Assembly (NCBI RefSeq): GCF_000014745.1
Contig: NC_008347.1
Location: 744,001-808,000 of the forward strand
DNA length: 64,000 bases
Direction: 5' to 3'
Origin: Maricaulis maris MCS10
Lineage (GTDB): Bacteria; Pseudomonadota; Alphaproteobacteria; Caulobacterales; Maricaulaceae
A model generated the notes under the pieces. It saw nothing but the letters and a program-made list of their open reading frames with translations, made no database searches and was not told the origin of the DNA. Of the stretch, positions 1 through 64,000 are shown piece after piece; position 1 is the first letter of the stretch; each line of letters begins with the position of its first letter. The position numbers were made by a program, and so were the translations under genes.

Positions 1-267
1 GATCGCGTTGTCCTTGGCCGGCGGGTTGGCGCAGCCAACCAGACCGACGGCTAAAAGGGCTTGGAATGACTGGTCTTGCGGGCTAGGGTCCGGACCAAGG
101 CAGGTGGATCGCGCCAGTACGGGGGTCTCGCGCGGCCGGATGACCCACTTGCCATTATCCGGTCAAACAGTTGGATCCCCATGGTATCGGCGCACAGGCT
201 TGCACCTGCGAATGCACCGCCAAGCCCGAAGTCAGATTAGCATCGCTGTTGAACAGGATAACGCGAT
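1..267. other. Gene-poor left edge of the window
   Basis: No convincing complete gene lies here. On the minus strand, positions 72-1 read as a hydrophobic stretch ending in a lipobox (LVGC) followed by ANPPAKDN, which resembles the start of a lipoprotein leaving the window. However, the frame has no ATG, GTG or TTG upstream before its stop near 165, so it is not called as a gene. The last bases hold the ribosome binding site of the DUF4167 gene (AGGA about 7 nt before the ATG at 268). Confidence 0.4.
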
Positions 268-1020
268 ATGAAGCGTCAACGTGGTCGAGGACGTAAGCCC
301 GGCAATTCCGCAAACCGGAGCTATGAGAGCAATGGCCCGGAAGTAAAGATCCGCGGCAATGCGTCCCAGATCTATGACAAATACATGCAGCTGGCGCGTG
401 ATGCGTCTCTGGCCGGTGACCGGGTGCGGGCGGAAAACCTTTTCCAGCACGCCGAACACTATCTGCGCATTGTCCAGCTCAACCAGCCCAAGCGTGATCC
501 CAACCAGGATGACGACAATAACGGTAATGACAGCCTCGATGACGAGGATGACGGTCAGCAGTTCGGTGGCCATCAGGGCAATAACCAGGGCAATAACCAG
601 GATCGTCAGGATCGTCAGGATCGTCAGCCGCGCGAGCGGCGTGAGCGCAATGATCGCAACGACCAGGGCGATGGCCGTGAGCCGCGTCGCGGTCGCAATA
701 ATCGAAATCGCTCGAACGGTCGCGACCAGGACCGGTCGCAGGATCGCGACGGCAATCGCGAGCCGGACGCGGATCCGCTCGGTGTGGTGACCCCGGAAGG
801 CGACAATTCTGCGTCGACCCCGGCCGCCGAAACGTCTGCGCCGGCTGAAGAGGCCCCGCGTCGCACCCGCCGTCCCCGCCGCACCAAGGCGGAAATGGAA
901 GCGGCCCGCGCCGCCGAGGCTGCGCTGAAGACGGCGTCCGACGCCGCCGACAGCGACGCCAACAGCAGCAATAGTGACGACAAGTCTGGCGGCGACGGTC
1001 CCGAAACCCAGGCCGCCTAG
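268..1020 (+). CDS. DUF4167 domain-containing protein
   Basis: A 250-residue protein. The first 75 or so residues match the alphaproteobacterial DUF4167 domain: a basic RGRGRKP start, then a YDKYMQLARDA segment and an AENLFQHAEHYLRI segment. The rest is low-complexity and very charged: an Asn/Asp/Gln/Arg-rich stretch with short tandem repeats (QGNN, DRQ), then an Ala/Ser/Glu/Thr tail containing a basic RRTRRPRRTKAEME patch. The composition suggests a disordered protein that could bind nucleic acid, but no function is established and none is assigned. ATG at 268 has AGGA 7 nt upstream. Its stop codon overlaps the stop codon of the convergent MOSC gene. Confidence is high for the domain family and low for any role. 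Confidence 0.9.
   Translation: MKRQRGRGRKPGNSANRSYESNGPEVKIRGNASQIYDKYMQLARDASLAGDRVRAENLFQHAEHYLRIVQLNQPKRDPNQDDDNNGNDSLDDEDDGQQFGGHQGNNQGNNQDRQDRQDRQPRERRERNDRNDQGDGREPRRGRNNRNRSNGRDQDRSQDRDGNREPDADPLGVVTPEGDNSASTPAAETSAPAEEAPRRTRRPRRTKAEMEAARAAEAALKTASDAADSDANSSNSDDKSGGDGPETQAA
574..627 (+). repeat. In-frame short tandem repeats in the DUF4167 gene
   Basis: Two copies of a 12-bp unit (cagggcaataac, 574-597) are followed directly by three copies of a 9-bp unit (caggatcgt, 598-624) and a partial one. Both unit lengths are multiples of three, so copy-number change would alter protein length without a frameshift. They encode GNNQ and DRQ repeats in the low-complexity part of the protein. Confidence 0.85.
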
Positions 1021-1772
1021 GCCAGGCTGACCGGGTCGCCCAGCGCGATCACCCCGTCCTCAAGGACGGTCAGGTAGAGACCACAATCCATGTGCCCGTA
1101 GTGCTCGAACAGCGCTGCGGGCACATCTGTATTACGCTCCCCGGTGTCCGGATTGACGCTGGTCGCGGCGCAGCGCCGGATGCGCGACTCGACGCGAAGC
1201 TCGACCCCGCCGATGCGGATATTCTGCCCGACCAGCCCGAACTCTTCCCAGGCTGCCAGCCCGTCGATCAGCAGATTGCCGCGAAACCGGATGGGATCGA
1301 GCGGTTGGCCCATCTTGTCGGCAAGGTCGCGGACCGAAGCGGCATTGATCAGGGAAATCTGCGGCATGGCAATGTCGGTCATGGCCTGTCCCGGCGCATG
1401 GACCAGACGCAGCGGGCCGCGCACCCCGTCGCCGAGCAGGGTGCGAAGCCGGTCGAACAGGGGCGGGTGTGAGGCCGCATTGTCCAGCTGGACATCAATC
1501 GGCGCCCCGCCATCGAGGCTGGCCGTGACCGTGCGCCCGTCTTCTGCGTATCGGCAGTCGAGACGCGCCAGTTCCGCTTGTCCGGCCAGCATCAGGAAAT
1601 GTTTCTTCTTCACATGCCCTGGCGCCCTGTCATCAAAGGGCGAGGGGCCATTCTCGATCGCCCAGGCCCGGTCATGCGGCAGGGTGGCATTGGCCGTCAG
1701 TTCGACGTGCGGTAACTGCTCGGGGCCAAGTCCTTTGACGGGAAACCGTGTGATGGCTGTAAGCTGGGGCAT
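1017..1772 (-). CDS. MOSC domain-containing protein
   Basis: A 251-residue protein of the MOSC family (molybdenum cofactor sulfurase C-terminal type, YcbX-like). The N-terminal part looks like the MOSC beta-barrel (start MPQLTAITRFPVKGL, then LPHDRAWAIE). The C-terminal MOSC core has FRGNLLIDG, WEEFGLVG and RIRRCAATSVNPDTGERN; the Cys before the VNPDTG segment is the residue usually linked to cofactor or sulfur handling in this family. Family members take part in molybdoenzyme-related reductions of N-hydroxylated compounds or in sulfur carriage; the substrate here is unknown. It converges on the DUF4167 gene and the two stop codons share bases 1018-1019. Confidence 0.88.
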   Translation of the reverse strand: MPQLTAITRFPVKGLGPEQLPHVELTANATLPHDRAWAIENGPSPFDDRAPGHVKKKHFLMLAGQAELARLDCRYAEDGRTVTASLDGGAPIDVQLDNAASHPPLFDRLRTLLGDGVRGPLRLVHAPGQAMTDIAMPQISLINAASVRDLADKMGQPLDPIRFRGNLLIDGLAAWEEFGLVGQNIRIGGVELRVESRIRRCAATSVNPDTGERNTDVPAALFEHYGHMDCGLYLTVLEDGVIALGDPVSLA

Positions 1773-1888
1773 GGGATTGAGTCGCTCCGTGGGTTCCGCT
1801 CGAAACCGTGGTCAGAATGTCGCGGGTCGACCTCTTGTGTTGTGCATATGCAACACCTACATGCGGTCTGAAACGCGATTTGGCCGTG

Positions 1889-1917
1889 CTTGATCAAGGC
1901 GGCGAAACGCAACCTAT
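1889..1917 (+). promoter_or_regulatory. Heat-shock (sigma-32-like) promoter candidate for clpB
   Basis: CTTGAT at 1889-1894 and ACCTAT (in a CCTATCT context) at 1912-1917, 17 bp apart, resemble the alphaproteobacterial RpoH pattern (CTTGAA with a CCCCAT/CCTAT-like -10). The predicted start of transcription would lie about 17 nt before the clpB ATG at 1941. clpB genes are classic RpoH targets. The match is by eye only. Confidence 0.45.
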
Positions 1918-1940
1918 CTCGCCTTTTCCGGGGGATCGAC

Positions 1941-4547
<2,607 letters not shown>

Positions 4548-4575
4548 GACTGCTCGCCGGGCGCATGCGACGAAG

Positions 4576-4609
4576 CTGGGCGGTCGCGAAGGCCGTCCAG
4601 TTTTCTTTT
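4576..4609 (+). terminator. Rho-independent terminator of clpB
   Basis: CTGGGCGG (4576-4583) pairs with CCGTCCAG (4593-4600), with one G-U pair, and is followed directly by TTTTCTTTT (4601-4609). It starts 28 nt after the clpB stop codon. Confidence 0.75.
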
Positions 4610-4642
4610 GTGAGAGGGCAGCTCGTCTGCCCAATCCATCAA

Positions 4643-4763
4643 TCTTGGCTTGCCGAGATGGGGCCAAGCGAGGTTCAGCCGGTCAAGGGTGAAACCGCTG
4701 CGCGGCGGCTCTGCCGCCCTTGACCGGCTGAACCTCGCTTGGCAATTGGCTGACAAGCCAAGA
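4643..4763. repeat. Long palindromic element, family A copy 1
   Basis: A nested inverted repeat of 121 bp. The outer arms of 10 bp (4643-4652 and 4754-4763) are perfect. A 10-nt internal loop on each side leads to inner arms of 27 bp (4663-4689 and 4717-4743), which are perfectly complementary and enclose a 27-nt loop. It shares the blocks CTTGCCGAGA (left), TCAAGGG and CCCTTGACC (stem base around the loop) and a GCTGACAAG-like right block with the element at 8590-8708, while most of the stem sequence differs. It cannot simply be the clpB terminator, because that lies just upstream and the element has no T-tract. Confidence 0.85.
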
Positions 4764-4939
4764 ATGAATATCACCCCGCACAGTGCGGGCTTGCTCAGCG
4801 CCCCGGAAGAACGGACGGCAGCTTGCTGATGCACCTAGAAAACCGGGACTGGCCTTTGTGTGATGAATCGGCCTGTGTTGATCAATCAGGTCGGATCAGC
4901 GATCCGCGCAGCAGCTAGGCGGCGTATCAGGGACTCTGT

Positions 4940-5203
4940 ATGGGCACGAAATCAGAACGCATACACGTGCTGGTGCACAGCTTGGCGACGGCGCTGTTTG
5001 TTTTGGCGGTTATACTGGAATTGGCCAACACTGCGGACCCGAACCTGTTCGGTCTGAATTTCCTGGTCGGATTTTTCTACATCGGGACTGGCTGGCTTTA
5101 TCTTCTCAATCCGGAGATTGAATTCTCGCGGCTGTCTCTCGCGGGCCCGCTACTTCTGATGGCCTGTTTTGTGTCGCTGTTCGGTTTCGGTGGAGCGCCA
5201 TGA
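4940..5203 (+). CDS. Small hypothetical membrane protein
   Basis: An 87-residue protein with about three hydrophobic segments (roughly residues 12-30, 37-57 and 65-84) and no recognised domain. A GGGA stretch precedes the ATG at 4940. Its TGA overlaps the ATG of the next small membrane-protein gene (ATGA at 5200-5203), so the two are probably translationally coupled. Product and role unknown. Confidence 0.6.
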   Translation: MGTKSERIHVLVHSLATALFVLAVILELANTADPNLFGLNFLVGFFYIGTGWLYLLNPEIEFSRLSLAGPLLLMACFVSLFGFGGAP

Positions 5204-5406
5204 TGAAGTCTAACCTTCGTTGGAACACCGATGCCTTCGACCTGTTTTACAACCTGCCCGGGCTCGTGCCGATGTGCACCGTGATCTGGCTACAGGACTT
5301 CCAGCGGGATGGATTGCTCTTGCTGGTCGCGCTGCTGGTTATGTTCAATCTTCATTTTCTCAGGCGTCGCCGACACTATGACACCGAGACCCAGCGCAAT
5401 CCGTAG
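5200..5406 (+). CDS. Small hypothetical membrane protein
   Basis: A 68-residue protein with a hydrophobic stretch around residues 18-30 and another at about 38-54, ending in a basic cluster (RRRRHYDTET) expected to face the cytoplasm. It overlaps the preceding gene by 4 nt (ATGA), which supports translation. No domain is recognised. It converges on acr3, with only 13 nt between the stop codons. Confidence 0.55.
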   Translation: MMKSNLRWNTDAFDLFYNLPGLVPMCTVIWLQDFQRDGLLLLVALLVMFNLHFLRRRRHYDTETQRNP

Positions 5407-5419
5407 AAACGTCGGCTCC

Positions 5420-6489
<1,070 letters not shown>

Positions 6490-6493
<4 letters not shown>

Positions 6494-6996
6494 GCGGAGG
6501 TGTCCTGTCGGGTGTCGTTCGGTTGGGCGTTGAGTGTGTCGAAAGCGCGTTTGAGCGCGTCGCGATCATCGCCGTCAAGCGCGGCCATCAAGGCCGTGAT
6601 GCGGGCGTCCAGGGCGTTGAACGTGTCGTGGAAGGCTTTTCGGGCGGTCTCGGCATCGGCAATGGCAGCCGGGTCGGGCAGGCCCCAATGGGCCTTGACC
6701 GGGGCGCCGGGCCAGATCGGACAGACTTCGGCCGCGGCGCTGTCGCAGACGGTGATGACAGCGTCGAGGACGGGCGCGTCCGGCGCCGAGAACACGTCCC
6801 AGCTTTTCGAGCTGTAACCAGTGGCGGGCAGGCCGTGGGCGGCGAGGGTTTCGAGAGCCAGGGGATTGGGCTGCCCGGTCGGTGTCGATCCGGCGGAATA
6901 GCCGGCGACCCGGCCTTCGCCACGGGCATTGATCAGGGCTTCGCCCAGGATGGAGCGCGCGGAATTTCCCGTGCACAAAACCAGGATATTGAGCAT
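6490..6996 (-). CDS. arsC: Arsenate reductase ArsC, thioredoxin-linked (LMW-phosphatase) type
   Basis: A 168-residue protein with the low-molecular-weight phosphatase P-loop CTGNSARS (Cys8) near the N-terminus and a second Cys pair in [13 protein letters not shown] (Cys84 and Cys92). The three cysteines are arranged as in thioredoxin-coupled arsenate reductases, where they pass a disulfide outward during reduction of As(V) to As(III). It is the first gene of a two-gene arsenic operon; its stop overlaps the acr3 start (ATGA). The C-terminal 30 residues are a charged extension. Confidence 0.93.
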
Positions 6997-7077
6997 GCGA
7001 CCCCGCCCGCTTCTTTGACGTCAGGCGGGGTCGTAAGCGCAGTTCGGTCAAGGTTCAACCGAATTTCATTTCGCGAT

Positions 7078-7518
7078 TCAGCGAAGGGCCAGTTCCAGAT
7101 GCGGACGCCCGTCCGAGGTGTGCGCCGGCGAGCGGCCATTGCGGCCGATCGTGGCACTGATCCGGCGCCGGAAAGCCGAGAAACTGTCGAAGGTCACCAC
7201 ATCGACGGCCTCGTCCAGATCCAGCGTCACCCGCCAGCCTGAGGCGCCGCCGGCAAGGGCGGTGAGGCTGAGAATATCGGCCTCGAAAGCCTGGCCGAGA
7301 TAGTGGCCCGAGACGCGTCCGCCGACGGCGAGCGGTGTGTCGGGCCGGTTTCCGGCCGCGGCACTCAAGGTATTCCAGTCGCGATAGCCCATCTGATGGG
7401 CGAGCAATTCCAGTGCCTCGCTGTGCGAAACAAAATTGCCTTCGGCTTCGAGCGCTTTTCGCAAGCGCCGGGCCTGGGCTTTCAGCGCGTCGCGCGAAAG
7501 CGGTTGGTTCGGGGTCAT
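7078..7518 (-). CDS. Glyoxalase-superfamily-type small protein
   Basis: A 146-residue protein. The N-terminal segment (LSRDALKAQARRLRKALEAEG, then SHSEALELLAHQMGYRDWNTL) matches the domain often annotated as glyoxalase superfamily (Glyoxalase_8-like); the rest is a small alpha/beta region containing DLDEAVDVVTFDSF. No catalytic metal ligands are evident and the function is unknown. An in-frame ATG at 7572 would add 18 residues, but ATG at 7518 is chosen because AAAGGG lies about 7 nt upstream. It lies 81 nt upstream of arsC on the same strand, but nothing in the protein indicates an arsenic role. Confidence 0.7.
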   Translation of the reverse strand: MTPNQPLSRDALKAQARRLRKALEAEGNFVSHSEALELLAHQMGYRDWNTLSAAAGNRPDTPLAVGGRVSGHYLGQAFEADILSLTALAGGASGWRVTLDLDEAVDVVTFDSFSAFRRRISATIGRNGRSPAHTSDGRPHLELALR

Positions 7519-7817
7519 GACAAGCCCTTTCGTATTGGCATGCGGATCGGATGATGGGGCTCGCCTTGCCATCCCGCCGCATGTCGCAATGACGATGAGG
7601 GAAATGTCGGATCAAAGGGAGATTTCACCAAGGCCAAAAACCTGCGAGCGGCGGGCACCTCCATGCCTGTGGTGCTGGTACGGTTTTCGCGGCGGCGCGT
7701 CAATGCTTGGCGTCGATGCCGGTCGTCTTCCCTGTCGGACGCCCCGCGAAAGTGGGGCGGAGATCAGATAAATGCTGTGTGTCCGCGTTTTCAACCACGC
7801 CGATCTCGCCAGTCGCG
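7519..7817. other. Gene-poor stretch with repeat remnant
   Basis: About 300 bp between two minus-strand genes. No credible coding region. It holds a fragment of the 120-bp family B repeat (7726-7767) and probably the promoter of the gene starting at 7518; no clear -35/-10 pair could be fixed. Confidence 0.6.
7726..7767. repeat. Fragment of the family B palindromic repeat
   Basis: The segment CCCTGTCGGA, then a GCCCC-GCGAAAGT-GGGGC hairpin, then GGAGATCAG, matches the left third of the complete element at 25399-25518, where the hairpin is GTCCGGC-GAAA-GCCGGAC after the same CCCTGTCGGA. The remaining two thirds and the terminal repeat are missing here, so this looks like a decayed or truncated copy. 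Confidence 0.55.
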
Positions 7818-8348
7818 TTACCGGCGTCGGGTGTATCCGACAAAGAGGGGGGCCCAATCAGACGTGTCGTCCGGGCGGACCCAGAATTCCTGTCGGACGC
7901 TGCCGTCCTCCTGCGGAGCCCAAACGCCACGGACCTGCATTTCGCTGCCGTCCGCATTGCTGTGCAACCGGCCCTCCAGGACCATCGCACCCGTTTCGTC
8001 GAGTCCGCCTGAATAGTCGATATGAAAGCGCGGGCTCATCCAGACCTGCCGCCAAAGCCCGGTGGCCGGGTCGACAAAGGTCATTCCTGTTCCTGTTCCG
8101 CCATCGAAGGTCGACCAGTCTTCAACCACCAGACAGCCAGCCTCCCGCCGGGAATAGGTCTGGGTGCCGATCTGCTGTCCGTCGGCGGCAAAGAAGTCCC
8201 ACTCGCCGATCACGAAATCGAAATCCGAATACGGTGCGACGTCCTGACCGCAAACAGGCGGGGCGGCTTGTTGGGCAGACGCAGTCCCGGCACAGCCAAT
8301 CAAGCCCATTCCGATGAGAAGGCAAGCGGATTTGAAGCTTTGCATCAT
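7818..8348 (-). CDS. Exported DUF1579-like protein (possible lipoprotein)
   Basis: A 176-residue exported protein. The signal region MMQSFKSACLLIGMGLIGCAGTASAQQ contains both a lipobox (LIGC, Cys19) and a possible signal peptidase I site (ASA-QQ), so lipidation is plausible but not certain. The mature part has the pattern of DUF1579-like small beta-barrels: FDFVIGEWDFF, a GCLVVEDWSTF segment, then TGLWRQVWMSPRFHIDYSGG and GAMVLEGRL. No enzymatic role is known for the group. The ORF is open much further upstream, but GGGAG about 7 nt before the ATG at 8348 and the signal peptide fix the start there. Confidence 0.7.
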   Translation of the reverse strand: MMQSFKSACLLIGMGLIGCAGTASAQQAAPPVCGQDVAPYSDFDFVIGEWDFFAADGQQIGTQTYSRREAGCLVVEDWSTFDGGTGTGMTFVDPATGLWRQVWMSPRFHIDYSGGLDETGAMVLEGRLHSNADGSEMQVRGVWAPQEDGSVRQEFWVRPDDTSDWAPLFVGYTRRR

Positions 8349-8589
8349 GTGTATCTCCCGGTCTCGACGCGTCTCGGATCGGCCTGTCACTAACAAGCCG
8401 GACAGCTTGGCAATAGCGAGATCAGACGCGTCGCAATCCCGCTTGGCGCCCATGACAGGCGGCGACCGCGGCCGGCCGGGGACACATACCGTTGTCCCTG
8501 ATGCACTGACCATTCGCCTCCCGAGACGTGGCTGGCTTAGGGAGGAAACAGGTGAAGTTACCGCGCCCGCGGCGCATATTCGGTCATAC
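8349..8589. other. Gene-free stretch before palindrome copy 2
   Basis: Together with the palindromic element at 8590-8708 this makes a 360-bp stretch without a credible gene. It should contain the promoter of the DUF1579-like gene (minus strand, start 8348). No repeat or clear sigma-70 motif was recognised. Confidence 0.5.
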
Positions 8590-8708
8590 ATCACTTGCCG
8601 AGAGACAGCCGTAACCGGTTCTTGAGCTCAAGGGGCATGCCCGCGGAGCGGCGCCTGCGGCGCCCTTGACCTCAAGAACCGGTTACGGCTCGCTAGCTAA
8701 CAAGTGAT
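8590..8708. repeat. Long palindromic element, family A copy 2
   Basis: A nested inverted repeat of 119 bp. Outer arms ATCACTTG (8590-8597) and CAAGTGAT (8701-8708) are perfect. Internal loops of 9 and 10 nt lead to inner arms of 28 bp (8607-8634 and 8663-8690) with one mismatch, around a 28-nt GC-rich loop. The geometry is almost the same as at 4643-4763, and it shares CTTGCCGAGA on the left, TCAAGGG and CCCTTGACC at the loop, and GCTAACAAG on the right; 20 of 24 bases running from the loop into the right arm agree. The rest of the stem is different. It abuts the stop codon of the DUF6896 gene and could end its transcript. Confidence 0.85.
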
Positions 8709-9140
8709 CTATGGACCGCTCCGCGCGTCGCGCGCGGTCCCAGGCGACGGCCGCGAATGATTGCTATTGTTTTCGCTTGTGAATTTAAAGTGTCGGCCGA
8801 CTGGCTTGATGACTGGCACGTCATTGAGCGCTTCAGCAAGTTTTCTGCCGCGGAACAAAATTCCCTGACTCTCCAGAAACAGTTCGAGTCGCCAAGCATC
8901 GAACAGTTCAGGCTTGTCGAAGTTGTCATGGACATCGACGCGGCGGGTACTTGGCTCGTGGGTGAAACACACTCCCGAGCCGTGGCGTCGAAATGTCCAA
9001 TCGCCGGAGGCCACCTTAATACTGCCTGTCGGCGGAGCGTCGGTCAGGACTATGTCGAGGCCGAACAGGCGGCCCCATTCCCTCACAAGTTCAACCTGAC
9101 AGTCGATCAATTCGCGGCAGCTGGACTCGAGGTCGATCAC
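8709..9140 (-). CDS. DUF6896-like protein
   Basis: A 143-residue soluble protein. The middle resembles the DUF6896 family: a WTFRRHGSGVCF segment, a short variable part, then RRVDVHDNFDKPELFDAWRLELFLES. Family proteins are often found as lone genes or near polymorphic toxins, where they may act as immunity proteins; no toxin is seen here. Translation starts at a GTG (9140), 20 nt after the stop of the M23 peptidase on the same strand; no strong ribosome binding site is visible. The C-terminal tail (SRPSPGTARDARSGP) looks unstructured and the stop codon directly touches palindrome copy 2. Family assignment is by pattern recall only. Confidence 0.55.
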   Translation of the reverse strand: MIDLESSCRELIDCQVELVREWGRLFGLDIVLTDAPPTGSIKVASGDWTFRRHGSGVCFTHEPSTRRVDVHDNFDKPELFDAWRLELFLESQGILFRGRKLAEALNDVPVIKPVGRHFKFTSENNSNHSRPSPGTARDARSGP

Positions 9141-9160
9141 GTTGGAAGAAACCCCAGCCC

Positions 9161-10633
9161 CTACTGCGCGCCATTCCCCGCATCAGCCACTACCGGCGTC
9201 TCGTCCTCGGCGGCCGGGCGGGCGGCTTCGCGGATGGCGATGATGCGGTCGCGTTCGGCTTCAAAGAGCGGGATCTCGTCTTCCGACAGCTGACGGCCTG
9301 TCGGCAGGTCCAGCGTCATCGGATTGCGGGCCGTACCATTGTGGTGGACTTCGTAATGCAGATGCGGGCCGGTCGAGCGGCCGGTGGTGCCGACATAGGC
9401 GATGACCTGACCCTGGGTGACGCGGCTGCCGGCGCGGATGCCACGGGCAAAGCCGTTCAGGTGGGCATAGGCGGTCTGATAGCCATTGGCGTGGCGGATG
9501 CGGACATAATTGCCGAAACTGCCGTAGCGGTCAGCGCGTTCGACGACGCCATTGCCGGCGGCCATGACCGGGGTGCCGCGCGGGGCAGCGAAGTCAGTGC
9601 CGTTATGGCGGCGCGTATAGCCCAGGATCGGGTGACGCCGGGCGCGCGAGAAGGAGGAGGAGAGGCGGGCGCCATTGACCGGGGTCAGCATCAACAGGCG
9701 TTGGGCGCTGGCGCCTTCGGGGCTGTAATAGCCGACAATCCCGTCCTCGGTCTCGTAGCGGTAGAATTCCTTGGGGTCACCGCGTCCGTCATACATGGCA
9801 TAGAGGATGTCGCCGGTGCGCGCAGTATTGCCCTCTTCGTCGACAAAGCGTTCGAACAGGATGTCGAAATCATCGCCCGGCTGGATTGAGCGCTGGAAGT
9901 CGATGGCATAGGCGAGGACGCCGGCCAGTTCGACCACGACGCGGTCGGTGGCGCCAGCGGCGAGGGCGTCGACATAGAGCGAGGCCGTGATGGAGCCGGA
10001 CGCCCGGACCATCTCACGGTCGAACTGGGCGATGGTCTCGCGGGCCCGAAATCGGTCGTCAAAGGTCCGCGCGACGGTGATCGAACGTTCGATGTCGGGG
10101 CGGAAGGACAGCCCGTTCAGACGGGTCACGGCATCAGCGCCATCAGCAGGCGTCTCGACATCCAGATAAAGATTGATGCGCTCGCCGGCGCGCAGGTAGC
10201 GCAGGTCGAAGACAGTGCCAAGCGCGGCGATGGCGCGGGCCGCCTCGACGCGATCAACACCGGCATCGTCAAGCAGGCCGGCCATGGTGCCGCCGCGCGG
10301 AACGGTGCGTTCGACCTGGACACGGGTCGGGCAGCTGGCGCACTGGGTGAAGGCGGCGTCATTGATGTGGAGCAGATCAGCGGGTTCCAGCACAACCGGT
10401 GTCGGGTCGGTTGCCGCCCCGTCCTGAAGCGGGACGCTGTTCTCGATCGTGCCGGCCACGTCGTTGGGGGCGATCATGGCGAGGCTGATGGCTTCGCCGC
10501 TCGCGGCTTCACTGCTCGGCTCGCCGGTCAGCATCAAGGCTGTCAGCAGTCCGGCGGACAGCGTCAGGCTGGCAAGGGCTACAAGGCCGCGTGTGCGACG
10601 GGTATCAGCACGGGTTACGTCGAACTCTGACAC
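9161..10633 (-). CDS. M23 family (LytM-type) metallopeptidase, membrane-anchored
   Basis: A 490-residue envelope protein. A cytoplasmic basic N-terminus (TRADTRRTRG) is followed by one hydrophobic anchor (about residues 16-36). A long central part includes a segment with ERINLYLD and LSFRPDIERSITV, as in Csd3/MepM-type peptidases. The C-terminal M23 domain carries the zinc ligands in HNGTD and HLHYE plus YAHLN, so it looks active as a peptidoglycan endopeptidase. The frame is open upstream to 10897, but GTG at 10633 is preferred: GGAG lies about 9 nt upstream and the protein then begins just before the anchor. It is divergent from chpT. Confidence 0.85.
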   Translation of the reverse strand: MSEFDVTRADTRRTRGLVALASLTLSAGLLTALMLTGEPSSEAASGEAISLAMIAPNDVAGTIENSVPLQDGAATDPTPVVLEPADLLHINDAAFTQCASCPTRVQVERTVPRGGTMAGLLDDAGVDRVEAARAIAALGTVFDLRYLRAGERINLYLDVETPADGADAVTRLNGLSFRPDIERSITVARTFDDRFRARETIAQFDREMVRASGSITASLYVDALAAGATDRVVVELAGVLAYAIDFQRSIQPGDDFDILFERFVDEEGNTARTGDILYAMYDGRGDPKEFYRYETEDGIVGYYSPEGASAQRLLMLTPVNGARLSSSFSRARRHPILGYTRRHNGTDFAAPRGTPVMAAGNGVVERADRYGSFGNYVRIRHANGYQTAYAHLNGFARGIRAGSRVTQGQVIAYVGTTGRSTGPHLHYEVHHNGTARNPMTLDLPTGRQLSEDEIPLFEAERDRIIAIREAARPAAEDETPVVADAGNGAQ

Positions 10634-10883
10634 TGCCAAAACTCCGGTCTGCTCAAAACGACACATGCGTGCGCACGGAACTGCAAAGTCCGGACGCGAA
10701 CCTGTGTCTGGTCCACCAAGCAAATCCCGCACCGTTCCCGTTTTCCTTACGGGAGCCTTGCGAAACCTGTCCCCACAGCCCGGAAACGAATCATGTCTTG
10801 GACTGATCCGGTTGCCAAGACCTTTCCATCGCCAGGATAGCAGTTGCAGTGCGAAAACCGGCCCCGAGGCGAAAGAATCATGT

Positions 10884-11567
10884 ATGGAAAAATACATGCA
10901 AGACGATCTTCCCGCCGAACTCCCGGCCGACCAACTCGCCGCCCTGCTCTGTGCACGGCTCTGTCATGACCTCGTCAGCCCGGTTTCGGCGCTGGGCGCT
11001 GCGCTCAGTGTATTCGATGATCCCGACAGCGCGGACATGCATGAGGATGCGATGGAACTGGTGCGGGAAAGCTCCCGCCAGGCCCAGGCCAAGCTGGAGT
11101 TCTGCCGGCTCGCTTTCGGTGCCGGCGGTTCCGCGCCCGGGATCATGGACAGCCGCGAATTGCAGCGCCTGACCGAGGCCATGTTCTCTTCGGTCAAGCC
11201 GGAGATCGTCTGGAAGGTTGAGTCCGCCGGTCTGGAAAAACAGGCCGCCCGTCTCCTCCTGAACATGTGCCTGCTCGGTGTCGATGCGGCGCCGCGCGGC
11301 GGCACTGTCACCATTGAAGGTGCCGAGACTGGCGGCGGCGCGCGCCTGCGCGTGATTTCGGAGGGTCCGCGGGCTCGTCTCGAACCGGGAACCGCCCGCG
11401 CCCTGGAAGCGCTGGCACCGGAGAATGGCTATGACGGTCGCTCGATCCAGCCCTACTACACAGGCCTGATCGCGCGCAGCAATGGCGGGCGTGTCAGTGC
11501 CCAAGCCAATGAGAACCGGGTCGAATTCATTGCCCTGGTCAAAGGCCCCGAAGGCATGATCGGCTGA
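10884..11567 (+). CDS. chpT: Histidine phosphotransferase ChpT
   Basis: A 227-residue phosphotransfer protein. In Caulobacter-type bacteria ChpT takes phosphate from the kinase CckA and delivers it to CtrA and CpdR. The N-terminal helix has the phospho-accepting histidine in ARLCHDLVSPVSALG (His28 with this start), followed by a degenerate kinase-like ATPase fold (LLLNMCLLGVDAAPRGGTVTIEG) that does not bind ATP in characterised members. Two starts are possible, 10884 and 10896; neither has a perfect ribosome binding site. It lies divergent from the M23 peptidase and directly before the chemotaxis operon. ctrA and sciP are in the same window. Confidence 0.9.
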   Translation: MEKYMQDDLPAELPADQLAALLCARLCHDLVSPVSALGAALSVFDDPDSADMHEDAMELVRESSRQAQAKLEFCRLAFGAGGSAPGIMDSRELQRLTEAMFSSVKPEIVWKVESAGLEKQAARLLLNMCLLGVDAAPRGGTVTIEGAETGGGARLRVISEGPRARLEPGTARALEALAPENGYDGRSIQPYYTGLIARSNGGRVSAQANENRVEFIALVKGPEGMIG

Positions 11568-11697
11568 TCATTCCCGATCCGGTCTGCCAACCTCATATCG
11601 TATGAGCAGTTTGGCGGGCCTGATCCGACGGGAGCCAAGAGTCCGTTAACCAAGCCCTGTCAGGTTACTGTGAAATCAGAACCGTACGGGGCCTGCA

Positions 11698-14484
11698 ATG
11701 GACGATCTTATCAGCGAATTCTTGATGGAAACGGCGGAAAGCCTCGACGTCATCGATTCTGAACTGGTGCGCTTCGAGAACAACCCGGAAGACCGGGCGA
11801 TCCTCGATAATATTTTCCGCCTGCTGCACACGATCAAGGGAACCTGTGGTTTCCTGGGCCTGCCGCGCCTGGAGGCCGTCGCCCACGCCGGCGAGACCTT
11901 GCTTGGCAAGTTCCGCGACGGTGAGCTGAGTGTGACACCGCCGATGGTGACCCTGGTTCTGCAGGCGATTGACCAGATCAAGGTGGTTCTGGATTCCCTT
12001 GAACAATCCGGTGTCGAGCCGGCCGGCGATGACGCCGAACTGATTGCCCGCCTGGAAGATGCCGCGATGGGGCGCCTGGCCGAGCAACCGGCCGAGGAAG
12101 CCCAGCAGCAGCCCGAAAACTGGGACAGTGACCTGGGTCGCGAGCTGCGTCCGGGCGAAGTTTCACTGGCTGATCTGGAAGCGGCGTTCAATGGCGCCGA
12201 GGCCGAAGTCGAGACGGGCGCCGAGCCGTCTGCCGCCGACGCAGCGCCTGCTCCGGTCGAACATATCGGCGTGGGTGAATTTGATCCCGATCTCGGCCGC
12301 GAGCTGCGCCCGGGCGAAGTGTCGGCTGCCGAGCTTGAAGCGGCATTTGCCGATGCCGAAGCCGATCCGGCTGTTGCACCGCCGGCAGTCGCCGAGGTCA
12401 TCACCAAGGATATGAGCCGCGAAGAAGCCCTGCAGACCGCGATGGCGGAACTCAAGGGTGCCGACGAGCAGGTTGCTGGCGAGGGCGGTGTGAAGGTCAT
12501 GGCGACGGTCCGCGTCGGCGTCGACGTGCTTGAAGCGCTGATGACGACGGTGTCTGAACTCGTTCTGACCCGGAACCAGCTGATGCAGACCGTGCGCGGT
12601 CTGGAAGATGATGATCTCAAGGGGCCGCTGCAGCGCCTGTCAGCAGTGACCGGTGAGTTGCAGGACGGTGTCATGAAGACCCGCATGCAGCCGATCGGCG
12701 ATGCCTGGCGCAAACTGCCGCGGATCATCCGCGACGTCTCCACGGATCTGGGCAAGAAGATCGAACTGGTGATGGACGGCAACGAGACCGAACTCGACCG
12801 TCAGGTTCTTGAACTGATCAAGGATCCGCTCACCCACATGGTCCGCAACTCGGCGGATCACGGCCTGGAAATGCCGGCCGACCGCCTCAAGGCGGGCAAG
12901 TCGGAAAAGGGCACGATCAAGCTCTCTGCCTATCATGAGGGCGGCCATATCATCATTGCCATCTCTGATGATGGCATGGGCCTCAACACGGCGCGCATTG
13001 GCGAGAAGGCCCTGGAAAAGGGTCTGACCACGCATGACGAGCTGGAGCGGATGACGGATCAGCAGATCCATCGCTTCATCTTCGCGCCGGGTTTCTCGAC
13101 TGCCGAGAAAGTCACAAACCTGTCTGGCCGCGGTGTCGGCATGGATGTGGTGCGCACCAATATCGAGCAGATCGGCGGCGTCATCGATGTGACGTCCACG
13201 GCCGGCAAGGGCTCACATTTCTCGATCAAGATCCCGCTCACCCTGGCCATCGTGTCGGCGCTGATCGTCGGTTGCGACGAACAGCGTTTCGCCATTCCGC
13301 AGCTCGCCGTCCGCGAGTTGGTCCGGGTCGGTGCCGGGTCGGAGCATACGGTTGAAAACCTCAACGGTGCCCGTGTCATGCGACTGCGTGACCGGCTCAT
13401 GCCGCTGGTTGACCTGCACGACGTGCTGGGCGTCGGCGAAGCCTATAACGGAAACAAGGACGAGACCGGTTTCGTGGTCGTCCTCGATGCCGGTGGCCGC
13501 AATGTCGGCCTGGTCGTCGACAACGTCCTGGACACCGAGGAAATCGTCGTCAAGCCGCTGTCGGACTCCCTGCGCGGCGTCCACGCCTATTCCGGCGCCA
13601 CCATCCTGGGCGATGGCTCGGTCATCATGATCCTCGATCCCAATGGCCTGGCCGGCGAAATCGTCACGGCCATGGAAGAAGATGCTTCCGAGGGTGTCGG
13701 GTCCGCGAAAGCTGCTGAAATGGCCAATACCCAACGACTGCTCCTGGTCCGCGCCGGTGGCGCCGAACCGAAAGCCGTTCCGCTGGCCCTGGTCACGCGT
13801 CTGGAAGAGTTCGATCCGAGCACGATCGAGAGCACCAATGGTCGCCTCGTGGTGCAGTATCGTGGTCGCCTGATGCCTATCGTCCCGATCGGTTCGGAAA
13901 TCCGCACCGTCGAAGGCCAGCGCCAGCCGGTGCTGGTGTTTGCCGAGAACCACACTTCGATCGGCCTCGCTGTCGACGAGATCGTCGATGTTGTCGAAGA
14001 GCGTGTCGATCTGCAGATGTCGTCCGACAAGCCTGGTGTCATCGGCTCGGCCATCATCAAGGGCAAGGCGACCGATGTGGTCGACATTGCCTGGTATCTC
14101 GATCAGTCGCGCGCCGGCAATATCCAGCGCCGGTCCAGCAATCGCCGTCGCCGCATCCTGCTGGTCGATGCCGACGCCTTCGCGCGCCGGATGATCGCAC
14201 CGCTGCTGGCAGCTGCCGGATATGACGTCACGCCGACCGGCGGCATGCACGAAGTGCTCGCCATCGCCGAAGCCGGCGAGAAATTCGATGCCATGGTGGG
14301 TGATCCCAGTGCGCTGTCACGCATTAGACAGGAAGGCCTGTGGCCTGACCTGCCGACCCTGGCCGTAACCGATTGGCCGGAAGATGCCCAGGCTGAAGGC
14401 CTGACGGCCGTGCTGCCGAGATCTGACCGTGGCGCCCTGATCGCCGCGCTCGACTCGGTGTCTCAAGAGGAGAAGGTGGCATGA
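11698..14484 (+). CDS. cheA: Chemotaxis histidine kinase CheA with C-terminal receiver domain
   Basis: A 928-residue kinase. P1 (Hpt) has the phospho-site in RLLHTIKGTCGFLG (His44). Residues about 100-250 replace a normal P2 domain with an acidic linker holding two copies of a 29-residue motif (142-170 and 195-223). P3 dimerisation follows (VLEALMTTVSELVLTRNQL), then P4 with the N box (MVRNSADHG) and the GRGVGMDVV glycine box, the P5 CheW-like domain, and a second CheW-like region. The last 120 residues form a receiver-like domain (RRILLVDADAFARRM) that keeps a candidate phosphoacceptor Asp in AMVGDPS but has no Lys at the usual KP position. First gene of the che operon; a TTAACC half-site lies about 50 nt upstream. 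Confidence 0.95.
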   Translation: MDDLISEFLMETAESLDVIDSELVRFENNPEDRAILDNIFRLLHTIKGTCGFLGLPRLEAVAHAGETLLGKFRDGELSVTPPMVTLVLQAIDQIKVVLDSLEQSGVEPAGDDAELIARLEDAAMGRLAEQPAEEAQQQPENWDSDLGRELRPGEVSLADLEAAFNGAEAEVETGAEPSAADAAPAPVEHIGVGEFDPDLGRELRPGEVSAAELEAAFADAEADPAVAPPAVAEVITKDMSREEALQTAMAELKGADEQVAGEGGVKVMATVRVGVDVLEALMTTVSELVLTRNQLMQTVRGLEDDDLKGPLQRLSAVTGELQDGVMKTRMQPIGDAWRKLPRIIRDVSTDLGKKIELVMDGNETELDRQVLELIKDPLTHMVRNSADHGLEMPADRLKAGKSEKGTIKLSAYHEGGHIIIAISDDGMGLNTARIGEKALEKGLTTHDELERMTDQQIHRFIFAPGFSTAEKVTNLSGRGVGMDVVRTNIEQIGGVIDVTSTAGKGSHFSIKIPLTLAIVSALIVGCDEQRFAIPQLAVRELVRVGAGSEHTVENLNGARVMRLRDRLMPLVDLHDVLGVGEAYNGNKDETGFVVVLDAGGRNVGLVVDNVLDTEEIVVKPLSDSLRGVHAYSGATILGDGSVIMILDPNGLAGEIVTAMEEDASEGVGSAKAAEMANTQRLLLVRAGGAEPKAVPLALVTRLEEFDPSTIESTNGRLVVQYRGRLMPIVPIGSEIRTVEGQRQPVLVFAENHTSIGLAVDEIVDVVEERVDLQMSSDKPGVIGSAIIKGKATDVVDIAWYLDQSRAGNIQRRSSNRRRRILLVDADAFARRMIAPLLAAAGYDVTPTGGMHEVLAIAEAGEKFDAMVGDPSALSRIRQEGLWPDLPTLAVTDWPEDAQAEGLTAVLPRSDRGALIAALDSVSQEEKVA
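12121..12366 (+). repeat. Duplicated 29-residue motif in the CheA linker
   Basis: Residues 142-170 (12121-12207) and 195-223 (12280-12366) of CheA repeat the core DLGRELRPGEVS, an L-E-A-A-F segment and AEA, identical at about 22 of 29 positions. The coding DNA is also similar. An aromatic residue (W or F) starts each copy. The position between P1 and P3 is where CheA normally carries its CheY/CheB docking domain. Confidence 0.85.
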
Positions 14485-14966
14485 CCACGCATCACAGTGA
14501 CAATTCCGAGCTGAGTGCCGAGTCCATGAATGAATATGTGTCGGTCCGCATTGGCGACCAGCTGTTCGGGGCCCCGGTCGATGCGATCCGTGAGGTTTTC
14601 GCGCCGCAGTCGGTCACCTCGGTCCCGCTCGCGCCGAGCGAAGTGGCCGGACTGTTGAACCTGCGGGGCCGTATCGTGACCGCAATCGATGCCCGTCGTC
14701 GCCTCGGATTGCCGCCGCGGGAAGCCGATGATGCGGGAATGGCACTTGGTGTCGAGCGTGGTAGCGAAATTTTTGGACTTATCGTGGACAGTGTCGGTGA
14801 GGTGCTTCGTCGACCGAGGGCGGAGCTGGAACCGGTGCCCGCTCATGTCGATCCGACCTGGCGTTCGATGGTCAAGGGTGTGCACCGCCTGGAAAAAGAA
14901 TTGCTCGCAGTTCTGGATGTCTCGGCCGTAATCGGATCGGCCGGCGCCAGCAAAGAAGCTGCCTAG
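14481..14966 (+). CDS. cheW: Chemotaxis coupling protein CheW
   Basis: A 161-residue single CheW domain. It has the family core: VSVRIGDQLFGAPVDAIREV, then GLLNLRGRIVTAIDARRRLGL, then IFGLIVDSVGEVL. CheW links chemoreceptors to CheA in polar arrays. It overlaps the end of cheA by ATGA (14481-14484), so the two are translationally coupled, and is followed 14 nt later by cheY. Confidence 0.95.
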   Translation: MTTHHSDNSELSAESMNEYVSVRIGDQLFGAPVDAIREVFAPQSVTSVPLAPSEVAGLLNLRGRIVTAIDARRRLGLPPREADDAGMALGVERGSEIFGLIVDSVGEVLRRPRAELEPVPAHVDPTWRSMVKGVHRLEKELLAVLDVSAVIGSAGASKEAA

Positions 14967-14980
14967 CGGAGGGTGTTGGG

Positions 14981-15355
14981 ATGAAAACTTGTCTGATCGT
15001 AGACGACTCCCGGGTGATCCGGAAAGTCGCCCGGAAAATTCTCGAAGAGCTCGACTTCGAATGCGTTGAAGCCGGTGACGGGTCGGAAGCCCTGGAAGCC
15101 TGCCGCAAACAGATGCCGGATGCCATCCTGCTGGATTGGAACATGCCGGTCATGAACGGGCTCGATTTCGTCAAGGCGCTGCGGCGTGAGGAAACCGGGG
15201 ACCAGCCGGTCGTCGTGTTCTGCACTACCGAAAATGACATGGCTCACATCACCGAGGCCCTGCGGGCCGGTGCTGACGAGTACGTCATGAAGCCCTTTGA
15301 TGGCGACATCATCGAGTCCAAATTCCAGCAAACGGGTTTGCTGCGCGCCTCTTGA
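14981..15355 (+). CDS. cheY: Chemotaxis response regulator CheY
   Basis: A 124-residue stand-alone receiver domain with all key residues: the acidic pair in IVDDS (Asp8, Asp9), phosphoacceptor Asp52 in LLDWNMP, Thr82/Thr83 after the FC, and Lys104 in MKPF. It should carry phosphate from CheA to the flagellar switch (FliG/FliN, encoded at 40-42 kb). A ribosome binding site (GGAGGGTG) precedes the ATG. It lies between cheW and cheB in the operon. Confidence 0.93.
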   Translation: MKTCLIVDDSRVIRKVARKILEELDFECVEAGDGSEALEACRKQMPDAILLDWNMPVMNGLDFVKALRREETGDQPVVVFCTTENDMAHITEALRAGADEYVMKPFDGDIIESKFQQTGLLRAS

Positions 15356-15366
15356 GGGAGCTTCCC

Positions 15367-16572
15367 ATGACGGAACTCGCCCCCAAGGCGTCTCCCGCCC
15401 ACTCTATAGCCCGGGTCCTGGTGATCGATGACTCGGCTGTCGCCCGCGGTCTCATGACGCGCTGGGTGGAAGAGGATTCCGATCTCACCCTCATCGGCTC
15501 GGCCGTTGACGGCGAGCAAGGCCTGAGGAAAGCCGAAGAGCTCAAGCCGGACCTGATCGTTCTCGACGTCGAAATGCCGAAGATGGACGGGCTGGCGGCG
15601 TTGCCGCTGCTGCTCAAGGCTGTGCCCGGTTGCAAGATCGTCATGGCCTCGACGCTGACCCGCCGCGGCGGTGAAGTGACGATCCGTGCCCTGTCGATGG
15701 GCGCGGCCGACTATGCCTCCAAGCCGCAGGCCGGACGCCTGGCTGGTGCCGAGGAGTTCCGCCGCGACCTGCTGTTGAAGCTGAAAGCCCTGGCTCCGCG
15801 CCCGATTCCGCCGGTGCCGACACAGCGAGACATGGCGCCATCTCCCGCACCAGCAACACCGGCTGCGCCGGGAGCACCGGTTGCCCGGTCGATCACGCCG
15901 CCACCGCCACCTTCCTCGTCTGCGCCTGCGAAGAAGGCCTTCGCGCCTGTGGCACAGCCGCCGCAGGGTCGCGGCACGCCGCGAAACACGGCCCGACCCG
16001 AGATCATCGCGATCGGCTCGTCGACCGGTGGACCGCAGGCCTTGCGTGATGTGATTGCCGCCTTTCCTGCCGACGTCCGTTCGCCGATCGTGATCGCCCA
16101 GCACATGCCGGCGCTGTTCACCAAGATCCTGGCCGAACACCTGACCAAGGCTGGCAAGCTGGTCTGCAAGGAAGCGGAAGACAATGAACGACTGAAGCCG
16201 GGCTGCGTCTATATCGCTCCGGGTGACTTCCACATGACCATCCGCAAGGACGCGGCCGGTTTCTATGCGGTGCTCGATCAGACGCCGCCGATCAACTTTT
16301 GCCGTCCGGCCGTTGACCCGCTGTTCCAGTCGGTGGCGGAAGTCACACGGGGTGCCGCCCTGGGCATCGTGCTGACCGGCATGGGCCATGATGGCCGCGA
16401 AGGCGCGCGCATGTTGCGCAGTGTCGGCGGCACCATCCTCGCCCAGGACGAGGCGACAAGCGTTGTCTGGGGCATGCCGGGAGCCGTCGCAGAAGCGGGC
16501 CTGGCCGATGAAATCCTGTCCCTCGCGGACATGGGGCCGGGCATTGTCCGGCGCGCGAAAGGTGGAAACTAA
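15367..16572 (+). CDS. cheB: Chemotaxis protein-glutamate methylesterase CheB
   Basis: A 401-residue protein. The N-terminal receiver has Asp67 in VLDVEMP. A Pro/Ala-rich linker (about residues 150-205) leads to the methylesterase domain with the catalytic triad Ser219 (GSSTGG), His246 (QHMP) and Asp342 (GMGHDG). It removes methyl groups from chemoreceptors, opposing CheR. The frame also opens at a TTG at 15352, but ATG at 15367 is chosen: GAGGGAG lies 6 nt upstream, directly after the cheY stop. Confidence 0.95.
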   Translation: MTELAPKASPAHSIARVLVIDDSAVARGLMTRWVEEDSDLTLIGSAVDGEQGLRKAEELKPDLIVLDVEMPKMDGLAALPLLLKAVPGCKIVMASTLTRRGGEVTIRALSMGAADYASKPQAGRLAGAEEFRRDLLLKLKALAPRPIPPVPTQRDMAPSPAPATPAAPGAPVARSITPPPPPSSSAPAKKAFAPVAQPPQGRGTPRNTARPEIIAIGSSTGGPQALRDVIAAFPADVRSPIVIAQHMPALFTKILAEHLTKAGKLVCKEAEDNERLKPGCVYIAPGDFHMTIRKDAAGFYAVLDQTPPINFCRPAVDPLFQSVAEVTRGAALGIVLTGMGHDGREGARMLRSVGGTILAQDEATSVVWGMPGAVAEAGLADEILSLADMGPGIVRRAKGGN

Positions 16573-16574
16573 AA

Positions 16575-17411
16575 ATGATAAAACACGACGACATCCTTTT
16601 CGTTGCCGCTGAAGCGTTCAAGCGTTCCGGCCTCGTACTTTCAGCCGACAAGGGCTATCTCCTCGAAAGCCGCCTGGCGCCATTGGCCCGGGCTGAGGGC
16701 TATCCCTCGATCGAAGCCCTGATCACCGCTGCACGCCGCGACAATACCGGCCGCCTCCTTTGGGCGATCACCGAAGCGCTGGCGACGCACGAGACGTTTT
16801 TCTTCCGCGACAACACGCCGTTCGACCTGTTCAAACAGGATGTGTTGCCGGTCCTTGCCCGTGCCCGCGGCAATAACGGCGCCATCCGCATTTGGTGCGC
16901 TGCCTGTTCGTCGGGGCAGGAGCCTTATTCACTGGCCATGTTGCTTGAGGAAGAGCGCGCCCGCCTCGGAAACCTGCGCGTCGAAATCGTGGCAACCGAC
17001 ATGGCGCCGCGCGTTCTCGAGAAGGCCAAGGCCGGTGTCTATTCGCAGTTCGAGGTCCAGCGCGGCCTTGCCGTACAGCGCCTGGTTCAGCATTTCGACC
17101 AGCAGGGCGAGCAGTGGCGCATCAAGTCGAACATTCGCTCGATGGTGACCTTCCAGAAACAAAACCTGCTGGAGAGCTTTGCCACGCTCGGCACGTTTGA
17201 TCTGATCCTGTGCCGCAACGTGCTGATCTACTTTGACGCGGACACCAAGAAGAAGGTGCTCTCGCGCATCGCCACCCAGACGGCCCAGGACGGCTATCTG
17301 ATCATGGGGGCTGCCGAAACCGTTGTCGGCCTGTCCGGTGACTTCTCGCCGGTCGAAGGTCGCCGTGGCCTCTATGGCCGCAAGGTCGCGGCCAAATCTG
17401 CCGCTGCCTGA
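16575..17411 (+). CDS. cheR: Chemotaxis protein methyltransferase CheR
   Basis: A 278-residue SAM-dependent methyltransferase that methylates receptor glutamates. An N-terminal helical domain precedes THETFFFRD and a SAM-binding core with IWCAACSSGQEPYSLAM, VATDM and FDLILCRNVLIYF. It starts 2 nt after the cheB stop and is the last gene of the operon; a strong terminator follows. No chemoreceptor, cheD or cheX gene is present in the window, so receptors must be encoded elsewhere. Confidence 0.95.
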   Translation: MIKHDDILFVAAEAFKRSGLVLSADKGYLLESRLAPLARAEGYPSIEALITAARRDNTGRLLWAITEALATHETFFFRDNTPFDLFKQDVLPVLARARGNNGAIRIWCAACSSGQEPYSLAMLLEEERARLGNLRVEIVATDMAPRVLEKAKAGVYSQFEVQRGLAVQRLVQHFDQQGEQWRIKSNIRSMVTFQKQNLLESFATLGTFDLILCRNVLIYFDADTKKKVLSRIATQTAQDGYLIMGAAETVVGLSGDFSPVEGRRGLYGRKVAAKSAAA

Positions 17412-17438
17412 CCATCACGGGTCCGCACCGAGATTGAG

Positions 17439-17468
17439 AAAACCCCGCAGCGGTCGCTGCGGGGTTTT
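17439..17468 (+). terminator. Terminator of the chemotaxis operon
   Basis: Perfect 14-bp arms (17439-17452 and 17455-17468), AAAACCCCGCAGCG paired with its complement, ending in TTTT. It lies 28 nt after the cheR stop. The A-tract on the left makes it potentially bidirectional. Confidence 0.85.
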
Positions 17469-17472
17469 CTGT

Positions 17473-17512
17473 GCCGATGCCGACCGGCCCGTTCGGGCCG
17501 GTCGGCATCGGC
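17473..17512. repeat. Perfect 19-bp inverted repeat next to the che terminator
   Basis: Arms 17473-17491 and 17494-17512 are exact complements around a 2-nt gap (TT). It sits 4 nt beyond the terminator hairpin and has no T-run after it, so it may act as a back-up terminator or an RNA 3'-end stabiliser. Its sequence is unrelated to families A and B. Confidence 0.75.
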
Positions 17513-17592
17513 CCCCTCATGACCAATCTTCCGCTCTCTTCAAGGACGCCGAGGCTTCGGCCTGACGCTCGAGCCGAGAGACGGGATGCTTC

Positions 17593-17889
17593 ATGATTGA
17601 CAGAATTCTTGCCGCAGCCGCAATCGCCCTCCCCATGACCGACCTGTCCGACCCGGCCCAGCTGGGGGAGATGCCGATCACCGTGATCACGGCGACCCGG
17701 CCATCCATGGGCGTTTCCTCGCAATTCCAGCAAGTTGGGATCGACGAACAACAGCGTTTTGCGGCGGCAGCCCGGAATGCGCGCTACTTGGAGGCTACAC
17801 AGTCCCGCCACTACATCCAGCGCGACCAGCCGGATCTCGTCATTGACGAGATACTTGCCATGATCGAGCGGGCCAGGGGCGCGCCATAG
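17593..17889 (+). pseudogene. C-terminal remnant of an alpha/beta hydrolase
   Basis: A 98-codon frame. Residues 25-98 look like the last third of an alpha/beta-hydrolase fold: MPITVITATRPS (strand before the acid), then QQRFAAAARNARYL and SRHYIQRDQPDLVIDEI, where the His is the usual catalytic histidine. The nucleophile elbow and cap are absent, and the frame is closed by a stop at 17563-17565, so the 5' two thirds of a normal gene are missing. It may still be expressed as a short protein from the ATG at 17593, but no function can be supported. Confidence 0.55.
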
Positions 17890-18023
17890 CCGCCAAACCT
17901 GTTTTCCAGAAGTCGCACTGACCGCGAACCGGCCCACGCTCCCCCTTTGCGATCGGCTGGTGCGGCCCGAACGCCGCCGTTTGAAGGCCCCCCGCCTTCA
18001 CAGACCGGAACCGGGTGTGCGAC

Positions 18024-18063
18024 GGCCCCTCCGCCCGCGGTGCCAACCTGCGGCGGAGGGGCC
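18024..18063. repeat. Inverted repeat upstream of the AraC-type gene
   Basis: Arms GGCCCCTCCGCC (18024-18035) and its complement (18052-18063) flank a 16-nt loop. It ends 44 nt before the ATG at 18108 and has no T-run. It could be a terminator for the hydrolase remnant or a structured leader of the regulator gene. Confidence 0.6.
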
Positions 18064-18107
18064 AATTACCAGCATTGACCTTATTGGTATCGGACTCGAA
18101 GGTGGCC

Positions 18108-19379
18108 ATGATGGATTGGGTTTCAGGTTTCCGGGATTATCCATTGGAACAGCTCAAATTGGCGCTTCTTACCGCCGGGTTCTCGCAATCGCTGCTCGTG
18201 GCCGTGATGCTGATTGCCTATGCGCGCAGCAAGGCGGAACCCCGCTTCTACCTGGGCGTCTTCGTCGGTCTTTACGGTTTGACATTCCTGGCCGAAATCA
18301 CGTCCATGACAGGCGTCCTGGCAGCGGCGCCCGGCCTCGCCGTGCCGCTCATAGCCGCGCCGATGTTGCTGGGCCCGCTTCTTTATCTGTACATCACCAA
18401 AGTCGTTAATCGCGAGGGTGTTCTTTCGGCCCCGGTCAACCGGCAACACTTCATTGCGCCCGCTATCGGGGCGGCTTTCACGTCGGGACTGTTTTTTGTG
18501 CCACCCGACGCGTTTGGCAGCTTCATCACTCAGGACGTGGAGCCCACCACCCCGGTTGACCTGCTAATCGTGTTGATGCTGGCCGTTGTCTTGCTGGTCA
18601 CCTTCATCATCACCTTGATCTACATCATCAAGGGGTATGCGCTTCTGAACAGGAGCGCGGCCAGCATTCGCGACGAGTTTTCCAATCTGGATCGCAAGCG
18701 ATTGAGATGGCTGAAAGTGTCGTTGATCAACATCTCGCTGCTGTGGGTGGTGACGATGGCGGCTGACTGGACCGACTGGTCGGAGGCATCGGCCGGCTTC
18801 ATCGCGCTGAGCGTTTGGGAATTGCTGAGCTTCTATGTGATGGCGATCCTCGGACTGCGTCAGGGCGTCATTTTCGGACCTCAACCCTCGCCGCCCGCGC
18901 CTGTAGCGCCTGTGCCGCCGGTTGGGGCCCCGCACGAACCCGATTCCGGTCCGGCCCCCTCGGTTGGCCGGCATGAGGTGGAGCAGAAATATTCCAAATC
19001 CGGCCTGACCCAGCGGGATATGGATCGCATCGCCGCAAAGATCCGGCAGGCTGTCCATACCGACGGCATTTATCGCAACAGTGATCTGTCACTGACCCAG
19101 TTGTCGAAGTGCATCGGTGTCCAGGCGCCCTATGTGTCCCAGACACTGACCCAGCAGATCGGCAGTACGTTCTACGACTTTATCGCCCAGGCCCGTGTCC
19201 GCGCGGCGATGGACATGCTGGCAGATCCCGGCAATTCGGAGTCTGTGCTGTCGATTGCCCTGGCGGTTGGTTTCAATACCAAGTCGACCTTCAATTCTGC
19301 GTTCAAACGCGTGAGTGGTACGACCCCGACGGAATGGCGGCGAAGTCTCGGTGGGCACCGCAACTCCGCCGCCGGCTGA
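18108..19379 (+). CDS. Membrane-anchored AraC-family transcriptional regulator
   Basis: A 423-residue protein. The N-terminal 230 residues contain about seven hydrophobic helices (first around residues 13-35). A Pro-rich linker (PSPPAPVAPVPPVG) leads to a C-terminal AraC/XylS DNA-binding domain: LTQLSKCIGVQAPYVSQTL and ALAVGFNTKSTFNSAFKRVSGTTPTEWRR form the two helix-turn-helix units. The architecture suggests a membrane sensor that binds DNA directly. The frame is open further upstream, but the first methionine pair at 18108/18111 follows GGTGG and starts just before the first helix. Its target is not evident; neighbours encode exported proteins. Confidence 0.8.
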   Translation: MMDWVSGFRDYPLEQLKLALLTAGFSQSLLVAVMLIAYARSKAEPRFYLGVFVGLYGLTFLAEITSMTGVLAAAPGLAVPLIAAPMLLGPLLYLYITKVVNREGVLSAPVNRQHFIAPAIGAAFTSGLFFVPPDAFGSFITQDVEPTTPVDLLIVLMLAVVLLVTFIITLIYIIKGYALLNRSAASIRDEFSNLDRKRLRWLKVSLINISLLWVVTMAADWTDWSEASAGFIALSVWELLSFYVMAILGLRQGVIFGPQPSPPAPVAPVPPVGAPHEPDSGPAPSVGRHEVEQKYSKSGLTQRDMDRIAAKIRQAVHTDGIYRNSDLSLTQLSKCIGVQAPYVSQTLTQQIGSTFYDFIAQARVRAAMDMLADPGNSESVLSIALAVGFNTKSTFNSAFKRVSGTTPTEWRRSLGGHRNSAAG

Positions 19380-19426
19380 CATCCGCTCGCCAAAGGGGCT
19401 AGGCGAGGGCGTACAGAGTCTGCCTG

Positions 19427-19954
19427 CTAGAATCGGCGAACGTAGGAAATACCCCAGCTCGACGCATCGTCCCGATCGTCGAAATTGGTCCGTGAGTATT
19501 CGAGCCGGACGCCGTGCGCATCGTTGAAGAAGAAATCAGCGCCGGCGCCAAGGGCCAGGCCTGAATCATTGCCGGACGGACCGGCTGTGGCCTTGAAATT
19601 GGCGATGTCATAGCCGACGCGGGCGAACATGGAGAGGTGTTCGGACACCGGAAACTCGCCGGCGACCGACACGCCATATCCGTAGCGGAAACGGGCCCGT
19701 GGCTCGACGGACGAGCAATCCGCGCCGACCGGGCAATCAATCCCCGAGGATCCGCTCAGACCCGACACCGCATTGGCCTCGACGCGGATGAAGTCAGTGA
19801 GGTTGTAGCCCAGCCGACTATTGAGGGAGTGGGCGTTGAATTCGTCAAATTGTTGGTAGGCATAGCCCTCGGAGAGGGTGAAGCGCGAGTCTTGCGCATG
19901 GGCATTTGCTGAGAAAGCGGCGACCAGAGCCGTTGTCAGGATCAGATGTTTCAT
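19427..19954 (-). CDS. Outer-membrane beta-barrel protein (opacity-like)
   Basis: A 175-residue exported protein. A signal peptide (MKHLILTTALVAAFSANAHAQ, cleavage after AHA) is followed by alternating amphipathic strands (GYAYQQFDEF, LNSRLGYNLTDFIRVEANA, FARVGYDIANF) and ends in YVRRF, the aromatic C-terminus recognised by the BAM machinery. It is typical of small eight-stranded OmpA/opacity-like barrels. One loop has a Cys pair (DCPVGADCSS) that could form a disulfide. ATG at 19954 follows GGGA at 6 nt. Confidence 0.8.
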   Translation of the reverse strand: MKHLILTTALVAAFSANAHAQDSRFTLSEGYAYQQFDEFNAHSLNSRLGYNLTDFIRVEANAVSGLSGSSGIDCPVGADCSSVEPRARFRYGYGVSVAGEFPVSEHLSMFARVGYDIANFKATAGPSGNDSGLALGAGADFFFNDAHGVRLEYSRTNFDDRDDASSWGISYVRRF

Positions 19955-20263
19955 TGTTTTTCCCGAAACTGGATTTGAACACGGATTTGCAAACGGGCGG
20001 CCTCGACCTTGACGCAGTATTGTTTGAGCGCCTGGTCGCCCGGGGGGGGCGGCCACCCATTGGACTCCCAGCCGGATGTGAGCGGGGAGAAACCGTTGCT
20101 CAGACCCGGCTGATGCGCCTTGGTAGCGGTGCCTGCCGGTCGTGACGTCCGAGCCATCCGGGCCGGACTGTCGGCGCTGTCAGCGAGGGCCAAGCCGTTC
20201 GGCTCGGACGCCGTAACCAGCCCGGGGTGACAAGGTCCGCTCACGATCAAAACCGGAGCCCCC
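19955..20263. other. Divergent intergenic region
   Basis: 309 bp between the divergent outer-membrane barrel and lipoprotein genes. It should hold both promoters. A run of nine G at about 20041-20049 is the only striking feature. No repeat or regulator site was recognised. Confidence 0.5.
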
Positions 20264-20572
20264 ATGCCCATACAAATCAAAGCAATCATCCGCTCGGCCG
20301 GGATCTGGCCGGCCATTCTCGCCACCGGACTTCTCGTGAGCAGCTGCACGACGTCCGAGCCGCTCACCTCCCCGAACGGTCTCCCGGGCTTCTCGATCGA
20401 CTGTTCGGGCAGTCGCTGGAGTGGCTGTTATGAAGAGGCGAGCCAACTGTGCCCGCAGGGCTATATCGTGATCGACCGCGTCGGCGACACGGACACGATG
20501 ATTTCTGAAACCGATGGCGATTGGGATCTCCAGACCATCGTCAGCCGCGAACTGATGATCGAATGTCGGTAG
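20264..20572 (+). CDS. Small hypothetical lipoprotein
   Basis: A 102-residue protein with a signal sequence ending in a lipobox (LLVSSC, Cys28). The mature part carries four more Cys (IDCSG, GCYEEA, LCPQGY and the C-terminal ECR) and the pattern GYIVIDRVGD, as seen in small alphaproteobacterial lipoproteins without known function. GGAG precedes the ATG at 20264. The next gene starts inside its last codons (overlap 10 nt). Confidence 0.7.
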   Translation: MPIQIKAIIRSAGIWPAILATGLLVSSCTTSEPLTSPNGLPGFSIDCSGSRWSGCYEEASQLCPQGYIVIDRVGDTDTMISETDGDWDLQTIVSRELMIECR

Positions 20573-21366
20573 TCGCAAAGCCCGCCGATCACCGCCGTTC
20601 GAAAACACGGCCGTCTTCGAAGCCATGGGCAGGCCTTGCCGCCATCGTGGCGCTGTGGTCCGCCTTTCACGGTTTGGCCCTGGCGGAACAGGATGCCTGG
20701 CCTGCACCACTTGCAACAGCTTTTGCGTCTGCCGTTGAGACTGAAGCCGACCGTCGCGAGAACTGGCGGTTTCTGGCCGATGCCTACACGGTCGATGGTC
20801 CCCTGGCCCTGCGTTTCGATGGCGAGCACCTGGATGTCGAAAACGGTTGGAGTCTTGTCAGCCCATCCATGGACGGGCTGACCGCTGCCCAACGGACGGC
20901 CTATGCCGAGATTATCTCGCCTGATGAGGATGAGGACGACGCCGGCGGCCTGTTCCTGGCCACGGATGCAGCGGAACTGATCGGCGGTGAGGTCCGTTTG
21001 CTGGCGGAAACCGACACCGCGCTAACCTACACATTCACACCCTATCTGGGGCCGGAAGAGATGGACGTCGCCATTGCCCGGAACCTGATCGGACAAGTGT
21101 CGGTTCGGCGCGACGGGTCCGGTCTGGCCAGCATCCGCTTGCATGCGCCGGAGCGATTCCGCCCGCACCTCGTCGTCCGTATCGACTCCTTTGATCTCGT
21201 CATGGAATTCCAACGCCTGGATGGTCTGGCGGCGCCCGTCCTGAGGCGCCTGTCGAGTCGGATCGAAGGGAGCGCGGCGTTCCAGGACCTCGATGAGGTG
21301 ACCGAGATGACATTCAGCGAGGTCGAGTATCTCGGCGACACCGGCCGTGTATCGGCCAATGACTAG
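20563..21366 (+). CDS. Exported protein of unknown function
   Basis: A 267-residue protein beginning inside the end of the lipoprotein gene. The N-terminus is basic and long, followed by a hydrophobic stretch and ALA-EQD, which suggests an unusually long signal peptide (about 42 residues) or a membrane anchor. The mature part has no recognised domain; it contains WRFLADAYTVDGPLALRFDG and later beta-rich segments (LTYTFTPYLG, SVRRDGSGLASIRLHAPERF), giving a periplasmic beta-rich impression. It is probably co-expressed with the lipoprotein. The start at 20563 is the first ATG that gives a signal-like sequence; an upstream in-frame TTG at 20521 is less likely. Confidence 0.6.
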   Translation: MSVVAKPADHRRSKTRPSSKPWAGLAAIVALWSAFHGLALAEQDAWPAPLATAFASAVETEADRRENWRFLADAYTVDGPLALRFDGEHLDVENGWSLVSPSMDGLTAAQRTAYAEIISPDEDEDDAGGLFLATDAAELIGGEVRLLAETDTALTYTFTPYLGPEEMDVAIARNLIGQVSVRRDGSGLASIRLHAPERFRPHLVVRIDSFDLVMEFQRLDGLAAPVLRRLSSRIEGSAAFQDLDEVTEMTFSEVEYLGDTGRVSAND

Positions 21367-21412
21367 ACGATCCTTGCAGCCCTGTGCTGACGGGCGGCGA
21401 GAGGGGTAAAGC

Positions 21413-22246
21413 ATGCGCGTTTTCGATCGCTCTGGCCGCCCGGACCCGGCCTTGCCTTTGGCTATCTGCGCTATGGTGTCGGTGATCTCCATGGTCTTGC
21501 CTGGCTCGACCCGGGCCAAACCGCCGGAGGGGTTCGACATTTCGGATTTCCTCCGGATTGTCCCGACGCAGGCCCGCGCACCAGCGGGCACCGTCTATAT
21601 CCTGCCCGGTTCGTCAGGTTTCGAGATCTTTGGAGATACCGGACACTACCGCCGGGCCGCCGGCGATTGGGGGCGGCGTTGCTATGATGTCGTGATGCTC
21701 GACTATCGCGCGGCCTACATCGCCGCCGGGCGGCCCCGGGTCGGTGAGACCGGCCACAGGATTGCCTGGGCAGCTGAGCAGGCGCGGACCTATGTCGACG
21801 GGTTGGGGCTGTTGGCAGGTCACACCAATCTTCTGGCGGCCTGGTCGGTGGGCGGTGAAGGGATCTGGGCCTTGAGTGAGCAAGGCGAAGGCGTCAACGA
21901 CTGGGATGCTGCGATCCTCTTTTATCCGTCCAATCAGGATGATTTGAACATTGCACCCGCATTCCCGTCGCTGGCGATGGTCGGCATGCTGGACGATGTG
22001 ACACCGCCGCGGGAGATTTCCACCGCCGCAGCATCAAACAGCTTTCTCGACGTGGTTGTTTTCGAGGATGCCCGTCACGGGTTCGACATCGCCAGCCTCG
22101 AGGAAAGCAGGACCGTCCGCCTGTTTCCCTTCATCGGACCCAGCGCAACCTTCCAGTACGATGCCCGTGCGGCCCTGTCGGCAGTTGAGGAAATCGACCA
22201 CTTCCTCGAACGCCAATCCTTGCCAAGCTGCACGGCAGCCCCCTGA
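21413..22246 (+). CDS. Dienelactone-hydrolase-like alpha/beta hydrolase, exported
   Basis: A 277-residue protein with a signal peptide (hydrophobic about residues 13-32, ending STRA-KPP). The alpha/beta-hydrolase fold is supported by GTVYILPGSSGFEIF (oxyanion strand), the nucleophile elbow AAWSVGGEG (Ser), the acid in MVGMLDDVTPP and the histidine in EDARHGFDI, arranged as in dienelactone hydrolases. The nucleophile is Ser rather than the Cys of classical dienelactone hydrolase. Substrate unknown. GAGGGG precedes the ATG at 21413. It ends against a shared terminator with ctrA. Confidence 0.75.
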   Translation: MRVFDRSGRPDPALPLAICAMVSVISMVLPGSTRAKPPEGFDISDFLRIVPTQARAPAGTVYILPGSSGFEIFGDTGHYRRAAGDWGRRCYDVVMLDYRAAYIAAGRPRVGETGHRIAWAAEQARTYVDGLGLLAGHTNLLAAWSVGGEGIWALSEQGEGVNDWDAAILFYPSNQDDLNIAPAFPSLAMVGMLDDVTPPREISTAAASNSFLDVVVFEDARHGFDIASLEESRTVRLFPFIGPSATFQYDARAALSAVEEIDHFLERQSLPSCTAAP

Positions 22247-22275
22247 TCCGGCCGGATCCGGCTATCGCGCAAGCA

Positions 22276-22306
22276 AAAAGGCCCGGGCGGGCAGCCCGGG
22301 CCTTTT
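22276..22306. terminator. Bidirectional terminator between the hydrolase gene and ctrA
   Basis: AAAAGGCCCGGGC (22276-22288) pairs perfectly with 22294-22306 around a 5-nt loop. The A-tract on one side and T-tract on the other let it stop both the plus-strand hydrolase transcript and the minus-strand ctrA transcript. Confidence 0.85.
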
Positions 22307-22328
22307 CAAATCACAACAGAGACCGGGG

Positions 22329-23024
22329 TCAGGCTGACGCCTTCTCCTCAACCGGGTCACGCAGCACATAGCCGCGACCCCAGACCGTCTCGATATGGTG
22401 TTCGCCATGGGTGGCTGCCGCGAGCTTCTTGCGAAGCTTGCAGATGAAGACGTCGATGATCTTCAGCTCGGGCTCGTCCATGCCGCCATATAGATGGTTC
22501 AGGAACATTTCCTTGGTGAGCGTCGTTCCCTTGCGCAGGGAGAGCAGCTCGAGCATCTGGTATTCCTTGCCCGTCAGGTGCACGCGCTGGCCTTCGACCT
22601 CAACCGTCTTGGCATCGAGGTTCACGCCGATCGAGCCGGTCTTGATGATCGACTGGGAATGACCCTTTGAGCGACGCACGATCGCGTGGATGCGGGCGAC
22701 CATCTCGTCCTTGTGGAAGGGCTTGGTCATGTAATCGTCGGCGCCACAGCCGAGACCACGCACCTTGTTGTCGATGTCGGCATTGCCGGTGAGGATCAGG
22801 ATCGGGGTGTCGACCTTGGCCACGCGCAATGTCTTCAGGACGTCAAAGCCCGGCATGTCCGGCAGGTTCAGGTCGAGCAGGATGATGTCGTAATCATACA
22901 GCTTGCCCAGATCCACGCCTTCTTCGCCGAGGTCGGTTGTGTAGATGTTGAAGCCTTCTGACTTCAGCATCAATTCGATGGACTGGGACGTTGCCCGATC
23001 GTCCTCAATAAGAAGAACCCGCAT
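22329..23024 (-). CDS. ctrA: Cell-cycle master response regulator CtrA
   Basis: A 231-residue OmpR-type regulator. Receiver: acidic pair in IEDDR, phosphoacceptor Asp51 in LLDLNLP, Lys in TKPFHKDEM. The winged-helix part contains [32 protein letters not shown] and [12 protein letters not shown], the hallmark DNA-binding region of CtrA. CtrA controls replication initiation, division and flagellar genes in this group. It ends EEKASA; Caulobacter CtrA is degraded by ClpXP through a C-terminal Ala-Ala, here Ser-Ala. Divergent from fliI, with multiple TTAA and GANTC motifs in the shared control region. Confidence 0.98.
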
Positions 23025-23056
23025 ATGGTTCGCCTCCGGTTTTTGCTACGCGGGGC

Positions 23057-23222
23057 GAATCACCTTCGCCCGGCCTCATCTCGTGATTAACCTTATTTGG
23101 ACGCTAGGCGGAAACCCTTAACGAAAGTTAACTGCGTCTTGACCGAATTTCGGAATCGCAGATTTTCGAAACGTGTCGGGTTACGCTTGATTCGGATTTC
23201 ACGTTAACCATTCAAGGGTTAA
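23057..23222. promoter_or_regulatory. CtrA-like and GANTC motifs upstream of ctrA
   Basis: GANTC sites at 23057-23061, 23153-23157 and 23189-23193. TTAA motifs at 23087-23090, 23118-23121 and 23128-23131 (the last two spaced TTAA-N6-TTAA, one base short of the CtrA consensus TTAA-N7-TTAA), and a perfect 21-bp dyad GTTAACC-N7-GGTTAAC at 23203-23223. In Caulobacter, ctrA is autoregulated and its P1 promoter responds to GANTC methylation; the same logic is inferred here. Confidence 0.6.
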
Positions 23223-23365
23223 CGGGAGGCTTCCGAGGCGGGTCGTCAGAAATTTCATCAAATTGATCAAATATGCGCAGCATAAAGTATTCCTGATGCA
23301 GCTCCGTAATTCCCTGCAATTGCGACCAAATCGGGACAATCATGGGCGCATTGACCGCACTTGAG

Positions 23366-23374
23366 TTATCCACA
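23366..23374 (+). promoter_or_regulatory. DnaA-box consensus in the ctrA-fliI region
   Basis: TTATCCACA matches the strict DnaA-box consensus at all nine positions. It is a single box, so it suggests transcriptional input from DnaA rather than a replication origin. Confidence 0.45.
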
Positions 23375-23392
23375 ACCTAATTCAACACACAG

Positions 23393-23419
23393 AGGACTCC
23401 GGATTGGAATCGGAGTCCT
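23393..23419. repeat. GANTC-bearing hairpin upstream of fliI
   Basis: Arms AGGACTCCG (23393-23401) and CGGAGTCCT (23411-23419) are perfect complements with a 9-nt loop. GACTC, GAATC and GAGTC (23395, 23407, 23413) all fall inside this 27-bp structure. No T-run follows, and no gene is transcribed into it from either side, so it is not an ordinary terminator. Confidence 0.6.
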
Positions 23420-23549
23420 GCGCAGACAGAATCGGGTGACCGGGCAGGCTGCAATTACTGCCGGGTGTTTACGCCGGGGCAAGGCGCGGACGATATAGTG
23501 TGGAAGAAGTGGCTTTTCAGTCACGCATGAAAAAGGCGGGTTGACCCGT

Positions 23550-24896
23550 ATGATGCAATCCCTGATCGACCGCGTCGGGCGACTGGATGACCGGGTCCTG
23601 GAGGGCCGGGTGACCGCGCTCAACGGCCTTCTGGTCGAGGCAGAGGGACCCAAGGCAGGCCTGTCGCTGGGCGCCCATGCGAAAATCGAGACCGGTAATG
23701 GCATCGCCGAATGCGAAGTCGTCGGCTTTCGCGGCGAGACCGCCCTGATGATGCCGTTCGGACCGCTGGAAGGCATCCGCCCGGGCGCTCGGGCCCTGTT
23801 GCAGCCGGAAGCGGCCCGTGTCCGCCCGAGCCGGGCCTGGCTGGGCCGTGTGCTCGATGGCTTTGGCCGACCGCTCGATGACGGGGTGCCGCTCACCGAA
23901 GGGGGGACGCCCTATCCGCTCAAGGGCAATCCACCCAGCGCCCATGCTCGCGCCCGTCTGGGCGAGCGCATGGATATGGGGGTGCGGGTCCTCAACAGTT
24001 TTGTTCCCATGCGCCGCGGACAGCGGCTGGGCATCTTCGCGGGTTCCGGCGTCGGCAAGTCGGTGCTGATGTCGATGCTGGCCCGCGCCTGCGATGCCGA
24101 CGTCATTGTCATCGGCCTGATCGGCGAACGGGGCCGGGAGGCCCGCGAATTCGTCGACGACGTACTCGGCCCGGAAGGTCGCAAGCGTTCGGTCGTGATC
24201 ACCGAGACCTCCGATGCACCGGCCCTGGCCCGGCGGCAGGCGGCGCACCTGACACTGACCGCTGCAGAATACTTCCGCGATCAGGGTCTCGACGTGCTGT
24301 GCCTGATGGACAGTGTCACCCGTTTTGCCCTTGCCCAGCGCGAAATCGGCCTCGCTGCCGGCGAACCACCGACCACGCGCGGTTATACGCCATCGGTATT
24401 TGCTGAATTGCCACGGCTACTTGAGCGCGCCGGACCGGGTCCGCAGCGCAAGGACGGCAAAAAATCAGGGTCCATTACCGGTCTTTTCACTGTTTTGGTG
24501 GATGGTGATGATCATAACGAACCCATAGCCGATGCCGTACGCGGCATCCTGGATGGACATGTGGTCATGAGCCGAGCCATTGCTGAACGGGGGCGCTACC
24601 CCGCCATCGACGTTCTCAAGTCGGTCAGCCGGACCGCGCCTGAAGTCTATGACGCAGCCGAGCGGCCCCTGGTCGCGGAAGCGCGCAAGCATTTGTCGGC
24701 CTATGCCGACATGGAAGAATTGATCCGTCTGGGTGCCTATACCCAGGGATCCAATCCGGCAGTGGATCGGGCGATAGAGCTCAATGAACCGCTGGAAGCG
24801 TTCCTCGGGCAGTCAAAAGATGATGCGGCGGACATTCCGTCGACATTCACGATGCTGTCGGAGATTTTGGGTGGTGGTGAAGGAGGGCGGCAATGA
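23550..24896 (+). CDS. fliI: Flagellar export ATPase FliI
   Basis: A 448-residue F1-beta-like ATPase energising the flagellar type III export gate. Walker A AGSGVGKS (about residues 164-171), Walker [13 protein letters not shown], and the family segments [13 protein letters not shown] and [18 protein letters not shown]. The frame also opens at a TTG at 23541, but that codon lies directly on the GGCGGG ribosome binding site, so ATG at 23550 is chosen. Overlaps fliJ by ATGA. Its separation from the main flagellar island and pairing with ctrA is common in alphaproteobacteria. Confidence 0.95.
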
Positions 24897-25312
24897 CACG
24901 CTCACATGAACCCTTGATCCGGCTGGCCCGGTTCAAGGTCGAAGAATTGCAAAAGCAGATGGCCGAGCTGGACCGCTCGCGCGCCGCGCTGATCGGACAG
25001 ATCGAGCGTCTCGAGGCCTCCGTGCCCGAGGAACAGGCCGCGGCCGCCCAGTCCAAGGAGGGCTATGTCGCCTACGGCTCCTATGCCCAGGCGGTGATCA
25101 AGCGGAAGGAAAACATCCGCGTCTCGCTCGATGAGGTCGATGTCCAGGCCAATGCCCTGCGTGACCGGTTGTCGGAAGCCTTCACAGATCTCAAGAAATA
25201 CGAGCTCCTGGAAGAACGACGTCTGGCCCGGATCGAACAATCCGTGCGCGCTGCCGAACAGGACGAGCTCGACGAGATCGCCCAGATCAGGCACGGGCGC
25301 GCGTCGCACTGA
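24893..25312 (+). CDS. fliJ: Flagellar export chaperone/stalk protein FliJ
   Basis: A 139-residue, almost wholly helical protein with heptad-like charged sequence ([35 protein letters not shown]), as expected for the coiled-coil FliJ that sits in the FliI hexamer and engages FlhA. It is assigned mainly by position: translationally coupled to fliI (ATGA overlap) and followed by a terminator. Confidence 0.88.
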
Positions 25313-25334
25313 CCGCGCGAATTCTGTGACAACA

Positions 25335-25368
25335 AAAAGGCCCCGGACCAGCTGGTTCGGGGCCTTTT
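25335..25368 (+). terminator. Terminator of fliI-fliJ
   Basis: AAAAGGCCCCGGACCA (25335-25350) pairs with 25353-25368 with a single G-U pair, ending in TTTT. It lies 22 nt after the fliJ stop. Confidence 0.85.
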
Positions 25369-25398
25369 GTGTTTGGGGGTGGGGCTCCGTGTAACTAA

Positions 25399-25518
25399 TT
25401 GTCATCCCTGTCGGATGTCCGGCGAAAGCCGGACGCAGGACAGGGACCTACATGCCTGCAACCAGCTAGGTCCCTGACTTTCGCCCGGCCTGCGCCGGGC
25501 GTCCATCTGGGATGACAA
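25399..25518. repeat. 120-bp three-hairpin palindromic element, family B copy 1
   Basis: The ends are a perfect 10-bp inverted repeat (TTGTCATCCC at 25399-25408, complement at 25509-25518). Inside are a left hairpin (25417-25434, GTCCGGC around GAAA), a central stem CAGGGACCTA/TAGGTCCCTG (25441-25450 with 25467-25476) and a right hairpin (25483-25500, GCCCGGC). It could fold as a cloverleaf or cruciform. GTCATCCC-ended palindromes are common dispersed repeats in alphaproteobacteria. It lies between fliJ and the TonB receptor gene, which end towards each other. Confidence 0.8.
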
Positions 25519-25531
25519 GGAGAGGCGCTGA

Positions 25532-27616
25532 TCAGAAGTTCTGAGACCAGCTCACATCAAGGCGCACCGAGCGGCCCGGTTCACTGACACCGGCAAAGAC
25601 GCGGTCATAGTCGTGGTCGAACAGGTTTTCGACGCCGGCATTGATCCGCAAGCCGCTATCGGCGATGGGCTGCCAGCGGGCATAGGCGTCGGCGACAATG
25701 TATCCGGGCCGGTGTTCGCTGGTTGCGAGTGGTTCGTCATACTCGCCGGCGGCCTCGATGCGGCCACCGAGGGTCAGGCGGGTCTCGTCGAAACGCCAGC
25801 GGCCATCGAGGAAAAGACGGGTCGGAGCGAGCGAGCCGAGCGGATCGCCGGTGGCGACGTCCTTGCCGTCAATGCCTGTGAGTGAGGCGTCCAGCGAGAA
25901 TGGGCCTTCGGCGAGGCCAAGCTGGATTTCATAGCCTTCCAGCTCCGCCGCGCCGACATTGCGGCTCTGCGTCGTGCCGGCCGAGCAGGGGGCGAAGAAG
26001 GGCGGTGCGAAACAGGTCGGGTCGAAGGCGAAATCGACGAACAGGTCGATCAGGTTTTCCGCATCGGTCTGGTACCAGGACGCGCTCATGTCGAGCCGGT
26101 CCAGATCGACCCGGTCGGAGAGGTCGATACGGACGCCGATCTCCAGTGTCTCGGTTTCCTCCGGCAGCAGGTCCGGATTGGCGATAAACTCGTTCGAGAT
26201 GAAGGTCGGCGGCCCGAGGATGATGTGCGGCAGCGAGAAGTGCGTGCCGTCCAGATAAAGCTCGTTGATCGACGGTGCCCGGAAAGCCTCGCCCCAGCTG
26301 ACGAAGACATTGAGGTCATTGATCGGCGCATAGGTCGCGGCGAGACGGCTGGACGTGGCGTCATTGGAGACGGTCGCCGTGGTCGGGGTTGAGGTCTCGA
26401 AGCTGTCCTGGCGCACGCCCGGAAGCAGGATCAGCCGGCCTGGCAAACCCAGCGGAGCCGGTCCGTCCAGCTCCAGCTGCATCCAGCCGGCAGTGAACCG
26501 GCTGGCCGCATCGGGTGCACCGCCGCGCACGCCGCTCGTGTCGGCGCTGTCATAGCCGTCTTGCGTATCCTCATAATATTCACCGCCCATTGTCAGGCCG
26601 GCATCAAAGGCACCGAGAGTGAAGTCAAACCGTTGGTCGAGACGGATGCCATTGGTTTCCAGATCGCGACGCAGTTCGCGGCCGGTGCCGGTCTCGGTCT
26701 CATCGACGCCGGTTTCGTTGCGATAAACGGTGACATCGAGATCGAGCCAGCTGATCGTGGACGGGGCGATGGTGGTGTTGAGGGTGATCGCGTCGGAGGT
26801 AATGTCCTTGTCGACGAGGGCGTTGAAGGCCCCGACCGCGCCGGCGCCTTGGCCGTTATTGGGTTCGATGGCGCTGCCCTCGAAGGTCTGCCAGCTCAGC
26901 TCGGCCCGGATACCATCAGCGAGATCGGCGCCCAGCTTGAACAGGCCGGAAATGCTCTCATCATCGGCGGGCAGGTCATTGCCCGAACCCAGCGCGATAT
27001 CACCGGAGCGGCGCGAGGAGATCGAGGCGAGGACGTCGAACTGGCCGGTGCGGCCATACAGGCTGACCGAGCCGCGCTGCTCCTCATCCACCGAGCGGTA
27101 GCCGGCACCGAGGCCATAGCCCCAGCTCTCGCCATTACCCAGAAGGTCATCGGCGCTGGCGGTGCGGAAGGCGATGACGCCGCCCGAGGCGCCGGAACCG
27201 AACAGGGCCGAGGCCGGCCCGCGCACGGCTTCGACTCCGACCAGCAGGGCCGGATCGACGAAGAAGACACCGTCATGGGCCGAGCCGAAATTCTGGCGGG
27301 CACCATCCAGCAGGAGGGTGGTGTTCTCGCGACCCTGACCGCGCAGGGAGATCGTCTGGCCGGTACGGCGCGGGCCGCCGGACACGTCGACGCCCGGAAG
27401 CTGGCGCAGAAGGTCATCCAGATCGGAGGGGCGGGACAGGTCGAGGGCCTCGGCATCAACCGTGGCCGTGGCGCCTGGATAAACAAAGCGGTCCAGCTCG
27501 GTATAGGTGGTCTCGACGATGATCACGTCTTCGGACGTCTCTTCGCTGGCGGTCTGGGCGAAGGCCGGGGTGGCAAGGGCGAACAGGGCCGTCGAGGCCA
27601 GAAATACGCGTTTCAT
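25532..27616 (-). CDS. TonB-dependent outer-membrane receptor, probably for heme
   Basis: A 694-residue receptor. Signal peptide MKRVFLASTALFALATPAFA; TonB-box region about residues 25-45; plug domain with DLDDLLRQLPGVDVSGG, SLRGQGRENTTLLLDG and VEAVRGPASALFGSGASGGVI; then a 22-strand barrel ending SWSQNF. Between strands it has FRAPSINELYLDGTHF followed by NPDLLPEETETLE, the FRAP...NPNL pattern of heme/hemoglobin receptors, with a His inside it. One loop carries a Cys pair. Divergent from a DUF6607 lipoprotein gene, a frequent partner of such receptors, with Fur/Irr-like sites between. Confidence 0.88.
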   Translation of the reverse strand: MKRVFLASTALFALATPAFAQTASEETSEDVIIVETTYTELDRFVYPGATATVDAEALDLSRPSDLDDLLRQLPGVDVSGGPRRTGQTISLRGQGRENTTLLLDGARQNFGSAHDGVFFVDPALLVGVEAVRGPASALFGSGASGGVIAFRTASADDLLGNGESWGYGLGAGYRSVDEEQRGSVSLYGRTGQFDVLASISSRRSGDIALGSGNDLPADDESISGLFKLGADLADGIRAELSWQTFEGSAIEPNNGQGAGAVGAFNALVDKDITSDAITLNTTIAPSTISWLDLDVTVYRNETGVDETETGTGRELRRDLETNGIRLDQRFDFTLGAFDAGLTMGGEYYEDTQDGYDSADTSGVRGGAPDAASRFTAGWMQLELDGPAPLGLPGRLILLPGVRQDSFETSTPTTATVSNDATSSRLAATYAPINDLNVFVSWGEAFRAPSINELYLDGTHFSLPHIILGPPTFISNEFIANPDLLPEETETLEIGVRIDLSDRVDLDRLDMSASWYQTDAENLIDLFVDFAFDPTCFAPPFFAPCSAGTTQSRNVGAAELEGYEIQLGLAEGPFSLDASLTGIDGKDVATGDPLGSLAPTRLFLDGRWRFDETRLTLGGRIEAAGEYDEPLATSEHRPGYIVADAYARWQPIADSGLRINAGVENLFDHDYDRVFAGVSEPGRSVRLDVSWSQNF

Positions 27617-27628
27617 GATGTGTCCTAA

Positions 27629-27690
27629 TTGCGAATGAATTGCATTACCTGTGTTCTGCCGCTTGATTTCTGCGAATGCAAGTGAGAATC
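27629..27690. promoter_or_regulatory. Iron-regulator-like operator pair (Fur/Irr type)
   Basis: TTGCGAATGAATTGCATT (27629-27646) is nearly palindromic around its centre, and TGCGAATGCAAGTGAGAATC (27671-27690) repeats the TGCGAATG core and resembles alphaproteobacterial Fur boxes. Both lie between the divergent TonB receptor and DUF6607 genes. This fits iron-controlled expression, but the match is by eye. Confidence 0.4.
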
Positions 27691-27745
27691 TAACTCAACA
27701 ACACGTCAATTTCTTCCGGGTTATTCCAATTCCACCGAGGGGCTC

Positions 27746-28732
27746 ATGAAACTCGCTTATCTCGCCGTCGCCGCGCTGACACTGGCCGGTTGTGCCACCA
27801 CTTCGACCGAAACGGCGACCGCACCGGTCGCACCGGTCACCGTTCATTCCGCCGAAGCCTATGAGCGTGACCGGCAGGCGATCCTCGCCATGCAGGGCGA
27901 GTACGCTGTCACGTTCGACTTCCGGGAAATGGTTCCGATTGCCGAGGGTTACGAGCTGGCAGAACCGAAGCTCACCCCGGCCCGCGAAGTGGTTGTCGTG
28001 GTCAAGGACACGGGCGATTTCATCATGCTGCAGCACTTGCTGATCGCGGGTGAGGGCGACAATCCCTTCATCGTCAAGCATTGGCGCCAGGACTGGCGCT
28101 ATGAGCCGGCCACCGTGCTGGCTTTCCGGGGATTTGATGACTGGACCGTCGAGGACGTTGCCGCAGCTGATCGCGCCGGTGCCTGGTCCCAGACGGTCTA
28201 TCAGGTCGACGACAGCCCGCGCTATGCGGCGGTCGCGCCCTGGACCCATGACGCTGATGGCAATGCAACCTGGGAACCGCCGGTCTCCTGGCGTCCGCTG
28301 CCGCGCCGCGACGACACCACGCGCGACGACTATGACGTCATCGCCGCCGTCAACCGCCACACGGTCACGTCCTGGGGCTGGATCCACGAGCAGGACAATT
28401 CCAAGCTGGCACTGGAAGACGGTGTCGCCCATGAGCTGGTCCGCGAAGTCGGCGTCAACACCTATCGCAATACCGATCTGTCCAACGGCCAGGCAGCGCT
28501 GGACTACTGGGACGCCACGCACGAATACTGGGCCCTGGTCCGCGCCCGCTTTGAAGCGCTGGAAACTGACGGCACACGCCGTTTCCACATCGAGGATGAT
28601 GCCGAGGGCACGCTGCTCTATGGCCCGGTCCTGGAAGCCGGTCAGCGCGTCCTCTTCGGTCTGAGCGATGCGGAAACTGCGTTCGAGGATGCGGCGACCT
28701 ATCTGGACAGCCAGATCACCATCATCGAATAG
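27746..28732 (+). CDS. DUF6607 family lipoprotein
   Basis: A 328-residue lipoprotein: signal MKLAYLAVAALTLAGC with lipobox LAGC (Cys16). The mature protein matches the DUF6607 pattern: VTFDFREMVPIAEGYEL, VKDTGDFIMLQHLLI, IVKHWRQDWRYEP, WSQTVYQVDDSPRYAAVAPW and NRHTVTSWGWIHEQDN. The biochemical role is unknown; genes of this family often accompany heme-type TonB receptors, as here. It has conserved His/Trp/Tyr residues that could bind a ligand. A terminator-like hairpin follows, inside the end of the convergent LysR gene. Confidence 0.8.
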   Translation: MKLAYLAVAALTLAGCATTSTETATAPVAPVTVHSAEAYERDRQAILAMQGEYAVTFDFREMVPIAEGYELAEPKLTPAREVVVVVKDTGDFIMLQHLLIAGEGDNPFIVKHWRQDWRYEPATVLAFRGFDDWTVEDVAAADRAGAWSQTVYQVDDSPRYAAVAPWTHDADGNATWEPPVSWRPLPRRDDTTRDDYDVIAAVNRHTVTSWGWIHEQDNSKLALEDGVAHELVREVGVNTYRNTDLSNGQAALDYWDATHEYWALVRARFEALETDGTRRFHIEDDAEGTLLYGPVLEAGQRVLFGLSDAETAFEDAATYLDSQITIIE

Positions 28733-28734
28733 GG

Positions 28735-29730
28735 TCAGGCCCGATCAACGAAACCGAATGGCGACGGCTGGCTGGCCGTCGCCATTTTTGTTGCGGCGGG
28801 TGTGTCAAAAGGCAGGGTGACCGGTTCCAGGACCTCGCAGAACTCGATGATCGCATCGCGCATCCAGCGCATGGCACCATCCAGTTCGAAGCGGCGATTC
28901 CAGTAGACCGCGACCGGGGCTTTTTCGATCTGGAAGGGAATGGGATAGACGGCGAAACCGCCTTCCTCGACCATCCTGGCCGCCATGCGGGAAGGGACCG
29001 AGGCCACCAGGTCGGTCGTTTTTACCAGATGCGCGACGGTAGTCATGTGCTGGGTGGTGATCGCGACGCGGCGGCGATAACCCAGTCTGGCCAAGACTTC
29101 ATCCACGGGGGACTCGGAGTCGCCGCGCTGCGAGAAATTGACGTGCGACAGGCTGGCGAAGGTTGCAATGTCCGGCGCCTCCCTGACCAGCGGATGACCG
29201 GCCCGGGTCGCGAAGACGTGTCGTTCGTGCAGGACAGGGCGAACGCCGAAGCGCTTAGCGGCGGGAAATTCCATGTGCATCATGAAATCCAGCTCGCCGG
29301 CATCAAGCAGGTCCATGCCCTCTTCAATATCAACCGAGCGAAGACGCAGATCGATCATCGGTGCATGCTCGGCCATATAGGCGAGCAGGTCCGGCAGCAC
29401 GAAGAGGTCAAAATAATCGGCGCATCCGATATGAAATTCCCGCCGACACTGCTTGGCATCGAAGGCCGGGCCACTGTCCAGAGCCTGTTCGATATGGCGC
29501 AGGGCCTCGCGGACATCCTTGATGATCTCGCTGCAGCGTTCGGTCGGTTCAATGCCGCGTGGTGCCCGCAGGAAAAGCTGGTCGCCGAATGCAAGGCGCA
29601 GGCGCGAGAGGGCGTTCGAGACGGTCGGTTGCGACACGTTCAATCGCCGCGCGGCCCGGGTCACATTGCGTTCGTGCCAGAGCGCGTCGAACGTGATCAA
29701 CAGGTTCAGGTCGACATGTTTGAGGCTCAT
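28735..29730 (-). CDS. LysR-family transcriptional regulator
   Basis: A 331-residue regulator of NodD/LeuO-like type. The N-terminal helix-turn-helix reads HVDLNLLITFDALWHERNVTRAARRLNVSQPTVSNALSRLRLAFGD; a periplasmic-binding-like effector domain follows (FHIGCADYFDLFVLPDLLAYM to about residue 300). The frame is open upstream to 29907, but ATG at 29730 is chosen because AAGGA lies 8 nt before it; ATG at 29739 sits directly on that site. It follows the MMPL/LolA-like/barrel genes on the same strand by 37 nt, so it may be the last gene of that operon and its regulator. Confidence 0.88.
   Translation of the reverse strand: MSLKHVDLNLLITFDALWHERNVTRAARRLNVSQPTVSNALSRLRLAFGDQLFLRAPRGIEPTERCSEIIKDVREALRHIEQALDSGPAFDAKQCRREFHIGCADYFDLFVLPDLLAYMAEHAPMIDLRLRSVDIEEGMDLLDAGELDFMMHMEFPAAKRFGVRPVLHERHVFATRAGHPLVREAPDIATFASLSHVNFSQRGDSESPVDEVLARLGYRRRVAITTQHMTTVAHLVKTTDLVASVPSRMAARMVEEGGFAVYPIPFQIEKAPVAVYWNRRFELDGAMRWMRDAIIEFCEVLEPVTLPFDTPAATKMATASQPSPFGFVDRA
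28757..28790 (+). terminator. Terminator of the DUF6607 gene, lying within the lysR 3' end
   Basis: AATGGCGACGGC (28757-28768) pairs perfectly with 28775-28786, followed by TTT and a further T after one G. It starts 25 nt after the DUF6607 stop and lies within the last codons of the convergent LysR gene, so it is also coding. Confidence 0.7.
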
Positions 29731-29767
29731 CAGGCTCATCCTTTTCGCACGCTCCAACCGGTCCGGC

Positions 29768-30997
29768 TCAGAAATGCCGGGTGATCCGAAGGGAGACGGC
29801 ATTATCGTCCTGCACGGCGGCCAGAGCGTCGGCGGGGTCGATATTGGCGGTGAAACGCCCCTCGATTTCCACGAAGATATGGGTGCCCAGGCGCCGTTCT
29901 GCTTCAATCAGGACTGCGCTTGATCCATTTTCCACGTCGATGATCGCGCCACCGAGCAGGGAGGTGTCATTCATGTCATTGAAAGCAAAGCGACCTCCCA
30001 GAAAGACATCATTATCGAAGGCGGTCGGCGGCGCGACCGATGGATCATTGTCGCGGCCATCGGAATGGTATTCGACCAGCAGGCCGAGATCGGCACCGGA
30101 CGCGGTGACGCCATAGAAGGTGTATTCCAGCCCGCCGGTGAAGGCGGCAAAGGTATCGCCCTGTCCTTCGCGCACAATGGCCTCGCCCTTCCACAGCCAG
30201 GCGCCACGGGTCAGCTGCACATCGGCCGAGAGCTGGGAAATGATGGTGTAGACCGGCCGCAGGCTTTGCCCGTCGGTGGAGGGCACGAAAAAGGGTTCGC
30301 GGCTGGTACCGTGAAAGGCCGCCAGTCCGAGATCCCAATCGCCGAGATAGTGGCTCCAGCGGGCAGCGAAATCGACATGGCGTTCCTCGTCGGCATGTTC
30401 GTAGAGCGGGGCATCCGTGTCGACGATGAGCGGGCCGCGCAGCCGGCCCTCGATGCCGGGGAAGGTGCGTTCGCGAAAGCCGGGCAGGAGATAGGCTTCC
30501 AGCCGTCCCCATCCGGTCTGCCGGGTCAGGCGGATGGCCGGCTGGCCCAGCTTGTCCTCGCCATCGCTGTCTTCGACCCCGTCGGTCTGGTTGATGATGT
30601 CGACCAGATGTCGGGACTCGGTGACGCCCCAGAACACCTTGATCAAACCGGCCTCGACAGTCAGCTCGTCGCCGACAAAGCGGTAAAAGCCTTCGCGCAA
30701 ATCGGCATGGCTGCGCGCATCATCGACGGCGTCGATTCGTGCCCATGGAACCAGGACGAACTGGTGTCGGCGATCGGCGCTGCGCCAGCGAAAATCGCCC
30801 TCCAGGATGATGGATGTCTGAACACCGTCCTCTTGGGCGGCGAAGGCCGGATCGTCGGAGAAAATGCGCGCTTCGGCGCCGATCGAGCCGCCGGCATCCC
30901 AGCCCTGGGACAGGGCGGTGGAAGCGCCGAAGATCACGGCCGCCAGGACGAGCAGGGGCATGATCAGGGATTTCAGGGTACGCATCAGGGACCTCAT
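29768..30997 (-). CDS. Outer-membrane beta-barrel partner of an MMPL transporter
   Basis: A 409-residue exported protein with a signal segment ending TALS-QGW. The mature part is dominated by amphipathic beta strands (FVLVPWARIDAV, LTVEAGLIKVFWGV, LGLLVEYHSDG, LLGGAIIDVEN) and ends in ITRHF, a C-terminal Phe typical of barrels. It resembles DUF1302-like or uncharacterised barrels that occur beside MMPL transporters and LolA-like proteins. Three in-frame methionines exist; ATG at 30997 is chosen because GAGG lies about 7 nt upstream. Third gene of the predicted export operon. Confidence 0.7.
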   Translation of the reverse strand: MRSLMRTLKSLIMPLLVLAAVIFGASTALSQGWDAGGSIGAEARIFSDDPAFAAQEDGVQTSIILEGDFRWRSADRRHQFVLVPWARIDAVDDARSHADLREGFYRFVGDELTVEAGLIKVFWGVTESRHLVDIINQTDGVEDSDGEDKLGQPAIRLTRQTGWGRLEAYLLPGFRERTFPGIEGRLRGPLIVDTDAPLYEHADEERHVDFAARWSHYLGDWDLGLAAFHGTSREPFFVPSTDGQSLRPVYTIISQLSADVQLTRGAWLWKGEAIVREGQGDTFAAFTGGLEYTFYGVTASGADLGLLVEYHSDGRDNDPSVAPPTAFDNDVFLGGRFAFNDMNDTSLLGGAIIDVENGSSAVLIEAERRLGTHIFVEIEGRFTANIDPADALAAVQDDNAVSLRITRHF

Positions 30998-31019
30998 GAT
31001 TGGCCTCGTCGGAAACAAG

Positions 31020-31062
31020 CCGCCGCGGCTGCACGGCCGGGGGAGATGTGCAACCGCGGCGG
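31020..31062. repeat. Intercistronic hairpin
   Basis: A 15-bp inverted repeat (31020-31034 with 31048-31062) with one mismatch lies between the LolA-like gene and the barrel gene of the same operon. There is no T-run, so it may tune mRNA stability or relative expression. Confidence 0.5.
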
Positions 31063-31113
31063 ACGGCAGCCCGGCCTCCGTCGGGCAGGAGCGGATGCCG
31101 GGCTACCGAGGGG

Positions 31114-31974
31114 CTAGTACTGGCGTTCAAGCACGCCGCGCACGAAGTCGTTGTCGGTCAGCCCGACCCCGAACTCGAAGTCGCCATAGACAAGATCGGT
31201 GGACTTGCCGGTCTGGTGATTGGTCATGACCAGGCGGTGGGCGCGCCAGATCCCGTCGCCATATTCACGGTAATCGCCCAGATCGAGCGTCTTGAGGTGA
31301 TCGCCGCGACGGTCGAAGAATTCGATGCGCCGGACCTGGTGGATGGTCTGGTCGATATAGGAGACCTGGCGTGAATAGCCGGAGTTCTCGTAGCGGGGAA
31401 AACGCTCGACCACGTCCGTGGGCAGGGTTTCGCCACCCACTGTGATCGCTTCGGTGGTCAGGTAGTTGTGCTCATACTTGTTGAGTTCGACCGCCGTGAA
31501 ATCCTCGAAGGCAAATTCCGAGCCCACGAAGGGGCCGGACTTGTTGGCCGAGGAGATGCGGCGCACCCGGGCGAGGGCCGGCAGGTAGAGCCATTGATCG
31601 TCCGGCTCCAGGATGTGGGCGTGCGACAAGAGGGCGGTGCCCTCGACATCAGCCGGGGTGTGGAAGACCACCACTGACTTGTCGCCAACCGTATTGTCAG
31701 CTCGTTCCAGGGTCTGGAAGCTCAGCTGGCGCGAGGTTTCCTGACCGGCCGCATTGCGCAGCGTCATGGTCGCCTCGACCCGGCTGTCGCCGAAGCCATT
31801 GTCGGAATTGTCCGAACGGATGGCGATGTCATAGCCGCGGCGCTCGCTGTCCGTGTCGATCCATGCCGGCAGCTCGGCCTCCTGGGCGAAGGCAGGCACC
31901 GGGCCGGCCAGGGCGAGCAGGCTCGCCATGGCCAGCAGCGATTTACTGAGCGGGTTGGTAGCTTTGGTCTTCAT
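31114..31974 (-). CDS. Outer-membrane lipoprotein-sorting (LolA-like) protein
   Basis: A 286-residue periplasmic protein. Signal peptide ends VPAFA-QEA. The mature protein has the LolA-like pattern seen beside MMPL exporters: NGFGDSRVEATMTLRNAAG, then DDQWLYLPALARVRRISSANKSGPFVGSEFAFEDF and IDQTIHQVRRIEFFDRRGDHLKTL. Such proteins have an open half-barrel that can hold a lipid chain. ATG at 31974 is used; a GTG directly before it (31977) is equally possible, both served by GGAG. It overlaps the end of the MMPL gene by about 32 nt, so they are co-expressed. Confidence 0.8.
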   Translation of the reverse strand: MKTKATNPLSKSLLAMASLLALAGPVPAFAQEAELPAWIDTDSERRGYDIAIRSDNSDNGFGDSRVEATMTLRNAAGQETSRQLSFQTLERADNTVGDKSVVVFHTPADVEGTALLSHAHILEPDDQWLYLPALARVRRISSANKSGPFVGSEFAFEDFTAVELNKYEHNYLTTEAITVGGETLPTDVVERFPRYENSGYSRQVSYIDQTIHQVRRIEFFDRRGDHLKTLDLGDYREYGDGIWRAHRLVMTNHQTGKSTDLVYGDFEFGVGLTDNDFVRGVLERQY

Positions 31975-34321
31975 CACGGTTTTCTCCGGATTGCGTTTTG
32001 CGGGAGGTGAGCTTGTTGAGCTCGACGAGGAGGGCCGGCAGGAGCAGGAAATCGAGCACCAGGGCGAAGACGATCGCCAGGGCGGTCAGAAGACCCATGT
32101 CGGCATTGAGTTTGAAGGTTGAGAGGGCAAGCACGGCGAAGCCGGCGGCCAGGATGATGGTGTTGATCACGATCGCCATGCCGACGGTCTCGAAGGCATA
32201 GCGAATGGCGCCGGCGGTATCGGCGCCGCGCTCGACGCGGGCCCGGCGGTATTTGGTCAGGAAGTGGACCGTGTCATCGACGACAATGCCGAGCGAGACC
32301 GCACCCACCGCAGCGACCGAGAAACCGACCGTGCCGACCAGCAGGGCCCAGACCCCGAAAGTGGTCAGGATGGGCAGTGTGTTCGGGATCAGGCTCAAGG
32401 CGCCGAGACGCAGGGAGCGCAGGGCCAGGATCATGACCAGGCCGATGGCCAGCACGGCGATGATATTGCCCGAGATCATCGAGTTCACATTGCGCTCGGC
32501 GACATAGGCGAACATCACCTGGGCGCCGGTGGCCGATGTGTGCATGTAGTCCGGCGTGTTGTCCGCCAGCCAGGCCTCTGCCGCGTCGAGAAAGGCTTTC
32601 GTCTCCTCGGTCGTGACATTGTCCAGTGTGACGGTCAGGCGCGAGGCCGACTTGTCGATATTGATGCGGTCATTGAGATCGAGGCCATAGGGCAATGAGA
32701 GCTCGTAGAGCAGCAGGTATTGCGCCGCCAGACCGCGATCATCCGGCAGGGTGTAATAGTCCGGATCATCGCCATGCAGGTTGCGATTGAGGCGCCGCAT
32801 GATGTCGGTGACCGAATAGACATGGGTCACATTGTCCTGCGAGCGGGCCCAGGCCGCGAAGGCATCGAGATTCTGCAGGTATTCCGGCTCGGCGATCCCG
32901 CCCGAGCTTTGCGCCGGCACAGAGAACTCGATCGGGTAGAGACCGAAATCCTGCAGGGCCAGGTCATTGTCGCGCCGCACTTCCAGCGAGGTGTCGAAAT
33001 AATTCACCCACTGGTCGTTGAAATCGATGGTCGGGATGAGCGCGATCAGGGCCGCACTGCCCGCAACGGTGGCGACCAGGACCGGGCGGCTGTTGCGGGT
33101 CACCCAACCAGCCAGCTGGCCCATGCGGGCGGTGGCGTCCTTGCCATCCGACTTGCGCGGCGACGCCTTCATGGGCAGCAGCGAGACGATGGCCGGCAGG
33201 AAGGTGATCGAGAGCAGCCAGGCGGCGATGATGCCGATGGCGGTCATGGTGCCCAGATGGCCGAAGGGCGGGGAGTCCGACAGGTTCAGCGCCATGAAGC
33301 CGATGACCGTGGTCAGCGAGGTGATCGAGACGGCGAGGAAATTGATCCGCACCGCATCGATGATGGCCTCACGCTTGGTCAGCCCGTCGCGCATACGCTG
33401 TCGCATCGACATCAGGACATGGATCGAGTCGGCGATGGCCAGGGTCAGGACAATGGTCGGGGCCGAGGCCGAGACCGGGGTCAGCCCGATGGCGAGGAAG
33501 CCGGCCGATCCCATCGCGACGATGGTCGAGAACAGGATCAGGAAAAGGGTTGCCAGCGTGCCGCTCCAGGAGCGGATGGCGATCATCATGATGACCAGCA
33601 GGACGAGATACATGAGCGGAATGAGCTTCGCCATGTCACCCATGCCGCTTTCCATGAAAGCATTGTTCATCATCGAAATGCCCGACAGGACGATGTCGAT
33701 ATCGGGATATTCCGCTTCGATCCGGTCACGCAGGGCGCGCACCACTGCCACCGATTCCGGCACTTCCATGGAGTGGAGTTCCGGGTATTGCAGCACGATA
33801 TTGACCGCCGTGACGGCCCCGTCCGGTGTCACCAGCTGGTTGCGCAGCAGCGGTTCGTTGAGCGCGATGGCGCGGCGTTCCAAAAGATCACCGCGGTCCA
33901 GCGAGCGGGCGTCACGGACCAGGTCCTCGACGATCAGATTATCGCCCTCGGACCAGGTGTGCTGGAAATTGGTGAGGGAATCGACGCGGATGGCGTAGGG
34001 GACCTGCCAGCTGGCCTCGGTGATCTCCTCGACCACGGCCAGGGTGTCGGCGGAAAAGACATTGCCGTCTGCAGGACGCACCACAATCAACACATTGTCG
34101 TTCTTGGTGTAGGTCGCCTGGAAGGTCTCGAAGGCGGCAAGTTCGGGATTCTCGTCCGAGAAGAAGGCTCGGTAATTGGTGTCGAATGACAGGTTCGGCA
34201 TGCCGGTGGCAAAGCCGAAGGTGGCGACAAGCGTGGCGAGGATTACCAGCCAGCGCCAGCGGATCATGGCCTCGGCGAGCGCCGTGGCAAACATGTCCGT
34301 GCGGTTTCTGATTGCGCCCAT
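31943..34321 (-). CDS. MMPL/RND-superfamily transporter
   Basis: A 792-residue membrane protein with two symmetrical halves: one helix, a periplasmic domain of about 160-200 residues, then five or six helices (first half around residues 215-400, second around 640-770). Both halves carry Asp-containing TM4-like segments (TIVLTLAIADSIHVLMSM; LGIVVDDTVHFLTKYRRA) typical of proton-driven MMPL/sterol-sensing-domain proteins. MMPL proteins commonly move lipids or hopanoids toward the outer membrane. ATG at 34321 is chosen (AAAGGA about 8 nt upstream). First gene of an operon with the LolA-like and barrel genes. Confidence 0.88.
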   Translation of the reverse strand: MGAIRNRTDMFATALAEAMIRWRWLVILATLVATFGFATGMPNLSFDTNYRAFFSDENPELAAFETFQATYTKNDNVLIVVRPADGNVFSADTLAVVEEITEASWQVPYAIRVDSLTNFQHTWSEGDNLIVEDLVRDARSLDRGDLLERRAIALNEPLLRNQLVTPDGAVTAVNIVLQYPELHSMEVPESVAVVRALRDRIEAEYPDIDIVLSGISMMNNAFMESGMGDMAKLIPLMYLVLLVIMMIAIRSWSGTLATLFLILFSTIVAMGSAGFLAIGLTPVSASAPTIVLTLAIADSIHVLMSMRQRMRDGLTKREAIIDAVRINFLAVSITSLTTVIGFMALNLSDSPPFGHLGTMTAIGIIAAWLLSITFLPAIVSLLPMKASPRKSDGKDATARMGQLAGWVTRNSRPVLVATVAGSAALIALIPTIDFNDQWVNYFDTSLEVRRDNDLALQDFGLYPIEFSVPAQSSGGIAEPEYLQNLDAFAAWARSQDNVTHVYSVTDIMRRLNRNLHGDDPDYYTLPDDRGLAAQYLLLYELSLPYGLDLNDRINIDKSASRLTVTLDNVTTEETKAFLDAAEAWLADNTPDYMHTSATGAQVMFAYVAERNVNSMISGNIIAVLAIGLVMILALRSLRLGALSLIPNTLPILTTFGVWALLVGTVGFSVAAVGAVSLGIVVDDTVHFLTKYRRARVERGADTAGAIRYAFETVGMAIVINTIILAAGFAVLALSTFKLNADMGLLTALAIVFALVLDFLLLPALLVELNKLTSRKTQSGENRDEDQSYQPAQ

Positions 34322-34606
34322 GACGGGTCCTTTCAGGCAATACGGATTGCAGCACCGGAAACGGGTTTCCGGCGGCATTCGGTGCGCAACCCCTTCGGGT
34401 GCGTCAGACTTCAGGTGTGGTCGGTATGGCCCGTGTCAGGGGCGTCGCGCGATCAGGGCGCGGTTGCGTATGTCATGTGAGTCCCTCCTTGCGGTCGCCA
34501 GACAGCGAACCGCGCCTAAAGTGGGGCATGGGGGCACATTCCGCCAATCGATGAGGCGAATATCGTTCATTCGGGAAATGAATACCGGGACGGGGAAGAC
34601 CGTGTC

Positions 34607-34927
34607 CTAGCGCCCGTAGCGCCGTTTCGCCCAGAAAATTCCGCCGATGGTGATCAGGTAGATGACCAGGCGCATGATCACGACGATGCCGCCGCGCTCA
34701 TCGAGGCGCGAGAAGGCGAAGTCGAAGGCGAAGTCGGGCGGGATGCCGGTCGACCAGCGGTAGAAGAAGGGGGCGCAGGCATCGAGCATGAAGGCGATCG
34801 AGGCAGCGGCCGGCCATTGCGGCCATTTGCGCATGATCAGGGCAGCAACCAGCGACAGGACAATGATCAACCACCAGTCAAACGGGGTGAAGCCGGCACT
34901 CAGGCGATCTGCGAGACTGTCATACAT
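34607..34927 (-). CDS. Small hypothetical membrane protein
   Basis: A 106-residue protein with three hydrophobic segments (about residues 18-33, 40-55 and 80-98) and no recognised domain. It follows flhG by 24 nt on the same strand, so it may be the last gene of the fliF-flhG operon; there is no direct evidence for a flagellar role. After it comes a gap of 285 bp before the MMPL gene, which contains no further recognised gene. Confidence 0.6.
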   Translation of the reverse strand: MYDSLADRLSAGFTPFDWWLIIVLSLVAALIMRKWPQWPAAASIAFMLDACAPFFYRWSTGIPPDFAFDFAFSRLDERGGIVVIMRLVIYLITIGGIFWAKRRYGR

Positions 34928-34951
34928 GTGTCGGTGCTCCCCAAAGCGCGG

Positions 34952-35752
34952 TCAGGCGGCCTGTTTACCACGTGCCAGCGAGCCGGCCAGGCTCTGTATA
35001 TCCTTGGCCGCTTCGCATTGCGGTGCACGCAGCGACACGGCGGTCTGGGCCCGGATAGCGGCAGGCACGGTCGGATCCCGGCGGATGATGCCGGCGAGTG
35101 TCGGCGTGAAGCTCAAAAACGCCTCGCAGGTCTTGCGGAACGCTCCGAAGGCCTCGTTGGCGGCATTCATGTCGGGCGCATTATTGATCACCACGAGCGG
35201 CGAAGCGCCGTCATCGTGCAGGCGCAGCGTCTTGACGAAGGCATAGGCGTCGGTCAGCGAGGTCGGCTCGTCATTGAGCACGATCACCACATCATCGGCG
35301 GTCAGTGCGAGGCGGATTGTGGCTCGATCGGCACCGGCGGCCAGGTCGAGGATGGCGCGGTCATAGGACAGCGACAGGGCGGCGACACCGGTTGCCAGCT
35401 TGGTCAGGCCGGGGCCGGACAGATTGGCGAGGGCACCGGACCCGGAGCGGCCGGAAATAACGTCAAAACCGCCTTTTTGTGTGGCGCCGCCCATGGCCGG
35501 GCAGGTGGCGTCGGCGATGGCGATACGGCCATTGATGACGCTGGATATGTCGGAATTGGGCTGCAGCCCCAGCTGCACGTCGATATTGGCCATGCCCAGA
35601 TCGCCATCCATCAGCAGGCAGCGTTCGCCCATCTGCGAGAAGGCCCGGGCCATGCCGATCGACAACATGGTCTTGCCGACGCCGCCCTTGCCCGAGGCGA
35701 TGGCGAGGATGCGGCCGGCGGAGCGGTCCTGGGGCGCGGAGGCGATTTTCAT
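34952..35752 (-). CDS. flhG: Flagellar number regulator FlhG (MinD/ParA-like ATPase)
   Basis: A 266-residue ATPase with the deviant Walker A motif SGKGGVGKT (about residues 20-28), LLMDGDLGMANIDVQLGL and ILDLAAGAD, all typical of FlhG/FleN/YlxH. FlhG limits flagellar number by acting on FlhF and, in polar flagellates, on the flagellar regulator. Its start overlaps the stop of flhF by one base (TGATG), and it lies in the fliF operon. The C-terminal amphipathic membrane-targeting helix of MinD is not obvious. Confidence 0.88.
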   Translation of the reverse strand: MKIASAPQDRSAGRILAIASGKGGVGKTMLSIGMARAFSQMGERCLLMDGDLGMANIDVQLGLQPNSDISSVINGRIAIADATCPAMGGATQKGGFDVISGRSGSGALANLSGPGLTKLATGVAALSLSYDRAILDLAAGADRATIRLALTADDVVIVLNDEPTSLTDAYAFVKTLRLHDDGASPLVVINNAPDMNAANEAFGAFRKTCEAFLSFTPTLAGIIRRDPTVPAAIRAQTAVSLRAPQCEAAKDIQSLAGSLARGKQAA

Positions 35753-36744
35753 CAGTCGTCTTCCTCGAACGGGGTGTTGCGGTCCTCGACAAGGACCCGC
35801 GCCATGCGCAGTGGGGTGGCCGGTGCCAGGCCGCCGCCGATGAAGGGGGTCGAGGAGATCTGGGCAAAGGCCAGTCCGGTTTCACCGACACCGAGAATGG
35901 CGCCAAGGCGGCGGGCACAGTCAAGCTTGACCGGAATGCAGCGGCTGGCGCCGATCGAGGCGAACAGCGAGGCGGCGTCCTCGGCATCTTCCGGCGTCAG
36001 GCCGGCGTCAAAGACATAGATGATCTCGGCATTGGCGCTGTCGGCAAACGCCAGGGTCATGTCCAGATCATCGAGTTCAAACGGATTGATCGCGGGACTG
36101 TCGATCAGGACTGGTCCGTCGATATCGTCGACCGCGTCGATCATTTCGCGCGGATCGTCGACGACGCGGAAACCGGCCCCCATGCGGCGGGCCAGTTCCT
36201 GCAGCCGGTCGGATGCGCCAGCGCGTTCGCCATCGCAGGAAATCAGGGTCGGGACGGCTCCCGCGGTTATGGCGCGGGCTGCGGTCTTGGCCAGCGCCGA
36301 TGTCTTGCCGACCCCCGGCGTCCCGGCGAACAGAACAGCATGTTCCGGCACGGCGGGCAGAGGCTGGAAAGTGTAGCGGCTCTCGATGGCGTGGGCGAGA
36401 CGGGCCACAGCCTGGCCGTCGGACAGGTCATGGGCCGAGCGGATCAGGGCCTGGGCGGCCGAACCCGGCGCGCGGTGGAAGCCGAGCGCCCGGATCACCC
36501 GGTCCAGCTCGTTGTCTTCGCGCAGGCCGCGTTCGATATCGGCTTCACCCGCCAGACGGACCGAGCGGTCGCGGACCTGTTCGGCCGGTTCGGTGACACG
36601 GGCCATGTCACTGGCCGCGCGCACCTGGACGCCACCGTCTGGCGCATCGCCGGTGGCGATAATGACGGCGTCGGGACCCATTTCACGGCGGACATCGGCC
36701 ATGGCCTGGGTCAGGGACGGGGCTGCAAAGGTTTTAAGGTGCAT
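35752..36744 (-). CDS. flhF: Flagellar placement GTPase FlhF (SRP-type)
   Basis: A 330-residue protein. The N-terminus (MHLKTFAAPSLTQAMADVRREMGPDAVIIAT) is the FlhF signature B domain. The NG domain has P-loop GTPGVGKT, then a modified G2/insertion (DGERAGASDRLQ), DSPA in place of the usual DTAG, and VKLD as the G4 motif. The G3 and G4 changes mean the GTPase may be slow or altered. FlhF marks the pole for flagellar assembly. Between flhA and flhG in the operon. Confidence 0.85.
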   Translation of the reverse strand: MHLKTFAAPSLTQAMADVRREMGPDAVIIATGDAPDGGVQVRAASDMARVTEPAEQVRDRSVRLAGEADIERGLREDNELDRVIRALGFHRAPGSAAQALIRSAHDLSDGQAVARLAHAIESRYTFQPLPAVPEHAVLFAGTPGVGKTSALAKTAARAITAGAVPTLISCDGERAGASDRLQELARRMGAGFRVVDDPREMIDAVDDIDGPVLIDSPAINPFELDDLDMTLAFADSANAEIIYVFDAGLTPEDAEDAASLFASIGASRCIPVKLDCARRLGAILGVGETGLAFAQISSTPFIGGGLAPATPLRMARVLVEDRNTPFEEDD

Positions 36745-36779
36745 GGGCTCGCATCATATCACAGGTCAAAAACAGTCGG

Positions 36780-38912
36780 TCAGCCGACATGGCCCATTGT
36801 CTGGAGACGTGCGCTCGGATGGATTTCATTTTGCGACATCACCACGGTCTGCGGGCGAAAACGCTCAACCAGCGAACGCACATACGGACGAATCAGTGGG
36901 CTCGTCAGCAGTACAGGCACATGACCCTGAGCTGATGCGGTTTCAAAAGAGTTTCGAATGGCGGCGACAAAATCATGCAGTTTGGACGGAGCCAGGGCGA
37001 GCTGGCGACGATCGCCTTCACCGACCAGCGACTCCATGAAGGCCTGCTCCCATTGCGGGCCCATCGCCAGCACCGGCAGGACGCCGTCATGGGCCTTGTT
37101 GGCGTGGCAGATCTGGCGCGCGAGGCGGGTGCGGACATGCTCGACAATGGCGTCGAGATTTTGCGTCGTGGCGCTGGCTTCGGCGATGCCCTCGAGGATT
37201 GTCGGCAGGTCGCGGATCGAAATGCGCTCCTTGATCAGGGACTGCAACACCCGCTGGATGCCGGCGCGGCTGATCTGGCCCGGTGTGATGTCATCGACCA
37301 GCGCCTTGTGTTCCTTGGAGAGCTTGGCGATCAGCTTCTCGACCTCGGCGTAGGAGAGGAGGTCGGCCATGTTCTCGCGCAAGAGTTCGGTCAGGTGGGT
37401 GACCAGCACGGCGGCGGGTTCGACGATCGTGTAGCCGCGGAAGGAGGCTTCCTCGCGCAGGCCTTCGTCGATCCAGGTCGCGGGCAGGCCGAAAGTCGGT
37501 TCCTTGACGTGGGTTCCCGGCATGTCGATCGGCATGCCGGCCGGATCCATGACCAGCAGCTTGTGCAGCTCAAGGTCGCCGCGACCGGCTTCCAGTTCCT
37601 TGATGCGGATCGTGTACTCGTTATTGCCCAGCGCCATGTTGTCGATGATGCGCACGGCCGGGGTGATGAAGCCCATTTCCTCGGCCAGCGAACGGCGAAG
37701 GGCGCGGATCTGGTCGGTCAGCTTGCGGCCGTCGACATCATTGATCAGGGGCAAGAGGCCATAGCCCAGCTCGATCTTCAGCTCGTCAATGGCGAGGCTG
37801 TCCTCGATCGGCGCTTCGGTTTCAGCCTGGCTTTCCTGCGCTTCGGCTTCCTGTTCGGCCTTGGCGTCCAGCTCGGCCTGCGCCGTTCGTTCGGCGATGT
37901 CGCGGTTCATCCAGGCGAGGGCGCCGGCGCCGGCCGACATCAGGGCGAAGGGCACCAGCGGCATGCCGGGCAGCAGGCCGACCATCAGGGCAACGCCGGA
38001 CACCAGTCCCAGGCCTTGCGGGTTGGCGGTCAGCTGACCGAACAGGGCCTTGTCGGCCTGACCATTGACGCCGGCCTTGGAGACCAGCAGGCCGGCACCG
38101 ACCGAGATGATCAGGGCGGGGATTTGCGAGACCAGGCCGTCACCGATGGTCAGCGAGGAATAGGCCTGCGCGGCTTCGGCAAAGGGCATGCCCGACTGGA
38201 CCACGCCGATGATGATGCCGCCGACCAGGTTGATGGCGGTGATCATCAGGCCGGCCATCGCATCGCCGCGCACGAATTTGGAGGCACCATCCATGGCGCC
38301 GAAGAAATTGCTCTCGCCTTCCAGCTCGGTGCGGCGCTTGCGGGCATCGTCCTCGGTGATCAGGCCGGCGGAGAGGTCGGCATCGATCGCCATCTGCTTG
38401 CCGGGCATGGCATCGAGGGTGAAGCGCGCCGCGACTTCCGCGATCCGGCCGGAACCCTTGGTGATGACAACAAAGTTCACGATCACCAGGATGGCAAAGA
38501 CAATGATGCCGATGACCACATTGCCCTGCATGACAAAGGAGCCGAAGGCCTCGATGACCTCACCGGCCGCATCCGTGCCTTCATGGCCCTTGGACAGGAT
38601 CAGGCGGGTCGAGGCGATGTTGAGGCCGAGCCGGAGCAGGGTGGTGATCAGCAACAGGGCCGGAAAGGCCGAAAATTCCAGCGGCTTCTTGATGAAGAGC
38701 GCGGTCATCAGGACCAGCACCGACATCGAGATTGAAATGGCCAGGGACATGTCCAGCAGGAAGCTGGGCATGGGCAGCATCAGCATCACCAGGATGGCGA
38801 GAATGCCGACAGCCAACGCCACATCACCGCGCAGTGTGCGGTTCAGGAAGGCGCGGATGTCAAATCCACCGGTCGCGGGCGCGGCGGTCGGAGAGGCTGA
38901 GGTATCGGCCAC
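36780..38912 (-). CDS. flhA: Flagellar export gate protein FlhA
   Basis: A 710-residue protein. Eight transmembrane helices occupy about residues 30-330, with the FHIPEP-region signature (TRLILSKGHEGTDAAGEVIEAFGSFVMQGN) and the conserved cytoplasmic loop (RFTLDAMPGKQMAIDADLSAG). The cytosolic C-terminal domain (about 370-710) carries ELGYGLLPL and the segment TPGQISRAGIQRVLQSLIKERISIRDLPTI, typical of FlhA. It forms the nonameric export gate with FlhB. Twelve nt downstream of flbD, as in the Caulobacter fliF operon. Confidence 0.97.
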   Translation of the reverse strand: MADTSASPTAAPATGGFDIRAFLNRTLRGDVALAVGILAILVMLMLPMPSFLLDMSLAISISMSVLVLMTALFIKKPLEFSAFPALLLITTLLRLGLNIASTRLILSKGHEGTDAAGEVIEAFGSFVMQGNVVIGIIVFAILVIVNFVVITKGSGRIAEVAARFTLDAMPGKQMAIDADLSAGLITEDDARKRRTELEGESNFFGAMDGASKFVRGDAMAGLMITAINLVGGIIIGVVQSGMPFAEAAQAYSSLTIGDGLVSQIPALIISVGAGLLVSKAGVNGQADKALFGQLTANPQGLGLVSGVALMVGLLPGMPLVPFALMSAGAGALAWMNRDIAERTAQAELDAKAEQEAEAQESQAETEAPIEDSLAIDELKIELGYGLLPLINDVDGRKLTDQIRALRRSLAEEMGFITPAVRIIDNMALGNNEYTIRIKELEAGRGDLELHKLLVMDPAGMPIDMPGTHVKEPTFGLPATWIDEGLREEASFRGYTIVEPAAVLVTHLTELLRENMADLLSYAEVEKLIAKLSKEHKALVDDITPGQISRAGIQRVLQSLIKERISIRDLPTILEGIAEASATTQNLDAIVEHVRTRLARQICHANKAHDGVLPVLAMGPQWEQAFMESLVGEGDRRQLALAPSKLHDFVAAIRNSFETASAQGHVPVLLTSPLIRPYVRSLVERFRPQTVVMSQNEIHPSARLQTMGHVG

Positions 38913-38924
38913 GGTTCAGTCCAA

Positions 38925-40295
38925 TCAGGCTACGGAAACACCCTGGGCGGGTTGGTTGGGCGCGGGAATGTCCAGGCCCTGGTCCGAATAGAGTTTCAGC
39001 TTGTTGCGCAGCGTGCGGATCGAGATGCCGAGAATGTTGGCGGCATGGGTCCGGTTGCCGAAGCAATGATCGAGCGTGTTCAGGATCAGGTCCTGTTCGA
39101 CTTCGGCGACGGTACGGCCGATCATGTCGGCCTGCACGGATTGCGCGGCATCAGCGGCCTGGCGGACCACATTGCTGCCCGAGCCGGTGAAGGCGGAGCC
39201 GTCCGGCATGCGGATCGCCTCCGGCGTGATGTCGCGGCCGGTGGCCAGCAGCACCGCGCGGTGCATGGCATTTTCCAGTTCGCGGACATTGCCTGTCCAT
39301 TCACGGGCCAGCAGCGAGGTGCGGGCGGCGTCGGAGATCGGGCGGACATCGACAGCATTGGCGGCCGAGTATTTCTTCACGAAATGCTCGGACAGGGCGA
39401 CGATGTCGGCCGGGCGCTCGCGCAATGGCGGCAGGGCCAGATTGACCACATTCAGGCGGAACAACAGGTCTTCGCGGAAGCTGCCATCGGCGACGGCCTT
39501 GCGCAGGTCGCGGTTCGAGGTCGCGAGGATGCGGATATTGACCTTGACCGGCTTGGTGCCGCCGACCCGGTCGATTTCACGTTCCTGGATGGCACGCAGC
39601 AACTTGGCCTGCAGGCGGACATCCATTTCCGAGATCTCGTCGAGCAGCAGCGTACCGCCATCGGCCTCTTCAAACTTGCCGACGCGGCGGGCGATGGCGC
39701 CGGTAAAGGCGCCCTTCTCGTGACCGAAGAGTTCCGATTCCAGCAGGTTTTCCGGGATAGCGGCACAGTTGACGGAGATGAAGGGAGCCTGGGCGCGCTT
39801 GGACTTGGTGTGGACATAGCGGGCCATGACTTCCTTGCCGGAGCCACTTTCACCGGTGATCAGGACGGAGGCATCGGAGCCGGCGATGCGATCGGCGAGG
39901 TGGATGACGGCCTGCATGGACGGGTCGCGGGCAATCATCGGGCGTTCGTCGTCGGCAATCGCGGCCAGGACGGCAGCAATCAGGTCGGCATCCGGCGGCA
40001 TCGGGATGAATTCCTTGGCCCCGGCCCGGATGGCCGCTGCCGCCGCTTCGGGACGGACATTGACGCCGCAGGCAACGACCGGAACGGAGATCCGCTCGGC
40101 GTCATTCGCTGCGATCAGGGACTGCACGTCCAGGTGCAGGTCGACCATCAACAGGTCGGCGCCGCGCCCGGCCCGCAAATGGGCGGTGGCTTGCTCGATC
40201 GTGTCCACGTGCGAGACTTTCGCGCCGCGGTCGAGGGCGATCTTGGTGGCGGTATGAAGTTGCCCGCCCAGGCTGCCGACTATCAAAATTCGCAT
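38925..40295 (-). CDS. flbD: Sigma-54-dependent flagellar regulator FlbD
   Basis: A 456-residue enhancer-binding protein. The N-terminal receiver-like domain keeps Asp52 (MVDLHLD) but lacks the usual acidic pair after strand 1 (VGSLGG instead), so phosphorylation is doubtful. The AAA+ domain has Walker A GESGSGKE (148-155) and the sigma-54 contact loop GAFTGA (195-200), plus LLLDEISEM. The C-terminal Fis-like helix-turn-helix reads NRTHAANILGISIRTLRNKLKLY. FlbD activates late flagellar genes; sigma-54 promoters lie before fliK and flgK. Confidence 0.95.
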   Translation of the reverse strand: MRILIVGSLGGQLHTATKIALDRGAKVSHVDTIEQATAHLRAGRGADLLMVDLHLDVQSLIAANDAERISVPVVACGVNVRPEAAAAAIRAGAKEFIPMPPDADLIAAVLAAIADDERPMIARDPSMQAVIHLADRIAGSDASVLITGESGSGKEVMARYVHTKSKRAQAPFISVNCAAIPENLLESELFGHEKGAFTGAIARRVGKFEEADGGTLLLDEISEMDVRLQAKLLRAIQEREIDRVGGTKPVKVNIRILATSNRDLRKAVADGSFREDLLFRLNVVNLALPPLRERPADIVALSEHFVKKYSAANAVDVRPISDAARTSLLAREWTGNVRELENAMHRAVLLATGRDITPEAIRMPDGSAFTGSGSNVVRQAADAAQSVQADMIGRTVAEVEQDLILNTLDHCFGNRTHAANILGISIRTLRNKLKLYSDQGLDIPAPNQPAQGVSVA

Positions 40296-40322
40296 GATGT
40301 GCTCCGTCCTCTCCGCTGGGCC

Positions 40323-40679
40323 TTAGCCCGCGTCCCCGTCCTTGATGATTTCCGTCATGGTGACGCCCAGTCGGTCGTCGACCACCACGACTTCGCCGCG
40401 CGCGACGAGCCGGTTGTTCACATAGATGTCGATCGCTTCGCCGATCTTGCGGTCCAGCTCGACCACCGACCCGGAGGTCAGCTTGAGCAGTGAGTTCACG
40501 TCGATATGAGCCTTGCCGAGGACCGCGGAGATGTTGACGGGAACGTCGAAGACCGGCGCCAGGTCGGCGGCGCTCTTTTCTTCCTCGTCCATCATCTGCT
40601 GGCCGCGCTGCGGCGCTTCGACCGGCACCTGAGTGCCGTCATCGCCCAGATCGGGAAGGTCGAGATTGTCGTCAGCCAT
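40323..40679 (-). CDS. fliN: Flagellar switch protein FliN
   Basis: A 118-residue protein. An acidic N-terminal third is followed by the SpoA/FliN domain: PVNISAVLGKAHIDVNSLLKLTSGSVVELDRKIGEAIDIYVNN and RGEVVVVDDRLGVTMTEI. FliN forms the lower C-ring with FliG (same operon) and FliM (not in this window) and binds FliH for export. Located between fliH and flbD, as in Caulobacter. Confidence 0.95.
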   Translation of the reverse strand: MADDNLDLPDLGDDGTQVPVEAPQRGQQMMDEEEKSAADLAPVFDVPVNISAVLGKAHIDVNSLLKLTSGSVVELDRKIGEAIDIYVNNRLVARGEVVVVDDRLGVTMTEIIKDGDAG

Positions 40680-40690
40680 GTCAGGCCTCC

Positions 40691-41344
40691 TTAAGCCGCG
40701 CTTGCACTGGCGGAGTGGTCGCCGGGCGCGTCAGATTGGGTTTCCTCGTCGCTTGGCGGCGAAGCCAGCCAGCGTGCGACGACATCATTCAGTCGGGTTT
40801 CGATTTCATCGGCGCTGCGCTGGACGGCACCGGCACCCCATTCCAGGCGGACATCGGCACCGGGCAGGGCGTCATCGCCGCGCACCATGATGGCACCGTC
40901 AAACCCGGCATCGCGGGCGGTCTTCTCGAGCCGTTCGGCCAGGGCTTCAACCAGTTCCGGGTTGCAGCGCACTGACAGGCGCGGCTCCGACCGCAAATCC
41001 TTCACCGCTTCCAGTGCCACCTGTTCGATGGTGTCGATCGGGTAGGCGGCGAGTGCCTCGCCGGCAATCTTGCGGGCGGCGGCGATGGCGAGACCGGCGG
41101 CTTCCTGGCGCAGGCCATCGGATTCGGCAGCGAGGCGCGACAGGATGAGCTGCATTTGCGAGGCGATGGCCTGCAGCGACTGCGCGCAGCGACCCTCTTC
41201 CATCTCACGGCCTTCCTCGACACCCCACATGCGTGCGGCGTCGACATCATCCTGGGTGAAGAAGCGCTTGTAGCTCTCCCCCTCGCGCAGGATCTGACCG
41301 TCATGGTCGAACTCTGTATCGAAATCGAATTTGATCGGATTCAT
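40691..41344 (-). CDS. fliH: Flagellar export regulator FliH (FlbE-like)
   Basis: A 217-residue protein assigned by operon position (fliG-fliH-fliN) and by pattern: N-terminal KFDFDTEFDHDG and FTQDDVDAARMWGVEEGRE, a helical middle, then a V-ATPase-E-like C-terminal part (LSVRCNPELVEALAERLEKTARDAGFDG, GADVRLEWGAGAVQRS). FliH dimers bind the FliI ATPase and dock it to FliN. The N-terminal segments match FlbE-like proteins of Caulobacter relatives. Confidence 0.85.
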   Translation of the reverse strand: MNPIKFDFDTEFDHDGQILREGESYKRFFTQDDVDAARMWGVEEGREMEEGRCAQSLQAIASQMQLILSRLAAESDGLRQEAAGLAIAAARKIAGEALAAYPIDTIEQVALEAVKDLRSEPRLSVRCNPELVEALAERLEKTARDAGFDGAIMVRGDDALPGADVRLEWGAGAVQRSADEIETRLNDVVARWLASPPSDEETQSDAPGDHSASASAA

Positions 41345-41356
41345 CGTTCAACCTCC

Positions 41357-42379
41357 CTAGTAGATGAGTTCATCGTCGGCACCGCCATCGGCCAGCATGA
41401 TCTCGCCCTTGGCGGCGAGATCCTTGGCCATGGCAACGATTGATTGTTGTGCCTGGTCGACGTCTTTCAGGCGCACCGGCCCGAGAGATGCCATGTCCTC
41501 GCGCATGATCTTGGCGGCGCGTTCGGACATGTTGGAGAAGAAGAGATCGCGCAGGCTGTCGGACGCGCCCTTCATGGCGAGGCCCATCTGGTCCTTGTCG
41601 ATCGAGCGCATCAGCGTCTGTATGCCGCCCGGGTCCAGCTTGGACAGGTCTTCGAAAACAAACATCAAGGAGCGGATCTTCTCGGCGCTCTCGCGGTTGC
41701 GTTCTTCCAGGGCCGCCAGGAAGCGGTTCTCGGTCTGGCGGTCGAAATTGTTGAAGATCGAGGCCATCATCTCGTGGCTGTCATGCTTGGAGGTGCGCGC
41801 GAGGTTCGACATGAACTCGGTGCGCAGCGTCTCTTCGATGCGATCCAGGATCTCGCGCTGAACGGGCTCCATGCGCAGCATCCGGGTGACCACTTCCAGG
41901 GCGAAATCCTCGGGCAGGGCACCCAGCACGCGGCTGGCATGCTCCGGCTTCACCTTGGACAGGACCACGGCGACGGTCTGCGGATATTCATTCTTGAGAT
42001 AGTTGGCGAGCACGACCTCGTTCACATTGCCCAGCTTGTCCCACATGGTCCGGCCGGCGGGTCCGCGCAGCTCTTCCATGATCGACTCGACCTTCTCGCC
42101 GGGCAGGAAGGAGCCGAGCAGACGCTGGGTCGCTTCGAAGGAACCCATCAGGGAGCCGGTCGAGGACATCTGACCGACGAAGTCGACGATCAGCTTTTCG
42201 ACAGCCGAGGACGTCACTGTGCCCAGATTGGACATGGCCTGGGAGACTTCACGGATCTCCTCCTCGTCCAGGTGCTGCCACATGCTCTCGCCCTCATCAC
42301 CCAGGGCGAGCAGCATGACCGCGGCCTTTTCAGGGCCGGTCAGGCGGGTCGGATCTTCGATGGCGCGCTTTTCAGCCAT
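41357..42379 (-). CDS. fliG: Flagellar motor switch protein FliG
   Basis: A 340-residue protein with the three FliG domains: FliGN ([37 protein letters not shown]), the middle domain ([29 protein letters not shown]) and FliGC ([34 protein letters not shown], then [32 protein letters not shown]) with the charged torque residues. It interacts with FliF and the stator. Eight nt downstream of fliF. Confidence 0.97.
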
Positions 42380-42387
42380 GTTCGGGC

Positions 42388-44043
42388 TCAGCTCTCGTGC
42401 AGCCAGGTCCGGAGGATCGAGATCGATTCTTCCGGATGGGATTCAACGATATTGGCGACTTTCTTCAGCGACGACGCTTTCACCTGGCCATCGATCTTCT
42501 CGATGTCGATGGAGTCCTCGCGCCCGCCCGCGCCACCGGCCGACGGCAGGGCGACGGGACGATTGGGCTGGCTTGGCAGGGCAGTGGGAGCCGGGGCCCC
42601 GGCAACTGCGCCATCCATGCCGGCGCCAGCCAGGGCGAGGCCCTGTGGCATGGCCATGCCGCTCGCGCCTTTGACCAGCGGACGGGCGACCAGGAAGATG
42701 ATCAGCAACGCCGTGACAAACATGACGCCGATCTCGGCAGCCCGCATGATGTCGCTCTTCGAGAAGGACATGCCACTTGCAGCGGCCGTTCCCAGCAGCG
42801 GGTCGGTGCGGGCGAATTCGATCTGGCTGACGGTCAGCAGATCCTGGCGGACACCCGGCTCACTGACAAAACCCATGGCAGAGCGGACCAATGCTTCGAT
42901 GCGGTCGATCTCGGACTGCGGCCGTTCACGCCAGGTAACCGTGCCGTCCTCGGCTGTTTCCAGTACGCCATCGACAGCGACGGCAACCGACAGGCGATTG
43001 ATGGCGCCGGCCTCGATGATCTCGGTGCGGGTGGTCGAGGAAATCTCGTAATTGACCCGCTCGCTCGTGCTCTCGCGATTGGAGCGGCTGCCCGACCCTT
43101 CAGCCCCCGCGCCGTCACCGGCATCCGGCAGGTTTTCCGATGCCGAGACGCGGTTCTGATTGGCGCCGTCCTGATCGTTGGAGAGGTCTTCGCCGCGTTC
43201 ACGAGAGCGGATAACGGCCCCATTCGGGTCATAGGTTTCAGAGCTTTGCGTGATGCTCTGGCGGTCCAGCTCGGCATTGACCTGGACCCGGGCCGCGCCG
43301 GCGCCGACGACACCTTCGACGATATCGAGAATATTCTGGCGCAGCTGGGCTTCGATCTCACCGCGGCGTTCATCCATGATCATCGACCCGGCCGACTGGC
43401 CATCCGACCCGCTGGCCAGCTGGCGACCGCGATCATCGGCAATCGAGACGCCGGTCGGCGCGATCCCGGAGGAGGAAGCGACGATATTGCGAATCACCCG
43501 GACCTGCTCGGAGTTCAGGCGACCGGCGGTCGAGATGGTGACGGCGGCGGTCGGCGACTGCTGGTCGCGCGAAAACAGGCGGCGCTCGGGCAGGTTCAGG
43601 TGGACGCGGGCGGAATTGACATAGTTGAGGGACTGGATTGTCCGCGCCAACTCGCCTTCCGTGGCGCGCTTGGCATTGAGGTTCTGGACGAAGCTGTTCT
43701 GGCCGAAGCTGTCCTGGCGGTCGAAGATTTCATAGCCGACCGACGCGCCGCTGAGCGGGCCGTTCGAGGCCACCCGCACGCGCGCTTCATCAACCTGGTC
43801 ACGGTTGACATAGATGGCCGTCCCGCCTTCGCGGATTTCATAGGGGATGTTCGCCTGGTCCAGCAGTTGCGAGGTCGCGACTGCTTCCGACGGGTCCAGC
43901 CCGGAATAGAGCAGGGACTGGCTGGCACCGCCCATCGCGCCGGAAAAATACATGAGCGCGGCGGCAACACCGACGGCCAGACCGAAGATCGCGGTCAGCC
44001 GCCCGGCCCCGAAAGCCCTGAACTGTTCAAAAAGCGCGTTCAC
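42388..44043 (-). CDS. fliF: Flagellar MS-ring protein FliF
   Basis: A 551-residue protein. An N-terminal helix (about residues 15-35), a secretin-like periplasmic region starting with [26 protein letters not shown] and [38 protein letters not shown], a Ser/Glu-rich loop around 300-340, and a second membrane helix (about 445-465) before the FliG-binding cytoplasmic tail ([23 protein letters not shown]). It nucleates the basal body and heads the operon down to flhG. A CtrA-like box lies about 70-85 nt upstream. Confidence 0.97.
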
Positions 44044-44113
44044 CTGGAATTCCCTGCCTCAGAGTTTGCGCTTCATCAGCGAAGCACTGGGCAGAATTTT
44101 CCTACCTGTCGGG

Positions 44114-44128
44114 TAAACGAGACTTTAA
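44114..44128 (-). promoter_or_regulatory. CtrA-like box upstream of fliF
   Basis: Read on the minus strand this is TTAA-N7-TTTA, one base from the CtrA consensus TTAA-N7-TTAA. It lies 71-85 nt before the fliF ATG, a suitable distance for CtrA activation. A separate TTAACC half-site is at 44160-44165 on the plus strand. fliF is a CtrA-controlled class II operon in Caulobacter. Confidence 0.55.
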
Positions 44129-44275
44129 GACGCTTGCATACGTGATGAGTGGCGCCCGATTAACCAATCAGGGCACGCAATCTTTCTGCAGCGTCAGCCG
44201 GCAATCCATCGCTGGCGCGCGAGAACGACGACCGAGGGGGCGCGGTCGCCGTTCATCATGCGCTAGTAGGGGGAG

Positions 44276-44545
44276 CTAGCGGTATTGTTGAATTCGCGTC
44301 GTGCGAAGTCCGGCCAGGCCATGCCGGTCGATCGAGCGTTGCCAACCGAGGAACTCTTCGACCGTCAGCGAATATCGCTGACACGCCTGTTCAAGAGTGA
44401 GTAGACCACCCCGTACCGCGGCGACGACTTCAGCCTTGCGCCGAACCACCCAACGCTGGGTGCTCGGGTTGGGCAGGTCACCAAGTGTCAGCGGGCTACC
44501 ATCCGGTCCAATGACATAATTTTCTTTTTTAAGGCGCGGTTGCAT
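44276..44545 (-). CDS. sciP: Small CtrA inhibitory protein SciP (DUF1153)
   Basis: An 89-residue helix-turn-helix protein. The sequence YVIGPDGSPLTLGDLP, RWVVRRKAEVVAAVRGGLLTLEQAC and FLGWQRSIDRHGLAGLRTTRIQQYR is the SciP/DUF1153 signature. SciP accumulates in swarmer cells of Caulobacter and blocks CtrA-dependent transcription of flagellar and other genes. A GGGGA ribosome binding site 7 nt upstream fixes the start at 44545 rather than an upstream in-frame codon at 44581. It lies between fliF and flgE, with a CtrA-like box about 76-90 nt upstream. Confidence 0.95.
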   Translation of the reverse strand: MQPRLKKENYVIGPDGSPLTLGDLPNPSTQRWVVRRKAEVVAAVRGGLLTLEQACQRYSLTVEEFLGWQRSIDRHGLAGLRTTRIQQYR

Positions 44546-44620
44546 GTCCGATCCCCGTTCTTTTTTTGTTTGTAGGATCAACCTACACGCAGCCCTTTAA
44601 CATCGCCCTAAACTGCTGGG

Positions 44621-44635
44621 TAAATTTACATTTAA
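44621..44635 (-). promoter_or_regulatory. CtrA-like box upstream of sciP
   Basis: On the minus strand TTAA-N7-TTTA, the same deviation from consensus as the box before fliF, and at a similar distance (76-90 nt before the sciP ATG). sciP transcription depends on CtrA in Caulobacter. Confidence 0.55.
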
Positions 44636-44709
44636 TGGGGTCGGTAAAATCCCGCTCTAAATGTTCCGATCAGGCTCATTTCCCGGTCATATAATATGGG
44701 CATCCGGTC

Positions 44710-44742
44710 AAAAAAAATGGGCCCCGCCAAATGGCAGGGCCC
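44710..44742 (-). terminator. Terminator of fliK-flgD-flgE
   Basis: Read on the minus strand, GGGCCCTGCC (44742-44733) pairs with GGCGGGGCCC (44728-44719), with one G-U pair, followed by A and eight T (44717-44710). It starts 26 nt after the flgE stop. Confidence 0.85.
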
Positions 44743-44767
44743 AGTTCAAGAAGCGGTTGGGTGATGG

Positions 44768-46153
44768 TTAGCGCTTCATTCGGATGGCTTCGTCGAGCAT
44801 TTCATCAGCGGTGGTGATGATCTTCGACGAGGCAGAGTAGGCCCTCTGTGTGGTGATCAGGCTGGTGAATTCATTGGCGAGATCGACATTCGAGCTTTCC
44901 AGCGTCGAGGCAGCGATCTGGCCGGACGAACCCAGTCCCGGCGGGTTGAGCGTGTAGGCACCCGATTCCGGCGTCACTGTGAAGGTACCGCCCGACTGGG
45001 CTTCCAGGCCATCCGGATTGACGAAGGTCGCGACCGGGATCTGGTAGATTTTGCGGACGATGCCATTGTTGAACTTGGCGAAGACGAAGCCGTCATCATC
45101 AACATCGACGCTCGAGAAGTTACCGAAAGCCGATCCGTTCACATTGGTCGAGAGCAGGGCCGACGGGCTGTCATACTGCGTGAAGCCGCCCGGTGCGTTG
45201 GGCGAGCCGAAGTCCAGGGCGATTGACTGGGCATCGATGCCGGTTGCGGCCGCCCACTGGAATTCTGTGGCACCGAGCGCGGCGGCATTGGTCGATGACA
45301 GGAAGTCGAGCTGGGTCGGCAGCGTGGTATTGGCGCTGTCAATACGGCCCTGGGCGTCAAAGGCGACCGTACCCGTCAGCATCTGGCCGTCGACCAGGCC
45401 AGCCCCGGTCGTGAGATCGGTGGCGGGGACCATGTGGACTTCAGCGTGCCACTGGTTTGGCGTCGAGCTCTTGAGCATCGAGATGGTCAGGGTGCGGACA
45501 CCGCCGACACTGTCATAGAACGGGATCGAGCGCTGGAAGTCCGGCGTGACCGTGCCCGACGACATGTTGGTGGCGGAAGCAGTCGCATCATAGGTGGCCT
45601 CGTCGGCCGAGATCGCCTGGCTTTGCTGCAGGTTGGCATTGATGCCCATGATCGTTGTCGCTTCAGCAGCGCCACCGATCGAGGACAGGTTGATGGTTTC
45701 GAGCGCGTTGAGGTCGGACGGGTTTTGCGGCACGGAACCGTCAGCCGCGACCGGCCAGCCAGACAGGTACTTGCCGGCGTCATTGCGCAGATAGCCATTC
45801 GTGTCCGGCGTGAAGCGGCCGGCACGGGTGAAGGAGACCGGATCGGACGAATTGACGTTGGCATCGTCGCGGACCACGAAGAAGCCGCGGCCGGAGATGG
45901 CCAGGTCGGTTGGCGAGGAGCCGGCCGTCAGCAGGCCGCTCTCACCGATGGCAAGACGGGCAACCGAATTCACACCGGCAGCGGAGTAGCCCTTGGTCGA
46001 GCTATCGCTGTCATAGAGCGGCGTGAAGACGGCCGAGGCGCGCTTGTAGCCCACCGTGTTGACGTTCGCGATATTGTCCGAAATCGAGGCGAGGGCGTTC
46101 GAGTTCGAGATCAGGCCGGATGCGCCGGCCAAAAGCGCTGAATTGATACTCAT
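44768..46153 (-). CDS. flgE: Flagellar hook protein FlgE
   Basis: A 461-residue hook subunit. The N-terminal D0 helix (SALLAGASGLISNSNALASISDNIANVNTVGYKRA) and the C-terminal D0 helix (SNVDLANEFTSLITTQRAYSASSKIITTADEMLDEAIRMKR) are typical of axial proteins; between them are LTAGSSPTDLAISGRGFFVVRDD and beta-rich D1/D2 domains. It polymerises on the rod with the aid of FlgD. Last gene of fliK-flgD-flgE; the 102-nt gap after flgD shows no separate sigma-54 promoter. Confidence 0.95.
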   Translation of the reverse strand: MSINSALLAGASGLISNSNALASISDNIANVNTVGYKRASAVFTPLYDSDSSTKGYSAAGVNSVARLAIGESGLLTAGSSPTDLAISGRGFFVVRDDANVNSSDPVSFTRAGRFTPDTNGYLRNDAGKYLSGWPVAADGSVPQNPSDLNALETINLSSIGGAAEATTIMGINANLQQSQAISADEATYDATASATNMSSGTVTPDFQRSIPFYDSVGGVRTLTISMLKSSTPNQWHAEVHMVPATDLTTGAGLVDGQMLTGTVAFDAQGRIDSANTTLPTQLDFLSSTNAAALGATEFQWAAATGIDAQSIALDFGSPNAPGGFTQYDSPSALLSTNVNGSAFGNFSSVDVDDDGFVFAKFNNGIVRKIYQIPVATFVNPDGLEAQSGGTFTVTPESGAYTLNPPGLGSSGQIAASTLESSNVDLANEFTSLITTQRAYSASSKIITTADEMLDEAIRMKR

Positions 46154-46255
46154 GATGCGTGCTCCTGGCGTTTTGGTTGGTTTTATGGAGCTTTCTGCTG
46201 GTCAGGTTGGCCGGTACGCCATTCTGGCGGTCCGGATCAGGCCGGCGGCCTGGCA

Positions 46256-46921
46256 TTAGGTGGTATTGGCGTCCTTGATGGACATGACAGAGGAAAGCGG
46301 GACGCGAATGCCGCCCATTTCCACGATGACTTCGGACCCGGACAGGTCGACACCGGTAACCTGGGCGGCGGCGCGAATGGTGACAGGCAGATCGTCGCCA
46401 TCGGCATTCTGGGCGATGATTTCCATCGAGTAGACGCCGTCATCGAGGGCCGCGCCTCCATCACCCAGGCCATCCCAGGTGAAATCGTGCGTGCCGGCGG
46501 TGGTTTCGCCGTCGCGACGGGCAACGATGCGATCATCCTCATCGCGGATGATGATCGAAGAAGTCGTTGCCTCTTCCGGCACATTGTACTCCCAGCTGGC
46601 CTCGCCATTGGCCAGCATGGCCTGCGGCGTGAGCGCAGTTGCGACGCGACCGATATAGCTGACCGATGCACTCTGGGCGGCGGCCGACTGAAGCAGCAGC
46701 AGGTTTTCCAGGTTCTGGTTCTGGGCGATCTGCTGCTCGACGCTCGAGAAGTCGACCAGCTGGTTGACGAACTGGGTCGAGTCCAAGGGGTTGAGCGGAT
46801 CCTGGTTTTTCATCTGCTCGGTGAGCAGTGTCAGGAACATCTCGAAATTGTCGGCCAGGCCGGTCTGCGAATTCGCGAGAGACGGGCTGGTGGCACCGAG
46901 GCCGGAGACTGCATCTACCAT
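46256..46921 (-). CDS. flgD: Flagellar hook assembly (cap) protein FlgD
   Basis: A 221-residue protein. The N-terminal export and assembly region has FEMFLTLLTEQMKNQDPLNPLDSTQFVNQLVDFSSVEQQIAQNQNLE, the FlgD hallmark. The C-terminal part has FlgD Ig-like/Tudor features (HDFTWDGLGDGGAALDDGVYSMEI). It caps the growing hook. Nine nt downstream of fliK. Confidence 0.95.
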   Translation of the reverse strand: MVDAVSGLGATSPSLANSQTGLADNFEMFLTLLTEQMKNQDPLNPLDSTQFVNQLVDFSSVEQQIAQNQNLENLLLLQSAAAQSASVSYIGRVATALTPQAMLANGEASWEYNVPEEATTSSIIIRDEDDRIVARRDGETTAGTHDFTWDGLGDGGAALDDGVYSMEIIAQNADGDDLPVTIRAAAQVTGVDLSGSEVIVEMGGIRVPLSSVMSIKDANTT

Positions 46922-46930
46922 ATCGTGCTC

Positions 46931-48856
46931 CTAGACCTGCAAGTCGACGCCGGTGCGCCCGGACAGCAGGAAGCCGTAGGCTGAGCGCGGACGGGAGGAC
47001 AATTCATCCTCTGCGCGCTGGGCCAGTTCATTGGTCTGGGTGAAGATCGGAAGAGCCTCGCCCTTGTCGCGACCCTCGTCGTCAGCCGGGTTCTGCCCGT
47101 CATTCATCTGGAAGCTCAGCCCGTTCTCATCGAGTTCAAGGCCGGCCTCCGCCAGTGAGCGTTCGAGGTCGCGCGCCGAACGTTGCAACTCGTTGAGGGT
47201 TTCGGGGCGCTCGACGGTCAGTACCGCGTGGACCCGGTTGTCGGCGCGCAATTCGATCCGCACATCGACCTTGCCCAATTCGGCGGGGTCTAGCCGGATG
47301 TCAAAGACACGGTTGCCGTTGGCGACCTGCTTGGTGATCTGGCCCGCCAGCTGTGTCGTGGTGTGCGGCGTGAAGCGTTGCATCTGGCTGCCGCTTCGAT
47401 CGGCAGCCAGGCGACCCTCCATGCGTGACTGATTGAAGTCGGCCTCGGCCTGGACCGCCGCATCGAGCGCTGCGCCGTCCAGCCTGGCGGTCTGCTGCGC
47501 CTGGGCGTCGCCCAGGGCCACAGGCAGCGGTGTGATCGGTGAACCGGATTGGGCAGCCGTCGGCAGGGCGTCCTTGGTTGCAGCCAGGGCGGCTGCCGGA
47601 TCGCTGACTGTGGCGGTCGGGGTCGATGAATTCGAGGGCGCGCTGCCGGATGTTGCCGGGCTTGTGACACTGCTGCTCGACCGGGGCGAGCCTTGCGTGC
47701 CCGGATTCGGGCGTGCGGCAAGGCTGCTGGCCGTCTGCAGAGCGGGTGTGTCGGCGCCGCGCTGGCGCAATGGTGTCAGATCGGCGGCATCGCCGGGGCC
47801 GCGAACCGTGTCGGCAACGGTGGTCGTTGCCGCGGGAGCCGCGGCATTGCCACTTGCCGATGACGCCGCAGTAGCGGTCGCGGGCTTGGCCTCGACCGGC
47901 CCTGCTTTGGGCAGCCCGTCTCTTGGTGGAGCCGCCGGTTGAGCAGTCACTGGCGCTGCCATGGCTGCTGTATTTGTGGTGACCGTATTCGTGGCCGTAT
48001 TCGTCACAGTGGCGCTGCTCGTGGCAGTGCTGGTCGCGACGTCAGCCGGGGCGGGCTGAGCGGCAGTTGTTGGTGTCGCGCCAGCGGCTTGAACCGGAGT
48101 GCGGACGGCCGCCTCGATCGGTTGACCGGTAGAGGCGCCAGCCGCGCTGCCGGAGCTGGCTGTGCCAGCTGCGGTCGCGATCGGTGGCGTTGTAGCAGTG
48201 GCACCATTGGCCGTCGGAGCGGTCGCCGCCGGATGGGTCTGTGCAGCGGGAGTTGACGCTGCGGGCGATGGTGTAGTCGGGCCCGGCTTTGCCAGGATGT
48301 CTTCGGAGACCGGCTTGCCCGCTGCGACGCGCTTGTCGGTAGCAGCGGTCGCCGCCGACGGCGTCGGGTTGGCCGGAGTGATCGCGTCCTGGACCTGTAC
48401 GCGGGACTTGCTGCCGGTCGGGGCAATCGGTGCCACTGGCGTAACGGGAATGATGTCTTCGACCAACAGGTCGCCGTCGGCCAGGGCCGTGTCATCGGTC
48501 AGACCGGGTATGGCGGCCGATGGGGCGAAAGCATTGCTCGTGGATTCGAGCGCCGGGACGACACCCGCTGCATTGACGGGACCTGCCGCATTGACGGGGG
48601 CTGTGGCGCCAGGTGCGCTCGCATCCAGCGGCAGGGGAGAAATATTTGTCACAGCCGCACTGCGGACCGTCGCCGCCCCTGACGCAGCAGACTGGGCCTG
48701 ATTGGCGTTCACCATGAGTGCGAAGGCAGAGGACGCCGCCGTCACGGCTCCGACCGGCTGGTTTCCACTGGCCGTCCCCGGCACGGGTTGCGCCAAAGCG
48801 CCGCCGGCACCGCCAGGGTTGGTCAGCAAATTCGCAGGGGTCAGATTCGGCGACAT
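46931..48856 (-). CDS. fliK: Flagellar hook-length control protein FliK
   Basis: A 641-residue, strongly Ala/Thr/Pro-rich secreted ruler. The long low-complexity N-terminal 450 residues act as the measuring part in this family; the C-terminal switch domain (about 500-600) has FDIRLDPAELGKVDVRIELRADNRVHAVLTVERPETLNELQRS, which is diagnostic for FliK. A GTG at 48862 is also in frame; ATG at 48856 is preferred (GAAGAG about 7 nt upstream). First gene of the hook operon, preceded by a sigma-54 promoter. Confidence 0.9.
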   Translation of the reverse strand: MSPNLTPANLLTNPGGAGGALAQPVPGTASGNQPVGAVTAASSAFALMVNANQAQSAASGAATVRSAAVTNISPLPLDASAPGATAPVNAAGPVNAAGVVPALESTSNAFAPSAAIPGLTDDTALADGDLLVEDIIPVTPVAPIAPTGSKSRVQVQDAITPANPTPSAATAATDKRVAAGKPVSEDILAKPGPTTPSPAASTPAAQTHPAATAPTANGATATTPPIATAAGTASSGSAAGASTGQPIEAAVRTPVQAAGATPTTAAQPAPADVATSTATSSATVTNTATNTVTTNTAAMAAPVTAQPAAPPRDGLPKAGPVEAKPATATAASSASGNAAAPAATTTVADTVRGPGDAADLTPLRQRGADTPALQTASSLAARPNPGTQGSPRSSSSVTSPATSGSAPSNSSTPTATVSDPAAALAATKDALPTAAQSGSPITPLPVALGDAQAQQTARLDGAALDAAVQAEADFNQSRMEGRLAADRSGSQMQRFTPHTTTQLAGQITKQVANGNRVFDIRLDPAELGKVDVRIELRADNRVHAVLTVERPETLNELQRSARDLERSLAEAGLELDENGLSFQMNDGQNPADDEGRDKGEALPIFTQTNELAQRAEDELSSRPRSAYGFLLSGRTGVDLQV

Positions 48857-48912
48857 GGACACTCTTCAACTGCGGCAAGGCACACATAATGCCTCGTTTC
48901 AACAACGGGATC

Positions 48913-48927
48913 GCAAAGGCTGTGCCA
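48913..48927 (-). promoter_or_regulatory. Sigma-54 promoter of fliK-flgD-flgE
   Basis: On the minus strand the site reads TGGCACAGCCTTTGC, with the -24 GG and -12 GC elements at the canonical 10-bp spacing. Transcription would begin near 48902, about 46 nt before the fliK ATG. Confidence 0.75.
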
Positions 48928-49177
48928 ATCGCAATTGCCATCAAGATGCTGATTTTATGTGTTAATTTGCGGGTAATACCTTGCGCTGGGCAGGAATATC
49001 CGGCCTTGCTTGCCGCCGGTGGGCGCTATTTGCCGGGTGACCCGACCCGCTGGTCTCGTGACGTCCAGCCGAAGGGCCGGCTGACCGTGTTGCCGCGCGT
49101 GAGCTCACGCGCGTGCAGGCCCGCGAGGCGGATCCAGACGGCTTCGCTCGGGATTGGCACCAGGGCGTCTGCGCGAC

Positions 49178-49192
49178 TGGCCCGGCGCTTGC
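49178..49192 (+). promoter_or_regulatory. Sigma-54 promoter of flgK-flgL
   Basis: TGGCCCGGCGCTTGC has the -24 GG and -12 GC at canonical spacing. It lies about 205 nt before the flgK ATG, so the leader would be long. Confidence 0.7.
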
Positions 49193-49398
49193 GATGGTTA
49201 AGGCACGCCCCGGCAGGTGCAGCCGGGACAGGAAGTTGGAAAGCACATGAAAAAGCAAATGAAGGCAGAAGGTTACGGCATGGAATGCCCTGCGGAGGCG
49301 CCCCTCGGGATGATCGCCTCGCTGGGCAAGGCTTGCCGCTTTGACGGCAGAATCCGCCGGGACCGCCTCGATTTTGCCGCCTGTGCAGGGAGCCTCAC

Positions 49399-51540
49399 AT
49401 GTCGTTGAGCGGTATTCTCGGCAACGCCCTTTCGGGTTTGCAGGCCAGCCAGGCCGGATTGCGGGCGTCCTCCAACAACGTCGCCAACGTCAACACGCCC
49501 GGCTATGCCCGGACCATTGCCAGTGTCGAGGCGCGCAATGTCGGTGGCGTCGCCATGGGCGTGCAGGTCAACGGCATTGTCCGCATCGTTGATCGACACC
49601 TCCAGCTGACATCCCTGCGCAGCATTTCCGATGCCAGTGTTACCCAGACCAATGCCACGGCGCTGGACCGCCTGCAGTCGCAATTCGGCAATCTCGATGA
49701 CAGCGGCTCGATTTTCGCCCGTCTCAATGCGTCGTTCACCGGACTCTCCCAGGCCAGTGTTGATCCGACCCTGTCGGTTGCGCGCCTGTCGGCAGCAGCC
49801 GATCTCGACAGCTTTTTCACCGAGGCCGAGCGCCTGTCCGGCGAAATCCGCACGCAGCGGCAAGAGGCCGACTCCCAGATCAATGCGACGCTGCAGCGGT
49901 CCAATGAGATCCTGCGCGAGCTGTTTGATCTCAACGCCAGTGTGCAGAGCGTCGCATCGAGTGGTGGCGACAGTTCGGGGGCGGAAAACCGGGTGTCCGA
50001 ACTGCTCGACGAATTGTCGCAACACATGGATGTCCGCGCCGATTTCCAGGGCAATGGCCGTGTCGTGCTGCGCACCACCGACGGTGTGCTGCTGCTCGAC
50101 AACTATCCGGCCAACCTCACCTACAAGGTTTCCGGTTCCGGTTCCTACGGGGTGGAGTATGGCAAGATTTACGCGGAATCGCCCAATGGCGGTAATCCGC
50201 AGGAACTCGACAGCCACATCACCTCGGGGTCGCTACGGGCCTTGATCGACCTGCGTGACCATACGCTGCCGGATGTCGCCGAAGAACTGGCCGAAATGAC
50301 CGCCGGCGCCGCTGACGCACTCAATGCGGCCCACAACAACTCCGCCGCCTATCCGGCCCCGCAGACCCTGACCGGTCGCAATACCGGGCTGGAAAGCACG
50401 GACTCCCACAATTTCACGGGCGCCACCACCCTGGCTGTCGCTGACAGCACGGGCCAGCTGGTGCGGCGCATCGACGTCGATTTCGACGCCGCCACCTATT
50501 CGGTGGATGGCGGAGCGGCGGTCGCCTTTGCCGGCACGGTTGGCGATCTCGCGGCGGCTCTGAATACCGCCCTGGCGGGGGTCGGCTCGGCGAGCTTTGC
50601 CAATGGGGTGCTGTCCGTGTCGGCCAGCTCCGCCAATAATGGCGTCGCCTTCCTGCAGGATGAAGTGTCACCGTCCGACCGGGGCGGGCGGGGCCTGTCG
50701 CACTTCTTCGGCCTGAATGATCTCGTGCGTTCCGACAAGCCGGGCTTCTTCGAGATCGGCATGTCAGCCGCAGAGCCCCACAATTTCACCACCGGCACGT
50801 CGCTCTCCTTCCGGGTCGACACGGTGAACGGCAAGACTGCCGGGAGCTACACGATCCCGATGGTCACGGGCGGTTCTGTCGGCGACATCATCACGGCGCT
50901 CAATGATACGACCAGTGGCGTGGGCCGCTACGTCACCTTTGCGCTGGATAGCGATGGCCAGCTCGATTACACGGCCAATCCCGGATACGAGGGTTTTGAG
51001 CTGGCGCTGACGGGCGATGACACCTCTCGTGGCACGAGCGGGGTCTCCTTTTCCGACCTGTTCGGCATTGGGCTGGATGCCCGGGCCTCACGCGCTGAAG
51101 GGTTCGCCGTCGATACCAAAATCCGGGCCGACTCATCACGTCTCGCACTGGGCAAGCTCGACATCGACGCCGCGACCGTGGTCGGTGATTACGTGCTGTC
51201 TTCCGGTGACAATCGCGGCGGCTCTGCCCTGCAGGCAGCCCTGTCGACGCCGCGTGCCTTTGATGCCGCCGGTTCGCTGGCCACCTCGACCGCCAGCCTG
51301 GGCGACTACACCGCCCGGATTGCCGGCACGATCGGTTCGCGCGCGGCCCGCGCCGAGAGCGAGGCCGCTTCGGCGGCGACGCTGCAGGCAACAGCCGCCC
51401 AGAAACGGGCCGATGTCGAGGGGGTCAGCCTCGACGAGGAACTGGCAGCGATGACGCTCTACCAGCAATCCTACAATGCCGCCGCGCGCATGCTGCAGGC
51501 GGCCAAGGAAATGACCGATACCCTGATGGGCATCGTCTAG
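49399..51540 (+). CDS. flgK: Flagellar hook-associated protein 1, FlgK
   Basis: A 713-residue hook-filament junction protein, longer than the 550 or so residues of enteric FlgK. N-terminal D0: SLSGILGNALSGLQASQAGLRASSNNVANVNTPGYART; C-terminal D0: EGVSLDEELAAMTLYQQSYNAAARMLQAAKEMTDTLMGIV. The enlarged middle holds two regions with the shared phrase PHNFT/SHNFTGATTL, suggesting duplicated insert domains (about 335-460 and 455-560). AGGGAG precedes the ATG. Transcribed from a sigma-54 promoter, with flgL 15 nt downstream. Confidence 0.95.
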   Translation: MSLSGILGNALSGLQASQAGLRASSNNVANVNTPGYARTIASVEARNVGGVAMGVQVNGIVRIVDRHLQLTSLRSISDASVTQTNATALDRLQSQFGNLDDSGSIFARLNASFTGLSQASVDPTLSVARLSAAADLDSFFTEAERLSGEIRTQRQEADSQINATLQRSNEILRELFDLNASVQSVASSGGDSSGAENRVSELLDELSQHMDVRADFQGNGRVVLRTTDGVLLLDNYPANLTYKVSGSGSYGVEYGKIYAESPNGGNPQELDSHITSGSLRALIDLRDHTLPDVAEELAEMTAGAADALNAAHNNSAAYPAPQTLTGRNTGLESTDSHNFTGATTLAVADSTGQLVRRIDVDFDAATYSVDGGAAVAFAGTVGDLAAALNTALAGVGSASFANGVLSVSASSANNGVAFLQDEVSPSDRGGRGLSHFFGLNDLVRSDKPGFFEIGMSAAEPHNFTTGTSLSFRVDTVNGKTAGSYTIPMVTGGSVGDIITALNDTTSGVGRYVTFALDSDGQLDYTANPGYEGFELALTGDDTSRGTSGVSFSDLFGIGLDARASRAEGFAVDTKIRADSSRLALGKLDIDAATVVGDYVLSSGDNRGGSALQAALSTPRAFDAAGSLATSTASLGDYTARIAGTIGSRAARAESEAASAATLQATAAQKRADVEGVSLDEELAAMTLYQQSYNAAARMLQAAKEMTDTLMGIV

Positions 51541-51555
51541 GAGGTAATTCGAATC

Positions 51556-52470
51556 ATGACCCGTGTTTCCACCTTCGCCGCCAACCAGAGCGCCCTGATG
51601 GACCTGATGAAGGCCCAGAAGGCGGTGTTCGACGCGCAGAAACAATTGACCACCGGCAAACTCGCCACCGACCTCAAGGGCGTCGGTCACCAGGCCGAGA
51701 CCCTGTCCGCCACCCGCGCCGCCCTGCAGCGCGCCGATGCCTATGAGGAGGCCGCGATCCGCACCGAGGCCCGGCTCGAGAGCCAGGATGTTGCGATGGG
51801 GCGGATGGCCGATGCGATCACCGACCTGCGCCTCGCCGTGACCTCGAAGGATGGCGATTACACGATGCATCAGGTCCGCGAGGCCTTCAATGCGATCGCC
51901 AACTCGCTCAATACCCAGCACGCCGGCACCTATGTGTTCGGTGGTACGCGCACCGATACGCCGCCCGTTTCGACCAATGATCTCAACGATCTGGTCGCGA
52001 TGGGCTCGGCATCCGAGGCCTTCGTCAACAATGATCGCCGTCCGCAGGTCCAGCTCGACCAGAATCTGACCATCGAGACCGGCATGCTGGCCAGTGATGT
52101 CGGCGGTGAGGTGTTTGACAGCTTCAAGCGCATCGCCGATTTCGACGCCGGTGCGAACGGACCTTTCGGCAGACCGCTCAGCGCGGCCCAGGAAACCTTC
52201 CTCAATGGCGAGATCCAGAACGTCATCACGGCGCTGGACAATATCTACACCAAGATCGGTGAGAATGGTGCTGCCCAGGCGAATGTCGAAACGGTCAAGA
52301 ATTCGCACAGCGACCGTCAGGTCTTCCTGCAGCAGATGCTGTCTGACCTCGAGGATGTCGACATGGCCGAAGCCGCCACCCGCTTCCAGGCTGCCCAGAC
52401 AGCCCTCGACGTCTCCGCCAAGACCTTCTCCTCGCTCAGCCAGGTTTCCCTGCTGAACTTCCTGAGGTAA
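51556..52470 (+). CDS. flgL: Flagellar hook-associated protein 3, FlgL
   Basis: A 304-residue flagellin-like protein. N-terminal MTRVSTFAANQSALMDLMKAQKAVFDAQKQLTTGKLATDL and C-terminal DVDMAEAATRFQAAQTALDVSAKTFSSLSQVSLLNFL are the helical D0/D1 ends of FlgL; YVFGGTRTDTPPV marks the first beta insertion. It forms the junction layer between FlgK and the filament. GGAGG precedes the ATG. Confidence 0.95.
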   Translation: MTRVSTFAANQSALMDLMKAQKAVFDAQKQLTTGKLATDLKGVGHQAETLSATRAALQRADAYEEAAIRTEARLESQDVAMGRMADAITDLRLAVTSKDGDYTMHQVREAFNAIANSLNTQHAGTYVFGGTRTDTPPVSTNDLNDLVAMGSASEAFVNNDRRPQVQLDQNLTIETGMLASDVGGEVFDSFKRIADFDAGANGPFGRPLSAAQETFLNGEIQNVITALDNIYTKIGENGAAQANVETVKNSHSDRQVFLQQMLSDLEDVDMAEAATRFQAAQTALDVSAKTFSSLSQVSLLNFLR

Positions 52471-52524
52471 TAGGCGTCATCTTCAACCGTTTGCTGCGGG
52501 CCTTGACCCCGCTGGAGGCGATAA

Positions 52525-53742
52525 ATGACGACCGACCTTACCGGCCGCGCTCGTGCGCAGGCCGATGATCTCATTTCACGTTTGGGACTCGCCGGCGATC
52601 CGCTGGGGCTGGGTGGCAATCCCGGTGACCATCGCGTCGTGGTGGCCATGTCCGGCGGTGTCGACAGCTCGGTGACCGCGGCGCTGCTGCATCATCTCGG
52701 CTATGACGTCGTCGGCGTGACGCTGCAGCTCTATGATCACGGCGCCGCCATGGCCAAGAAGGGCGCCTGTTGTGCCGGCCAGGACATTTACGACGCCAAG
52801 CGCGTCGCCGAGGCCTGCGGCTTTCGCCATTATGTGCTCGATTATGAAAGCCGCTTCCGCGAGGCGGTGATCGAGGAGTTTGCCGACACCTATCTGGCCG
52901 GCTTCACGCCCATCCCCTGCGTGCGCTGCAACCAGACCGTCAAATTCGCCGACCTTCTGACCACCGCCCGCCAATTGGGCGCGGTGTGCATGGCGACGGG
53001 GCACTACATCCAGCGCGTCGACGGGCCCAATGGGGCAGAGCTCCGCCGCGCCGCCGATGCCGGCAAGGACCAGTCCTATTTCCTGTTCGCGACCACGCAT
53101 GACCAGCTCGACTTCCTGCGCTTTCCACTGGGTCATCTGAACAAGGACCAGACGCGGGAACTGGCCGAGGCCTTCGGGCTCATCGTCGCCGACAAGCCGG
53201 ACAGCCAGGACATCTGCTTCGTGCCCAATGGCCGCTATGTCGACATTGTCGAGAAAGTCCGCCCCGGCGCCTCGCGTCCCGGCGAGATCGTGCATGTCGA
53301 TGGCCGGGTTCTGGGCACACATGAGGGCGTGATCCGCTACACGGTCGGCCAGCGCCGCGGCCTCAAGATCGCCGTCGGTGATCCGCTCTATGTGGTCCGT
53401 CTCGATGCCGCCAAGGCCGAAGTGGTCGTCGGCCCGCGCGAAGCGCTGGAAATCGACACGATCGCCCTCAAGGACATCAACTGGCTGGGCGATGAGGCCC
53501 CGCTGGACGGCGCACCCGTGCGGGTGAAGGTCCGCTCCACCCGCCCGCCGGTTCCCGCCGCCCTGTCGGTCGACGGCGATGATATCCGCGTGGTGCTTGC
53601 CAGGGGCGAGGAAGGCGTGGCGCCGGGCCAGGCTTGCGTCTTCTATTCGTCTGATGACGAGGACCGGGTGCTGGGCGGTGGCTGGATCACCAGCACCAGC
53701 GGCGGGAGTGGTGGTTCGAGCGGGGTTCGGTTGATCGGCTGA
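52525..53742 (+). CDS. mnmA: tRNA-specific 2-thiouridylase MnmA
   Basis: A 405-residue enzyme that thiolates U34 of tRNA Lys, Glu and Gln, using sulfur relayed from IscS. The PP-loop is SGGVDSS (43-49). Catalytic cysteines are Cys135 in [11 protein letters not shown] and Cys231 in SQDICFVP; the tRNA-binding and beta-barrel domains follow ([12 protein letters not shown]). The C-terminus has a Gly/Ser-rich tail ([11 protein letters not shown]) beyond the normal end. GGAGG 6 nt upstream supports ATG at 52525. It follows flgL by 54 nt but is not functionally linked to it. Confidence 0.96.
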
Positions 53743-53834
53743 GGACGGCGTCGCGGACGCTTTTTCTCGACGAACTTCCATTTGTCATCCCGGGCGGGAG
53801 CGTTGTGGACCCCACCGCCGGCGCTCCCCCTTTT

Positions 53835-53954
53835 CATTTTTCCCGGAGGCGCGCAGCGCCATCCGGGACCGACGGGAGACTCATCGCTTGCCGGACGGGT
53901 TCGTAGGTCCCGGCTCTCCGCCCCGCTTTTGCGGGGCTGCGGCCGGGAAAAATG
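53835..53954. repeat. 120-bp three-hairpin palindromic element, family B copy 2
   Basis: Ends are a perfect 12-bp inverted repeat (CATTTTTCCCGG at 53835-53846, complement at 53943-53954). Inside lie a left hairpin (GGCGC-GCA-GCGCC), a central stem CCGGGACC/GGTCCCGG (53863-53870 with 53906-53913) and a right hairpin GCCCCGC-TTTT-GCGGGGC (53920-53937). Total length and order of parts equal those of the element at 25399-25518, although most bases differ; the GGGACC...GGTCCC core is shared. Confidence 0.75.
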
Positions 53955-54015
53955 GGTTTGGGTTTGCGGCGGCGGGGGCAGAAGAGCGACGCTTATCCCC
54001 GCCGTGCACCACCTT

Positions 54016-54118
54016 CCTTCTCCCTTGGGAGAAGGTGCGCGTAGCGCGGATGAGGGGGGATGCTCCCTGTTTTTACCGGGGTTTACCCCTCACCCCGGCC
54101 CTCTCCCAAGGGAGAGGG
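54016..54118. repeat. Paired-hairpin intergenic repeat
   Basis: Two near-identical hairpins (CCTTCTCCC-TT-GGGAGAAGG at 54016-54035 and CCCTCTCCC-AA-GGGAGAGGG at 54099-54118) flank about 60 bp that contains GATGAGGGG and CCCCTCACC, themselves complementary. The outer sequence (CTCACCCCGGCCCTCTCCC) resembles a very widespread proteobacterial intergenic repeat. Confidence 0.7.
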
Positions 54119-54545
54119 AAAACGTGCTCTGCCAGAAAAAACCCTAAAACTTATCCTCCCCCCTTATCCGCCATGGGACACTGCCCTCGGTTTTCGGGAC
54201 GGGAGGCGCGAGCTCAGTCACTTGTGCCCGGAAGCGAGCGGAGCCTGTCCGCGCGTTGGATGTGACATTCCAAAGCTCCGGCAGGGCGTGCGACCAGGTC
54301 GCGGGGCACTAAACGACCGACCCCATCTACCTGACGCATTGGAATCGGGGGCGAGAGCGTCCGGGAAATCTCCGAGAACGGGATGTTGGCGATGTCACGT
54401 TTTTCAAATCAAACCGGTTGACGGCATTGGCCGGCATCCCGTTCCCCTCCCACCCAAACGCCAGGCGATGTCGCCGTGGCGATGCGGGTGCTTGCCCGTG
54501 ATGGCAGGCGCCGACTATCCTGATCCTTAAACCCGGCGAGGCCTG

Positions 54546-55265
54546 ATGCGTATTTTCCTGATCCTTTTCTTCAGCGTCGTGCTGGCCCCGATGGCCCGGG
54601 CGCAACCGGAGAGCCCCGATCCGGCGCCCTTTATTGCTGCCTGCGAAGCGGGTGACGGGTTTTCCTGTCTTTACGCCTATGGCGTCCAGCAGCGCGCCGA
54701 CAGTCGTTTCTGGCTGACCGATGAGGGCGTGGCCCTGTTTGTGCGCGGTTGCGAGGTCGGGTCGGACCGGGCCTGCTGGGTGTTCGAGCGCATCAACACG
54801 CCGAACCCGTATGGGCCGATCCGTTATGACCGCGCGCGCTATCTGCCCATCGCCCTGTCAGGCTGTGAACGCGGCAGTTCGATGGCGTGCTGGCAGGCGG
54901 CGGGCTTTTTCGAGGATGGCAGTGTGGCCGATCGCGAGCGCGGCGAGGCGCTGGCCCGCCAGTCCTGCGAGGCCGGCTTTTCCGATGGCTGTGCCCGGCA
55001 GGCCGATCTGCTGGCCTCGCTGGACCGCAATGCACTGGAGGCCTCACGGGCGGCCTGCTACGGCAATCGTGTCGGCCGGATGCGCAAGCTGGGTGATTGC
55101 CAAGTGGTGTGCGCCGAGGGCGACGGGACGGCGTGCTACGAGCTGGCCCTGATGTATCACCGCGGCCGCGACGGCGCCCAGACCATGCGCCGCGATGCCG
55201 GACAGGCGCGCGAGCTGTTCGCGCGGGCTTGCGAGCTGGGTGAAGAGGCGGCGTGCGGGCGTTAG
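54546..55265 (+). CDS. Exported cysteine-rich Sel1-like protein
   Basis: A 239-residue exported protein. Signal peptide MRIFLILFFSVVLAPMARA. The mature part contains about five irregular Sel1/TPR-type units of the form C-(E/A)xG-x-(A)C-x3-A, such as ACEAGDGFSCLYAYG, CERGSSMACWQAAGFFEDG and CAEGDGTACYELALMYHRG, with regularly spaced cysteines that probably form disulfides (as in Helicobacter cysteine-rich proteins). Probably a periplasmic protein-binding scaffold. A paralogous gene follows 39 nt downstream. Confidence 0.7.
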   Translation: MRIFLILFFSVVLAPMARAQPESPDPAPFIAACEAGDGFSCLYAYGVQQRADSRFWLTDEGVALFVRGCEVGSDRACWVFERINTPNPYGPIRYDRARYLPIALSGCERGSSMACWQAAGFFEDGSVADRERGEALARQSCEAGFSDGCARQADLLASLDRNALEASRAACYGNRVGRMRKLGDCQVVCAEGDGTACYELALMYHRGRDGAQTMRRDAGQARELFARACELGEEAACGR

Positions 55266-55304
55266 GTCGCGGCGATTTTTGGCACTCCAGCTTCAGGAGC
55301 ATGC

Positions 55305-56198
55305 ATGCGCAAATTGATCGTCATACTGCCGCTGCTGCTGGCCGCGACTGGCCTGTCCGGCGCCGGCTGGGCAGGGCAGCCGGATCGCGCGCTGATTGAC
55401 GCTTGCACTGACGATGGCAGCGCCGGCAATGACGCCCCGGAATGCGCCGCAGCCTGCGACAAGGGACACGCGGATTCTTGCACCCGTTTTGCGTACGGGC
55501 GGGCCCGGAATCGCACAGAGAGCGGTGAATTTGTGCTGCCAAGGGCCGAACTCCTGTCCGAACTTTCGCAGGCGTGTGAGATGGGCAGTGCGACGGCTTG
55601 CAGGATATTGCTCGACAGGTCCCATGAGCGCGCGGGTCCGCCCGTGTTCATTCGGGGAGACGGTGGTGCGCAGACCCTTTCGTTAACGATCGAGGCCTGG
55701 TGGCCCCGGTTTGACGACACCGAGATTGTGCGATTGGTCGAGCGGGTGTGCGAACTGGACCCGACCCAGTGTAGCCAAGTGTCGAGATATCACACAAACC
55801 GGGTGCTTCTTCCCCGCAACTATCACCTGGCGCGCCAACTGTTGCTCAGCGGATGTGAGCGTGGAAGTGGCGAAGCCTGTTTCAACCTGTCTCATACCTA
55901 TTATCACCGGCTGGCGGTGCCGGGGCGCGACCTCGATCCTGTCCTTGCCGTGCGCTATTTACGCTTGGGGTGCGTCCTTTTTGAGCCGCGATCCTGTTTG
56001 CGACTGGCCATCCATCTGGAACAAGGCCTGGGTGTGGACCCTGATCCCGAGGCTGCGGCCGACTTGCGCCTATTGACGTGTTTTCGGCCCGAACCTGACT
56101 ATTGCAGCAATCTGGCCCACTTGGTGACGGATGGGTCTGAGGTTGAAATGTCAGCTGATGATATGAGGCAGGTCGTCGAAAGCCTCGAAAATGATTGA
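55305..56198 (+). CDS. Exported cysteine-rich Sel1-like protein (paralog)
   Basis: A 297-residue exported protein. Signal peptide ends GWA-GQP. As in the preceding protein, paired cysteines occur in helical repeat units: CDKGHADSCTRFAYG, ACEMGSATACRILLD, GCERGSGEACFNLSHTYYHRL and LLTCFRPEPDYCSNLAHL. The last repeats fit Sel1 best (YLRLGCVLFEPRSCLRLAIHLEQGLGVDPD). Together the two genes look like a tandem duplication that has diverged. Function unknown. Confidence 0.7.
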   Translation: MRKLIVILPLLLAATGLSGAGWAGQPDRALIDACTDDGSAGNDAPECAAACDKGHADSCTRFAYGRARNRTESGEFVLPRAELLSELSQACEMGSATACRILLDRSHERAGPPVFIRGDGGAQTLSLTIEAWWPRFDDTEIVRLVERVCELDPTQCSQVSRYHTNRVLLPRNYHLARQLLLSGCERGSGEACFNLSHTYYHRLAVPGRDLDPVLAVRYLRLGCVLFEPRSCLRLAIHLEQGLGVDPDPEAAADLRLLTCFRPEPDYCSNLAHLVTDGSEVEMSADDMRQVVESLEND

Positions 56199-56213
56199 TG
56201 ACGTGGGCGGCTT

Positions 56214-56720
56214 TCAAACCGGAACCGTCAGCCCCTTCCATTCCACCACAACCAGCCAGTGCATCATCACCGGCGGCCAGATTGAGCCACTGTTCCGGTA
56301 GGCGATCGTGCAGGCGAGGCCGAGGGCGGCGGTGATGGCGAGGAAGCCGGGTTCCAGGAAGAGGGCTTGTGCCATTGGCAGGCCGAGCCAGACCTGGACC
56401 GGGTGCCAGAGCACGAAGGCGGCCATGGCGAGGATGGCCCGAATCCGGCCCCGGCGCCCGGCCAGTCCGACCCGGAAAACCATCTCCTCGGTCAGGGCCG
56501 GGACGAGGATCGCCAGTGCTGCTACCGCTAACAACTCGATCGGGTCGTCGGTCACTGAAAAGTTGAACAGGTATTCAACTTTGTTTATGGCGAGGGTTGC
56601 GGCGATGAATAAGGTAAATATTAGAATGGATTGCCACCAAATCGACAATCCCGGCCAGGTCCGTACGGCGCGTTTCGCATCTGCGAAATAACTTGACGCT
56701 GTGCCGCATAATTCGATCAT
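56214..56720 (-). CDS. CPBP-family intramembrane glutamic protease
   Basis: A 168-residue membrane protein with about five hydrophobic segments. The CPBP/CAAX-protease motifs are present: the double-glutamate motif in LTEEMVFRVGL, a His in FVLWHPVQV and a His in VMMHWLVV. This family cleaves substrates in the membrane, or acts in bacteriocin immunity; the substrate is unknown. The frame is open far upstream across the thiolase gene, but that part is antisense to thiolase; the methionine at 56720 gives a protein starting just before the first helix. No strong ribosome binding site. Confidence 0.75.
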   Translation of the reverse strand: MIELCGTASSYFADAKRAVRTWPGLSIWWQSILIFTLFIAATLAINKVEYLFNFSVTDDPIELLAVAALAILVPALTEEMVFRVGLAGRRGRIRAILAMAAFVLWHPVQVWLGLPMAQALFLEPGFLAITAALGLACTIAYRNSGSIWPPVMMHWLVVVEWKGLTVPV

Positions 56721-56762
56721 GCGCGCCAGACTAACCAAGAATGATCCCAGAGGAGAGATGAA

Positions 56763-57950
56763 ATGAGTGCAGTGGACGATCCCATCGTCATCGTCGGCAT
56801 GGCCCGCACCCCGATGGGTGGCCTGCTCGGTGAGCTCGCACCCCTGTCCGCCAATGAGCTCGGCGCCATTGCCGTCAAGGCAGCGATGGAAGAGGCCGGT
56901 ATCGCCGGTGACGACATCGACCAGGTCCTGATGGGCAATGTGCTGATGGCCGGTCAGGGCCAGGCGCCGGGTCGCCAGGCGGCGATCAAGGCCGGCCTGC
57001 CCAAATCGGTGGAAGCCACGACGCTCAACAAGATGTGCGGATCGGGCATGCAGGCGGCCATCATGGGGCGAGCCTCGATCGCCTCGGGCGATGCCGACAT
57101 CATCATCGCCGGCGGCATGGAATCCATGACCAATGCGCCGCACATGCTGCCCACCCATCGCGGCGGCTTCAAATACGGCCACGACACCATCAAGGACCAC
57201 ATGGCCCAGGATGGTCTCGAGGACGCCTATGAGAAGAAGCCGATGGGTGTCTATGCCGACATGATCGCGGAGGAGCACCAATTCACCCGCGAGCAGCAGG
57301 ACGCCTACGCGCTTGAAACCCTGGCCCGCGCCCAGCGCGCCACCAAGGATGGTGATTTCAAACGCGAGATCACCCCGGTCACGATCAAGACCCGCAAGGG
57401 CGAAACGGTCGTCGACACGGACGAGCTGCCGCGCAAGGCGATGCCGGAGAAGATCCCCTCCCTGCGCCCGGCCTTTTCCAAGGACGGCACGGTGACCGCG
57501 GCCAATGCCTCGGCCATTTCAGACGGCGCTGCAGCGCTGATCATGATGCGCCTTTCCGAAGCGGAGCGTCGTGGCTTGAAGCCGATCGCCAAGATCGTCG
57601 CCACTGCGGCCCACGCCCATGAGCCGGCCTATTTCACCACCGCGCCGGTGCCTGCCATGCGCAAGGTCGTCGAGCGCGCCGGATGGCAGATCGGCGATGT
57701 CGACCTGTGGGAAATCAACGAGGCCTTCGCGGTCGTCCCGATGATCGCGATGAAGGAGCTGGGCATTTCCCACGACATCATCAACGTCAATGGCGGCGCC
57801 TGCGCCCTGGGTCACCCGATAGGCGCCTCCGGTGCCCGCATCATGGTCACCCTGCTCGCCGCGCTGGAAAAATCCGGCAAGACCAAGGGCGTCGCCTCGC
57901 TGTGTATCGGCGGCGGTGAAGCCACGGCGGTTGCTGTCGAGCGGATGTAG
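56763..57950 (+). CDS. Acetyl-CoA acetyltransferase (thiolase II)
   Basis: A 395-residue thiolase. Nucleophile Cys92 in [11 protein letters not shown]; the second catalytic set in [16 protein letters not shown] and [17 protein letters not shown] motif in [12 protein letters not shown]. It should condense two acetyl-CoA to acetoacetyl-CoA (for polyhydroxybutyrate or in reverse for degradation). No phaB or hydroxyacyl-CoA dehydrogenase gene is adjacent, so the pathway cannot be fixed. GAGGAGA precedes the ATG. Divergent from the CPBP gene. Confidence 0.95.
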
Positions 57951-57976
57951 GCCTTGCCGTACAGACTGGCATGAAG

Positions 57977-58004
57977 AGGGCGCGGCCAATGGCTGCGCCC
58001 TTTC
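57977..58004 (+). terminator. Terminator of the thiolase gene
   Basis: AGGGCGCGGCC (57977-57987) pairs with GGCTGCGCCCT (57991-58001), with one G-U pair, followed by TT and C. The T-run is short. Confidence 0.55.
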
Positions 58005-58030
58005 TCGTTCAGCGCCGCAGATTGCCAATC

Positions 58031-58076
58031 TGATTTGTAGTGATTAAGTATCAGTCAAGTTGATTGGAAGTGATCA
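58031..58076. promoter_or_regulatory. Direct-repeat operator candidate of the toxin-antitoxin pair
   Basis: TGATTTGTAGTGATTA (58031-58046) and TGATTGGAAGTGATCA (58061-58076) agree at 13 of 16 positions and start exactly 30 bp apart, close to three helical turns. They end 2 nt before the antitoxin ATG, as expected for autoregulation by a ribbon-helix-helix antitoxin. Confidence 0.5.
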
Positions 58077-58078
58077 CC

Positions 58079-58348
58079 ATGAGCGCTGCAACGCGAGTCA
58101 TCACGGCGCATGTGCCGACCGGTCTGGCCGAAAAGGTGGATGCCATGGCGGCGCGGCTTGATCGCTCGCGCGGATGGGTGATGAAGCAGGCGCTAGCCGC
58201 CTGGGTCGACCAAGAAGAGGAGCGTCATAGGCTGACGCTTGAAGCGCTCGCGGACGTCGATGCCGGCCGTGTGGTCGATCACGGGGCCATGCTGGCCTGG
58301 GTCGACAGTCTGGGAACCGACGCGCCCTTGCCGCCGCCTGTCGAATAA
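58079..58348 (+). CDS. Ribbon-helix-helix (CopG/ParD-like) antitoxin
   Basis: An 89-residue protein. The N-terminal 45 residues form a ribbon-helix-helix: TRVITAHVPTGLAEKVDAMAARLDRSRGWVMKQALAAWV. The C-terminal half (EERHRLTLEALADVDAGRVVDHGAMLAWVDSL) should wrap the toxin. GGAAGT precedes the ATG at 58079; an in-frame TTG at 58064 is not needed. It lies 6 nt before the ParE-type toxin gene. Confidence 0.85.
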   Translation: MSAATRVITAHVPTGLAEKVDAMAARLDRSRGWVMKQALAAWVDQEEERHRLTLEALADVDAGRVVDHGAMLAWVDSLGTDAPLPPPVE

Positions 58349-58354
58349 AATCGC

Positions 58355-58648
58355 ATGAAGATTGAATGGACCGCCAGGGCCAGCGGTGACCTCGCGAGGC
58401 TCTTCGATTTTCTGGAACCTGTGGCTCCGGATGCGGCGGTCCGGGTAGTCCAGGAAATCGCGCGAGCCCCGAACCGCCTGCTCTATCATCCTCGTATTGG
58501 CGAGAAACTGGACGTTTATGAGCCGCGCGAAGTTCGCCGTATCATCATCGGTCACTACGAGATGCGGTATGAGATTGCCGCCGGCACCCTTTTCATCCTG
58601 CGGGTCTGGCATAGCCGCGAGGATCGCGATTTTGGTCCGGAGGCCTGA
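58355..58648 (+). CDS. RelE/ParE-family toxin
   Basis: A 97-residue protein of the ParE/RelE fold: IEWTARASGDLARLFDFLEPVAPDAAVRVVQEIARAPNRLLYHPRIGEKL, then REVRRIIIGHYEMRYEIAAGTLFILRVWHSREDR. The C-terminal WHSREDR matches the ParE-type active-site end. ParE toxins poison gyrase, RelE toxins cut mRNA; the sequence favours ParE, but the target is not proven. Transcribed with the upstream antitoxin. Confidence 0.85.
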   Translation: MKIEWTARASGDLARLFDFLEPVAPDAAVRVVQEIARAPNRLLYHPRIGEKLDVYEPREVRRIIIGHYEMRYEIAAGTLFILRVWHSREDRDFGPEA

Positions 58649-58693
58649 CGCAGTTTGAGCGCAGCTGATGGCAAAGGGGTGTTTTGGGCGGTT

Positions 58694-59071
58694 TCACGAC
58701 GCCCTCATCCAGGCCTCCAACCCGGTCAGGCCGGCGATCGGCAGGAAAGCGAGCCAGGCCGGATGCTTCGCCCGGCTCAGGACAAGGGCCGCGACGCCGC
58801 TCACGGCAAAGACAGCGCTGATGATCCACAGCAGCGGGACATGATCCGGAAGCGGCGCGCGGTGGATGACGACCAGCATGGCCGCAATTCCCCACCAGGT
58901 CAGCGTGGTGATGTGCCAGGCCGTGCGGATCAGGGCGCGCACATACCAGGACCCGTGACCCAGGCTCGGCAGGTCGGGCCGCTTGAACAAAGGCCGGACC
59001 AGGCGGATCTCCCCGGCGATGGAGTGAAAGAGGCCGACCAGCACGGTCAGCACGGCGGCTATAATCAGCAT
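58694..59071 (-). CDS. Four-helix membrane protein, paralog 1
   Basis: A 125-residue membrane protein with four hydrophobic helices. It shares with the next gene the pattern [F/I]H-[S/T]-x-AG near the start of helix 1, an RPL segment at its end, and WHITT at the start of helix 2; the two histidines are therefore conserved. No family recognised with confidence. The start at 59071 is supported by GGAG about 10 nt upstream; the upstream ATG at 59101 would overlap the neighbouring gene. Confidence 0.65.
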   Translation of the reverse strand: MLIIAAVLTVLVGLFHSIAGEIRLVRPLFKRPDLPSLGHGSWYVRALIRTAWHITTLTWWGIAAMLVVIHRAPLPDHVPLLWIISAVFAVSGVAALVLSRAKHPAWLAFLPIAGLTGLEAWMRAS

Positions 59072-59084
59072 GTACCCGCTCCGC

Positions 59085-59465
59085 TCAGACAGGATTGGCA
59101 AAGAGGGCCGCGATACCCAGCGCCCCGGTCAGGGCGAACAGGCTGGTCGAGGGCAGGCGCAGCGGCGGCATCCCGGCCTTGATCGCGATGGCGGCGCTCA
59201 GTGCTGACAGGCACAGGGCCAAAGGTCCCAGCAAATAGGGAAAGGCGGCGAAACGGGCGTCGAGCGCCGTCGCCGCGAAGGCCAAGGCCATGGCGGCCAG
59301 CAGGACCGTGGTGATGTGCCAGCAATAATAGTTCAGCCACTTGCTGGCCGGCGGCAGGTGGGTGTCTGCCAGCAGCGGCCGGGCAACGACCTGGCCGCCG
59401 GCAAAGGTGTGGATGAGGAAGGTGATGAGGGCGCTCAGGCTTGCCAGGGCGGCGAGAATGTTCAT
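59085..59465 (-). CDS. Four-helix membrane protein, paralog 2
   Basis: A 126-residue membrane protein, a diverged tandem duplicate of the gene 13 nt downstream: LIHTFAGGQVVARPLL and YYCWHITTV match FHSIAGE...RPLF and TAWHITTL there. Conserved intramembrane-edge His residues could bind heme or metal, but this is conjecture. It is divergent from a TetR-family gene, which probably controls both. Confidence 0.65.
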   Translation of the reverse strand: MNILAALASLSALITFLIHTFAGGQVVARPLLADTHLPPASKWLNYYCWHITTVLLAAMALAFAATALDARFAAFPYLLGPLALCLSALSAAIAIKAGMPPLRLPSTSLFALTGALGIAALFANPV

Positions 59466-59486
59466 GATCGACTCGTTGTGAAATTT

Positions 59487-59508
59487 ATGTTCTAGAAAAA
59501 ATGTTCTA
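59487..59508. promoter_or_regulatory. Direct repeats between tetR and the membrane-protein pair
   Basis: ATGTTCTA occurs at 59487-59494 and again at 59501-59508, 14 bp apart, within the 45-bp space between the divergent start codons. The A/T-rich second copy lies where a -10 box for the regulator would fall. Likely operator of the adjacent TetR-family protein. Confidence 0.45.
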
Positions 59509-59510
59509 TT

Positions 59511-60074
59511 ATGGGTCGACCGTCAAGCTTTCTCGATGAAACTGTCTTTGCCGCTGTGGCCAATTGCCTGGTCGAGCAGGGCGAGGTGCGCCTGCAGGCC
59601 GTCACCGCGACGGCCGGCGTGTCGACCGGATCGATCTATCACCGCTTCGGCTCACGCGAGGGGCTGATGGCCGCCGCCTGGCTGGACGCGGTGGAGGCGT
59701 TTCAGGAAAGATTTCTTGTGGCGTTGGCGGCCGGGTCAAGAGAGGCAGGGGTGGCTGCGGCGCTTGCCACGCCCGCCTTCTGTCGCGAGGACGTGGCCCG
59801 GGCCCTGATCCTGACCACGGGGCGGCGTTCGGAAATGATGTCCGACAAGGCGCCGCCGGAGATGCAGGCCCGGCTCGATCAGCTCAATGGGCAGGCGAGG
59901 GCGGGGCTGGAAGCCTTCGCCCGTGACCTGGAAGTGCCGCTCGAGCGTGTCCGTCTGGCCCTGATCGGCATCCCGCTGGGAGCCGTCCGCCTTTACCTGC
60001 CCGAAAAGGCGGTCCCCGAGAGCGTGGATGCTGATATCAGAATGGCCGTCAGTGCCTTGCTGGCGGCGCGTTGA
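59511..60074 (+). CDS. TetR-family transcriptional regulator
   Basis: A 187-residue regulator. The N-terminal helix-turn-helix is VRLQAVTATAGVSTGSIYHRFGSREGLMAAAW; the C-terminal part is a helical ligand domain. The ATG at 59511 follows the direct repeats immediately and has no ribosome binding site, so the mRNA may be leaderless. Divergent from the two four-helix membrane proteins, which are its most likely targets. Confidence 0.85.
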   Translation: MGRPSSFLDETVFAAVANCLVEQGEVRLQAVTATAGVSTGSIYHRFGSREGLMAAAWLDAVEAFQERFLVALAAGSREAGVAAALATPAFCREDVARALILTTGRRSEMMSDKAPPEMQARLDQLNGQARAGLEAFARDLEVPLERVRLALIGIPLGAVRLYLPEKAVPESVDADIRMAVSALLAAR

Positions 60075-60116
60075 CGCGGCCGCCCATGCTGCACTGGCGA
60101 AACCATTGGTCGTCCG

Positions 60117-60596
60117 TCAGCCGTCGATATGGCCGAGTGGCAGGCCACGGCCTTCCTTGACATTGCGGATCTGGACCGAAGTGCGGAAGTCACCGACCAC
60201 GTCCAGCGGGATCATGCGTTCCTGCATGAACTCGTTATAGGCGTCGATGTCCGGGGTGACGATCTTGAGCAGATAGTCATAGGGGCCGGTCATGGTGCAG
60301 GCCTCGGTGATTTCCTGGAAGGTCTGGATGGCCTTCTCGAACTTCTCGTAATTGGCCTTGCGGGCCGGCTGGATCTTGATCTCCAGATAGGCCGTGAACA
60401 TCAAGCCGATCATGCGCCGGTCGAGCTGAATCGAGCGGCGTTTGATGATACCCTCGGTCTCGAGGCGACGGATCCGGCGCCAGCAGGGCGAGGGGGTCAG
60501 GCCGACGATTTCGGCGATATCGGCGACGGAACGGCCCGCATCAGCCTGCAGGGCTTCGAGAATGCGTACATCAATCGTGTCCAGGGTGACGGTCAT
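60117..60596 (-). CDS. Lrp/AsnC-family regulator (BkdR-like)
   Basis: A 159-residue regulator. N-terminal helix-turn-helix DTIDVRILEALQADAGRSVADIAEIVGLTPSPCWRRIRRLETEGII, then the RAM/AsnC ligand-binding domain (FTAYLEIKIQ, ITEACTMTGPYDYLLKIVTPDIDAYNEFM). Its position divergent from the branched-chain 2-oxoacid dehydrogenase operon parallels BkdR, an Lrp-type activator of such operons responding to branched-chain amino acids. A nested dyad lies between the two. Confidence 0.9.
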   Translation of the reverse strand: MTVTLDTIDVRILEALQADAGRSVADIAEIVGLTPSPCWRRIRRLETEGIIKRRSIQLDRRMIGLMFTAYLEIKIQPARKANYEKFEKAIQTFQEITEACTMTGPYDYLLKIVTPDIDAYNEFMQERMIPLDVVGDFRTSVQIRNVKEGRGLPLGHIDG

Positions 60597-60613
60597 TATT
60601 TCCTCAAATCATC

Positions 60614-60654
60614 GTTTCGCAGGAAATTAATTCAAGTTTCCGCACTTGCGAACC
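60614..60654. promoter_or_regulatory. Nested dyad, candidate Lrp/BkdR operator
   Basis: TTCGCA (60616-60621) mirrors TGCGAA (60647-60652), and inside them GGAAA (60622-60626) mirrors TTTCC (60637-60641) around an AT-rich centre (TTAATTCAAG). It lies 18 nt before the Lrp-type gene and upstream of the dehydrogenase operon. Confidence 0.45.
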
Positions 60655-60780
60655 CCGAAATGGCACCGCATTGCTATGCTGGACAAGACCCGCTCTTGCG
60701 CGCTAGACGCCTGTCGCGGATCTGCATCACGCGGAGACGCCCGTTTAGGCACGTTTTGCCGAAGTTTTCAGCGAGAGCTC

Positions 60781-62010
60781 ATGGCACACACTGAACCCCG
60801 CTTCCACGTCCCTGCGCCGCATGTCCGGCCCGGTGACACGCCTGATTTTTCCCATATCCATATCCCGCCGGCCGGTGAGGCCAGGCGGCCCGACACCTCG
60901 GTTGCCGGGATGGAGACGCAGGACCTGGCACTCGGCCTGGTCCGCGTCCTCGACCACAATCACCAGGCGGTCGGCGAGTGGGACCCCAAGCTGGATGCCG
61001 GCGTTCTGCGCGAAGGCCTGCGCCACATGGTGCTGACCCGCGTCTATGACGACCGCATGCTGAAACTGCAGCGCCAAGGCAAGATGAGCTTCTACATGAA
61101 GTCCACCGGTGAGGAGGCCGTGGCCGTTGCCGGTGCGATGGCGATGAGCAATGACGACATGGTCTTCCCGTCCTACCGCCAGCAGGGCATCCTGTTTGCC
61201 CGCGGTCGGGACATTGTCGACATGATGTGCCACTGCATCTCCAACAGCCGTGACAATCTCAAAGGCCGCCAGCTGCCGGTCCACTACACCTGGGCCGAGG
61301 GCAAGTTCTTCTCGATTTCCGGCAATCTGGCGACCCAGCTGCCGCAGGCTGTCGGCTATGCCATGGCGTGCGAGTATCGCGGTGATGGCGAGATTGCCGC
61401 GACCTGGATCGGGGATGGTTCAACCGCCGAAGGCGATTTCCATGGCGCTTTGGTGCTGGCCTCGACCTATCGGGCGCCGGTGATCGTCAATGTGGTCAAT
61501 AACCAGTGGGCGATCTCGACCTTCCAGGGCATCGCTGCCGGTGAAGCGCCGACCTTTGCCTATAAGGGCATGGGCTATGGCCTGGCCTCCCTGCGCATTG
61601 ACGGCAATGACTTCCTCGCCGTCTACGCCGCCACCCAGTGGGCCGCCAAGCGGGCCCGCGACGGTCATGGCGCCACGGTGATCGAGCACTTCACCTATCG
61701 CGCCGATGCACACTCCACCTCGGACGACCCGTCCGGCTACCGGCCCAAGGGCGAGAATGCGATCTGGCCGCTGGGCGATCCGATCGAGCGCCTCAAACAG
61801 CACCTGATCGGTCTGGGCGAGTGGGATGAAGAACGCCACGCCGCGCTCGAGAAAGAACTCAACGAGCTGGTCATCGCCTCCTACAAGGAAGCCGAGAGCC
61901 ACGGCACGCTGCATGACGGTCCGCTGTCGCCGGTCGAGTCGATCTTTGAGGATGTCTATGCCGAACCGGACTGGCGCCTGCGTCGCCAGCGCCAGGATCT
62001 GGGAGTTTAG
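60781..62010 (+). CDS. bkdA1: Branched-chain 2-oxoacid dehydrogenase E1 alpha subunit
   Basis: A 409-residue thiamine-diphosphate enzyme subunit. It decarboxylates the 2-oxoacids of Leu, Ile and Val and passes the acyl group to E2. The thiamine diphosphate motif runs from GDGSTAEGDFHGAL to NVVNNQWAIS; the phosphorylation-loop-like region HSTSDDPSGYR is also typical. The N-terminal extension (FHVPAPHVRPGDTPDFSHIHIPPAG) matches bacterial BkdA1 rather than PdhA. The frame is open to 60646, but ATG at 60781 has GAGAG upstream and fits the family start. Confidence 0.93.
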   Translation: MAHTEPRFHVPAPHVRPGDTPDFSHIHIPPAGEARRPDTSVAGMETQDLALGLVRVLDHNHQAVGEWDPKLDAGVLREGLRHMVLTRVYDDRMLKLQRQGKMSFYMKSTGEEAVAVAGAMAMSNDDMVFPSYRQQGILFARGRDIVDMMCHCISNSRDNLKGRQLPVHYTWAEGKFFSISGNLATQLPQAVGYAMACEYRGDGEIAATWIGDGSTAEGDFHGALVLASTYRAPVIVNVVNNQWAISTFQGIAAGEAPTFAYKGMGYGLASLRIDGNDFLAVYAATQWAAKRARDGHGATVIEHFTYRADAHSTSDDPSGYRPKGENAIWPLGDPIERLKQHLIGLGEWDEERHAALEKELNELVIASYKEAESHGTLHDGPLSPVESIFEDVYAEPDWRLRRQRQDLGV

Positions 62011-62013
62011 ATC

Positions 62014-63027
62014 ATGGCCAAGATGAACATGATCCAGGCCCTCAACTCGGCCCTGGACAACATGATGGAACGCGACCCGGACGTGATCAGCTTTGGCGAG
62101 GATGCCGGCTATTTCGGCGGCGTCTTCCGGGTCACCGCGAACCTGCAGACGAAATATGGTCTCGACCGCTCCTTCGATGCGCCGATCAACGAGGCGGCGA
62201 TCATGGGCATGGCGATCGGCATGGCGGCGAAGGGTTTGAAGCCCGTCGCGGAAATCCAGTTCTCGGACTATATCTTCCCCGGTCTCGACCAGATCGTCTC
62301 GGAAATGTCGCGCATCCGCTATCGTACCGCCGGCGCCTTCACCACGCCGGTCGTGGTGCGCACGCCCTGCGGCGGTGGTATCCGCGGTGGCCAGACCCAT
62401 TCGATGAGCCCGGAAGCCTTCTTCACCCAGGTGCCTGGGGTGCAGGTGGTGATGCCGTCCAACCCCTATGACGCCAAGGGCCTGCTGATCGCTGCGATCG
62501 AAAGCCCGGACCCGGTCATCTTCTTCGAGCCGAAACGCCTCTATAATGGCCCCTTCGAGGGACATTCCGGCGGTGCCCTGTCGAGCTGGGCCAATCACCC
62601 CAAGGGCGAAGTGCCCGAGGACCATTACAGCCTGCCGATCGGCAAGGCCGAAGTGGTGCGTGAAGGCTCGGCTGTCACGATTGTCGCCTATGGCACGCTT
62701 GTCCTGGTCGCCCAGGCAGCGGCCGAGAAGGCGGGTATCGATGCCGAGATCATCGACCTCAAGACACTGGTTCCCTACGATATCGAGACGATCGCCCGTT
62801 CGGTGAACAAGACGGGTCGGTGTATAGTTGCCCAGGAAGCGCCGCGCACTTCCGGCTTCGCCGCCGAGCTGGCGGCGCAGATCCAGGAAGAGTGCTTTTT
62901 CGCGCTCGAGGCGCCGATCCAGCGCGTCACCGGCTGGGACACGCCTTATCCGCACGCCCATGAATGGTCCTACTTCCCGGGGCCGGACCGTTTCATCAAT
63001 GCCATGAACACCGTTCTGGAGGCCTGA
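62014..63027 (+). CDS. bkdA2: Branched-chain 2-oxoacid dehydrogenase E1 beta subunit
   Basis: A 337-residue subunit completing the E1 heterotetramer. It has MNMIQALNSALDNMMERDPDVISFGEDAGYFGGVFRVT, the EAAIMGMAIGMAAKGLKPVAEIQFSDYIFPGLDQIVSE core and GGGIRGGQTHSMSPEAFFTQVPGVQVVMPSNPYDAKGLL. The C-terminal transketolase domain ends AHEWSYFPGPDRFINAMNTVLEA. It starts 3 nt after the E1 alpha stop. Confidence 0.95.
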   Translation: MAKMNMIQALNSALDNMMERDPDVISFGEDAGYFGGVFRVTANLQTKYGLDRSFDAPINEAAIMGMAIGMAAKGLKPVAEIQFSDYIFPGLDQIVSEMSRIRYRTAGAFTTPVVVRTPCGGGIRGGQTHSMSPEAFFTQVPGVQVVMPSNPYDAKGLLIAAIESPDPVIFFEPKRLYNGPFEGHSGGALSSWANHPKGEVPEDHYSLPIGKAEVVREGSAVTIVAYGTLVLVAQAAAEKAGIDAEIIDLKTLVPYDIETIARSVNKTGRCIVAQEAPRTSGFAAELAAQIQEECFFALEAPIQRVTGWDTPYPHAHEWSYFPGPDRFINAMNTVLEA

Positions 63028-63030
63028 TCG

Positions 63031-64000
63031 ATGAGCGAATACCGTTACAAGATGCCCGATGTCGGCGAAGGGATTGTCGAGGCGGAAATCGTCGAGTGGC
63101 ATGTCAAGGAAGGCGATACGGTCACCGAGGACCAGCACGTCCTTGATGTGATGACCGACAAGGCCACGGTTGAAATTCCCTGCGCCGTCAACGGCAAGGT
63201 GACCAAGCTGGTCGGCGCTCCGGGTGACGTCATTGCGGTCGGCACCGAGATCATGTTCATCGCCGTCGACAGCGCGGTTCCCGCAGAAGCCGAAGCGCCT
63301 GTCGAAGCCGAAGCCAAGGCCGAGCCGGCCAAACCGGCAGCGCCCAAGGCCGCCGAACCGGTCGCCGCCGCCGAAGCCCCGTCGATTGCCAGCCGCACCG
63401 GCGGTGAGCGCCCGCTGGCCAGCCCGGCGGTTCGCAAGCGCGCGCTTGAAGCGGATATCCGGCTGGCCAATGTGCCCGGCACGGGTCCGGCCGGTCGCAT
63501 CACCCATGACGACCTGGACGATTTCATCAAGTCAGGCGGCCGTTTGGTCGCACGCTCGGGCTCGGGCAGTTCTTCGGTCCGCGCACCGCGCACCGGCGTG
63601 ACCGAGGAAAAGGTGATCGGCCTGCGTCGCCGCATCTCCGAGAACATGTCCCATGTCCAGCGCACCGTCCCTGACATTGCCTATGTCGAGGAAATCGACG
63701 TTACGGCGCTGGAAGAATTGCGCGGCCACCTCAATGCCAGCAAGTCGGATGACCAGGCCAAGCTGACCTTCATTCCCTTCCTGGTCATGGCGCTGACCAA
63801 GGCGCTGCCCAATACGCCGCAGGCCAATGCCCATTTCGATGGCGAGGCGATGCTGCTGACCAAGCATGACGCTGTCCATTGCGGGGTCGCTGCGGCGACA
63901 CCGAATGGCCTTATGGTGCCGGTCATCAAGCACGCCGAAAGCCTCGACATCTGGCAGATCGCGGCCGAGCTGAAGCGTCTGGCCGGAGCGGCCAAGGATG
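63031..64000 (+). CDS. bkdB: Branched-chain 2-oxoacid dehydrogenase E2 (dihydrolipoyl acyltransferase), partial
   Basis: The first 323 residues of E2; the gene runs off the window. Lipoyl domain with Lys44 in VMTDKATVEIP (lipoylation site), an Ala/Pro/Glu-rich linker (about 85-125), a peripheral subunit-binding domain (ASPAVRKRALEADIRLANVPGTGPAGRITHDDLDDFI) and the start of the acyltransferase core (VIGLRRRISENMSHVQRTVPDIAYVEEIDVTALEELR; GLMVPVIKHAESLDIWQIAAELKRL). The catalytic HxxxD motif would lie beyond the edge. GGAGG precedes the ATG, 3 nt after the E1 beta stop. Confidence 0.95.
   Translation, partial: MSEYRYKMPDVGEGIVEAEIVEWHVKEGDTVTEDQHVLDVMTDKATVEIPCAVNGKVTKLVGAPGDVIAVGTEIMFIAVDSAVPAEAEAPVEAEAKAEPAKPAAPKAAEPVAAAEAPSIASRTGGERPLASPAVRKRALEADIRLANVPGTGPAGRITHDDLDDFIKSGGRLVARSGSGSSSVRAPRTGVTEEKVIGLRRRISENMSHVQRTVPDIAYVEEIDVTALEELRGHLNASKSDDQAKLTFIPFLVMALTKALPNTPQANAHFDGEAMLLTKHDAVHCGVAAATPNGLMVPVIKHAESLDIWQIAAELKRLAGAAKD

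Follow-up and report, generated by a model that had tools for sequence, protein, structure and literature searches.

A dispersed palindromic repeat family of Maricaulis whose stems are probably rewritten by copying from arm to arm

The window, by which we mean the whole 64-kb stretch of DNA that was analysed, contains two complete palindromes, both with their joints in the + orientation and with their loops in the orientation that we call n. Element 1 (4643-4763, + strand; covariance-model match G000:C1:748635-748770) is located 3' of a long ORF (1890-4547) that we take to be ClpB-like. Its left outer arm of 10 bp (4643-4652) has its partner at 4754-4763, and is followed by a left internal loop of 10 nt that holds the CCGAGA joint (4653-4662), a left inner arm of 27 bp (4663-4689) composed of a free part (4663-4682) and the conserved TCAAGGG (4683-4689), a loop of 27 nt with two GC mini-hairpins (4690-4716), a right inner arm in which CCCTTGA is joined to the free part (4717-4743), and a right internal loop (4744-4753) and outer arm (4754-4763) with the GGCTGACAAG joint. 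The 27-bp inner arms are 100% complementary. Element 2 (8590-8708, + strand; G000:C1:752580-752717) has a left outer arm of 8 bp (8590-8597, partner 8701-8708), internal loops of 9 and 10 nt, a left inner arm of 28 bp (8607-8634), a loop of 28 nt (8635-8662), a right inner arm (8663-8690), and a right internal loop (8691-8700) and outer arm (8701-8708) with the GCTAACAAG joint. Its inner arms are 96% complementary, with a single C.C mismatch formed by the C at 8627, next to TCAAGGG (8628-8634), and the C at 8670, next to CCCTTGA (8663-8669). The script's gene calls place element 2 in an intergenic gap; a mechanical 258-aa ORF (8594-7818) touches its outer arm, and the script did not call a gene there. 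By eye, GC-rich short inverted repeats, assigned to neither strand, stand to the left (8563-8575) and right (8714-8739) of element 2, and a GCGC hairpin flanks each side in many copies of the family, differing between copies.

The original prediction had placed two palindromes of this layout here, with four joint motifs in common and with perfect or almost perfect self-complementarity of the stems, and all of this is confirmed on the sequence: CTTGCCGAGA, TCAAGGG, CCCTTGACC and GCTRACAAG are present in both elements. Its description of the two stems as unrelated goes too far; they have diverged strongly, with 9 of 20 outer stem positions equal, and are two variants among many, element 2 being close to the commonest stem type (GCCGTATCCGGTTCTT...) and element 1 being of a rare type. 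The pattern TCAAGGGN{15,45}CCCTTGA has 2 matches in the window against 0.01 expected from shuffles, and the DNA folding z-scores, also relative to shuffles, are -10.65 for element 1 and -8.60 for element 2. An Rfam 15 scan of the whole window gave 0 matches above the gathering score, and between 4400 and 9300 there were 0 promoter-like sites (0.9 expected) and four terminator-like sites (4.0 expected), none inside either element and one upstream of element 1 (4572-4604). Elsewhere in the window, a 120-bp inverted repeat (TTGTCATCCC...GGGATGACAA; 25399-25518) presumably resembles a CGTC-type REP dimer, judging by eye, and sequences similar to it adjoin some elements (L011, L114).

Elements 1 and 2 belong to a palindromic repeat that is dispersed between the genes of Maricaulis and has a core of about 135 bp. 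A covariance model built from 38 copies detected 42 full copies together with 5 short ones in the organism's own genome (G000, 3.37 Mb), as had been anticipated in the form of many copies with the same geometry; their palindromic form makes 41 of the 42 full copies score on each of the two strands. The consensus runs from CCATAAATCnCTTG through CCGAGAnnn into a 27-column inner stem that extends from GCC to TCAAGGG, and continues with a loop that contains two mini-hairpins, the return arm, CCnGCTGGCTGA and CAAGnGATTTATGG. The geometry of the outer arms, the unpaired joints, the 27-bp inner stem and the mini-hairpins of the loop are conserved across copies; the joint and loop motifs are also kept in sequence, and the inner stem drifts in its outer 19-20 columns. 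Among the open-licence papers that a literature search listed, none describes these Maricaulis repeats in its title or at the start of its abstract.

The model matches 21 of 61 genomes, namely 17 of the 19 from the genus, counting G000 itself, and 4 of the 42 from elsewhere. When the exact motif TCAAGGGN{18,34}CCCTTGA was surveyed across 200 genomes of the order, it was present in 73, and its reversed control in 11, which indicates that many single exact-motif matches are likely due to chance. Its copy number is patchy, ranging from 0 to 50 across the 12 genus genomes drawn, own included (G018 50, G000 38, G010 22, G016 22, G003 18, G015 14, others at most 6, G004 0), with at most 7 copies outside the genus (G177). 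Two f5 genomes of the order, G177 and G092, have 7 and 6 core-motif matches, more than most non-genus genomes, and three f4 genomes of the order also have 6 each. The exact 19-base joint pattern occurs in 111 stretches of named genomes; among the 80 matches listed, 49 are from Maricaulis and those from elsewhere are single each.

Gene context was assessed with our own simple gene caller, allowing edge overlaps of up to 60 bp, for the 35 of the 42 full copies that had enough flank. None of the 35 lies inside a gene called in this crude way, in line with the intergenic placement that had been predicted, and overlaps at gene edges are confined to L014 (49 bp) and L018 (4 and 11 bp). The flanking genes are convergent for 13 copies, divergent for 2, tandem for 17 and undecided for 3. 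Within the genome, 28 of the 42 full copies fall within 885 kb (G000:C1:480000-1365000), a clustering that 0 of 2000 random placements equalled, and this cluster is distant from dnaA, which is near position 443. Inspection by eye of L010, L015, L016, L047 and L114 shows that one flank of several copies holds a GGGACAGACACAATT-like sequence, and that the opposite flank of L010 and of L114 has a CACCATTTTT-containing sequence; these flanking sequences are perhaps part of a larger shared unit.

To assess the pairing of the stems, we compared 38 aligned copies with 500 shuffles and with slid structures. The inner helix is 96.7% paired, with both sides changed in 16 of its 27 pairs and with a one-sided standard change in 0 cells; pairing is looser in the outer helix (87.4%), where one-sided changes are present. 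With both helices taken together, none of the 500 shuffles attains the values observed, and the share of paired cells, 93.5% in the true register, falls to 31-44% when the structure is slid by 1-3 columns. A larger set comprised 135 copies from 14 genomes (137 minus 2 rows with masked bases), for which entry required pairing at 22 or more of the 27 arm positions. It contains 67 different outer left 19-mers, so the expectation of variable stems was borne out. Mismatches occupy 49 of 3510 stem cells, which is a lower bound, since the entry filter misses badly mismatched copies, and 102 of the 135 copies are free of mismatches outside column 20. By type, the mismatches are G.T (12), A.C (13) and other (24). 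A constraint on RNA would favour G.U on one strand, and the lack of any excess of G.T over A.C therefore indicates that RNA pairing is not what is kept.

Comparison of orthologous sites shows how the stems change. At the site of element 1, the left arms in G000, G010 and G018 are GCCAAGCGAGGTTCAGCCG, GCCAAGTGGGGTTCAGCCC and GCCCAGGCAGGTTCAGCGC, each with a perfect partner, and the pairwise differences (3, 5 and 5 of 19 columns) are all on two arms, with 0 on one arm; the match in G018 is long on the left (858 bases at 84%, element included) and short on its other side. The stem of element 2 is identical in G018 (both flanks matching, or one flank only under a stricter filter), and G010 retains a right-half remnant only. 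We extended the comparison to 16 pairs in 11 orthologous groups with both flanks matching, using one genome per species, with species partly shared between groups. The same change on both arms was observed in 13 columns against 0.4 expected if the arms changed independently (416 cells in the 16 pairs), next to 17 one-arm columns; with one pair per group there are 11 two-arm columns in 286 cells, and a smaller set of 10 pairs gave 9 two-arm and 10 one-arm columns. The two arms of an element differ from each other less than orthologues differ in 8 pairs, equally in 8 and more in 0. Thus, arms do gain single changes, yet shared two-arm changes far exceed chance.

One site may have recorded an intermediate. 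The orthologues of L023 differ at columns 9 and 12: either arm reads C, G in G000 and G, T in G010, and the G016 copy combines the two variants, with C, G on the left and G, T on the right. The flank support is one-sided for some of the orthologue pairs at this site. Judged from these sequences, the G016 copy appears to be a transfer of a two-base block from arm to arm that was caught half-way, as template switching would generate. In a set of 113 copies, obtained with the same entry filter (118 minus 5 rows, one being another repeat in G000 and four being loci of other families), 24 of 32 mismatches combine two variants that are each seen at least 3 times elsewhere, so that exchange between different copies may contribute as well.

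The loop provides a second record of change. Relative to the joints, its orientation is n in 78, f in 53 and unclassed in 4 of the 135 copies (in the 113-copy set the script left three copies unclassed). The orientation is associated with the state of column 20, which adjoins TCAAGGG on its outer side: a C.C mismatch is found in 57 copies, all with loop n, and a G.G mismatch in 45, of which 44 are f and 1 is unclassed, so that the column is mismatched in 102 of 135 copies; the remaining 33 copies have G.C (21 n, 9 f, 3 unclassed), and C.G occurs in 0 of 135. A C...C segment that is turned round reads G...G, and the match between mismatch and orientation therefore indicates that the turned segment includes column 20, which places the exchange points in the outer arm or beyond and argues against a recombinase acting at TCAAGGG. 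The loop was inverted in place in 2 of the 11 orthologous groups, with support from both flanks. In the first, L004 (also listed as L085) is f with G.G in G000 and f in its G010 orthologue, and the aligned orthologue in G016, L228, is n with C.C; in the second, the loop of element 1 (4690-4716) is n in G000 versus f, that is, inverted, in G010. The script listed 4 loop-discordant pairs; L012, to which it gave no class and which is f by eye, accounts for two of them, leaving 2 that were counted. A candidate inversion between L010 and L114 was dropped, the copies occupying different places in the same neighbourhood, and the opposite loops of L032 versus L225 and L239 were not counted, with only one flank matching.

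To account for these patterns, we propose a new REP/MITE-like family in which arm-to-arm copying, i.e. template switching, rewrites the stems, a reading to which we assign a probability of roughly two in three on the basis of sequence comparison. The region would become single-stranded at the replication fork and the palindrome would fold, whereupon the polymerase, having copied one arm, would take the other as its template. Any mutation confined to a single arm would then be either erased or passed on to the partner arm, and the arms would stay complementary at any sequence; a switch that ran through the loop would turn the loop round together with the adjacent mismatch. The joints, the loop motifs and the C.C mismatch would be held by selection or through recognition by some protein, and the copies would spread by means of some enzyme or by recombination. 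Although blind copying should erase the column-20 mismatch, most copies have it, and selection or exclusion must therefore be added to the scheme. The original prediction had left template switching or conversion between arms and compensatory selection side by side; arm-to-arm copying fits better, since the in-place inversion of the loop takes a marker base of the stem along with it, and since wobble pairs are not in excess among the mismatches.

The process itself, homogenisation of arms with inversion of the spacer, is already known, and its signature has been published. Excerpts of the relevant papers report that template switching between inverted repeats homogenises arms and inverts spacers in yeast (PMC8604942), and that rRNA hairpins include 6 cases of loop inversion with compensatory change and 69 of loop inversion alone (PMC8794818). 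The hairpins in these excerpts share with ours the homogenised arms, the two-arm changes and the inversion of a spacer between perfect arms. Indeed, the Maricaulis family has the same change on both arms, both in the orthologue test (13 versus 0.4) and at element 1 (3, 5 and 5 of 19), as well as spacer inversion in place (2 of 11 groups), as expected of a hairpin maintained by template switching. The excerpted cases have spacers of 2-5 bp in yeast genes and loops of mostly four, and up to seven or eight, nt in rRNA (PMC8604942, PMC8794818), whereas the Maricaulis family differs from them in its dozens of copies, 27-bp arms, invertible loops of 25-28 nt and retained mismatch. What appears to be new is a high-copy bacterial family that lets template switching act on every copy, with joints and a resisting mismatch conserved.

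Compensatory selection offers a different account of the two-arm changes, in which a DNA or RNA hairpin is needed (as a protein target, or for RNA processing or termination), a single change is borne for a short time, and a second one restores the pairing. The survival of geometry and pairing through 67 stem variants agrees with it, as do the conservation of the joints and of one mismatch, which is what a recognised structure would have, and the location of 13 of 35 copies between convergent genes versus 2 of 35 between divergent ones. However, the near equality of G.T and A.C (12 and 13) means that no RNA strand is favoured, point compensation gives no account of a loop that inverts in place with its column-20 marker, and the arms of the G016 copy of L023 each carry a different two-base variant, as block transfer would give. 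We consider this account improbable, though worth serious attention. Homologous recombination or gene conversion, either between arms or between copies at different sites, could likewise homogenise the stem and invert the loop; copies are numerous in the genome, and several of them resemble hybrids of two stem types, as the 24 of 32 mismatches mentioned above illustrate. Arms of 19-27 bp are, however, short for RecA-type exchange, and recombination of this kind seems to us rather less probable still.

The elements might also be single-stranded mobile hairpins of the REP/RAYT or attC kind, whose structure and joints are recognised and whose stem sequence is free. To this extent the original prediction of presence and absence at orthologous sites held, in that one congener has occupied, remnant and motif-less sites. 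When some of the copies of G000, all with usable anchors, were compared with 40 stretches of 20 kb of G010, the element was in both genomes at six sites (L004, L005, L008, L023, L026, L087), remnants were found at three (L001, L006, L018), and there was no motif in G010 at L003, at both copies of L009, or at L010, L012 and L014 (L011 being ambiguous). In G010, a transposase-like sequence, recognised by eye at about 14.4-15.4 kb of L168, occupies the place expected for the left half of the L001 orthologue. No clean empty sites or target duplications were seen in comparison with G010, where the DNA between genes has diverged too far for ends to be recognised. Four short copies (L118, L119, L120, L122) keep the outer joints and lack about 70-74 bp of the hairpin, a loss that deletion across a folded palindrome would produce; for four of six short or odd copies a parent copy could serve as the model, relative to which 70-74 bp are missing with a 0-3 bp repeat at the junction, and slippage between direct repeats, which we tried as their origin, is weakly supported by so short a junction repeat.

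The search for a mobiliser bears on the same idea. The Y1_Tnp/RAYT domain (PF01797) is found in 5 of 19 genus genomes; it is present in G010 and G003, two of the seven copy-rich genomes, and absent from the copy-rich G000, G018, G015, G006 and G016. Integron integrase (TIGR02249) had no match above the cut-off in any of 19 genus genomes, nor in any of 14 control genomes, and weaker matches below it, of the tyrosine-recombinase kind, occur in all 19. Joint motifs were mapped in all eight neighbourhoods of half-copies; next to two of these (L387, L388) no mobile-element ORF was seen by eye, and the ORFs look ordinary. With element 2 as the query, no plasmid or phage carriage was matched. Thus, of the predicted mobile or structural repeat family, the repeat family with patchy copies stands, and for its mobility we found no mobiliser, target duplication or clean insertion. 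The patchy copy number, the motif-less sites, the conserved mismatch next to the loop, and an outer stem, unpaired spacer and inner stem arranged as in excerpted descriptions of attC (PMC2727003) are points in favour of a mobile hairpin; set against the distribution of Y1_Tnp, the lack of integrase matches above the cut-off (none in the controls either) and the lack of mobile-element ORFs and target duplications, they leave it quite unlikely. Lastly, a programmed inversion, in which a site-specific recombinase at the inverted TCAAGGG/CCCTTGA flips the loop, would explain why strongly conserved inverted 7-mers border the invertible segment, but is hardly credible given that column 20 lies outside the 7-mer and flips with the loop (G.G to C.C at the L004 site), where exchange within the 7-mer would leave it unmoved, and that a loop of 27 nt is very short for such systems.

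The family also has to be placed among known repeats. REP/BIME elements, as described in excerpts of PMC3733652, are likewise extragenic, palindromic, repetitive, mostly 3' of genes and patchy between species, and have units of 20-40 bp with GTAG/CGTC tags, whereas the Maricaulis stem is free. By inspection of the 38 aligned copies, no GTAG is conserved at the stem foot and no CGTC at either stem foot, the joints being CCGAGA and GCTGGCTGA. The core of the attC R and L boxes is RYYYAAC / GTTRRRY, and inspection of the same 38 copies revealed no such boxes, the stem feet being mostly CTTG/CAAG and GCC/GGC. Integron attC sites, in the excerpts of PMC2727003, likewise have an outer stem, an unpaired central spacer, an inner stem with one or more unpaired bases, a variable terminal structure and weak sequence conservation; the Maricaulis copies differ from them in being dispersed between genes and not at the ends of cassettes. 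The comparisons with REP, CGTC REP and attC fail on defining features, and we place the family among the dispersed palindromic repeats as a separate variant. Enterobacterial repeats of the ERIC/RU type are likewise dispersed, small (about 100-170 bp) and intergenic. In those repeats the whole sequence is the family signature, whereas the signature of the Maricaulis family consists of the joints and the loop motifs.

Look-alikes exist in two other families of the order. In genus g25 of one of them there are seven loci, six of them distinct (L107 is the same as L275), at low copy; they share outer joints of their own (GTGTCCGATC and GATCGAAAGAGGCTGGCT-like), have self-complementary stems that differ, and at L270, L272, L273, L274, L275 and L106 have TCAAGGG/CCCTTGA with the loop in both orientations, that of L274 being read by eye. 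In genus g22 of the other, the stems are less perfect. TCAAGGG/CCCTTGA together with a CTGGCT motif is common to the Maricaulis family and to the look-alikes of g25 and g22. More speculatively, there could be a class of DNA hairpins, mobile or used by the host, whose identity resides in the joints, the loop and one favoured mismatch, whose stem can have any sequence and is continually rewritten by arm copying, and whose extruded single strand some protein recognises. We regard this generalisation as doubtful; if it were true, the look-alikes in the two other families would be the same device.

When the two sides of a stem change in a compensatory way, this is usually taken to prove a selected RNA structure. 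Here is a family of dozens of natural stems with strong covariation and no sign of RNA-level constraint, and its loop inversions point to a mutational cause. The family also raises a sharp question, namely why the C.C mismatch withstands a copying process by which most other positions are fixed. Covariation statistics could use the family as a control set, and template switching in bacterial evolution could be measured in it.
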